NCBI GenBank assembly: GCA_029256485.1
Contig: JAQSXU010000027.1
Span: forward strand, 1 to 37,524
Direction: 5' to 3'
Origin: Clostridiaceae bacterium
GTDB taxonomy: Bacteria > Bacillota_A > Clostridia > Clostridiales > Clostridiaceae
DNA length: 37,524 nucleotides
This document shows, in pieces, positions 1 to 37,524 of this stretch. How positions within the stretch are numbered: the first letter of the stretch is position 1; each line of letters starts with the position of its first letter. The translations under genes were made by a program, and so were the position numbers. The notes under the pieces were generated by a model. It ran no database searches and was not told the DNA's origin. It worked only from the letters and a program-made list of their open reading frames with translations.

Positions 1-887
1 CTGTTTGTTTCAGTTTCATTAATTTGTTCCTTATTCTTTTTTGTTTTAATAGTTTCTATAAAAGCTTCTATTCTTGTTTTCATTTGGCCATTACTCTCTT
101 CCGTATAATCTGTTTCTATTTTTAACAGGGGTACTGAAATTAAATTCTTCAGCCTAGCATATTCAAAAGAATAGGCATCACAAAATTTTGTAGTATGATA
201 TATTATTCCATCTATATTACCTAAGTTTTCATTTAAAACTTTTACTCTATCATCAATGTCCACCATTCTCAAGCATGGAAATGAATTCAGTAAAAATGCT
301 GAATAACTCAAAATAAAGTCCTGATTTTTCATTAGCTTTGTTGAATTGTCAAAGTTACCTGTGCATGTAAAATTATAATTTACAGAGGTCCATGTTTCTT
401 CTATCTGCTTAATGGTAGAGTTCCTTATTCTAGATCCCATAAGTGCAATGTTTATGTTTGATTTATTATACGATTCCTCAATTTTTATAGAATTTACTAT
501 ATTAATAAATTTGTCTTCATCAAATTTTTCCTCTGTAAATTCCTCCATGGAACTTATGAACTTTAATATTTCCCTTTTCATCAGCAAATCAGATGCCTTA
601 TTTTTCTTCCTGGGAACATCTATCAGGTGTACAAATTTAAAGTTTGGATCATTTTTCAAAACATCATAAAGCCTTTTTATGCTGTCACAGCAATTCACAA
701 GAACTACATTGTAAATACCGGTTCTATAGCATTCTTCAAGTACTGCTTTTGCATATGTGCATATATTAGGGTGCATTATGGTTTCTGCTTTGTCAAATCC
801 TCTGACGTGGGGGTCTATTTTTACTGCCTGTTCTCCAAAAGATTCTATAATATGAATAGGAGTATATTTACAAACATAGCCTATCAT
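1..887 (-). CDS. 2-hydroxyacyl-CoA dehydratase-family subunit, 3' end cut by window edge
   Basis: An open frame of 295 codons starts at ATG 887-885 and reaches the left edge without a stop. It carries the hallmarks of the HgdA/HgdB/BcrC/FldB superfamily: an N-terminal CKYTP segment at about residue 6, HPNICTYAK at about residue 39, a VNCC motif at about residue 65, and near the end EESNGQMKTRIEAFIE, the usual C-terminal signature. Few residues are probably missing. Family members bind a [4Fe-4S] cluster through cysteines and remove water from (R)-2-hydroxyacyl-CoA after ATP-driven one-electron activation by an HgdC-type activase. The start overlaps the stop of the upstream subunit by four bases (ATGA), so the two are probably translationally coupled and form a heterodimer. 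The substrate cannot be told from sequence. An activase gene is not in the window and may lie beyond the left edge. Confidence 0.85.
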   Translation of the reverse strand, partial: MIGYVCKYTPIHIIESFGEQAVKIDPHVRGFDKAETIMHPNICTYAKAVLEECYRTGIYNVVLVNCCDSIKRLYDVLKNDPNFKFVHLIDVPRKKNKASDLLMKREILKFISSMEEFTEEKFDEDKFINIVNSIKIEESYNKSNINIALMGSRIRNSTIKQIEETWTSVNYNFTCTGNFDNSTKLMKNQDFILSYSAFLLNSFPCLRMVDIDDRVKVLNENLGNIDGIIYHTTKFCDAYSFEYARLKNLISVPLLKIETDYTEESNGQMKTRIEAFIETIKTKKNKEQINETETN

Positions 888-2158
888 TTTTCCACCCCCG
901 ATTTGTTTTCAAGTATTTCCATGAATGCTTCCAGTCTGGTGTTTATTTGGCCCTCATGTGCATTTCTTCTATCTATGCCGTCGCCGTCAATAGATAAGTA
1001 TGGTATGTTCTTTTGTTTAAGAGCTTTCTTTAAAAGCATTGTTCCTCCGCTGCATTCTTTACAGCCAAAAGAGCATAAATTTATAACTCCGTCAGCTTTA
1101 AATTCTTCAGCCATTTTAATAATGTTTTCTATTTTAAATTTAAAAGGACCATTAAGCCTGTTTTTAAGCAGTTTTTTAGCAACAGCTTCATAGGGATGGT
1201 TATAATCCATGTCATCTAAATTGTCTAAGTTATAATCACAAGCTAAAAGCTGATGGTCCTCATTTAAATTGAAATAGCTTTTTAAAACATCACTGTAAAA
1301 AGGCATAATATGACTCCACAAAATTCTCTGTCCTGTATAATCTGAGCATTTCTCTATATCTTCACACTGCATTTTATAAAAATTAAGTGTTTCCTTAGTG
1401 CCTAAGCCTAAATGAGATGCAAATAATTTATACATTTCCATTGTAAGTGTGTTTGGAAAGTATTTATATTTAAGGCTTCCATAAAATTTACGCATATACC
1501 TTTTAGATTCATTTTCAATCTTTATTACTTCCTTAAATTTTTCATCATCAAATTTTGAATTCATTACATCTTCCATAAGTTCTACTGCCTGATGAAGCTG
1601 ATCTGCCACATAAGCCTCTGTATCACTGTTGTATTCATAAGGAATATCAACAAAATAATAAGGAATATGATATTTTTGGGAAATATATCTGCATGTGCTT
1701 AAATTGCCATCACATATCATAGATGAGGTTATTGTAAATCTTGGCTTTGGAACTACATTTGATTCTACAGCTCCGATAAAGGCCTTATGGTAGCTGCAAA
1801 GAGTATCTGATATGCCTGATTTTTCCGCATAATCTATGAAAACATCCTCGCACTGTGTACCTGAAAGAAATGACGAGAATCCCTCAATTAAGAATGGCTT
1901 TATACCCATAGTATGAAGTAATTCCGTAGGTGAAAATATGGTTACAAAGGCTGAATTGTCAGGATATTTTAGGGGCTGAAGTATATAATCCACACAAAGT
2001 TTATTTAAATAATTAAGTGAAGGAGGAAGATTTTTATCCTTAAAAGCTGAAACTAAAAATTTTTCAAAAGAAAATCCAAGTTTTAATAAGTTCAATGTTT
2101 TATCAGGACTTCCTATATTTTCTTTTACATATTTTCCATAATTCTTAACTATGTCCAT
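884..2158 (-). CDS. 2-hydroxyacyl-CoA dehydratase-family subunit (HgdB/BadE-like)
   Basis: 424 residues, a normal length for a dehydratase beta-type subunit. The C-terminal block NLCSFGCKECSGGT (about residue 364) followed by DGDGIDRRNAHEGQ and TRLEAFMEIL is the family signature for CoA/cluster-binding subunits. Other cysteines sit at TLCSYHKAF (about 120) and ICDGNLSTC (about 150), so an Fe-S cluster is expected. The protein has no signal peptide or membrane segment and should be cytosolic. The ribosome binding site GAGGG lies inside the last codons of the broken GNAT gene, only 2 bases upstream, so the genes were once coupled. The stop overlaps the start of the next subunit. It could act in fermentation of an amino-acid-derived 2-hydroxyacid. 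A double-cubane cluster protein (YjiM-like) is an alternative, but the paired second subunit argues for a heterodimeric dehydratase. Confidence 0.85.
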   Translation of the reverse strand: MDIVKNYGKYVKENIGSPDKTLNLLKLGFSFEKFLVSAFKDKNLPPSLNYLNKLCVDYILQPLKYPDNSAFVTIFSPTELLHTMGIKPFLIEGFSSFLSGTQCEDVFIDYAEKSGISDTLCSYHKAFIGAVESNVVPKPRFTITSSMICDGNLSTCRYISQKYHIPYYFVDIPYEYNSDTEAYVADQLHQAVELMEDVMNSKFDDEKFKEVIKIENESKRYMRKFYGSLKYKYFPNTLTMEMYKLFASHLGLGTKETLNFYKMQCEDIEKCSDYTGQRILWSHIMPFYSDVLKSYFNLNEDHQLLACDYNLDNLDDMDYNHPYEAVAKKLLKNRLNGPFKFKIENIIKMAEEFKADGVINLCSFGCKECSGGTMLLKKALKQKNIPYLSIDGDGIDRRNAHEGQINTRLEAFMEILENKSGVEK

Positions 2159-2160
2159 TT

Positions 2161-2549
2161 TTATTCCCTCTTTACATAGGCGTACACCAGCATGTAAAAA
2201 ACTTTATTATAAAAACGGCCCTGTTCATCAACATGTTTTTTCATGGCAAAATTACATCTCTCCAGCAGTTTAATTGATTGAACATTATCTTTCTCTGTGT
2301 ATGCCTCTAATTTTTTTAATTTCATTACCTTAAAACCATATTCCATTACACCTAATAATGATTCCTGCATTAACCCTCTGCCCTGATACTCGGGGTTTCT
2401 GCTGTGGTTTCATCCGGTTTTACATCGATATACAGGTTCATTTCAGGGTCTTTTCTCATTTTAAATAAATCATTAATATCATCATAATTCATTCTTCTTA
2501 ATATTAATCTTTTTGTTTCTATAATAGGAAATGGATTAAAGTCTATCAT
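2161..2549 (-). pseudogene. GNAT-family N-acetyltransferase (RimJ-like), broken by internal deletion
   Basis: Two halves of one GNAT protein lie in different frames. The 5' half starts at ATG 2549 behind AAAGGA and reads MIDFNPFPIIETKRLILRRM, the usual RimJ/RimL opening, up to DETTAET. It then runs out of frame and stops near 2370. The 3' half resumes in another frame with PEYQGRGLMQESL and LEAYTEKDNVQSIKLLERCNF, the acetyl-CoA loop and C-terminal GNAT motifs, and stops at 2161. Between TAET and PEYQGRG an intact relative should carry roughly 45-50 more residues (strands 2 to 4), so a deletion whose length is not a multiple of three joined the halves near 2390. A functional acetyltransferase is not expected. 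A reinitiated 69-residue peptide from the internal ATG at 2370 is possible but would lack half of the fold. Confidence 0.85.
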
Positions 2550-2577
2550 AATTTCTAATCCTTTCTTGTTTCCAAGA

Positions 2578-2606
2578 ATTATACACTTTTTTACCAAAAA
2601 ATTCAA
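2578..2606 (-). promoter_or_regulatory. sigma-A promoter for GNAT remnant and dehydratase genes
   Basis: On the minus strand TTGAAT (2606-2601), a 17-base spacer and TATAAT (2583-2578) form a near-consensus promoter about 30 bases upstream of the GNAT start. The -35 box overlaps the T-tract of the upstream chemoreceptor's terminator. It is the only promoter I see for the dehydratase genes inside the window. Confidence 0.65.
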
Positions 2607-2646
2607 GCCATATATGTTGATATAGAAAATGCCAACACATATGGCT
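2592..2646 (-). terminator. intrinsic terminator of chemoreceptor 1
   Basis: The arms AGCCATATATGTTG (2606-2619) and CAACACATATGGCT (2633-2646) pair over 14 bases with one wobble. On the minus strand they are followed by TTGAATTTTTT. It lies just after the receptor stop at 2669. Confidence 0.8.
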
Positions 2647-2668
2647 CATAGCATAATTAGCTGATATA

Positions 2669-4444
2669 CTACATTTTAAATTTATTTATGACTTCATTTA
2701 ATTTATTTACAATTTCTTTTAGTTTTTCTGAAGTCCTTGATATATCCTCCATGGAACTTGTCTGTTCTACCACTGATGCAGAAACCTGCTCTGTAGCTGC
2801 AGCAGACTCTTCCGAAAGCGCGGATACAGATTGTATTACATCAATTATCTTTTGTTTGTTTTTATCCACTTTTTCTATATTTGTTATAAGCTTATCTATT
2901 TGATCTAAAGCAATTTCAATAGTCGCATCTATAGCTTCAAAGGCTTGTTTAGTTTCATCAACCGCTTGATTTACATCACCATTTATGGAATCCCCTAAAG
3001 TCATATTTTCCTGTGCTTTTTTAATTTCGTATTGTATATCTTCAACTACTGTTGAAATTTTCTTTGTGGATTCAGCAGTCTGTTCGGAAAGCTTTCTTAC
3101 TTCGTCTGCAACTACTGCAAATCCTTTTCCCGATTCTCCCGCTCTTGCAGCCTCAATTGCCGCATTCAATGCCAGCAGATTGGTTTGTTCTGCAATGGAT
3201 TCTACAACCTCTATTATCTGCCCAATGGAACTTGACTTTTCTGATAATAATTTTATACTATCGGATACCTTTGAATCTGCATCATTTTCTTCCTCTAATT
3301 TGCTGACTAAATGCTGCATAACTTCAACACCTTGGGAACTTACAAGTTTTACATCATTTGAATATTGCTTTACTAAATCTGAACTTTCCACTGCCACATT
3401 TATTTCTTCAGCAAGCTTATCCACTTCTTCAGCACCGCTTTGAGTTTCCACAGCCTGATTTGTAGCTCCTTTTGCAAGATCATCCACAGTTTTTGAAATT
3501 TCCCCAATGGATTTCATGGTTTCACTGGTTGCTGAATGTAAAATTTCAGAGTTATCCAATACTTCCTTTGTATTTTCTTTAATTGTATTTACTATTGCTC
3601 TTAACTCTTTTCTTAAATTAATAACAGACTTGCCAATGAGCCCAGTTTCATCTTTAAATTCCTCAATATATTTAAAATTGTTGTCCTCAGCTAAATCAAG
3701 ATCTGAGGTGGTATTTACAAGTTTAGTTATGGATAATATAGGATTTGTAATCTTTTTACTCAAAATATATGCAAAGAATGCTGCTACAAGCAGTGCTGCA
3801 GCTAGTAAGGCTATGCTTATTTCTATACTATTTATCAAACTATTGTTAATAGATACCTGTTTTTCAGTTATTATTTTGTCTATATCATCAACATAATTTC
3901 CAGTACCAATTACCCAATTAAAGGGTGTATATAGCCTGCTGTATCCTCTTTTTAATGAAGGTTTAGTTTCTCCGGCCTTTGGGAACCAGTATTCTGTATA
4001 GCCTCCATTTTCCTTTTTTCCATTACTGAGTATCTCTTTAATATAATATTTTCCTTTTGTATCCTGAGAATTTATTCTGTCGGTGCCCTCAGTTTTAGAT
4101 CCCAAAAGTACAACGTTTACACCATCAACAGTATCTGCCCAGAAATAGCCATTCTGCCCAAACTTTAAATTTCTTAATAAATCTGCTCCTTCTTTTTTAG
4201 CTTCATCAAGAGTAACTTGTCCAGATGTATACTTTTTATTAATTTTATCCAGCATTGTTATAGCGGTATCTACCTGCTCTTTAATCTGCATGTCAAAATC
4301 ATCATTTAATGTTTGTTTTTCAATAGCTAAAAGCTTATTATTGGTTTGTATATTTCTGTAAACCATGGTGCCGCTTATAATGGTTCCGCAAATAAATGCA
4401 ATTAAAACTGTTAAGGAAATAATCTTTGAAGTAATTTTTTTCAT
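2669..4444 (-). CDS. Methyl-accepting chemotaxis protein with single Cache domain (copy 1)
   Basis: 591 residues. Membrane segment 1 is at residues 8-29. An extracellular single-Cache (sCache_2-type) sensor spans about 55-190 and contains [13 protein letters not shown] and [13 protein letters not shown]. Membrane segment 2 is at 208-228, HAMP at 229-283, and the coiled-coil signalling domain runs to the end with the hairpin tip [20 protein letters not shown] at 417-436. The Cache domain senses a small extracellular ligand, often an organic acid in this class. The signalling tip binds CheA/CheW, and several glutamate/glutamine pairs can be methylated. No C-terminal CheR-tethering pentapeptide is present. 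The start ATG 4444 follows a GGGGGG-rich ribosome binding site. The protein is nearly identical in the Cache half to the next gene and is a tandem duplicate of it. The ligand is unknown. Confidence 0.95.
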
Positions 4445-4529
4445 GAAAAAGACCCCCCCTAAAATTATCAGTAAATGTTTAATCTTGTAGAAAATATAGG
4501 AATTTTAGATTTTTTAGTTATTTATTGTT

Positions 4530-4558
4530 ATTTTACTGCAGGGGAATTGTGGTGTCAA
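4530..4558 (-). promoter_or_regulatory. sigma-A promoter of chemoreceptor 1
   Basis: TTGACA (4558-4553), 17-base spacer, TAAAAT (4535-4530), on the minus strand about 86 bases upstream of the start codon. The duplicate receptor has the same -35, spacer length and -10, which supports both calls. No sigma-D flagellar-type motif was seen. Confidence 0.7.
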
Positions 4559-4703
4559 ACTGTATTATTTCCAATTTGCATAAATTTTAAAGAATAACCC
4601 TGGGAATATTTCTTGCTCAGGGTTATCCGGTATTTTAATTTAATTAAAGTTAACCATGATTTTGTGATCTTTTCTTGTTTTCCAAGTATTACACAGTTTT
4701 TAG

Positions 4704-4752
4704 TAAAAAATTTAAGCCATAGGTGCTGCTATAGAAAATAGCATCACCTATG
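4704..4752 (-). terminator. intrinsic terminator of chemoreceptor 2
   Basis: The arms CATAGGTGCTGCTAT (4718-4732) and ATAGCATCACCTATG (4738-4752) pair over 15 bases with one mismatch. On the minus strand they are followed by TTAAATTTTTT. The position and T-tract match the terminator of copy 1. Confidence 0.8.
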
Positions 4753-4777
4753 ACTATCAGTACAATTTGATAATACT

Positions 4778-6553
4778 CTACATTTTAAATATGCTAACAA
4801 CTTGGTTTAATTTTTCCACAATTTCTTTTAGTTCTTCCGAAATTTTAGATATGTCCTCCATAGAGCTTGTCTGCTCCTCCACTGAAGCAGAAACCTGTTC
4901 AGTAGCTGCAGCTGACTGTTGTGAAACTGCAGAAACAGACTGAATAACTTCGATTATCTTCTGCTTATTTTGATCAACTTGTTCTATGTTTGTTGTAAGA
5001 TTTACAATTTGCGCTATTGTACCTTCGATAGTTTTATCTATGACTTCAAATGCCTTCTGAGTATCATCAACAGCTTTATTTACTTCATCATTTATTTCAT
5101 CACCAAAGTTCATACTTTCCTCAACTTTATTGATATCATTTTGAATATCTTCAACCACTGCTGAAATTCTTTTGGTAGACTCAGCAGTTTGTTCTGAAAG
5201 TTTTCTAACTTCCTCTGCAACAACTGCAAATCCTCTTCCTGATTCTCCTGCTCTTGCAGCTTCAATTGCTGCATTTAATGCCAGCAGATTGGTTTGTTCT
5301 GCAATGGACTCTACAGTTTCTATTATTTCTCCTATAGAACCAGATTTTTTAGATAGTATTTTTATGGTCTCAGATACTTTTGAGTCTGCATCGTTTTCAG
5401 CTTCCAGTGTATTAATTAAATTATGCATAACCTGAATACCATTGGTACTCACTTTCTTTACTTCATTTGAGTACTGCTTTACTAAATCTGAACTATTTAC
5501 AACTTCATTTATTTTTTCAGCAAGTTTATCCACTTCTTCAGCACCATGTTGAGTTTCTTCAGCCTGATTTGTAGCTCCTTTTGCAACATCGTCAACTGTT
5601 TTGGAAATTTCGCCAATGGATTTCATGGTTTCGGTTGCTGTTGAATGCAAAATTTCAGAGTTATCTAATATTTGTTTTGAATTTTCTTTAATACTCTGTA
5701 CTATGGTTCTTAACTCTTTTCTTAAATTAATAACAGATTTACCGATTACCCCTGTTTCATCTTTAAAATTTTCAATATAATTATACTTTTTATCCTCAAC
5801 TAAATCCAGATCAGATGTGGTATTTACAAGTTTAGCTATGGATAATATTGGATTTGTGATTTTTTTGCTCAGCAGAAATGCTAGGACTGCTGCTACTAGC
5901 AGTGCTGCTGCAAGTAAAATCATGCTAATTTCTATACTATTTATCAGATTATCACTGATAGCGTATTGTTTTTCAGCTAATATTTTATCTGTATCATCAA
6001 CATAATTTCCAGTACCAATTACCCAGTTAAATGGTGCATATAATCTGCTGTATCCTCTCTTTAGTGAAGGCTTGGTTTCTCCGACCTTTGGAAACCAATA
6101 TTCCGTATACCCTCCGTTTTCCTTTTTCCCATTACTGAGTATTTCTTTTATATAGTATTTGCCTTTTGTATCCTGAGAGTTTATTCTGTCAGTACCTTCA
6201 GTTTTAGATCCCAAAAATACAACGTTTACACCATCCACAGTATCTGCCCAGAAATAGCCGTTCTGTCCAAACCTTAAATTTCTTAATAAATCTGCACCTT
6301 CTTTTTTAGCCTCATCGAGAGTAATCTGTCCCGATGTATACTTTTTATTAATTCCATCCAGCATTGTAATTGCAGTATCTACCTGTTCTTTAATCTCCCT
6401 GTCAAAATCATCATTTAAGGTTTCTTTTTCCATAGAAAGAAGTTTTTTATTAGTTTCAATATTCTTATAAACCATGGTACCAGTTATAATCATTCCAGAA
6501 ATAAAAGCAATTAATACAGTTAATAAAATTATCTTAAAACTAATTTTTTTCAA
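4778..6553 (-). CDS. Methyl-accepting chemotaxis protein with single Cache domain (copy 2)
   Basis: 591 residues with the same layout as copy 1: membrane segment at 8-29, single Cache domain about 55-190 with [13 protein letters not shown], second membrane segment about 208-228, HAMP, and a signalling tip with [20 protein letters not shown]. The start codon is TTG (6553-6551), placed by AAAGGGGGT a few bases upstream and by alignment with the ATG of copy 1, so initiation may be weaker than in copy 1. The Cache domains differ at only a few positions (for example VVFLG against VVLLG), whereas the coiled-coil and C-terminal parts differ more. This suggests the two receptors keep a shared ligand class while their adaptation regions drift. 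The receptor acts at the membrane with CheA/CheW; the ligand is unknown. Confidence 0.95.
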
Positions 6554-6634
6554 TAAGAAGACCCCCTTTAATTATGTATAATGTTAAATATAATAGGAAT
6601 TGTTGGCAATTATGATAATTAATCACTATACTGT

Positions 6635-6663
6635 ATTTTATATTATGGAATCAATTCTGTCAA
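6635..6663 (-). promoter_or_regulatory. sigma-A promoter of chemoreceptor 2
   Basis: TTGACA (6663-6658), 17-base spacer, TAAAAT (6640-6635), about 82 bases upstream of the TTG start. The boxes and spacing are the same as in the duplicate gene. Confidence 0.7.
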
Positions 6664-6691
6664 ATGGGACAGAATTTTGAATTTTTATGTT

Positions 6692-6732
6692 AAAAAAACT
6701 CTAAGAATATTAATATTCCTAGAGTTTTTTTA
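6692..6732. terminator. bidirectional intrinsic terminator
   Basis: AAAAAACTCTAAGAATATT pairs with AATATTCCTAGAGTTTTTT with a single mismatch, with A-tract and T-tract on the two sides. It ends the sensor gene (stop 6772) on the minus strand. Confidence 0.85.
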
Positions 6733-6771
6733 ACAGTCCTTATATATAGAGCTGCATACAATGTGAATAAA

Positions 6772-9081
6772 CTAACGATCCATTATTATCTGTATAAACT
6801 TTTCCACTAAATTTGGATCAAATTGTTTCCCTGAACACCTTTGTATCTCATCTATGGTTTGTTGTTTCCCCATTGCCTTTCTATATGGTCTGTCATTAGT
6901 CATTGCATCGTAGGCATCTACAATGGATACTATTCTGCATTGAATAGGGATTTCCTCACCCTTTATACCAAAAGGATAACCATTGCCATCCCAGGTTTCA
7001 TGATGCTTTAAAATCAAATCTGATATATGAACCAAATCCGGGGAAGATTTTGCTATCCTGTATCCTATTTCAGTATGCCTATTCATTATGGCCTTTTCTT
7101 CGTCGGTAAGCTTTCCATTTTTAAATAATATATTATCAGGTATTCCTATTTTACCAATGTCATGAAATTGAGTAAACAATGAAATTTCCGAAATTTGTTC
7201 ATCCGACATTCCTACTGATTTTGCTAGGAGAGCAGCTAAATGTCCCATTCTGTTTTCATGGCCTTGGGTTGCAAAATCCCTTGCCTCCAGCATGCTCATG
7301 AGTATTTCAATGTTTTTCCCCTTTGCACTTTGAATGTGATGAAGCTTCTCCCTATACATAAAATCGTCTGCCTCTCTAAATACTCCATGTAAATCCTTAT
7401 TTTTTTCATTCAGTACTGAAAATCCAATTGATATGCTCATTGGAATTAATATGTCATGTGAATTAATTTTATCTAAATGTTCTATGATATGATTTTTTAT
7501 AGTAGATATTTCTTCCTCTGAAGCATCCTTAAGCAATACGGCAAACTCGTCTCCCCCAATTCTTGCAATTATCCCCTTTTCCTTAAAACAAACTTTTAAA
7601 ATTTTTGCTGCAGTTTTTAAATACTCATCACCTTTAGCATGTCCAAGGCTGTCGTTAACAAGTTTTAGTCCATCAACATCACAAATTACAATAGCCACAT
7701 TACTAATTTGTTCTTTTTCAAGTCTTGCTAATTCATTTTCAAAATAATTTCTATTATATAAGTCAGTTAAAACATCAAACATGCTCATTTTGTATATCTT
7801 ATCTTCATTAGCCTTTTTTTCTGTTATATCTCTTGCCATTACAAGAATCTTATTTTTATTGTAATTTACAATCCTGGCTTCAAATGTAAGCAACCTGTTT
7901 TCAATTGGCAGTTGATATTCCAAAATCTGAAGTTCTCCGCTTGTAACAGCCGACTTTATAGCACTCATGAAAATATCAGCATATTTTTCAGGGAAAACCT
8001 GGTTTATAGTTTTTCCAATAAACTGATCTTTTGTAACATATAATTTTTTCTCTAAATTCTCTGATAAAAAATCTAGAAAAAAACCATCATTATTAAGTTT
8101 AAAAACAATATCAGGAATTGCCTTAATCATAGCATCATTTTCATTTTCCCTTTCCTTAAGTTCATCAACAGCTTGAACTAACTGTTTTGTTTTTTCAAAC
8201 ACTTTTTTCTTTAATGTACGGTTTAAAGCAACTAAAGCAACAAGTACTGCTATAATGATTAAGGTGCAATATTCAATGTATTTATAATATTTATTAATCA
8301 TATTTGAATTTCCAAACCATTTGTTATTTATTTGATTGTATTCATTTTTAGATATTAGAGAAAACCCCTTTTCTACAGTTGATAAAAGCTTTGTGTTTCC
8401 TTTCTTTACAGCTCTGTGAAAATCACCGGTATAAAGTGGTTTTGAACTATTAAATTTATCCTGAATGCCTGCCTTATACATTAAATATTGAGCCGGAGGT
8501 TTATCCATAACAAATATTGAAACAATTTTTTTATTAGCAGCATTAATCATATCCTGATAGCTGTCAAAATATGTCAAATTATCTATACCGTTTTTCTTTA
8601 AAAAATCTACACTGCTGTCCCCTCTTTTAACTGCAATATTAAACCCGGATAATGACTCAGCATTTGTTATTCCTGAAATATTATTTTTAAAATATATAGG
8701 AACATCAACTTGAGCATAAGGTTTGGAGAAATCAAAAAGTGCCTTTCTTTCAGCATTTTCAAAAACTGTATCAATTACATCATACTCACCGTTTTTCATG
8801 GCAGTTAATGCTTCATCCCATGGCAATGCATGGATTTCTACTTTTATTCCGGTTTTTTTCTCCCACAACTTCCACTGATCAACCAGAACTCCCTGTATGT
8901 TTCCATTACTGTCTTTAAAAATATATGGTGGGTAATTATCATCCATAACAACTCTGATGCTGCTGTAATTAGATGAAATCTTTTCATTTAAATGAGTTTT
9001 TGCAGCAGAGTATCCAAAAAAACTAATAATTATTAATAAAATAATAATAGCCAAATAAAATAAATTTTTCAGTTTTATCAT
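6772..9081 (-). CDS. Membrane sensor with solute-binding, PAS, GGDEF and HD-GYP domains
   Basis: 769 residues. A signal anchor at 6-25 leads to an extracellular amino-acid-type solute-binding domain (SBP_bac_3 fold, about 42-257, with DDNYPPYIFKDSNG and GEYDVIDTVFENAERK). A membrane helix at 272-287 is followed by PAS (about 312-420), GGDEF (435-590; intact GGDEF at 509-513) and HD-GYP (600-769; HD 640-641, GNGYP 699-703). GGDEF makes cyclic di-GMP from GTP and HD-GYP hydrolyses it, so ligand binding outside may set the balance. The inhibitory I-site RxxD is replaced by KEKG just before the GGDEF strand. ATG 9081 follows GGGGAGG with ideal spacing. It stands alone between terminators and next to chemoreceptors, which fits a motility or surface lifestyle switch. 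The ligand and net activity are unknown. Confidence 0.93.
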   Translation of the reverse strand: MIKLKNLFYLAIIILLIIISFFGYSAAKTHLNEKISSNYSSIRVVMDDNYPPYIFKDSNGNIQGVLVDQWKLWEKKTGIKVEIHALPWDEALTAMKNGEYDVIDTVFENAERKALFDFSKPYAQVDVPIYFKNNISGITNAESLSGFNIAVKRGDSSVDFLKKNGIDNLTYFDSYQDMINAANKKIVSIFVMDKPPAQYLMYKAGIQDKFNSSKPLYTGDFHRAVKKGNTKLLSTVEKGFSLISKNEYNQINNKWFGNSNMINKYYKYIEYCTLIIIAVLVALVALNRTLKKKVFEKTKQLVQAVDELKERENENDAMIKAIPDIVFKLNNDGFFLDFLSENLEKKLYVTKDQFIGKTINQVFPEKYADIFMSAIKSAVTSGELQILEYQLPIENRLLTFEARIVNYNKNKILVMARDITEKKANEDKIYKMSMFDVLTDLYNRNYFENELARLEKEQISNVAIVICDVDGLKLVNDSLGHAKGDEYLKTAAKILKVCFKEKGIIARIGGDEFAVLLKDASEEEISTIKNHIIEHLDKINSHDILIPMSISIGFSVLNEKNKDLHGVFREADDFMYREKLHHIQSAKGKNIEILMSMLEARDFATQGHENRMGHLAALLAKSVGMSDEQISEISLFTQFHDIGKIGIPDNILFKNGKLTDEEKAIMNRHTEIGYRIAKSSPDLVHISDLILKHHETWDGNGYPFGIKGEEIPIQCRIVSIVDAYDAMTNDRPYRKAMGKQQTIDEIQRCSGKQFDPNLVEKFIQIIMDR

Positions 9082-9198
9082 TATTCTACCTCCCCATCAA
9101 AATATTCTCACTTATATTTTAATCTATATTTCAGCAATATACTACAAATATATACAAATTTAAGCAGACAATTAATTGTAATATTGAATTAATGACAG

Positions 9199-9236
9199 AA
9201 ATCCCTATGATTTACTAAATCATAGGGATTTCTTAA
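9199..9236. terminator. intrinsic terminator at the end of the pentitol operon
   Basis: AAATCCCTATGATTT (9199-9213) and AAATCATAGGGATTT (9217-9231) form a perfect 15-bp stem with a 3-base loop. The T-tract is short on both strands. It lies 50 bases after the rpiB stop and closes the long operon. Confidence 0.8.
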
Positions 9237-9282
9237 TTTATATTAAATTTTGCTGAGTTTGTTAATAGCTTATTTAGAATAC

Positions 9283-9723
9283 TTATCTGCTTTCTTCATA
9301 CTTTTTTAGCATGTTTAATCTTACTTCATGCCTTCCACCTTGATACTCAGCCTTATACCATTGGTCAAATAACATTACAGCTAATCCTTTACCTATCACT
9401 CTCTCACCCATACATATAATATTTGCATTGTTATGCATCTTTGTGTATTTAGCTGAATATGCATTGTCTACAACTGCTGCTCTAATACCATTAACCTTAT
9501 TAGCCATTATTGACATTCCTATACCTGTACCACAGCAAAGTACACCAGATTCGCACTGACCTAAAGCAACTGCGTTTGCAACTTTTAGTGCATATTCTGG
9601 AAAATTAACACTTTCCGTTGAATAGGTACCGAAATCTTTGAATTCAATATTTTCTTCTTTTAAATGTTGAATTAGAGCTTCTTTTAAATTAAATCCTCCA
9701 TGATCACATCCAATTGCAATCAT
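9283..9723 (-). CDS. rpiB: Ribose-5-phosphate isomerase B
   Basis: 146 residues, typical for RpiB/LacAB-family isomerases. MIAIGCDHGGFNLKE at the start, CGTGIGMSIMANKV in the middle (phosphate loop, with the usual catalytic cysteine in CCGTG) and HNNANIICMGERV toward the end are diagnostic. It interconverts ribulose-5-P and ribose-5-P in the cytosol. I place the start at ATG 9723, because AGGAAG sits 8 bases upstream; the GTG three codons earlier (9732) overlaps that ribosome binding site. It is the last gene of the pentitol operon, 16 bases after rpe, and lets ribulose-5-P made by the dehydrogenases enter the non-oxidative pentose phosphate pathway. An allose-6-phosphate or galactose-6-phosphate isomerase role is a less likely alternative given the neighbours. 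Confidence 0.93.
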   Translation of the reverse strand: MIAIGCDHGGFNLKEALIQHLKEENIEFKDFGTYSTESVNFPEYALKVANAVALGQCESGVLCCGTGIGMSIMANKVNGIRAAVVDNAYSAKYTKMHNNANIICMGERVIGKGLAVMLFDQWYKAEYQGGRHEVRLNMLKKYEESR

Positions 9724-9739
9724 TATAGTCACTTCCTAA

Positions 9740-10390
9740 CTAAATATAAGTTTTAAATTTTTGAAGATTTTCTGTTATGTTTCCATTTTTGAACACCGAC
9801 GATCCCATAACGATATCTTTTGCTCCAAGTTCAATTAGCCTGTCTATGTTATTTTCACCTATGCCACCATCTACTTGAATAATAGCAGAAGATGCCTTTT
9901 CTTTAATCAAATTATTCAGTTGTATTATTTTAGCTTCCATACCATTAATATATTTTTGGCCTCCGAAACCTGGATTTACAGTCATAATGAGAATTTTATC
10001 AACTATGTTTGTTAAATACTCAATATTACTTAAGGAAGTAGCTGGATTAAGAGCTACTCCAACCTGAACATTTTTTTTAATTTCTTCTAAAGCCCTATAA
10101 ATATGTTTACATGCCTCACAGTGAACTGTAATACTATCTGCACCTGCATCAATAAATTCCTTTATAAACCTTATTGGCTCATGTACCATTAAGTGAACAT
10201 CAAAATTCATTTTAGTAAATTTTCTTAATTGCTTTATTTGTCCTGGTCCAAATGTAATATTGGGAACGAAATTACCATCCATAACATCAATGTGAATAGA
10301 TTTTATACCTGATTCCTCCAGCAACTTTAAATCAGACTGCAGATTATTAAAATTAGCTGATAAAATCGAAGGATTTATTAGTACATTCAT
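9740..10390 (-). CDS. rpe: Ribulose-phosphate 3-epimerase
   Basis: 216 residues with a TIM-barrel fold. It has the expected PSILSANF opening, HIDVMDGNFVPNITFGP (catalytic Asp and metal ligands), FDVHLMV (His ligand), MTVNPGFGGQ, QVDGGI (second catalytic Asp) and a phosphate-binding GSSVF near the C-terminus. It converts ribulose-5-P to xylulose-5-P. The start follows AAGAGGTGG. In the operon it links the product of one dehydrogenase (ribulose-5-P) to transketolase. The related allulose-6-phosphate epimerase (AlsE) shares this fold and cannot be wholly excluded, but the transketolase, transaldolase and rpiB neighbours favour Rpe. Confidence 0.93.
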   Translation of the reverse strand: MNVLINPSILSANFNNLQSDLKLLEESGIKSIHIDVMDGNFVPNITFGPGQIKQLRKFTKMNFDVHLMVHEPIRFIKEFIDAGADSITVHCEACKHIYRALEEIKKNVQVGVALNPATSLSNIEYLTNIVDKILIMTVNPGFGGQKYINGMEAKIIQLNNLIKEKASSAIIQVDGGIGENNIDRLIELGAKDIVMGSSVFKNGNITENLQKFKTYI

Positions 10391-10443
10391 CCAACCACCT
10401 CTTAATAAATTATATTGATATTAGATAATTGTATTAAAAATAA

Positions 10444-11094
10444 TTAAAGTTTTAAATTTGATCCTTCCCAATCTTTTTTAAACCTTTCTATCCCTGCATC
10501 TGTCAATGGATGTTTTATCATCTGCATAAATACCTTATATGGTACGGTTGCTATATCTGCACCTTGTTTTGCAGCTTGCAATACATGTAATGGTCCTCTA
10601 ACGCTGGCAGTAATAATTTCAGACTTAATTCCATATATTTTAAAAATTTCTGCAATTTCTGAAATAAGATTTATACCATCAAACCCTATATCATCCAGCC
10701 TACCCACAAAAGGACTTACATAACTAGCTCCGGCGGCAGCAGCTAATAATGCTTGAGTTACGGAAAAAATCAAAGTAACATTGGTTCTGATATTTTCCTT
10801 TGAAAGAGCGCTAACTGCTTCTAGTCCGTTACTTGTCATAGGAATTTTTACAACTATGTTTTTATGAATCTTTGATAACTCTCTAGCTTCTTTAATCATA
10901 TTCTCAGCATCGTCACTAATTACTTCTGCACTAATTGGTCCGTCCACTATAGATGCTATTTCCTTTACAACTTCTTTAAAATCTCTGCCTTCCTTAGCTA
11001 TAAGTGAAGGGTTAGTAGTCACTCCCGAAATAATACCTAATTTACCAGCTTTTCTTATTTCATCAACATTTGCTGTATCAATAAAAAATTTCAT
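10444..11094 (-). CDS. tal: Transaldolase (short, fructose-6-phosphate aldolase-like type)
   Basis: 216 residues, the length of the short decameric transaldolase/FSA family rather than the roughly 320-residue TalB type. [34 protein letters not shown] (Schiff-base lysine) and [11 protein letters not shown] are characteristic. It moves a dihydroxyacetone unit between sedoheptulose-7-P and glyceraldehyde-3-P. The start follows GGAGGAG. It lies 12 bases after the transketolase C-terminal subunit and completes the non-oxidative pentose phosphate route within the operon. FSA activity on free dihydroxyacetone is possible for this subfamily, but the residue distinguishing the two cannot be fixed safely by eye. 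Confidence 0.92.
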
Positions 11095-11106
11095 TTTTTT
11101 CTCCTC

Positions 11107-12030
11107 CTATTTAAAGCATTTTATTACTTTTATTATGTTTTCAGATGTTAAATTATAATGTTCCAGCAGTTTTTCTGGAGTACCTGAATGTCCAAATTTA
11201 TCTTCTACTCCAACCATTCTCATTTTCGTTGGATACTCCACGGAAAGCACTTCGGCCACAGCGGACCCTAATCCTCCGATAATGCTGTGTTCTTCTACAG
11301 TAACAATTTTATTGGTTAATTTCGCATACTTTACAATGAGCTCTCTGTCAATAGGTTTAATTGTGGCCATATTAATTACTGAAACTTCTATATTTTCATC
11401 TTTCAATTTTTCTGCAGCTTCAAGTGCAGTACTTACCATTATTCCTGTTGCAATTATTGTTGCATCCTTACCTTCTCTTAAAACTTCACCCTTTCCAATT
11501 TGAAATTGGTATTTATCATCGTGAATTACAGGCACTGGAAATCTGCCAAGTCTTATATACATTGGTCCATCATACTTTACTGCTTCAAAAATCACTTGTT
11601 TTGTTTCAACTGCATCAGATGGACTTACTACTACCATATTTGGTATACTTCTCATTAATGAAATATCTTCTATAGCCTGATGTGTGGCACCATCCTCTCC
11701 TACTGTTAAACCTGCATGGGTTACAACAACTTTTACATCTAATCTTGGATAGGCAACCGAATTTCTTATCTGCTCAAATGCTCTTCCTGCGGCAAACATG
11801 GCAAATGTGCTGGCAAAAGGAATTTTACCGCTTGCAGCAAGGCCTGCTGCAGTTCCAATCATATCCTGCTCTGAAATTCCCATATCAAAATATCTTTCCG
11901 GGCACACTTTTTTGAATTCATATGTTTTTGTTGACTTTCCTAAATCAGCATCTAATACTACTACATTTTTATTTGTTTTTGCTAGTTCAGCTAATGCTTC
12001 ACCATATGCTTGTCTTGTTGCAATTTTCAT
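11107..12030 (-). CDS. Transketolase, C-terminal subunit
   Basis: 307 residues, corresponding to the pyrimidine-binding and C-terminal domains of transketolase, as in two-gene transketolases of Firmicutes and archaea. DLGKSTKT, RYFDMGISEQDMIGTAAGLAASG (the catalytic Glu that activates thiamine diphosphate), THAGLTVGEDGATHQAIEDI and IRLGR are recognisable. It works only together with the N-terminal subunit encoded immediately upstream. The ATG at 12030 shares one base with the preceding TAA (TAATG), a clear coupling junction. Function: transfer of two-carbon ketol units among xylulose-5-P, ribose-5-P and erythrose-4-P, in the cytosol. Confidence 0.93.
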   Translation of the reverse strand: MKIATRQAYGEALAELAKTNKNVVVLDADLGKSTKTYEFKKVCPERYFDMGISEQDMIGTAAGLAASGKIPFASTFAMFAAGRAFEQIRNSVAYPRLDVKVVVTHAGLTVGEDGATHQAIEDISLMRSIPNMVVVSPSDAVETKQVIFEAVKYDGPMYIRLGRFPVPVIHDDKYQFQIGKGEVLREGKDATIIATGIMVSTALEAAEKLKDENIEVSVINMATIKPIDRELIVKYAKLTNKIVTVEEHSIIGGLGSAVAEVLSVEYPTKMRMVGVEDKFGHSGTPEKLLEHYNLTSENIIKVIKCFK

Positions 12031-12851
12031 TATTGAGCACCTCCCATAAGTTCTTTTATGGCTTCTTCTTTTTGTTCAATATTTGGTGCTACACCATGCC
12101 ATTGAACTTGATTTTCCATAAATGAAACCCCTTTGCCCTTAATAGTTTTTGCTATAATAACAGTTGGTTTTCCTTTCATCTTTTTTGCTTGGTCTATTGC
12201 ATTTTTAATTTGTTCAATATCATGTCCATCTACTTTTATTACATTCCAGTTAAATGCTTTAAACTTTTCATCAATTGGGTAAACATTCATAACTTCTTTA
12301 TTTGTGCCATCAATTTGTAAGCCATTGTTATCTACAAAGGCTACTACATTGTCTAGCTTATAATGTGCAGCTGTCATAGCAGCTTCCCAAACCTGTCCTT
12401 CTTCCAATTCGCCGTCTCCTAAAATTGCATAAACAGTATACTTTTTATTATTTAGTTTTCCAGCAATAGCAATGCCATTGGCAGCTGAGAGTCCTTGTCC
12501 TAATGATCCAGTGGTCATATCAAGTCCAGGTGTGCAGTTCATATCTGGATGTCCTTGAAGAATAGAGCCATACTTTCTTAATGTTTTCAATTCTTTTATA
12601 TCAAAAAAACCTCTTTCAGCCAATACTGCATAAAGAGCTGGAGCTGCATGACCTTTTGACAAAACCAGTCTATCTCTGTCATCATTTTTTTGTTCATAAA
12701 TGTCTACACACATCTTATCAAAATATAATACTGTTAAAATATCTGCACATGAAAGGGATCCACCTGGATGTCCTGATTTAGATTCGCTAAGCATTTCAAT
12801 AATATCAATTCTGACTTTTTTTGCTATATCCATTAATTCCTTATCTCCCAT
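12030..12851 (-). CDS. Transketolase, N-terminal subunit
   Basis: 273 residues, the thiamine-pyrophosphate-binding half. SKSGHPGGSLSCADILTVLYF opens the fold, LSKGHAAPALYA follows, and GDGELEEGQVWEA leads to NNGLQIDGTN, the GDG...N thiamine diphosphate and metal motif. The protein lacks the pyrimidine domain, which is supplied by the next gene through a one-base TAATG overlap. The start ATG 12851 follows AGAGGAGT. It sits 16 bases after the dehydrogenase stop, in the middle of the operon. A split transketolase dedicated to a pentitol operon suggests that the cell carries another general transketolase elsewhere, though that is inference. Confidence 0.93.
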   Translation of the reverse strand: MGDKELMDIAKKVRIDIIEMLSESKSGHPGGSLSCADILTVLYFDKMCVDIYEQKNDDRDRLVLSKGHAAPALYAVLAERGFFDIKELKTLRKYGSILQGHPDMNCTPGLDMTTGSLGQGLSAANGIAIAGKLNNKKYTVYAILGDGELEEGQVWEAAMTAAHYKLDNVVAFVDNNGLQIDGTNKEVMNVYPIDEKFKAFNWNVIKVDGHDIEQIKNAIDQAKKMKGKPTVIIAKTIKGKGVSFMENQVQWHGVAPNIEQKEEAIKELMGGAQ

Positions 12852-12867
12852 TTTTTAATCACTCCTC

Positions 12868-13899
12868 TTAAGATTCTATTACAACTTTTATGCCTTCACC
12901 TTTCATAACTTTATCAAAAGCTTTATCCCAATCCTTTAATTTAAAAATGTCTGAAACCAAAGATTTCATATCGACTTTATTTTCAGCCATTAAGTTAAGT
13001 GCTATATCCCAGGAACTTGGCTTTTGACTTCTGCTGCCTATATAGGTAATTTCCTTTTGAATTACTTTTTCCTCATTTAATTCATTTAAAGATTTAGCAA
13101 ATAGGCCTATTTGGACAAGGGTACCTTTTTTCCTAAGTAAGTTTAGTCCATTATTCATGGCTTGTATTGATCCTGAACATTCAAAAACCTTATTAACACC
13201 ATAACCATTTGTTAATCCATTAACCACTTCTTCTAAGTCTTCCTTTTGTATATTTACAGTTTTATCTATACCTATTTTTTCTGCAAGTTCTAACCTTTTT
13301 GCATCTTTTTCAATTCCTGCAATCATTACGAAAGCACCATTGGCCTTTGCAACCTGCGCTGTCATTAATCCGATAGGCCCGGGTCCGAAAACTAATACTT
13401 TTTCATTTTCATTTATTTTAACCTTTTCCATTGCAGCATGTACTGTACATGCCAATGGTTCTGTCAATGCTGCAGATAATAAATCTACCCCTTCAGGAAG
13501 CACATGAACACTTTTACCTCTGGCAACAACATATTCAGCAAAGCTTCCATTAGCTTGAGTTCCTAATCCCTTTCTAGAAGGACACAAATTATAATCTTTA
13601 GTTTTACAATACTCACATTTTTCACAAACGTAATATGTTGTCTCACTTGTAACATAATCTCCTAATTTTATTCCTGTAACATTTTTGCCTACTCCAACTA
13701 CTTCTCCTGAAAATTCATGTCCTAATACTACAGGCACTGTAGGGTTTTTATATTCGCCTTTATACGTATGTATATCTGAACCGCAAATTCCTGTATATTT
13801 AACCTTAATTTTAACTTGATCATCAGTATAATTTGGATTCTCTATATCAATTAACTTCATATTATTGTAACCTGTTTCTAATTTCGCTAATGCTTGCAT
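12868..13899 (-). CDS. Zinc-dependent polyol(-phosphate) dehydrogenase, MDR family (sorbitol dehydrogenase-like)
   Basis: 343 residues, medium-chain dehydrogenase/reductase. The catalytic-zinc region reads GICGSDIHTYKGEY and GHEFSGEVVGVG (Cys and His-Glu ligands). Structural-zinc cysteines are in CEKCEYCKTKDYNLC, and the Rossmann motif is VFGPGPIGLM. It should oxidise a polyol or, because a PTS phosphorylates the substrate, a pentitol phosphate, using NAD(P)+. In the equivalent Listeria pentitol operon two dehydrogenases give xylulose-5-P and ribulose-5-P; this is one of the pair. The start follows AAGGAG, 16 bases after the previous dehydrogenase. Which of the two products it makes cannot be told from the sequence. 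Threonine dehydrogenase is an unlikely alternative given context. Confidence 0.85.
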   Translation of the reverse strand: MQALAKLETGYNNMKLIDIENPNYTDDQVKIKVKYTGICGSDIHTYKGEYKNPTVPVVLGHEFSGEVVGVGKNVTGIKLGDYVTSETTYYVCEKCEYCKTKDYNLCPSRKGLGTQANGSFAEYVVARGKSVHVLPEGVDLLSAALTEPLACTVHAAMEKVKINENEKVLVFGPGPIGLMTAQVAKANGAFVMIAGIEKDAKRLELAEKIGIDKTVNIQKEDLEEVVNGLTNGYGVNKVFECSGSIQAMNNGLNLLRKKGTLVQIGLFAKSLNELNEEKVIQKEITYIGSRSQKPSSWDIALNLMAENKVDMKSLVSDIFKLKDWDKAFDKVMKGEGIKVVIES

Positions 13900-13915
13900 A
13901 AAACCAACTCCTTAT

Positions 13916-14953
13916 CTATGGCTTAATCAATATTTTATTATATTCTTCTTTTTTCGCTCCAATCATATCAAAAGCTTCTTTAATTTCGCTAAGTTTATAC
14001 TTATGTGATACCAAATCTTTAAGCACTATATTACCTGATTGGACGTAATTCACACTCATTGCCCATTCCTTTCCAGGAAACGGTGCTGAGTAAGAATTAA
14101 AGTAACCCTTTAAAGTTAACTCCTTTCGAAATATCCCTTCAAAAGCATTTTCCTTTAAAAGTACATCTGAATGTGCTATTCCAATATAAGCTACTTTACC
14201 TTTCTTTCTAGTAATAAGAAGGCATTGTTCTTCAGTAATTTTTGACCCTGCGCATTCCATAGAAATATCTACTCCCGCATTTCCAGTTATGTCCATAATA
14301 CTTTTAACCAAATCCGATTTGAGAGGATTAATACAAAATTTGGCTCCTAATTGTTTGGAAATTTCTAATTTTTTGTCTGAAATATCAACTGCAATAATGT
14401 TAGTTACTCCTGCAATTTTTAGCCAATCTATAGTTAACTGACCTATTATACCAGCTCCCATGACTGCAACAGTGTCACCTAATTGAGGTTCCGTTCCAAT
14501 TACAGCATGAGCAGCTACTGCCAATGGTTCTATCATTGCTCCATCTTCAAAATTCATATCATAAATTTTTACTAGATTCATGGCAGGAACTTTTACATAT
14601 TCTGCAAAGGCACCATATGTTTTTGCTCCTATCATTCCATAGTTATCACACATGGAATAAATTCCAGATTTACAGTAATGGCATTCATTACATGGAATAA
14701 ATGGTGCTGCTGTAACCCTTTCATTAATATCAAAGCCTTTTACATTCTTACCCTTTTCCCAAATTACTCCTGAAAACTCATGCCCAGCAATAGCAGGAAC
14801 TGGATATTTCCAATGATTTAAGATCCTTGGAGGATCTGAACCACAAATTCCACATGCTTTTACTTTTACAATAACAGAATCATCATCACAAACTGGATTA
14901 TCAAAATCAACATATCTAATATCTCCAGCTTTAAATAAAACACCTGCTTTCAT
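13916..14953 (-). CDS. Zinc-dependent polyol-phosphate dehydrogenase, MDR family (GatD-like)
   Basis: 345 residues. It resembles galactitol-1-phosphate 5-dehydrogenase (GatD): GICGSDPPRILNH, AGHEFSGVIWEKGKNV, CNECHYCKSGIYSMC (structural zinc), MGAGIIGQL (nucleotide binding) and FRKELTLKGYFNSYSAPFPGKEW, a segment shared with GatD-type enzymes that handle sugar-alcohol phosphates. It probably oxidises a pentitol phosphate (arabitol-, xylitol- or ribitol-phosphate) to xylulose-5-P or ribulose-5-P in the cytosol. It follows EIIC after an 88-base gap holding a large hairpin and has its own AGGAGTG ribosome binding site. With PTS components of the galactitol family a galactitol substrate was considered, but no tagatose-phosphate kinase or aldolase is present, whereas a full pentose phosphate set is. 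Confidence 0.87.
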   Translation of the reverse strand: MKAGVLFKAGDIRYVDFDNPVCDDDSVIVKVKACGICGSDPPRILNHWKYPVPAIAGHEFSGVIWEKGKNVKGFDINERVTAAPFIPCNECHYCKSGIYSMCDNYGMIGAKTYGAFAEYVKVPAMNLVKIYDMNFEDGAMIEPLAVAAHAVIGTEPQLGDTVAVMGAGIIGQLTIDWLKIAGVTNIIAVDISDKKLEISKQLGAKFCINPLKSDLVKSIMDITGNAGVDISMECAGSKITEEQCLLITRKKGKVAYIGIAHSDVLLKENAFEGIFRKELTLKGYFNSYSAPFPGKEWAMSVNYVQSGNIVLKDLVSHKYKLSEIKEAFDMIGAKKEEYNKILIKP

Positions 14954-14986
14954 ATCATTTCACTCCTAATAACAAATTTATTATTT

Positions 14987-15025
14987 AAATGTTAAAGAGT
15001 ACTGTATAAGCACTCTTTAACATTT
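14987..15025. other. Intercistronic hairpin between EIIC and GatD-like gene
   Basis: AAATGTTAAAGAGT (14987-15000) and ACTCTTTAACATTT (15012-15025) pair perfectly over 14 bases around an 11-base loop. On the minus strand, the direction of the operon, only a short TTTAAAT follows, so termination would be leaky. The long T-tract is on the plus strand. It may trim or shield the 3' end of the PTS transcript and lower expression of the catabolic half. Confidence 0.65.
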
Positions 15026-15041
15026 TTAAATTTTTTTTATT

Positions 15042-16316
15042 TTATAATGTACCTGTGAATAATTGGAATACTTTAATTACTATCCAATTCAAGAAGTTAC
15101 CACCCAAGTCCAAACTTGAAATCATAGTTGTTCCCTTTGGCATTGTAAACTGAGCCATTTTAGCAATTTCAGTATGAAAACTTGCAATGTTTGTAGCCAT
15201 TAGTAATGCCAATGCCATAACTATAGTACCAGCTATAACTGAATGAACAATATTACCCTTTGTAGAACCAACTATGAATGAAACATAAAAGCAAATAGTA
15301 GTTAAATCTCCAAATGGCAAAACTTGATTTCCTGGCAATACAACTGATAAAAATAATGTTATAGGAACTAATACAAGTGCTGTAGCTATAACTGCAGGAT
15401 GTCCAACTGACACTGCCGCATCTAAACCAATTGTTAAATTTCTATCTTTACCAAAATCCTTTTTCTGTAAGAACTCTCTAACGCCTTCTGAAATTGGGAT
15501 TAAACCTTCCATTAATATTTTAACCATACGAGGCATTAAGAACATAACACCACCCATAGCAATTCCTAGTTGCACACTTTTACCAATATCATATCCAGCT
15601 AAAAGCCCAATAAGCAAACCAATAACTAGTCCCATCATCATTGGCTCTCCAAATATACCAAATCTTTTTTGAATAGTTTCTGGATCTGCCTTAATATTTT
15701 TTATTCCAGGAATCATTCCAACTACTTTTGCTATAGGAATACCTATAAGACCGCAAGCGGCAGTGGATCCAGTTGGCAAAGACACTCCTTCAAGTCCAAA
15801 AAAGTCTTGAACCATTGGTGCTGTCCAATCAGCAATTTTAAGAACTGCAATTTCATATATTACACCTGCTAATATAGCCATGAGCCAATTTCCACCAGTT
15901 AAAACAAATACTGTTGCACCTGCTGCTGTAAAATGCCAATAATTCCAAATATCTATATCAACTACATTAGTAAACTTTAATACCAATAATGCTAAATTTA
16001 CAAGCATTGCTATTGGTATCATTATTGCTGCTATTGGTGAAGCCCAACTAATTGAAGCAGCTGCCGGCCAACCAACATCTAATATATTTAGATGCAATCC
16101 AAATCTTGTTACCATCTCATGTGTAGCTGCACCTAAATTGCTAGTAAGTAATCCAATTACCAAATTGATACCAACGAAGCCAATTCCTATAGTAAGCCCT
16201 GCTTTAAAAGATTTTTTAAAACCTAATCCAAATATTATTCCTAAAATTGTAATTGTAAGTGGTAAAATTACAGTAGGTCCTAAATTTAAAATGTACTGAA
16301 TAACATGTAATAACAT
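15042..16316 (-). CDS. PTS pentitol transporter subunit IIC, galactitol (GatC) family
   Basis: 424 residues, about ten hydrophobic segments, no soluble domain: a stand-alone EIIC of the galactitol family. LPTGSTAACGLIGIP, FGIFGEPMMMGL and MFLMPRMVKILMEGLIPISEG are typical of GatC/SgcC proteins. It forms the membrane channel that binds the pentitol and passes it to EIIB for phosphorylation. The start at 16316 follows AAGGGGG. It lies 164 bases after EIIB, unusually far for this operon; the gap is filled with two hairpins. In Listeria monocytogenes a GatC-family EIIC encoded with the same dehydrogenases and pentose phosphate enzymes is required for D-arabitol and D-xylitol use, so these are the best substrate guesses. 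Confidence 0.9.
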   Translation of the reverse strand: MLLHVIQYILNLGPTVILPLTITILGIIFGLGFKKSFKAGLTIGIGFVGINLVIGLLTSNLGAATHEMVTRFGLHLNILDVGWPAAASISWASPIAAIMIPIAMLVNLALLVLKFTNVVDIDIWNYWHFTAAGATVFVLTGGNWLMAILAGVIYEIAVLKIADWTAPMVQDFFGLEGVSLPTGSTAACGLIGIPIAKVVGMIPGIKNIKADPETIQKRFGIFGEPMMMGLVIGLLIGLLAGYDIGKSVQLGIAMGGVMFLMPRMVKILMEGLIPISEGVREFLQKKDFGKDRNLTIGLDAAVSVGHPAVIATALVLVPITLFLSVVLPGNQVLPFGDLTTICFYVSFIVGSTKGNIVHSVIAGTIVMALALLMATNIASFHTEIAKMAQFTMPKGTTMISSLDLGGNFLNWIVIKVFQLFTGTL

Positions 16317-16420
16317 ATATTTTCCCCCTTATATTTTTAACTTTTTATTTTCCTTTGAAAACCCTAGATTAATGTTATAAATCTGTAAATATAAATCTAT
16401 AAATATTTAAAATATGGTAT

Positions 16421-16479
16421 AATAAAAGTATTCCTTAAGTACTTTTATTACATAGGTTCACTTCCAAGGTGGCCTATGT
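16421..16479. other. Two back-to-back hairpins between EIIB and EIIC
   Basis: Hairpin 1: AATAAAAGTA (16421-16430) with TACTTTTATT (16440-16449), a 10-bp perfect stem. Hairpin 2: ACATAGG (16450-16456) with CCTATGT (16473-16479), with further pairing inside. Hairpin 2 begins two bases after the EIIB stop on the transcript. Neither has a good T-tract on the minus strand, so RNA processing or attenuation is likelier than full termination. Confidence 0.65.
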
Positions 16480-16480
16480 T

Positions 16481-16768
16481 TTAATCTTTTAATGCATCAA
16501 TAATTGCCTGATCAACCTTTTGTGTATTAATATTTGTTAGATAATTCATTGCCTTAATTAATGGAATTTTGTAGTTTTTTGATGCAATTGTAGTTGTAAC
16601 TAATAAATCTGCCTCTTCTTCATAGCCTGGTACTTCTAGCATCTTACATTGAATAACTCGTGCATTAAGATTATTAGCTTTTATCAAGTCCTCTACCTTC
16701 TTGCAAACAACTGTTGAAGTTGCTATTCCTGTACCACAGGCCACTAACACCACTTTTTGCTTGTTCAT
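16481..16768 (-). CDS. PTS pentitol transporter subunit IIB, galactitol (GatB) family
   Basis: 95 residues, the standard length for GatB-type EIIB. VVLVACGTGIATSTVVCKKVE near the start holds the phosphorylated cysteine (C12 in ACGTGIATS) in the P-loop-like phosphate site. It receives phosphate from EIIA and hands it to the pentitol during transport, at the cytosolic face of EIIC. The start at 16768 follows GAGGTGAG. It is 55 bases after EIIA and precedes the double-hairpin gap. The regulator encoded upstream probably reads the phosphorylation state of these two soluble proteins. Confidence 0.92.
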   Translation of the reverse strand: MNKQKVVLVACGTGIATSTVVCKKVEDLIKANNLNARVIQCKMLEVPGYEEEADLLVTTTIASKNYKIPLIKAMNYLTNINTQKVDQAIIDALKD

Positions 16769-16823
16769 TTTCTCACCTCACTTAAATTATATTTATATAT
16801 AATAAATAGTAAATGTTTACCAT

Positions 16824-17300
16824 TTATTTATATTCTAATTCAAAGTTAGAGACTATATCATATAATTCTTCTCTATCCTTTGCATCATTCATACTGTTCA
16901 AAATAGCTTCATTCTGAATTAAAAACATTAGTTGCTGCAGCATCATTATCTGGCTATGAGGTTCGTTCAGTGCCATTGCAAATACAATATTCACATTCAC
17001 TTCACCATTTCCATCCATACTATTGAATTTTACTGGATGTTTTAAAGTAGCAATTGCTATTGCTGGCTTAATTACATGAATTGCGTCAGTATGAGGTATT
17101 GCCACATTATATTTTCCTAATGATAGTCCCGTAGGAAATTTGCTTTCTCTTTCTACTAAACCATTAAAAAAGGAATCCTTTACAAAACCAAACCTTAATA
17201 ACATTTTAGACAAAGTATAAAAAACATCATCCGTTGTTTCAGCTTCAAGGTTATTTATTATTAATTCCTTATTTAAATATTCATTAATACTTGTTGCCAT
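16824..17300 (-). CDS. PTS pentitol transporter subunit IIA (fructose/mannitol-type)
   Basis: 158 residues. GLSLGKYNVAIPHTDAIHV holds the phosphorylated histidine (PHT) of the PTS EIIA type-2 fold; the C-terminal half, with MLQQLMFLIQNEAIL, is also typical. It takes phosphate from HPr and gives it to EIIB. I place the start at ATG 17300 (MATSINEYL), because AAAGGAGGG lies 7 bases upstream; an earlier in-frame ATG at 17336 would sit only about 26 bases from the predicted transcription start and has no good ribosome binding site. It is the first gene behind the sigma-54 promoter. Listeria and other Firmicutes pentitol operons have the same EIIA-EIIB-EIIC order. Confidence 0.9.
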   Translation of the reverse strand: MATSINEYLNKELIINNLEAETTDDVFYTLSKMLLRFGFVKDSFFNGLVERESKFPTGLSLGKYNVAIPHTDAIHVIKPAIAIATLKHPVKFNSMDGNGEVNVNIVFAMALNEPHSQIMMLQQLMFLIQNEAILNSMNDAKDREELYDIVSNFELEYK

Positions 17301-17372
17301 TAAGCTCCCTCCTTTTGTGTATATTTTTAAATCCATTTTACATTGTGCTTACTCTTTCGTTATAAATATTAA

Positions 17373-17389
17373 AGCAATTTACATGCCAA
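17373..17389 (-). promoter_or_regulatory. Sigma-54 (-24/-12) promoter of the pentitol operon
   Basis: On the minus strand TTGGCATGTAAATTGCT matches the consensus TTGGCACN5TTGCT with one difference, and the key GG and GC pairs are exactly 10 bases apart (GG-N10-GC). Transcription should start near 17362, about 62 bases before the EIIA start. The gene immediately upstream encodes a sigma-54 activator with a GAFTGA loop, which makes this match very unlikely to be chance. Confidence 0.88.
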
Positions 17390-17424
17390 AATTTTGTTGA
17401 AAAAGTAATAAATTATATTTTTAT

Positions 17425-17458
17425 ATAAAAAAAGATAAAAGTTCATTAAACTTCTACC
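17425..17458 (-). terminator. Intrinsic terminator of the sigma-54 activator gene
   Basis: GATAAAAGTT (17434-17443) pairs with AACTTCTACC (17449-17458) over 10 positions including wobbles, with a 5-base loop. On the minus strand a run of eight Ts follows. It lies between the activator stop and the -24/-12 promoter, so the activator and the operon are separate transcription units. It is also positioned where an upstream activator site could be. Confidence 0.8.
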
Positions 17459-17487
17459 TTTAAATACATTTCTGATAATATAAATTA

Positions 17488-20400
17488 TTACTGATTTAAA
17501 AATAAATTAGCAATTTCTTTTGCTGAATTTATCTGTTTTATCTTCTCAATTATTTCTTCTCTAGATATTACATCAAACAATTTTAAAACTATTTCTCCAT
17601 CCCCCTCTTTCAGTGCAAGCATAATTATAGTATTAACCTCATTATCATTCTCCCAAATAATAGAATGCTTAAGTTTAAAAATACATATTGAAGATTTTTC
17701 AACATAATCCGGTAAACCATGAGGTATTGCAATATTTCCTGCGACTATTGTACTTCCCATGATTTCTCTTTTATATACACTCATTACATAATCTTTATTA
17801 ACAACACCTTTTGTTTGCATCAATTTACACATCTCATCAATTGCATCGCCTTTAGAAAATAAATCCTCTCTTATTTGTACCAAATCTTCATTAATTACAT
17901 AACTTAATGGGTTAACAGCTTTTATTCCTATTAAGTTTTTTAACGTGAGTTTACCAGATTCCTTCAAAATATCCTGAAATGAAATAAATGGAATGCTAAA
18001 AATTTCCGGATTAATAGTGCCTACTACTGCAATTACATTATGGTCTTCACTAATCTTAAGAATTTTATCTTTAGCATTATCTCTATTCATGATTCCAATA
18101 GGCATTATATCTAAATTTTCATTAGAGCAATCCAGTATATCTTCAAGATACTTTTTAATTTTTAATGCTGTACCTTCCCCAGTTATACATATTGTGATTA
18201 TGGTCTTTGGGTACTTCTTAACGCCTTTTACTTTCCCAACATAGGATTTATCTCCATCTATAGCATCAGCTATTTCATTTAGATTACTATTGGTCATAAG
18301 TGCTCTTCTTACTGCTTCTAAAACCATTACAGTATCTACTCTGCCAATTATTCTTGTTGGGATTCCTGTTTGTTTGGTAATGATTTCACCAAAAGTTACT
18401 AGAGAGCCCATATCAACAAGCAATAAACATCCTTTCCCTTCGTGTACTTTTTTCACTGTTTCTAAAGTTCTTTGAAGTAAATTTTGAGGACTCTCATCAA
18501 GTGACATTTCAATCCCTACCGCTAAGTTTGTACCTAATAACTTATTTGCTACGTCTGCCATTCCACAAGCTACATGTCCATGGCTTAATACAATAACATC
18601 AACTCTGCTTACCTTTTGATCCATAGTAGAAAACGTTTTTAAGTACATGGCTAAAAAACCAATTTCATCATCAGGTAATTCTATTTTTAAACTCCTGTTT
18701 ATTTCTTTTGTCAATATTTTAGCTACTCTGTATTCATTATAATATTCATTTTTAATGTAATCTAATTGAGGATTTTTAATTATTCTTCCTTGTTTTAGTC
18801 TTTCAAAAGTAGAGTTTAAATGCACTGCAACACAATAATAAAAATTTTCTTTTATATTATCTATGTAATTTTTCGCCATATTAGTTACATTTTCTACAAC
18901 CTTTAATATCTTTTCATCAATTATATTCTTTAATTCTTCCTTAGGAAAGAGTATATTTGCCTCAATATTTTTAGCAAATCTATTTAAATCAGATTTCATT
19001 TTATTCCAAATAATTTTATTTATTTCATCTTTTTTAAGACCTTGCTTTTCCAGTTGATAATATTTTTCTTCTATATTACTATATATTCCATCAGGTAATA
19101 GATATCTGTCATCCTTTTGTTTATGTGTGCTTACATTTCTAGGATTAACAACCAAATCATCATTAAATATATCGTCTGACATTGAATTTCTGCTTGCAAC
19201 ACTCAGTAGTCCCAAGGGTACATGCTCAGGTAAATCCGTTATCTCAATAACAACATCTGATAGATTATTACTTAATGAATTTAAAAAACCTTTAGCACAT
19301 GCTACTTGAATATCACTTCTTAATTGACCTATATTCCCTGGACAATCATAGGATAATAAGGACCTGGCAACATCAAACTTTACTGTTATTTCCTTTCCAA
19401 CTCTTGCAGCTTCCTGTGAAAAGAAATTTTTGATTAATACATATCTTTCATTGGTTGGTCTGTTATTAATAGACGGAAGCTCAATTATCATTGGTATTCT
19501 CCTCCTAAATGTTAGTAACAAAGAGGATTTTGGATCTTCTGTTGTAGCTGCTATTACCATAACATTAGCTCTTCTACTATTTTCTGTTTCCCCAAGCCTT
19601 CTATACCTTCCTTTGTCTAGCAAATAAAATAAGATTTCTTGTCCTTCACTTGGCAGCCTATGTACCTCATCTAAAAACAAAATTCCATTATTAGCCTTTT
19701 CCACTAGCCCAACCTTATCTGCATTGGCACCAGTAAAAGCACCTTTTACATATCCAAATAATTGTGAAAGAAGTAATTGTGGGTTTTCCGCATAATCTGC
19801 ACAATTAAAAACTACAAAAGGAATATTATTTTTGAAATTTGAAGAATTAACTGCAAAATTATACATGGATTCTGCAAAAAAACTCTTTCCTACACCTGAA
19901 GGTCCAAGAATTAGAGTATGAAGTCCATGTGGCGGATACAAAACTGCTGCCTCAGCTTGTCTTATTTGATTTCTTAATGAACCATGGTACCCTATAATTT
20001 CTCTTAAATTGTTAATTTTCCTCATACCATTTTCTGACATATTATAATTACTTAACTTGCTATTGCTTACATTATCTAAATTTTTACTATTTACATTTTC
20101 TTCTAAGTCTTCTGTTACATTTTCTACACAACTTGCACTTACACAATTTTCAGGTTTTTCAATTCTACTTACATAATTTTCAGATTTTTCAGTTACATTT
20201 TCTTCATCAGTATATTCAACTTTATTTACTTTTCCATCAGCTTGATTTTCTTCTTTCTCTGAATTTGTAGTCATAGTTTCCTTCAAAAGTTGCCTTCTTA
20301 TTTGAGCTACAGAATATCTAGAAATATCATATCCAATAGCAGTTAACTTTTTACATAATAAATTATCTGAGATTGAATGATCATATTCCAGCAGCTTTTT

Positions 20401-20577
20401 AATGTCACTTAATAGAATTTGTTCCTTTCTTTCACGAGAATTGAGCAAATTGTTTTTTTTCCTAAATTCAGTTATGTATTCTCTTGTTGTGTTTACTATT
20501 TTTGCAATATCACTATCAGTTATAGGTTTTCTTTTATCCTCTTTCTCAATAAGTTCAAGTATTTTATCTTCAATCAT
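17488..20577 (-). CDS. LevR-type sigma-54-dependent activator with PTS-sensing domains
   Basis: 1029 residues from ATG 20577, chosen for its AGAAGG site; the frame is open another 32 codons upstream without one. Order: two N-terminal helix-turn-helix-like segments (about 15-50 and 65-100, the second resembling the RpoN C-terminal DNA-binding box), an acidic ENV-rich linker (about 105-180), AAA+ (Walker A LGPSGVGKS about 229, sigma-54 contact loop GAFTGA about 280, Walker B LFLDEVHR about 299), a PRD (about 550-650), an EIIA-Man-like domain (VIVLSHGHVACG about 666), an EIIB-Gat-like segment (ICITGEGTA about 800), and a C-terminal EIIA type-2 domain with NIAIPHGLP (about 950). Phosphorylation by HPr or by the operon's PTS proteins should set its activity. 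It very probably drives the pentitol operon immediately downstream. Confidence 0.92.
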   Translation of the reverse strand: MIEDKILELIEKEDKRKPITDSDIAKIVNTTREYITEFRKKNNLLNSRERKEQILLSDIKKLLEYDHSISDNLLCKKLTAIGYDISRYSVAQIRRQLLKETMTTNSEKEENQADGKVNKVEYTDEENVTEKSENYVSRIEKPENCVSASCVENVTEDLEENVNSKNLDNVSNSKLSNYNMSENGMRKINNLREIIGYHGSLRNQIRQAEAAVLYPPHGLHTLILGPSGVGKSFFAESMYNFAVNSSNFKNNIPFVVFNCADYAENPQLLLSQLFGYVKGAFTGANADKVGLVEKANNGILFLDEVHRLPSEGQEILFYLLDKGRYRRLGETENSRRANVMVIAATTEDPKSSLLLTFRRRIPMIIELPSINNRPTNERYVLIKNFFSQEAARVGKEITVKFDVARSLLSYDCPGNIGQLRSDIQVACAKGFLNSLSNNLSDVVIEITDLPEHVPLGLLSVASRNSMSDDIFNDDLVVNPRNVSTHKQKDDRYLLPDGIYSNIEEKYYQLEKQGLKKDEINKIIWNKMKSDLNRFAKNIEANILFPKEELKNIIDEKILKVVENVTNMAKNYIDNIKENFYYCVAVHLNSTFERLKQGRIIKNPQLDYIKNEYYNEYRVAKILTKEINRSLKIELPDDEIGFLAMYLKTFSTMDQKVSRVDVIVLSHGHVACGMADVANKLLGTNLAVGIEMSLDESPQNLLQRTLETVKKVHEGKGCLLLVDMGSLVTFGEIITKQTGIPTRIIGRVDTVMVLEAVRRALMTNSNLNEIADAIDGDKSYVGKVKGVKKYPKTIITICITGEGTALKIKKYLEDILDCSNENLDIMPIGIMNRDNAKDKILKISEDHNVIAVVGTINPEIFSIPFISFQDILKESGKLTLKNLIGIKAVNPLSYVINEDLVQIREDLFSKGDAIDEMCKLMQTKGVVNKDYVMSVYKREIMGSTIVAGNIAIPHGLPDYVEKSSICIFKLKHSIIWENDNEVNTIIMLALKEGDGEIVLKLFDVISREEIIEKIKQINSAKEIANLFLNQ

Positions 20578-20611
20578 ACTTATACCTTCTTCCAAATGTT
20601 TCCCTTGCTTA

Positions 20612-20659
20612 TATAAACAAATTTGGATTAATGAGCTATTCTTTATTATAAACAAATTT
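20612..20659. repeat. 13-bp direct repeat in activator leader
   Basis: TATAAACAAATTT occurs perfectly at 20612-20624 and 20647-20659, 35 bases apart, between the proposed activator promoter and start codon. The distal copy overlaps the proposed -10 box. It could be an operator for autoregulation, but AT-richness makes a chance origin possible. Confidence 0.5.
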
Positions 20660-20683
20660 AGACGAAAAAGCATTAAATTTCAA
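20655..20683 (-). promoter_or_regulatory. Possible sigma-A promoter of the activator gene
   Basis: TTGAAA (20683-20678), 17-base spacer, TAAATT (20660-20655), about 78 bases upstream of ATG 20577. The match is fair, and the surrounding sequence is AT-rich, so other placements are possible. Confidence 0.45.
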
Positions 20684-20705
20684 TATATTATTGTCTAATA
20701 ATGTT

Positions 20706-20792
20706 AATAAAAGTAGTAATATTAAGTAATATTACTTTTATTGTACAACAAATAGCTCCAAGAACAAAGTAATAAATATACTCTTTGTTCTT
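20706..20792 (-). terminator. Two hairpins ending the mannosidase transcript
   Basis: AAGAACAAAG (20760-20769) pairs perfectly with CTTTGTTCTT (20783-20792). Closer to the activator gene, AATAAAAGTA (20706-20715) pairs with TACTTTTATT (20733-20742), with an AT-rich inner extension. The second is followed on the minus strand only by a weak TTTTATTAAC. Together they probably end transcription after the GH38 stop at 20858. Confidence 0.6.
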
Positions 20793-20857
20793 GAAGCCTT
20801 CTAAATTGTGAAAATAATATTAACTTTTAATGCTAAACATGAAACTGTTTTTAATAA

Positions 20858-23800
20858 TCATTTTGTCCACTTTGCTATAAGAGCTTTTGCATCACTATTT
20901 AAGACTTCCTTTGCGTCATTTGATATATGGCTGTCCATTGGAGGGTTATTAAGATGTTTTATAAAGTCATCCATATGATAAACAGCCTGAACAACTTGTT
21001 CCTTCTGAACAAATTGTTCAGCCTGAGTAAGATTGTTGGTCAATTGAGAGGCTAGCGGTCCTGTTAGTTTTTCTGACTTTATATATCCATCCATAAGTTT
21101 TTCTATAGATGCAGTACTTGTGTCAACAGTAATGGTAACTTTATTAGTTTCCACTGTGATTCCATCAAGAGTTACCTTTGCGTAAACATCTGATGTACCA
21201 ACATTCTTAGCTGTGATAACACCAGTATTCTTATCTATGTCAGCCACAGAACTATTACTTGTAAAATACTCTACAGTTGTTTTAGACATATTAGCATTTG
21301 AATTATCATCCAGCTTTGCAGTGACAGAAGCCTTTGCTATATCATTTCTTTCAAGATTGATATCATCTATAGCTAATTCTGCACTGGCAAGCTTTATTTT
21401 AAAGTTTACAGTGTAATTTTTTATAGTGTACCCGTCCTCTGCAGTTACAGAAATTAAGGCACTTCCAGGGAATCTGTCAGCTTGACTAACAACTGCATTG
21501 GCATTTTCATCATCTGTTGTAACTGTAACCTTAGGTGAAGCTGAAGTTGAAGCCGGAAGAGGTACATTATATTCTAAAGCATTTTTGTCAAAGCCTTCTA
21601 AAGCAGTACTATCTATTTTTATAGAACTTAAATCTGCGTTATGTGACAATGTAGCCGGATCCACCAGACTTACAAGAGATATTGCAAATATCTTTGCCCC
21701 GCTCTTATCTGGCAGCGTTATACTGCTAATCTGCTTGGTTTTGTCAACAGCTATAGACTGCGTAAATAAATATGTGGATGGTCCTACTATACCATTTCCG
21801 TTTCGAATTCTATGATCCATGGAATATGCTACTTTTTCGTCAGCGCTTGGGCTCTGGCACCAGTCGCTAAAGGTTAAATTAGATGGTGAAGTACTGGTTC
21901 CATCTGTATAATTAACTATTATATTAACATTAGTCTGCTTTCCAGCACCGGCTTCAAGTAAATATACTTTTTCTGCAGATGCAGCAGTGGATAATGTTAT
22001 GGTCTGACCCTTGCAGGCAACTATATTATTGCTTGTACCTGTCATAGGTCCTATTGGGAATTTAATATTAGAGTAATTAACTATAGAAGGAATTGCAGTT
22101 CCATCATAAGCCCAGCCTACTGTGTCAAACATACCTTCATTAGTATTGTCAGGTGTACTAGCGCCATCCTGGTTAAAGTACTGTGTTAAGTCTACAGCTG
22201 TACCTTTATTTAGGAATAACTTGAAGCTTGACTCTGGTGATGGTTTTCCTTCACCTAGAATATTATAAGGGATAACAGTAAAATAATATGTTTTTCCTAA
22301 TGATAAGCCAGTGAAGGTAACAGAGTTTCCCATGACTCCTTTGATTTCATTGGCGTATTTTCCTGGTTCAGTACCGTATTTAACAGTTATCTCATCGGTA
22401 TCCTTTGCTAAATTAAGATTTAATACCACTGAGGAATCATTTTGTACAATGCTTGATATTGAAGGTGCATCCGGTACAGCTTTTGGAAAATCTGCATCAT
22501 CGCCGTATACCTGAAGCTCGTAAATTCTTGCAGCTACATCGTTTGTATTAGTTGGCTTTGTTGCTTCAAATCTTACATATCTTCCTGTTACAGGAACAGT
22601 AAGCAGATCCTCAGTAATGCTGTCTTTATTACCTGTACGCACAACAGCAACTTGCCATTTGCTTATATCTGGGTTATTATCGCTGCTAACCAATATTCTG
22701 TAATCCCTGGTATTCCAATCTGTTGTTTCTCCACCAGCTCCTGCATGGAAAACTTTAAAGCCGTCTATTAACTTATCTGAGCCTAAATCAATGGTGTTCC
22801 AATGTACATTAGTCGATCCGTTGTTATAACACCATTTCGTAGATATATTGCCATCATTAATAAGTGAAGCCGCTTCATTAGCATTCATTTCACCGTCTGC
22901 TTTTGCAGGTCTGAATAATGCAATGTTTGCTCCAGCATATATTGAAATTATATCTGACATAGGTCCTATATTTCCTGCCTCATCCTGAGCACATACTGCA
23001 TAATAATACTTTTTAATAGTTGCGAAATTTGAATCAGTATATTTGGTGTCCGCTGTGGATGAAAGCAGTACAGCATCTGAAAAATCTTCTTTCGTTGCTC
23101 TATAAATAAAATAGTTTGTAACGCCTGTGTTATCACTAGCTGCATCCCATGATAAATCTATAGAAGCATTATAATACTTTTTAGCTCCAGCTGCTTTTAA
23201 ATTATTAACCTTTGTTGGTGACTGCTGATCTGAAGATATTACCACATTTCCATCAACAAATGACATAGCAGCAATTTTAATTGCCTTTGCATCAGGTAAA
23301 GTTATACTCTTTATTGTCTTTGATGAATCAAGGACCATTTTATACACATACATATTATTATCTATATCAAAGGTATTTCCATTTGGTGTATGTGTATGTG
23401 ACAAGTTAAGCCCTATTGTGTCCTTAATGTATGTCTTTTGAGCATAGCCTACTGTATCCTGCCAGCCTGCAAAACTAAAGAATCTTGATGAAGAAGTATC
23501 ATCTGTGTAGTTCACTTTCACTTCTCCAAGTCCTACTCCTGATGTAGAGTTTCCAAGAATGAATAAATATTGATGTCCTCCAGCATTAGCGGTGTCAATT
23601 GTCTGGCCTGTAGCTTGGACAATATTTTTACTTCCATCAGTCTTTGGGCCAATATTAAATACTATGTCTTCACTGTTAACCTTGTCCGGCATCAAATCTG
23701 CAGAATAAGTTTCCCCCTTGCCGTTTAGGTCTCCATCATTTCTATTTGAGTCAAAGGACATACCATCTAAATTATAGTAAGCTGAAAGGTCTATCTGCTG

Positions 23801-26428
23801 ACTTTCAGGTTTCTCATCCTTAAATATTCCAGAGGCATCAAATTTAACAAGGAATGTCTTTATTTCATACTTATTTAGTGTAGTTGTAAAACTATTTCCA
23901 CTAGCTTGTGGACTTACTGCTCCTGGAATTGCATCTTCAATGAGATTAACTTCCTTAATTTCAGAAATGTTAGCTGGAAGAGTTACATTAGCATTTGTAT
24001 TATCCTTTCCCTCTGTTTCAACAAGTCTAACTATATAACTGTTAGATCTGTCTTCATTGTTCTTTTCATCTATGAGTCTTGATTCTGCCTTTTTAAATAC
24101 AGACAGAATAACATTATTGTCATTAGCTGAGGCCTTTGCAAAGGATGCTGCAGCTGCTAAATCTCCAGAATGATTGGATGTTGCCAGTGTTGTAATTGGA
24201 TAATTGTACTCATAAGCTTTTGCTTCAACATCAGCAGTTTTCCAATCGCCGCTGTGAGGATAGAATGAATATTTTATTTCCTTATTTCCTGTATCAGTGG
24301 CTCCTCCCCTATTATCTGTTGGAGATCTTAATAGAGAAAGACGTAACACTCCATTTGGACAGTCCCAGCCTTCCTTGCTGTCACTTAATACAGATACTCC
24401 AAAGCCATCCTTAGACATGTCCGCAAATTTATAGCCCTCAACTTCAAACATACCTTTGGTATTTGCAGCAGGTCTGGTTATTGTGGAATATGCTATATCA
24501 TAAGTAACATTTTCAGCATGTACGCTCATTGGGAAGGCCACCTTAAGCATAGTTTGCTTTTCATTCCAATTAACTTTAAGGTCCATATCTATTCTGTTTA
24601 TATTATTGTAAAGAGTTATATACTCGTCAATTGTAGAAGAACCAGAAGGAGATACTTTGGAAACCTTAAATGTTGCCTTTGTTGGTCCGTTCTCAACTAA
24701 TGTAACAGGCACACTAACTGTATTAACTTCTTTAGGAACTGCAGACATATCATCATAATCAATATTCCATGACTCATATTCTCTAGGTGTGTCTTCCAGG
24801 AACTGAAGCCTGTTAAACTGTTGATTTGCATCAACTACTTCTTTATTATTTTTCTTGTCAAATATGCTTGCTATATTCCCTGTGGCAGGGTCAATGCTTA
24901 CCTTAAAGAATTGATTTTCAAAGGTTTTATTTTCATTATCTACTTTTATAGTTGAAGAAAACTGGCTGCTGGATTTTTCAACTGCTCTGTATACGGAATA
25001 TCCTAAAGCAGGTATAGATGCCTCAAATGCCACCACTGCCTTATTTCCATTTTTGCTTAAAATTTGATTTGGTATCTCTTTTCCATCAGCATCTAATATT
25101 GTTATAGTGCTGTCTGAAGAAGTTAAGCTTATATCTGTCTGCACTGCCTCTGTTCTATCCCAGGATAATGCATTATACAGCATTATAGGTTGTCCTTCTC
25201 CTTGGGTATTTACTCTGTTTGCAATTCCATAGATTGCTGTGTTCTTAGCACTATTCAGTTCATTAAGAGCAATTTCTGCATCATTGAAGGCATCCGCATA
25301 CACTGGTGCTATTGCAGAACCAGGCAGTACATCATGGAATTGATTTAATAGTGTTTTCTGCCATGCAGAATTAATTTTCTGCTGAGGATAATTCTCTGAA
25401 CCTAAAATTGAGGCAACTGAACTAAATTTTTCTGCCTGTTCAGCAGTTTCTTCTGAATAACGGTTATACTTCTTCATTGGATCTGCAGTTGTCATTACAC
25501 CCCTGTGGTATTCAAAATACAGCTCATTATTTACATCGGGAACAGCTGTATTTTTGCTTTTTACCTGCTGATCTAAATTTTTAAAAGTATCTTCTGCAGT
25601 AGACATTTTAACTGAAGGATAAGCTGAATTACTGTCTATGTTTTTAATATTATTCAAATCGCTTTGAGTTGGTCCACCGCCGTGGTCACCTGAACCGTAG
25701 AGTACAAGGCTTGCATTTAAACCTAAACTTGATGGATAGTTCAATGTGTTTGATAAAGTTGTACCATTAATTGACCCTCCGCTGAGAGAATAGTCATTAG
25801 ATGGCTTGTAGCTTGTCACAGTACTTCCATCAGGCGCTGTCCAGTTGAAATATTCATAGGGCCATCTATCTGTATCCTGCCAATTAAGCTTTGTAGTAAC
25901 AAAATAATCCATGCCGCTTTTTTTAAGTATTTGAGGCATGTTGTAGTTAAATCCAAAAACATCTGGAACCCAGCCTATATTAGGTAAAACCCCATAATTA
26001 TCTCTAAAATAATTTTGAGCAAATAAAGATTGTCTTACTAAAGATTCACCGCTGGTATTATTTAGGTCTGGTTCTATAACCTGCCCCCCAACGATTTCCC
26101 ACTGTCCATTTTTCACCTTTTCAGCAATTCTTGAAGCTAGATCTGGATAATATTCCTTTGCCCACTGATAAAATTGAGATGATGATTGGCTGAAATGGTA
26201 GTCTGGATTTGCATCCATAAGGTCAAGTGCCCTTTTAAAGGTATCTGGTATAACCGAACTTATAGTTTCAGCATATCTCCAGTTCCAGGCTGCATCAATA
26301 TGAGCATTTCCAATCATATTAACTGTAGATGTCTTGTCATAGGCTTGAACAATATTTGATGGAAGTGCTGTTAGCAGCATTGAAGCAGTGATTCCCAAGC
26401 CTATTGCCTTTTTGAATATCCTTTTCAT
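20858..26428 (-). CDS. Secreted multidomain GH38 alpha-mannosidase
   Basis: 1856 residues, about twice the usual GH38 length. A signal peptide (1-29, ending NIVQA) is followed by the catalytic domain: GNAHIDAAWNW (zinc ligands H43, D45) and WVPDVFGF (nucleophile D156), then helical and beta domains to about 865. Next come an unnamed beta module (about 870-1060), FN3 (1071-1160), an F5/8-type C (CBM32) domain (1168-1309), FN3 (1320-1402), a second copy of the beta module (about 1415-1590), a cadherin-like domain (1596-1690), a Big2-like domain (1690-1770) and a helical tail. No LPXTG or SLH anchor is seen, so it is probably released. It should cleave alpha-mannosidic bonds in glycans or yeast and fungal mannans. 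It starts behind AAAGGAGGG, 31 bases after the membrane protein gene, and likely feeds the PTS upstream. Confidence 0.93.
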   Translation of the reverse strand: MKRIFKKAIGLGITASMLLTALPSNIVQAYDKTSTVNMIGNAHIDAAWNWRYAETISSVIPDTFKRALDLMDANPDYHFSQSSSQFYQWAKEYYPDLASRIAEKVKNGQWEIVGGQVIEPDLNNTSGESLVRQSLFAQNYFRDNYGVLPNIGWVPDVFGFNYNMPQILKKSGMDYFVTTKLNWQDTDRWPYEYFNWTAPDGSTVTSYKPSNDYSLSGGSINGTTLSNTLNYPSSLGLNASLVLYGSGDHGGGPTQSDLNNIKNIDSNSAYPSVKMSTAEDTFKNLDQQVKSKNTAVPDVNNELYFEYHRGVMTTADPMKKYNRYSEETAEQAEKFSSVASILGSENYPQQKINSAWQKTLLNQFHDVLPGSAIAPVYADAFNDAEIALNELNSAKNTAIYGIANRVNTQGEGQPIMLYNALSWDRTEAVQTDISLTSSDSTITILDADGKEIPNQILSKNGNKAVVAFEASIPALGYSVYRAVEKSSSQFSSTIKVDNENKTFENQFFKVSIDPATGNIASIFDKKNNKEVVDANQQFNRLQFLEDTPREYESWNIDYDDMSAVPKEVNTVSVPVTLVENGPTKATFKVSKVSPSGSSTIDEYITLYNNINRIDMDLKVNWNEKQTMLKVAFPMSVHAENVTYDIAYSTITRPAANTKGMFEVEGYKFADMSKDGFGVSVLSDSKEGWDCPNGVLRLSLLRSPTDNRGGATDTGNKEIKYSFYPHSGDWKTADVEAKAYEYNYPITTLATSNHSGDLAAAASFAKASANDNNVILSVFKKAESRLIDEKNNEDRSNSYIVRLVETEGKDNTNANVTLPANISEIKEVNLIEDAIPGAVSPQASGNSFTTTLNKYEIKTFLVKFDASGIFKDEKPESQQIDLSAYYNLDGMSFDSNRNDGDLNGKGETYSADLMPDKVNSEDIVFNIGPKTDGSKNIVQATGQTIDTANAGGHQYLFILGNSTSGVGLGEVKVNYTDDTSSSRFFSFAGWQDTVGYAQKTYIKDTIGLNLSHTHTPNGNTFDIDNNMYVYKMVLDSSKTIKSITLPDAKAIKIAAMSFVDGNVVISSDQQSPTKVNNLKAAGAKKYYNASIDLSWDAASDNTGVTNYFIYRATKEDFSDAVLLSSTADTKYTDSNFATIKKYYYAVCAQDEAGNIGPMSDIISIYAGANIALFRPAKADGEMNANEAASLINDGNISTKWCYNNGSTNVHWNTIDLGSDKLIDGFKVFHAGAGGETTDWNTRDYRILVSSDNNPDISKWQVAVVRTGNKDSITEDLLTVPVTGRYVRFEATKPTNTNDVAARIYELQVYGDDADFPKAVPDAPSISSIVQNDSSVVLNLNLAKDTDEITVKYGTEPGKYANEIKGVMGNSVTFTGLSLGKTYYFTVIPYNILGEGKPSPESSFKLFLNKGTAVDLTQYFNQDGASTPDNTNEGMFDTVGWAYDGTAIPSIVNYSNIKFPIGPMTGTSNNIVACKGQTITLSTAASAEKVYLLEAGAGKQTNVNIIVNYTDGTSTSPSNLTFSDWCQSPSADEKVAYSMDHRIRNGNGIVGPSTYLFTQSIAVDKTKQISSITLPDKSGAKIFAISLVSLVDPATLSHNADLSSIKIDSTALEGFDKNALEYNVPLPASTSASPKVTVTTDDENANAVVSQADRFPGSALISVTAEDGYTIKNYTVNFKIKLASAELAIDDINLERNDIAKASVTAKLDDNSNANMSKTTVEYFTSNSSVADIDKNTGVITAKNVGTSDVYAKVTLDGITVETNKVTITVDTSTASIEKLMDGYIKSEKLTGPLASQLTNNLTQAEQFVQKEQVVQAVYHMDDFIKHLNNPPMDSHISNDAKEVLNSDAKALIAKWTK

Positions 26429-26459
26429 ATTTTCCCTCCTTTAAATATTAATATAAAAT

Positions 26460-28253
26460 TTATTTTAAGCTTTTCTTAAATGCGTCCCATTTGTCTAAAT
26501 TGCTCTTGTTTGATAACAGTTTTTCTCTTATAGATGAATCATTGAAATCTAAAGAACATACTTTGGCTCTAAGTGCATATTCCTTTAGTAAGTTGTATAT
26601 AGTTGGTGAAGCATCTTTTACTGTATTTTCAGTTGTTTGATCAGCAAATTCAGCACCTTCTTTTTCTGCTTCTTTCGATAATTTCACCAAATCTGCTTCA
26701 TTTGCAAAATCATATTGATACAACTGATCTTCTAGTGAGAACCAGGTATATAATTCAAATTCATATTCATTCAATCTGTTTATTACATTTTTATCACTTT
26801 CATTTTTATTATTTATATATCCCCAAAGAGGTAAAATATCATGTCCATTTAAATATTTGGTGGTAAAGTTATTTGAATCTTTCCCCAAAAGACTAGTTGC
26901 GATTTTTTCAACTGTAACTGAATCATCTTTACTATTTTCAATAATGTAATTTAATATATTATCCTTTTTCCCAGTGTTTTCATTAATCAATTTCTCCATA
27001 TAATCTACAGTTAATGGCATTTGTGTATAATGAAGAAATTCTATTCTGCCGGGAGACTGCTGAAGCTGCACTTCATTTAAAGGTGTAAGAGATAGATTTT
27101 TAGAGTCTTTTAATCTCATATAAGCATAGCGTTCAAACAAATATGACATTTCCTTTTGAGGAGATATATCCAAACTGGTTTTTATGTTGTCTGGTAAGCT
27201 GCCAAGTGCCATGTTTTCATAATAAGTTGCCAATCCCTCATAGAATTCCAATAAAGGGGCCTTTAAATATCTTTCTGAAGGAATTTTTGATTCAAAGAAG
27301 GAGTGAAAAATTCTATGTGATAGTAGCTGCCAATCCCTTTTATTTCCAGGATCAAAGCTGCTGGCAAGGTTTTGTGTACATAAACCGCCAATAATATAAT
27401 TTTTACTTTCATCATCTTTTCTCAGTATAACTAAGGAATAATTGTTTAAGTTATAATTAAATAATTTAGAATAATAATTATATATACTTTCAATTCCTTT
27501 TTCTGCATTTGAATCATAGTATTTCTTTGCCTGAGAATCTAAATATACAGTATATCCTTTCCCATTTGAGTCAGTGTGCACATCTTTTTCAAATTTTCCG
27601 AATGTAAAAGTTCCCTGTCTGAGTTCATACAAATTCATCCATGCAGGATTATCTATTTCAGTCACTGCTTTATCACCTTGCCTCGGGTATGGTATTATAG
27701 CTTCCCAAGTATTTGGTAATAAACACTGAACAGTAATTTTCTTTATAACATCTTCTTTAGGGCTATCGTAATTAAGAGCTCTTAGGGGTAATGCTAAAAC
27801 TGATTCACCGGCAAATGTGAGCAGATCCTGATAAACTTGTCCATTTTCTCCATGTTTGCCAGCACCGCCAATAGTCACATTGTAAGAAAAGTTTAAATAA
27901 TTAGCTCCTTCATTTAACTGGTCCATTACAATAATTCCATTTTCACTGTTAAATTTCACATCTCTATTTAGGTCATCTGTGCATTTTTCATCGCTGGTCA
28001 GCATGCTTCCCTTAACCAGTACAAAGGTTTTATTTGTGCCTGCCTGTAGTGGTTTTATCTTCACTTTCACATTTAATATCCTTTTTTCCACTGAATATGG
28101 AGTTATGGTATATTCCAATTCAATTTTTCGTGGAATGCTTTTAAAAGCATAAAATGCAGTACAAGCTAGTAAAAATAGCAAAAATATAATAAGTTTCATA
28201 TGATATTTTTTATTTAACTTTATATTTGTTTGCTTTTTTTTGACTTTTCTCAT
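26460..28253 (-). CDS. Membrane-anchored protein related to M1/M61 metallopeptidases, active-site Glu lost
   Basis: 597 residues. A basic N-terminus and one hydrophobic helix (about 20-38) predict a membrane anchor with the rest outside. A beta-rich half (about 45-240) precedes a helical half resembling the gluzincin fold: HRIFH at 313-317 stands where HExxH belongs, and EFYEGLATYYE at 336-346 matches the downstream block holding the third zinc ligand (E339). The Glu that activates water is replaced by R314, so peptidase activity is doubtful; zinc or peptide binding could remain. It is 31 bases upstream of the GH38 gene and certainly cotranscribed with it. The start follows GAGGT. I do not recognise a named family. 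A role in handling mannoprotein substrates or in mannosidase secretion is only inference. Confidence 0.75.
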   Translation of the reverse strand: MRKVKKKQTNIKLNKKYHMKLIIFLLFLLACTAFYAFKSIPRKIELEYTITPYSVEKRILNVKVKIKPLQAGTNKTFVLVKGSMLTSDEKCTDDLNRDVKFNSENGIIVMDQLNEGANYLNFSYNVTIGGAGKHGENGQVYQDLLTFAGESVLALPLRALNYDSPKEDVIKKITVQCLLPNTWEAIIPYPRQGDKAVTEIDNPAWMNLYELRQGTFTFGKFEKDVHTDSNGKGYTVYLDSQAKKYYDSNAEKGIESIYNYYSKLFNYNLNNYSLVILRKDDESKNYIIGGLCTQNLASSFDPGNKRDWQLLSHRIFHSFFESKIPSERYLKAPLLEFYEGLATYYENMALGSLPDNIKTSLDISPQKEMSYLFERYAYMRLKDSKNLSLTPLNEVQLQQSPGRIEFLHYTQMPLTVDYMEKLINENTGKKDNILNYIIENSKDDSVTVEKIATSLLGKDSNNFTTKYLNGHDILPLWGYINNKNESDKNVINRLNEYEFELYTWFSLEDQLYQYDFANEADLVKLSKEAEKEGAEFADQTTENTVKDASPTIYNLLKEYALRAKVCSLDFNDSSIREKLLSNKSNLDKWDAFKKSLK

Positions 28254-28282
28254 GTTTTTACCTCACATAGATTTTAATTTTA

Positions 28283-28325
28283 ATGATATTACAACTTGAT
28301 ATATTCCTTTTAAATGTAATATCAT
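28283..28325. other. Leader hairpin before the membrane-anchored protein
   Basis: ATGATATTACA (28283-28293) and TGTAATATCAT (28315-28325) form an 11-bp perfect stem with a 21-base loop, between the EIIB terminator and the next start codon. It lies about 30 bases upstream of the ribosome binding site. No sigma-A promoter was convincing here. Confidence 0.5.
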
Positions 28326-28336
28326 CTTTAGTTAAA

Positions 28337-28375
28337 TAGGGCAGGATTTAGAATTCAATTCCATATCCTGCCCTA
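28337..28375 (-). terminator. Intrinsic terminator after the fructose-family EIIB
   Basis: TAGGGCAGGAT (28337-28347) and ATCCTGCCCTA (28365-28375) form a GC-rich 11-bp stem; the minus strand continues TTTAACT, a short T-tract. It may be partial and set a step-down between the PTS genes and the mannosidase pair. Confidence 0.7.
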
Positions 28376-28398
28376 AAACTTTAAGGTATATTTAATTA

Positions 28399-28710
28399 TT
28401 AGCTGGCTAACATTTTTAAAGCCTCTTCCACTATTGCTATAGGATTTTTTATAGCCTTCTGAGCCTCTGCTTTAAAAATAGGTTTATTTTTGAAGCGTTT
28501 CTCATCCTTTACTGCAACATCAGCAGCAAATATAACTAGATCTGCATTATCCACTTCCTTTTGTGAAATTTTGTTTTCAATTCCTATTGATCCTTGTGTT
28601 TCTACCTTTATTTGATGCCCTAATTTTTTAGCAGCCTTTTCTAAAGCTTCTGCAGCCATATAGGTATGTGCTATTCCTGTAGGGCATGCTGTAACTGCAA
28701 CTATCTTCAT
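28399..28710 (-). CDS. PTS fructose-family subunit IIB
   Basis: 103 residues. VAVTACPTGIAHTYMAAEAL is the signature of fructose/mannosylglycerate-type EIIB, with the phosphocysteine at C8 (ACPTGIAHT). VETQGSIGIENKI follows, as in FruA and MngA B domains. It takes phosphate from EIIA and passes it to the sugar bound by EIIC. The start follows GGAGG, 22 bases after EIIC. The separate A, C and B genes correspond to single multidomain proteins in E. coli. In E. coli, MngA of this family works with a GH38 enzyme (MngB) on mannosylglycerate, so a mannose-containing substrate is plausible here, though released mannose or another hexose is also possible. Confidence 0.92.
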   Translation of the reverse strand: MKIVAVTACPTGIAHTYMAAEALEKAAKKLGHQIKVETQGSIGIENKISQKEVDNADLVIFAADVAVKDEKRFKNKPIFKAEAQKAIKNPIAIVEEALKMLAS

Positions 28711-28732
28711 ATTAATCCTCCATATATCTCTT

Positions 28733-29779
28733 TTACATTCCTATGTTATCTTTTTCTTCAATTTCTTGAGGAACCGGCCTTTTTAAAGTATTCACCATTA
28801 CTGTTGTTACTGAAATACCAATTAAAACAGCAATAATAAACATGATTTTATTATCTACCACTGGTAAAACTATTGGGCCTCCATGTGGAGCATGGTCTGC
28901 CACCTTACCTATTGCAGCAACTGCTGCACCTACAGCTGAGCCTACCATTATGGATGGTATAACTCTTAGTGGATCTGCTGCAGCAAATGGTATTGCTCCT
29001 TCAGTTATTCCTATAAGTCCCATTGCCAGTGCGCCCTTACCAGCTTCTTTTTCAGTCTCTGAATATTTTTTAGGTGCTAACAGAGTTGCTACTCCCATAC
29101 CAAGTGGTGGAACACATATTGCAACTGCAACAGGTCCCATAACAGTTGATAAACCTTCTGCTATCATGGCAGATCCAAACATGAAAGCAACCTTGTTAAC
29201 TGGGCCGCCCATATCAAAAGCAATCATTGCTCCCATGATTAATGCAAGAATTACTGAACTTCCTTGACTCATACTTTTTAATCCATTAGTCATGCTAGTC
29301 ATTAAAGCACTTATTGGTCCTCCTAAAACATATATCATAAGTCCGCCCACAATTAATGAAGTTAATAATGGAATAACAAAAATAGGCATTATTGGTCTTA
29401 GATTTTTATTAACCTTCCATCCTTTTATCCATCTAGCAATATAACCAGCTAACAAACCTGCTATTATGCCGCCTAAAAAACCTGCTTTAATGTTATTAGC
29501 TAAAACACCGCACACCATACCAGGTGCTATACCAGGCCTGTCTGCTATACCATATGCAATAAAGCCAGCTAGTATTGGAACCATTAAAGAAAATGCAGCA
29601 GAACCTATGTCCATCATATTCTTTAATACTGGAGCCGTAACCACAGCACCCTTACCTTCCTGCACTCCACTCAGGGCTATAGAAAAAGCAATAAGCACAC
29701 CACCTATAACTACGATAGGTATCATGTAAGAAACACCTGTCATTAAATACTCACGAAGTCTTTTAAGTTCGTCTTTCAA
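28733..29779 (-). CDS. PTS fructose-family subunit IIC
   Basis: 348 residues with about nine hydrophobic segments. LMTGVSYMIPIVVIGGVLIA, GFIAYGIADRPGIAPGMV and GAMIAFDMGGPVNKVAFMFG are standard EIIC motifs of the fructose family; AAADPLRVIPS and DHAPHGG follow. The start codon is TTG (29779-29777) behind AAAGGGGGT, so the usual ATG is absent and expression may be tuned down. It is the membrane channel for the sugar. It follows EIIA after a 79-base gap that holds a 9-bp-stem hairpin (29815-29848), another possible processing or attenuation point in this operon. Confidence 0.92.
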   Translation of the reverse strand: MKDELKRLREYLMTGVSYMIPIVVIGGVLIAFSIALSGVQEGKGAVVTAPVLKNMMDIGSAAFSLMVPILAGFIAYGIADRPGIAPGMVCGVLANNIKAGFLGGIIAGLLAGYIARWIKGWKVNKNLRPIMPIFVIPLLTSLIVGGLMIYVLGGPISALMTSMTNGLKSMSQGSSVILALIMGAMIAFDMGGPVNKVAFMFGSAMIAEGLSTVMGPVAVAICVPPLGMGVATLLAPKKYSETEKEAGKGALAMGLIGITEGAIPFAAADPLRVIPSIMVGSAVGAAVAAIGKVADHAPHGGPIVLPVVDNKIMFIIAVLIGISVTTVMVNTLKRPVPQEIEEKDNIGM

Positions 29780-29858
29780 TTAATATACCCCCTTTGATTA
29801 ATTATTTTTTATTTAAAATCCTTCAAAAGCCTTCTTTTAAAGGATTTTTAATCTATTA

Positions 29859-30308
29859 TCAGGCTTCTTCAATATGGCATAACAAACTGTAAATCTCCTG
29901 TTCTGTATTTGCATCTCTTAACTGACTCACAAAGTTTTCATCCATGAGTTTTCTTGACAGCTGTGCAAGAATCTTTAAATGCAGATTTTCAGTGTTTTTC
30001 TCCGGCACACCAAGAAGAAATATTAAATCTACCAGTTCACTATCTATGGAGTTCCAGTCAATTTTTTTATTTAGCTTTCCAAATGCTACTATTGCCTCCT
30101 TCACCGTTTCAGATCTGCCGTGAGGAATAGCAATTCCGTTGCCTACACCAGTACTGAATTCACTTTCTCTCTTTAATACACATTTTAAAAACTCTTCTTC
30201 AGAATCAATTTTATTTTCACTTTTTATTAAGGCTATCAATTTATTTATTGCTTCTTTTTTGTCCTTTGCATCCATGTTTATTACTATTAGATTTTTATTA
30301 ATCAACAT
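29859..30308 (-). CDS. PTS fructose-family subunit IIA
   Basis: 149 residues, EIIA type-2 fold. FSTGVGNGIAIPHGRSETV carries the active-site histidine, and the DLIFLLGVPEKNTENLHLKILAQLS region is typical of this class. It accepts phosphate from HPr and feeds EIIB. The ATG at 30308, behind GGAGG, lies inside the end of the regulator gene (11-base overlap), so regulator and EIIA are translationally coupled and their ratio is fixed. The regulator has its own fused EIIA-like domain, which this protein may phosphorylate or compete with. Confidence 0.92.
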   Translation of the reverse strand: MLINKNLIVINMDAKDKKEAINKLIALIKSENKIDSEEEFLKCVLKRESEFSTGVGNGIAIPHGRSETVKEAIVAFGKLNKKIDWNSIDSELVDLIFLLGVPEKNTENLHLKILAQLSRKLMDENFVSQLRDANTEQEIYSLLCHIEEA

Positions 30309-32274
30309 TTATAAACTCCTCCATAATGCTATAAATCTCTTCATTGCTCTTTGCGTTCTTTAAAAATATTCTATTTTCATCAATTTCTAAAAAATTATAC
30401 AAACCTCGCATCCACTTTTTTAATTTACCTCTGTCCTCCATACTTATACAAAGGAGAAATACTGTGTCTACTTTTTCTCTTCCCCAATTAAGAGGCTGTT
30501 CTAATTTATTTACAGCCAGACATGATTTTTTAACAAATTCCGGATCACCATGAGGCAGTGCAATTCCCCATCCTATCTCCGTTGGATAAATGTTTTCTCT
30601 TTTCAGCACACTGTCTATAAATCCTTTTTCAATGTAATTTGAATTCAGCAAATCCATACACATGTCCATAATTAATTTTTCTTTGTTCTCAGTAGAATTC
30701 TTAATCTTAATAAGGCTTTTATCTATAAATGCAGGTGCTGGACAATGGTGAATATCCCCCTTATAGGAATCATCCAAAAACAGCTCTATTCTTCTTATAT
30801 CATTTTGATTAAGCAGAGGACTTACCATTAACACAGGTTTAGAACATTCTACAGGCACAGTGGATATAATCAAATCAATATTTTCTATGTTTCTGCGTTT
30901 TAATTCAATAATTGATATGACATCCACAATATCTATTTGCCTAAAACTCCTTTCAAGTTTTGCTGAAATAAACTGTGATGTGCCAATGCCGCTGGCACAT
31001 ACCACTAATGCTTTGAGAGGATTTTTATTTCGTTCTACAGCCGCGGCAAGATGAAGACATATATATCCAATCTCTTCTTCAGGCATTGTTACACCTAAAT
31101 ATCTTTCAAATATAGTATTCGTCATCCAGGCTGCTCCAAATATTTCAATATAGTTTTCCTTTATTTCCTTTAGTATTGTGTTACGCAGCGTAAGTCCATA
31201 TTTTAATCTGTTTATTGTAGGTCTAAGGTGAAGTATCAATCCATTTAATAACTGCTTATCATTGCTGAAATTTATATGGAGAGCTCTTTGTGATATATTT
31301 ATTATCTCTTTTGCCATGATAACAGCTAATTCACTTTCACTTTCATTGCCAAAATTAATTGAAAATTTATCATTTTTACCTTCAAGAAGCTTAGTACCAA
31401 GAATGTGAAGTAATATATATCCTATTTCTGACTCAGGTATTTTTACTTTAAAAGATTTTTCAATATCAAATGCAATCTGCACAGCTATTTCATACTCTTC
31501 ATTTTCTTTAAGGCTTTTTAGCATTTCATCAGAAAGCTTAATGTCTTTTTTTTCATTTAATCTTTTAATAGCAATTGCAATATGTATAATCAAGCTTACA
31601 AATGCCTCATCTGAAAATTTGAATTTTAGTTTAGCCTCTGCATCAGTCACTATCTTTTCAAGAATTTTATAATCAATGTTAATTAATTCTTTTAATTTAC
31701 AAATTGACTTATAATCAATTTTCCCATGGTAATCATCATAAATTAGTTCCTTCAATCCATCATAGCCCCTGTTGCTGTCCAGCAGGCTGGCAATGGCTTT
31801 CCTCCAGTCCTCTTCACTGCCATTTATTTCTATACCATAATTAGTTTTTTTAATTAAAATTAAGTTAAACTTTGACAGCCAGTTTGCTACTTTTTCTAAA
31901 TCCTTTTGAAGTGTTACACGGCTGATATATAAACTTTTAGAGAGTTCCTTCATTGTGACTGATGTCTTGCTCATAAATAAAACCTTTAAAATATAATTTA
32001 ATCTGTCCTCAGGAGAATAGGGCTCAACTTCCTTTACACTGCTTCCTATACTATTCATAAGTTCTAGTTTTTTCTCTTCACTGCCCTCAATAGCTATTCC
32101 AACCCCGGGTTTTTTGTTAAACTTTAAATCTGCTTCATTGACAATTTTTTCAATCTTAGAAAAATCATTTCGGATAGTTTTATTAGACACCTTTAATTTT
32201 GCCGCAATAAAGTCTGCAGATATAAAGTTATTGCTGTTTAGTAAAATCTCCAATGCCCTTGAAACCCTATCCAT
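30298..32274 (-). CDS. MtlR/LicR-type PRD-containing transcriptional activator
   Basis: 658 residues. An N-terminal helix-turn-helix (SADFIAAKLKVSNKTIRNDFSKIE, residues about 18-42), a second Mga-like winged helix (about 90-160), PRD1 (about 180-290, with His in SLIIHIAIAI and ILLHILGTK), PRD2 (about 300-400, with LILHLRPTINRL and GYICLHLAAAVER), an EIIB-Gat-like domain (VVCASGIGTSQ, about 424), and an EIIA domain (GIALPHGDPEF, about 574). All the phosphorylatable residues appear intact. HPr phosphorylation of the PRDs should activate it and phosphorylation by the cognate EIIB/EIIA should silence it. It is the first gene of the mannoside PTS operon and probably activates that operon, including itself. 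Confidence 0.93.
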   Translation of the reverse strand: MDRVSRALEILLNSNNFISADFIAAKLKVSNKTIRNDFSKIEKIVNEADLKFNKKPGVGIAIEGSEEKKLELMNSIGSSVKEVEPYSPEDRLNYILKVLFMSKTSVTMKELSKSLYISRVTLQKDLEKVANWLSKFNLILIKKTNYGIEINGSEEDWRKAIASLLDSNRGYDGLKELIYDDYHGKIDYKSICKLKELINIDYKILEKIVTDAEAKLKFKFSDEAFVSLIIHIAIAIKRLNEKKDIKLSDEMLKSLKENEEYEIAVQIAFDIEKSFKVKIPESEIGYILLHILGTKLLEGKNDKFSINFGNESESELAVIMAKEIINISQRALHINFSNDKQLLNGLILHLRPTINRLKYGLTLRNTILKEIKENYIEIFGAAWMTNTIFERYLGVTMPEEEIGYICLHLAAAVERNKNPLKALVVCASGIGTSQFISAKLERSFRQIDIVDVISIIELKRRNIENIDLIISTVPVECSKPVLMVSPLLNQNDIRRIELFLDDSYKGDIHHCPAPAFIDKSLIKIKNSTENKEKLIMDMCMDLLNSNYIEKGFIDSVLKRENIYPTEIGWGIALPHGDPEFVKKSCLAVNKLEQPLNWGREKVDTVFLLCISMEDRGKLKKWMRGLYNFLEIDENRIFLKNAKSNEEIYSIMEEFINVD

Positions 32275-32313
32275 TTACTATCACCTCTTACAAATATTTG
32301 CTTTTGTGATTTT

Positions 32314-32342
32314 ATTATATCGTTTTCATGCTTATGTATCAA
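32314..32342 (-). promoter_or_regulatory. Sigma-A promoter of the mannoside PTS operon
   Basis: TTGATA (32342-32337), a 17-base spacer and TATAAT (32319-32314) on the minus strand, about 40 bases before ATG 32274. This is the strongest promoter match upstream of the operon. Confidence 0.75.
32315..32328 (-). promoter_or_regulatory. Probable CcpA (cre) site inside the promoter
   Basis: TGAAAACGATATAA on the minus strand fits the cre consensus TGWAARCGNTWNCW at all but the penultimate conserved C. It covers the spacer and -10 box, where CcpA binding would block RNA polymerase during growth on preferred sugars. Confidence 0.55.
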
Positions 32343-32399
32343 TACCTCCAGCTGCCCCATTTACTTCCTCAACAATGTGGTAAAAGTTAACTAATGCCA

Positions 32400-32435
32400 T
32401 AATAAAATAAGAGCAGTAATTGAATTACTGCTCTT
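32400..32435 (-). terminator. Intrinsic terminator after the DUF2334 gene
   Basis: AAGAGCAGTAATT (32409-32421) and AATTACTGCTCTT (32423-32435) form an almost perfect palindrome; the minus strand then runs ATTTTATT. It lies about 100 bases after the stop at 32534, with a copy of the repeat element in between. Confidence 0.8.
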
Positions 32436-32445
32436 GGGCAAATAG

Positions 32446-32506
32446 CGGGTGCTAAGATAAACAATACATAAACTTAACTTATACAGTGGAAAAATAGCGA
32501 ATCCTC
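32446..32506. repeat. Structured repeat element, copy A (partial)
   Basis: From CGGGTGCTA through AGATAAACAATA, AAACTTAACTTATACAG and GCGAATCCTC this segment matches 34513-34574 at most positions. It lies between the DUF2334 stop and its terminator. The right half of the inverted repeat seen in copy B is missing. Confidence 0.75.
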
Positions 32507-32533
32507 ATCTCTTTTTTACCATATCAATATATT

Positions 32534-34405
32534 CTAGTCTTTAATTTTGAAAACAGGTACTGCGCAGTCTATTGACCCATTTCTTTCATTTGGATGCCTT
32601 GCTAATAATGCTGCTTTTCCGCACCCATTAATATCTGCTGCAAATGGCTGCATATCCTGCCCTCCAGACCAATATTTAAATACATTATTTGCTGGTACAA
32701 ACTGATTTCCTTTGCTTAATGCTACCTGCCATAGTCCATGAAGATAATCTACTGCCAAAATATCATCTGTCCCATCTCCGTCAAAGTCAGCCGCCATGGG
32801 CTTCCAAAGTATTCCTAAAGCCCAGGATTTCAGCCAGGCAAAATCCCCCATACCTTCATGGGGAATAAATTTAGAACCATTGCTTATAGATACAATCCAG
32901 TTTCCCTTATAAGGATCCCATAAGGCAATATCAGTTTTCCCATCTCCATTAAAATCACCAGCTAAAGGTACACAATCCTTACCAATCCCCCAGTTTTCAA
33001 GCCATAGGCTGCTGTTATGCTTAGTATCTTCTTTGAATTTTCTGCCATTACTTAAAGCAACTCTCCACTGCCCTTTCACAGGGTTCCACATTAAAATATC
33101 ATCCATGCCATCACCATTGAAATCTCCAATTAATGGCACCCAGTTTTTATCTACTTTCCACTCTTTTGTCCATTTAAAATCTGCAAATTTTTTATTTGGA
33201 ATAAACTTTGTGCCGTTACTTAAAGCTGCCTTCCAATGAGATTTCTTAGTATTCCAGGCCAGTACATCTTTTTTCCCGTCTCCGTTAAAGTCACCAAACA
33301 TAATCTTCCAATCTGTTCCAATTACCCATTTGGATAAACCTAAAGACCTGATATTCTTTACTTCTTCAAACAATCTTACAGGGAACTTTTCAATATTTAC
33401 CTTTGAATACTGAAAAATACCCGTGTCAGTGTGCCACCCTATAAATTCATCTTTTCCATCTCCGTCTATGTCTGATAGAAAAAGTTGGGTGGTATTTCCT
33501 GGGAAAACATTTACTGCTTTGGCTGAAGGTATGAAGTTAACTAGGCTTAATATGGGCACAAAAGTAAACCCTTTGCTCTTAAATATTCTAATAAGCTGCT
33601 TTAAATATGAATTTTCATTGTAGTGAATTCCTGAATCAGTAATTTCAATAAATGGGAAATCTAAATAAGGATGATAGAAAAAAGAAGCTAAGTCTTCTTC
33701 AGTATAACTGTTTAATTCTTCAGAAATACGCTTCACATGAACCTCAGGATTTTCACCATGAACATAATCCAAAGGTGTTGGTACATAAATTACACCTCTA
33801 TAAAAGGCACTATCTGTATCTTTAATTATTACACTTCTCTTAACTTGATTTTGTGATGGATCTGGTTCATAAAAAAGCCCACACCAGGCTTCCAAAATAT
33901 TTCTCTCTGGCCAATCAGCTGCGTAATGCGGGGTAGAAAATCCCCAATCAATATTAATTCCGGCTTTTTTAAAGGCTTCGTATCCTGCCTTCATTCGGCT
34001 GTAGGCATATGATTTTTCAAATGCTTCCTTTTCACAGCATGCCCACCGCTTATCATGTGGAGGCACATCTTCTTTTAAATCAATATTATAAAATTCAAAT
34101 CCTGAGGCACTATCACTGTTTCCAAATTGATGAGTATAGCCATGGATGCCTACGGCACCGTCATCTACTTTTTGTAAGTACCTTATTGTGTTATTAAATT
34201 TCTTAATAAATGGATCTGCTGTATCTGCAATGGATTTGTCATAATTAATAGACGGAAGAACAGATCTAGGAATTACTGACATTTGAAAAGGCACATTTTC
34301 AGATTTTAAATAGTCACCAATGGCTTTTAACTTCATTAATGCTTCTTCTGTCCCATATATTGAACCAGGTTGTATATCCTCCAGTCTTATAAGGGCTCTT
34401 TTCAT
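32534..34405 (-). CDS. DUF2334-type polysaccharide-deacetylase-like domain fused to FG-GAP repeats
   Basis: 623 residues. The N-terminal part (about 3-290) resembles the DUF2334 branch of the NodB/polysaccharide deacetylase superfamily: ALIRLEDIQPG at the first strand, GIHGYTHQFG at about 105 (the HxxTH-like metal block), WGFSTPHYAADW about 152, and FFYHPYLDF about 242. The C-terminal part has six repeats of about 50 residues with a calcium-binding DxDGDG or DFNGDG loop (SDIDGDGKDE, GDFNGDGKKD, GDFNGDGMDD, GDFNGDGKTD, ADFDGDGTDD); the sixth is degenerate (ADINGCGKAA). Such repeats form a beta-propeller used for binding. No signal peptide is present, and an in-frame TGA directly precedes ATG 34405, so the start cannot be earlier. 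Substrate and location are unknown. Confidence 0.8.
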   Translation of the reverse strand: MKRALIRLEDIQPGSIYGTEEALMKLKAIGDYLKSENVPFQMSVIPRSVLPSINYDKSIADTADPFIKKFNNTIRYLQKVDDGAVGIHGYTHQFGNSDSASGFEFYNIDLKEDVPPHDKRWACCEKEAFEKSYAYSRMKAGYEAFKKAGINIDWGFSTPHYAADWPERNILEAWCGLFYEPDPSQNQVKRSVIIKDTDSAFYRGVIYVPTPLDYVHGENPEVHVKRISEELNSYTEEDLASFFYHPYLDFPFIEITDSGIHYNENSYLKQLIRIFKSKGFTFVPILSLVNFIPSAKAVNVFPGNTTQLFLSDIDGDGKDEFIGWHTDTGIFQYSKVNIEKFPVRLFEEVKNIRSLGLSKWVIGTDWKIMFGDFNGDGKKDVLAWNTKKSHWKAALSNGTKFIPNKKFADFKWTKEWKVDKNWVPLIGDFNGDGMDDILMWNPVKGQWRVALSNGRKFKEDTKHNSSLWLENWGIGKDCVPLAGDFNGDGKTDIALWDPYKGNWIVSISNGSKFIPHEGMGDFAWLKSWALGILWKPMAADFDGDGTDDILAVDYLHGLWQVALSKGNQFVPANNVFKYWSGGQDMQPFAADINGCGKAALLARHPNERNGSIDCAVPVFKIKD

Positions 34406-34460
34406 TCAATCAACCCCAAAAGAAAAATTATAATATTAGTATATTCCCAACGAAGTACAA

Positions 34461-34500
34461 TGTGTAAAAATAAAAGAGCGCAGACAAAAGTGCCTGCGCT
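34461..34500 (-). terminator. Intrinsic terminator of the P-type ATPase gene
   Basis: AGCGCAG (34477-34483) pairs with CTGCGCT (34494-34500). On the minus strand TCTTTTATTTTT follows. It is GC-rich in an AT-rich context and ends the transcript after the repeat element. Confidence 0.8.
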
Positions 34501-34512
34501 AGCGACGTAATT

Positions 34513-34621
34513 CGGGTGCTATAGATAAACAATATGTAAACTTAACTTATACAGCGGGAAGATTGCGAATCTTCTACGCATTTTCACGCTGTATAAGTTT
34601 ATAGTTGAAGTTGTTTATCTA
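34513..34621. repeat. Structured repeat element, copy B (complete inverted repeat)
   Basis: TAGATAAACAA (34522-34532) and TTGTTTATCTA (34611-34621) are perfect 11-bp terminal inverted repeats of a 100-base unit. Nested inside are CTTATACAGCG (34545-34555) with CGCTGTATAAG (34587-34597), and a central hairpin GAAGATT/AATCTTC (about 34558-34574). The left half plus CGGGTGCT (34513-34520) is shared with copy A. It begins 8 bases after the ATPase stop. It may be a miniature mobile element or an RNA structure in the 3' untranslated region. Confidence 0.75.
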
Positions 34622-34628
34622 AAAATGG

Positions 34629-37178
34629 TTACATTCGACGAAAGCTGGGTGCTACCTGGTAGCATTCGACAAGTTTCACTATTTCGTACCAAAATACTGA
34701 AGCAGCAGCAACCAATATTGCGGTTATAAACTGAGTAAAAGACAGTGGAGCAAGATTTAGAATTACCCTAAGAGGTGTATACATCATTAATAATAGCCCT
34801 GCAAATGTGCCAATACTTGCGGCCCACATTACATTGTCTTTATACAGCCGGCGTATAGATTTAATTGCGTATTCATAGTTTGAGCTGTTTACCTGAACTA
34901 AAAATAAATTAGCTATAATAATTATGGAAAGTCCCATGGTTCTTGCCAAAGCTGCATTTCCAGGGTCCTGCTGCAGGAATGTAAAGTAAGTTCCAAAAGA
35001 TGCTGTAAATACTATGAATCCCTGCACAAGGCTTTTCGCAAGAATTGATGTAGTAAGAATTTTTTCGTCAGTATTTCTTGGATTACGTTCCATAATGTTA
35101 TTTTCAGCAGGCTGGCGTTCAAGTACAATGGAGCATGTAGGATCAATAACAAGCTCCAGCAATACCACATGTACCGGCAGTAAAAGCAGGCTGGCTGGAT
35201 TTATTTTTAAAAAAGGAGCAAGCAGTGAGGCAAACGCAATTGGTATATGAATTACAAATACATAACCCACTGCTTTTCTGATGTTGTCATATATTCTTCT
35301 TCCATCCTTAATGGTATCTACAATGGTAGAAAAGTTATCATCCATCAGAATCAAATCTGCAGCTTCCCTGGACACTTCAGAGCCACGTTTACCCATAGCT
35401 ATTCCGATGTCCGCGTATTTTAGCGCAGGAGCATCATTTACACCGTCACCAGTCATAGCAACAACTTCACCATTTTCCTTAAAGGCTTTTACAATACGCA
35501 TTTTATGCTCAGGCACCACACGTGAGAAAATACTTATATACTTAACCTTTTCACGCAGTTCTTCATCGCTCATGTTGTTAAGCTCATCGCCTGTAATAAT
35601 TTTATCACTGTCTGGCATTCCAATTTGTTTTGCAATAGAACTGGCAGTGATTCCATTATCACCTGTAATCATTACAACTCTTACTCCAGCTTTGGTGCAG
35701 TTGATAATATCCTGTTTTACAGACTGCCTTGGAGGGTCAGCAAGGCCAATAAGCCCGCAAAGTGTTAAGCTGCAGTCGGTGATTTTTTCAGGGATTTGAC
35801 ATTCACTATTCAACTTCATAATTCCAACAGCAATAACTCTTAATCCTTGTAAAGACATTCCCTTTATTTTATCTTCTGCCTTCTTTTGTTCATCCTGTGT
35901 CAATGCGGAAATTGATAGAATTCGCTCTGGAGAACCCTTAGCTGCAATAATAATTTCACCATCATGTCTCCAAACATGTCCCATGGCTTTAATTTCATTT
36001 GTAAAAGAGTATTCTGTAATTAAATCTCCGCCAAATATATGATCTTTAGCTATTCCAAGCTTTTCGCAGTGAGAAAGCATTGCCTTTTCCATTGGGTCGT
36101 AAGCATCAGTTTCACAAGCTAACCCCATAATTTCGCAAAGAGAATTTGTATCATCGTCCACAGCCCAGGTACTCTGTACAGTCATTTGATTCATGGTTAT
36201 GGTACCAGTTTTATCAACACATAGTACTGATACGGCACCTAGAGTCTCCACAGCAGGAAGCTTTCTTATTAGGGAATGTTTTTTAGCAAGCCTCCATGCA
36301 CCCATTGAAAGAAATACTGTAAGAATAACTGGAAATTCCTCTGGTATCATGGCCATGGCAAGTGTGATACCAGAAAGAACACTTTCAATAATTCTGTCCT
36401 TAAAGGCATGGTCCGGAATGTTAAAATAGGTAATGATACACACCAATATAAATAATACTCCTGCAATACCAGCACAGGTCTTAACAAGTTTACCTGTCTG
36501 TCTTTGCAAAGGAGTTGGTTTTTCAGGGGCAGACTCTACATTTGCAGCAATTTTTCCATACTCAGTTGCTGATCCAATTCTTTTAACTTTAATCACTGCA
36601 CTTCCCTGTATAACCAGTGTTCCTGCATAACAATAATCCTTATGCCAGTAATCAGTGGAGTTTTTGTCTGAATCATCAATAGTCTGTTTCCAAACCCCTT
36701 CAGATTCACCAGTTAAAGTGGATTCATCTACACAGAGGTCGCTGGATTTAATTATCTCACCATCAGAAGGGATTTTTACACCTTCTGTAATAATCATTAA
36801 ATCCCCAGGCACTAAATCAGTACTTGCAATTAATTGTTCTCTTCCTTCCCTAATCACTGTAATATGCGGTGCTGATAAGTCTTTAAGGGCATTTAGTGTT
36901 TTATCGGTTTTCCATTCCTGCACCACATCTATACTAATTATGCCAACCACAAAAACAAGCATAATTACACCATCACGTGGTTCACCTAGAATAAAGTAGA
37001 TAACAGCCGCTGCAATTAAAAGAAGAAACATTGGCTCCTTAATAATATGAATCACCTTTTTGAAGAAACTTTGCTTTTTTTCTGATGTAATTTGATTTTT
37101 TCCAAATTTCTGTTGTAATTTTTGGGCTTGGTCATTTGTTAGGCCTTGTAATAATGATAAGCTTTCTTGTTCTGTCAT
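34629..37178 (-). CDS. P-type cation-transporting ATPase, probable Ni2+/Co2+ (or Fe2+) exporter
   Basis: 849 residues with the P2-type layout: cation-ATPase N-terminal domain (1-60), two helices, the actuator loop with TGES (about 155), helix 4 with AMIPEEFPVILT (about 280), phosphorylation motif DKTGTIT (D about 322), nucleotide domain with KGSPE (about 410), the hinge TGDGVNDAPALKYADIGIAMG (about 585), and six C-terminal helices including VIHIPIAFAS and VIDPTCSIVLE. The PEEFP/IHIPIA/DPTCS set replaces the calcium-pump PEGLP motif, and P1B features (CPC, N-terminal CxxC) are absent. Sequence alone suggests only a divalent cation; the NiCo riboswitch upstream points to nickel, cobalt or iron efflux. 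ATG 37178 follows AGGAGG at ideal spacing. It is monocistronic. Confidence 0.9.
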   Translation of the reverse strand: MTEQESLSLLQGLTNDQAQKLQQKFGKNQITSEKKQSFFKKVIHIIKEPMFLLLIAAAVIYFILGEPRDGVIMLVFVVGIISIDVVQEWKTDKTLNALKDLSAPHITVIREGREQLIASTDLVPGDLMIITEGVKIPSDGEIIKSSDLCVDESTLTGESEGVWKQTIDDSDKNSTDYWHKDYCYAGTLVIQGSAVIKVKRIGSATEYGKIAANVESAPEKPTPLQRQTGKLVKTCAGIAGVLFILVCIITYFNIPDHAFKDRIIESVLSGITLAMAMIPEEFPVILTVFLSMGAWRLAKKHSLIRKLPAVETLGAVSVLCVDKTGTITMNQMTVQSTWAVDDDTNSLCEIMGLACETDAYDPMEKAMLSHCEKLGIAKDHIFGGDLITEYSFTNEIKAMGHVWRHDGEIIIAAKGSPERILSISALTQDEQKKAEDKIKGMSLQGLRVIAVGIMKLNSECQIPEKITDCSLTLCGLIGLADPPRQSVKQDIINCTKAGVRVVMITGDNGITASSIAKQIGMPDSDKIITGDELNNMSDEELREKVKYISIFSRVVPEHKMRIVKAFKENGEVVAMTGDGVNDAPALKYADIGIAMGKRGSEVSREAADLILMDDNFSTIVDTIKDGRRIYDNIRKAVGYVFVIHIPIAFASLLAPFLKINPASLLLLPVHVVLLELVIDPTCSIVLERQPAENNIMERNPRNTDEKILTTSILAKSLVQGFIVFTASFGTYFTFLQQDPGNAALARTMGLSIIIIANLFLVQVNSSNYEYAIKSIRRLYKDNVMWAASIGTFAGLLLMMYTPLRVILNLAPLSFTQFITAILVAAASVFWYEIVKLVECYQVAPSFRRM

Positions 37179-37264
37179 AATAGTTACCTCCTAATTTGCT
37201 TATTAAAGCATTAATAAGATAGCTCTATGGCATTGCAGATTTCTAAGTATATGCTCCTATAATT

Positions 37265-37310
37265 GTATAAAAAAACACCTATGGAACATAATACTGTCCC
37301 ACAGATGTGA
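37265..37310 (-). terminator. Riboswitch-controlled intrinsic terminator
   Basis: On the minus strand CACATCTGTGGGACA folds back on TGTTCCATAGGTG, with two mismatches and a small bulge, followed by TTTTTTTAT. The GGGACA arm is also part of the NiCo aptamer, so aptamer and terminator exclude each other. It is 85 bases upstream of the ATPase start. Confidence 0.8.
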
Positions 37311-37377
37311 AATGTTTCAATCTGTTGCTGTTGCCAGCCCAGCCCCACGAACCTTATTGGTTCATCGCCTGCTCAGT
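37293..37377 (-). ncRNA. NiCo (czcD) riboswitch aptamer
   Basis: The minus strand reads ACTGAGCAGGC, a hairpin GATGAACC/GGTTCGTG, then GGGCTGGGCTGGCAACAGC, AACAGAT, a hairpin closed by ATCTGT, and GGGACAGT. These blocks, in this order, match the NiCo aptamer whose crystal structure was solved (CUGAGCAGGC, CCGGGCUGC, GCAACAGAU, CAUCUGUGGGACAGU), as I recall it. The class binds Ni2+ or Co2+ (Fe2+ has also been proposed) in a four-helix junction. Ligand binding stabilises P1 and P4 and should block the terminator directly downstream, turning the ATPase gene on when metal is high. Confidence 0.92.
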
Positions 37378-37417
37378 TTGTACTGTAGATTAATATGCAG
37401 CGCAAAGAGACACTTAC

Positions 37418-37446
37418 ATTATAATATATGTAAAATTATGAATCAA
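37418..37446 (-). promoter_or_regulatory. Sigma-A promoter of the riboswitch-ATPase transcript
   Basis: TTGATT (37446-37441), 17-base spacer, TATAAT (37423-37418). Transcription should begin near 37411, giving a leader of about 233 bases that contains the whole aptamer and terminator. Confidence 0.8.
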
Positions 37447-37489
37447 GTGAGTAAATACTTTGTGCCAAAAACTTTACATTGTGCCGAAT

Positions 37490-37524
37490 AAAATATCGAA
37501 TCCTCACCGATTTTTGTGAAGGAA
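37490..37524. repeat. Possible third copy (C) of the structured repeat, cut by window edge
   Basis: AAATATCGAATCCTCACC matches AAATAGCGAATCCTCATC in copy A at all but two positions, with looser similarity to AACTT-AC-TT before it. The segment lies just before the edge, so it would be downstream of whatever minus-strand gene follows. Confidence 0.4.

What the first reader, a model, noticed from the sequence alone, without database searches (positions are those of the whole stretch)
37265..37446. NiCo riboswitch with overlapping terminator drives a non-P1B P-type ATPase
All conserved blocks of the NiCo aptamer are present, with a consensus promoter upstream and a T7 terminator whose arm re-uses the aptamer's GGGACA. 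This gives a concrete on-switch model: metal bound, terminator blocked, pump made. The pump is a P2-like ATPase with PEEFP, IHIPIA and DPTCS instead of P1B metal motifs, so the RNA predicts a transition-metal substrate that the protein class alone would not. The His in IHIPIA and Cys in DPTCS are candidate metal ligands.
Basis: partly seen in the sequence, partly recalled or inferred. Interest (0 to 1): 0.72.

Follow-up and report, generated by a model that had tools for sequence, protein, structure and literature searches.

The report
Metal-sensing RNA switch controls metal pump
A known type of RNA metal sensor sits in front of a gene for a membrane pump and most likely switches the pump on when iron, cobalt or nickel builds up; the sensor is ordinary, but its pump belongs to a poorly studied group that looks like calcium pumps with a different metal site.

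Summary
Window 37386-37292 (-) is a full-length NiCo riboswitch (RF02683, 78.5 bits, cut-off 37). A 14-bp terminator, 37308-37275, re-uses the aptamer's last helix strand and GGGACA; a promoter ends 31 nt upstream. Both folds are kept by compensatory changes in relatives. This is the published NiCo on-switch architecture. The pump (849 aa, 37178-34629) has a ten-helix P2-like fold closest to Ca2+ pumps, passes no curated P2A or P1B cut-off, and carries PEEFP / HIPIA / ELVIDPTC in place of the Ca2+-pump M5/M6 ligands. The link is not a one-off: 73 of 80 nearest genome relatives have NiCo just upstream. In 291 sampled genomes, 16 of 20 ATPases of this type have it, against 0 of 130 listed Ca2+-type matches. 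The His/Cys signature also occurs in NiCo-less relatives (Nostoc, Sphingobium), so it marks the subfamily, not the riboswitch. A transition-metal substrate (Fe2+, Co2+ or Ni2+) is well supported but inferred; which metal is open, and the class's true ligand is disputed. New member of a known kind, with a useful substrate clue for an orphan pump group.

The parts
37418..37446 (-). sigma-70-type promoter: -35 TTGATT (37446-37441), 17-nt spacer, -10 TATAAT (37423-37418)
   Evidence: 10 of 12 consensus; a match of at least 10/12 before the aptamer in 47 of 74 leaders examined, 0 of 63 control stretches
37292..37386 (-). NiCo riboswitch aptamer, complete (model positions 1-96); conserved GGG of CTGGGC at 37340-37338 and of GGGACAG at 37300-37298
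   Evidence: RF02683, 78.5 bits, E 7.9e-17; positions; helices with compensatory changes in relatives
37275..37308 (-). intrinsic terminator hairpin, 14 pairs, whose 5' arm 37308-37295 is shared with the aptamer's 3' strand; T run 37275-37269
   Evidence: 8 of 16 pairs with changes on both sides in 65 aligned leaders
37186..37192 (-). Shine-Dalgarno-like AGGAGGT, 7 nt before the ATG
   Evidence: read directly from the sequence
34629..37178 (-). P2-like cation-transporting ATPase, 849 aa; M4 PEEFP (279-283), M5 HIPIA (644-648), M6 ELVIDPTCS (675-683)
   Evidence: translation; Pfam E1-E2_ATPase, Cation_ATPase_C, Cation_ATPase_N; AlphaFold model with ten membrane-length helices by my reading of its helix list, nearest folds LMCA1, SPCA1, SERCA
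34477..34500 (-). terminator-like hairpin about 130 nt after the ATPase stop, suggesting a single-gene transcript
   Evidence: 10 pairs, then CTTTTATTTT; consensus match only

Best explanation
The leader is a NiCo-class metalloriboswitch that acts as an on-switch by transcription anti-termination. Without metal, the last helix strand and the GGGACA of the aptamer pair with the downstream arm, a terminator forms and transcription stops before the gene. When a first-row transition metal fills the sites made by conserved guanines, the aptamer holds that strand, the terminator cannot form, and the ATPase is made. The ATPase is a P2-like export pump for the sensed metal (Fe2+, Co2+ or Ni2+), with an intramembrane site in which E281 and/or E280 (M4), H644 (M5), E675, D679 and C682 (M6) replace the Ca2+-pump ligand set. 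Shown here: the RNA, the two mutually exclusive folds, their co-evolution, the subfamily-wide link and the residue pattern. Inferred: the metal response, the export direction, the metal identity and the ligand roles.
For: NiCo hit 78.5 bits. Terminator overlapping the aptamer's 3' strand by at least 6 nt in 72 of 75 leaders (window plus 74 relatives), against 19 of 277 control stretches with any hairpin plus T run of -8 kcal/mol or better. Both folds co-evolve: terminator 94.0% of cells paired (27.8-61.6% when slid), 8 of 16 pairs changed on both sides; aptamer 95.0% (25.9-41.2% slid), 10 of 20. Predicted secondary-structure energies favour the terminator without ligand (-35.9 against -21.9 kcal/mol). 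NiCo just upstream in 73 of 80 nearest genome relatives. In 291 class genomes, 16 of 20 ATPases of at least 48% identity have NiCo 66-230 nt upstream, and 0 of the 130 listed matches of 39% or less have one within 1 kb upstream on the same strand. Of the 42 over-cut-off NiCo matches in that sample, 16 precede this ATPase and 18 a CDF metal exporter; 8 were not examined. M5/M6 positions differ from Ca2+-type pumps: H for N, I for E, E for N, I for T, C for P. The published class mechanism matches (PMC7689651 section 5.3.2; PMC7917058 passages).
Against: No metal response was measured. The His/Cys signature is also present in NiCo-less relatives, including Nostoc and Sphingobium (38-39% identity), whose substrates I do not know, so the signature does not itself prove a transition metal. 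4 of 20 ATPases of this type in the class sample lack NiCo, also by my own RNA model, and 5 of the 80 nearest relatives lack it by every test used here (L049, L052, L063, L072, L077). One NiCo-linked paralogue, L190, has PSEFP, i.e. no E280. The overall fold and sequence are nearest to Ca2+ pumps. The structure model is of middling confidence (mean pLDDT 71.7, pTM 0.65, membrane part mostly 50-80), so ligand geometry was not assessed. No neighbour gene names the metal: an FeoB-like gene (my reading) lies in the flanks of only 3 of 77 loci.
Confidence: 0.8

Rival explanations
1. Same switch, but the physiological signal and cargo is Fe2+ alone: the pump is an iron exporter of anaerobes, and Co2+/Ni2+ responses are laboratory effects. 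(This is a narrower form of the best explanation, so the confidences overlap.)
For: A review reports anaerobic Fe2+ response of the class, that by measured affinities only Fe2+ and Mn2+ could bind it in cells, and that a Listeria NiCo switch precedes a P1B pump giving Bacillus subtilis resistance to Fe2+ and to some degree Mn2+ and Zn2+ (PMC7689651 section 5.3.2); another names the class an Fe2+ riboswitch (PMC11477304 passages). An FeoB-like gene (my reading) lies in the flanks of 3 of 77 loci.
Against: Discovery work found Co2+/Ni2+ response in Clostridium (as reviewed); one NiCo switch in a relative's genome precedes an MFS_3 transporter, a family that I recall includes nickel exporters. 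Neighbours are too few to decide.
Confidence: 0.45
2. The ATPase is a Ca2+, Mn2+ or other cation pump that is induced under metal stress for indirect reasons.
For: Closest solved relatives by sequence and fold are Ca2+ pumps; some sources name homologues 'Ca2+-transporting ATPase'.
Against: The Ca2+-pump M5/M6 residues other than D679 are replaced in all 92 signature rows examined; it scores far under the PMR1- and SERCA-type cut-offs; the other NiCo switches examined in the class sample drive CDF metal exporters, 18 of 18. Four ATPases behind weak Mn-riboswitch matches fall in a separate clade with the Ca2+-type residues.
Confidence: 0.12
3. The leader is a decayed or non-functional copy, or is wired as an off-switch.
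For: No expression data exist here.
Against: Complete aptamer at 78.5 bits, strong terminator, a promoter at a common distance, intact ATPase frame, and the on-switch arrangement conserved with covariation.
Confidence: 0.03

Closest known systems
NiCo (czcD) riboswitch class, RF02683, as reviewed in PMC7689651 section 5.3.2
   Same: Aptamer sequence and structure, conserved guanine blocks, terminator that excludes the aptamer, gene for a cation exporter downstream
   Different: The reviewed members drive CDF exporters (czcD) or, in Listeria, a P1B ATPase; here the gene is a P2-like ATPase. I recall, but could not check (paper not held), that the 2015 discovery paper lists P-type ATPases among its genes.
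LMCA1 (lmo0841), Ca2+-ATPase of Listeria, with SPCA1 and SERCA (P2A)
   Same: Overall fold, ten membrane helices, about 32% identity to LMCA1
   Different: M4 PEEFP, where LMCA1 has PEAL and the Ca2+-type ATPases fetched here PEGL; M5 His for Asn; M6 Glu for Asn and Cys for Pro around the shared Asp
P-type ATPases behind Mn2+ (yybP-ykoY) riboswitches, such as C. difficile CD2503 and Lactococcus YoaB (PMC11477304 passages)
   Same: A metalloriboswitch in front of a P-type ATPase
   Different: The four examples found here (L172-L175; riboswitch matches under the gathering score) are 31-34% identical to the window's protein and keep the Ca2+-type residues. CD2503 and YoaB themselves were not compared.
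PfeT / FrvA / PmtA Fe2+-exporting P1B-4 ATPases (PMC10654040 passages)
   Same: Proposed role: export of Fe2+ or Co2+ by a P-type pump
   Different: Different P-type class; the window's protein is under the P1B cut-offs and has no Cys-Pro-type M4 motif

Membership tests
NiCo riboswitch (RF02683) | covariance-model score over the curated cut-off, full length | tested here: met
   78.5 bits against 37, positions 1-96 of 96
NiCo riboswitch (RF02683) | conserved guanines that bind the metal (G45-47, G87, G88 in the crystal numbering, PMC7689651) | tested here: met
   GGG at 37340-37338 and 37300-37298; these columns are invariant in 65 aligned leaders. Matching to the crystal numbers is by motif, i.e. 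inferred
NiCo riboswitch (RF02683) | expression platform: terminator exclusive with the aptamer | tested here: met
   terminator starts 17 nt before the aptamer's end; covariation of both folds
NiCo riboswitch (RF02683) | metal-dependent binding and read-through | not testable with these tools
   needs in-line probing and transcription assays
P2A Ca2+-ATPase (PMR1/SPCA- or SERCA-type) | score over NCBIfam cut-offs TIGR01522 / TIGR01116 | tested here: not met
   511.7 against 798.3 and 433.2 against 703.4 bits
P2A Ca2+-ATPase (PMR1/SPCA- or SERCA-type) | Ca2+-ligand positions in M5 and M6 (Asn in M5; Asn and Asp in M6; SERCA N768, N796, D800 are recalled numbers) | tested here: not met
   H644 and E675 stand in for the Asn residues; only D679 is kept
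P2A Ca2+-ATPase (PMR1/SPCA- or SERCA-type) | ten-helix P2 fold | tested here: met
P1B heavy-metal ATPase | score over TIGR01525 cut-off | tested here: not met
   249.3 against 346.25 bits
P1B heavy-metal ATPase | CPC-type metal motif in M4 (recalled definition) | tested here: not met
   M4 reads AMIPEEFPVILT
Mg2+ ATPase (TIGR01524) | score over cut-off | tested here: not met
   331.3 against 610.75 bits

The most novel reading that the evidence does not exclude
The PEEFP/HIPIA/DPTC ATPases are an unrecognised subfamily of P2-like pumps dedicated to first-row transition metals, most likely Fe2+ export in anaerobes. Their membrane site is built from Glu (M4), His (M5) and Glu, Asp and Cys (M6), a chemistry reached independently of the P1B metal pumps on a Ca2+-pump scaffold, and the NiCo riboswitch is their main regulator in Clostridia.
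Probability: 0.5. Interest if true: 0.65.

Novelty: new member of a known kind. Interest (0 to 1): 0.42.

Why it matters
It gives an orphan group of P-type ATPases, annotated as 'cation' or 'Ca2+-transporting' pumps where named, a specific and testable substrate class. It also offers a second, independent handle on which metal the NiCo riboswitch senses in cells: the pump's measured substrate should match the switch's true ligand. If the metal is Fe2+, many anaerobic Clostridia would have an RNA-controlled iron exporter outside the P1B-4 and CDF families.

Tried and rejected
Own genome of the window: none held, so its count of NiCo switches is unknown; the nearest protein is from Clostridium sp. 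JN-9 at 86%. Near DNA match of the region in plasmids: none. Neighbour genes as a clue to the metal: no family recurs in more than 7 of 77 loci (many contigs are short, so this is a weak test). FeoB-like in 3 and CDF-like in 4, both by my reading of the sequences. Dropped.

NiCo as the cause of the His/Cys signature: rejected, since the signature is wider than the link (tree, where the NiCo label needs at least 7 changes against 24.3 for shuffled labels; that tree is FastTree with long-branch warnings). Structure for ligand geometry: the model is of middling confidence and no coordinates were examined. Mn-riboswitch comparison: the four linked ATPases lie behind matches of 29.7-37.2 bits, under the 45-bit cut-off, so their Mn link is not certified.

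Limits of the genome sample: one search used stricter filters that lose weak NiCo matches, and one search scored at most 3 candidates per genome, so 20 may be an undercount; only the best rows were listed. The residue rows are not corrected for relatedness and include near-copies.

Rows dropped: L051 has a full-length tblastn match but one in-frame stop, so no ORF of at least 500 aa was found and it is in no residue count. L027, L057 and L059 have no terminator by my finder's mismatch limit; one search shows a terminator-like 3' part in all three. From the 65-row leader alignment I left out L014 (masked bases), L081 (identical leader to L006), L078 (very long aptamer match), the near-identical L039, L040 and L043, the three without a found terminator, and L034, which has one (-19.2 kcal/mol) and was omitted without good reason. 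Of the seven loci without a gathering-level NiCo, L025 has one at 59 bits by my own model (31.5 bits by Rfam), and L015 is masked upstream but shows the 3' end of the aptamer and the terminator (by eye); counting both gives 75 of 80.

Literature: searches. The primary papers (PMC4667775, PMC9389577, PMC6649816) are not held, so I make no claim that the ATPase link is unpublished. A motif search for PEEFP/DPTCS/HIPIA found no relevant paper among the 20 of 33 listed.

Full report
1. Observation. The leader of the ATPase gene at the right end of the window holds a complete NiCo riboswitch, 37386-37292 (-), 78.5 bits against a curated cut-off of 37; it is the only Rfam family over its cut-off in the window. 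The terminator (37308-37275, 14 pairs, with seven T) folds at -20.1 kcal/mol, z -6.35, and starts 17 nt before the aptamer's end. The minimum-energy fold of the leader contains the terminator, not the aptamer's closing helix, as expected for a switch that is off without ligand. A promoter and a ribosome-binding site are in place.

2. More than chance. In 74 relatives with a NiCo match upstream of the same ATPase (73 genome loci and one IMG/VR contig) plus the window, 72 of 75 have a hairpin plus T run overlapping the aptamer by at least 6 nt, against 19 of 277 control stretches with any such hairpin. In an alignment of 65 leaders the terminator helix has changes on both sides at 8 of 16 pairs and 94.0% paired cells; sliding the partner by 1-3 columns drops this to 27.8-61.6%. 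The aptamer helices behave likewise. Because the same columns pair with the aptamer's 5' side and with the terminator's 3' arm, the two folds constrain each other, which is what a mutually exclusive switch should show. The sequences are related, so the shuffle controls of those calls are not probabilities.

4. Link between switch and pump. Of the 80 nearest loci in genome contigs (395 relatives were found and the best 80 kept), 73 have a gathering-level NiCo just upstream. L025 has a weaker one and L015 a masked but recognisable one. Five lack it by every test used: two Bathyarchaeota, one Acidobacteriota, one Desulfotomaculum and one Peptococcaceae (the last has a NiCo elsewhere in its genome). 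As a less biased test I took 291 genomes drawn evenly from the class of one relative. 38 carry an over-cut-off NiCo, 42 matches in all. A protein search of the same genomes, scoring at most three candidates per genome, gives a clean gap: 20 matches of at least 48% identity, then none above 39%. Of the 20, 16 have NiCo 66-230 nt upstream on the same strand: all 13 at 64% or more, 3 of 7 at 48-55%. My own RNA model finds none in the other four (L207-L210). Of the 130 listed matches at 39% or less (110 genomes; further rows were not listed), none has a NiCo within 1 kb upstream on its strand. From the NiCo side, 30 of the 42 were fetched as loci: 12 precede this ATPase and 18 a CDF exporter (Pfam PF01545). 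Four more ATPases come; 8 of 42 were not examined.

5. Ion site. In 92 rows of this subfamily (85 with a NiCo hit, the window included, and 7 without one at gathering level), E281, H644, P646, I647, E675, D679, P680, C682 and E687 are invariant and E280 is kept in 91 (L190 has Ser). Four ATPases behind weak Mn-riboswitch matches and eleven Ca2+-type ATPases from the class sample have G for E281, N for H644, A, G or S for P646, E for I647, N for E675, the same D679, P for C682 and G or S for E687. The pattern replaces Ca2+-pump oxygen ligands by His, Glu and a nearby Cys, which suits a softer divalent metal; that is inference. Nostoc and Sphingobium plasmid proteins at 38-39% identity keep the His and Cys, though Nostoc has PNEFP and His at 675, so the site is wider than the NiCo link and does not by itself prove the metal.

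6. Mechanism and metal. The published mechanism of the class is an intrinsic terminator that the metal-bound aptamer prevents (PMC7689651 section 5.3.2, that section read in full; PMC7917058 passages). Everything seen in the window agrees. The metal is not settled: discovery work favoured Co2+ and Ni2+, later anaerobic work Fe2+, and a Listeria NiCo switch precedes a P1B pump that protects Bacillus subtilis against Fe2+ and to some degree Mn2+ and Zn2+ (the Listeria gene is also described in PMC6985202 passages). I put about 0.8 on export of a first-row transition metal and a little under one half on Fe2+ as the main one.

7. Verdict. The finding is real and correctly read in its main points. 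The riboswitch and its wiring are a textbook member of a known class. What adds value is the subfamily-wide pairing of that switch with a P2-like pump that has its own conserved membrane signature. I cannot say this pairing is unpublished: the two primary papers are not held and I recall that P-type ATPases were listed in the first.

Noticed in passing
That genome has five NiCo switches.
   Followed up: partly
L229 (genome of Acetobacterium fimetarium locus L037): A NiCo switch (77.9 bits) precedes an ABC ATPase and an FtsX-type permease rather than a CDF or P-type pump.
   Followed up: partly
L223 / L230 (genome of L072): A NiCo switch (52.8 bits) precedes an MFS_3 transporter, apparently split into two ORFs (only the first was scanned), in a genome whose ATPase of this subfamily has no NiCo.
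   Followed up: partly
L038, L039, L040, L043: About 3.7 kb holding the NiCo leader and the ATPase is at least 99.9% identical in Faecalispora, Faecalicatena, Caproiciproducens and a Clostridium sp., starting about 100 nt before the aptamer in L038-L040: recent horizontal transfer.
   Followed up: partly
L081 (IMG/VR contig): The ATPase on a contig filed as viral is nearly identical to that of Tissierella pigra (L006), and the 120-nt leaders are identical; a prophage or a misfiled host contig.
   Followed up: no
L207 3991-4151 and L208 1301-1461: An M-box Mg2+ riboswitch (95.9 bits) lies just downstream of a NiCo-less ATPase of this subfamily.
   Followed up: no
G193:C7 and G310:C10: A NiCo-CDF unit lies about 2 kb from, and divergent to, a Ca2+-type ATPase.
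   Followed up: no
window 34544-34599: Inverted repeat AACTTATACAGCG ... CGCTGTATAAGTT between the ATPase stop and the terminator-like hairpin at 34500-34477, seen by eye.
   Followed up: no
window 6772-34405: Sugar-use genes: a large GH38 alpha-mannosidase-type protein with F5/8 and FIMAH domains (20858-26428), a LevR-like sigma-54 activator with PRD and EIIA domains (17488-20673), PTS components and two alcohol-dehydrogenase-type enzymes, a DUF2334/FG-GAP protein (32534-34405), and a solute-binding GGDEF-HD protein (6772-9081).
   Followed up: no
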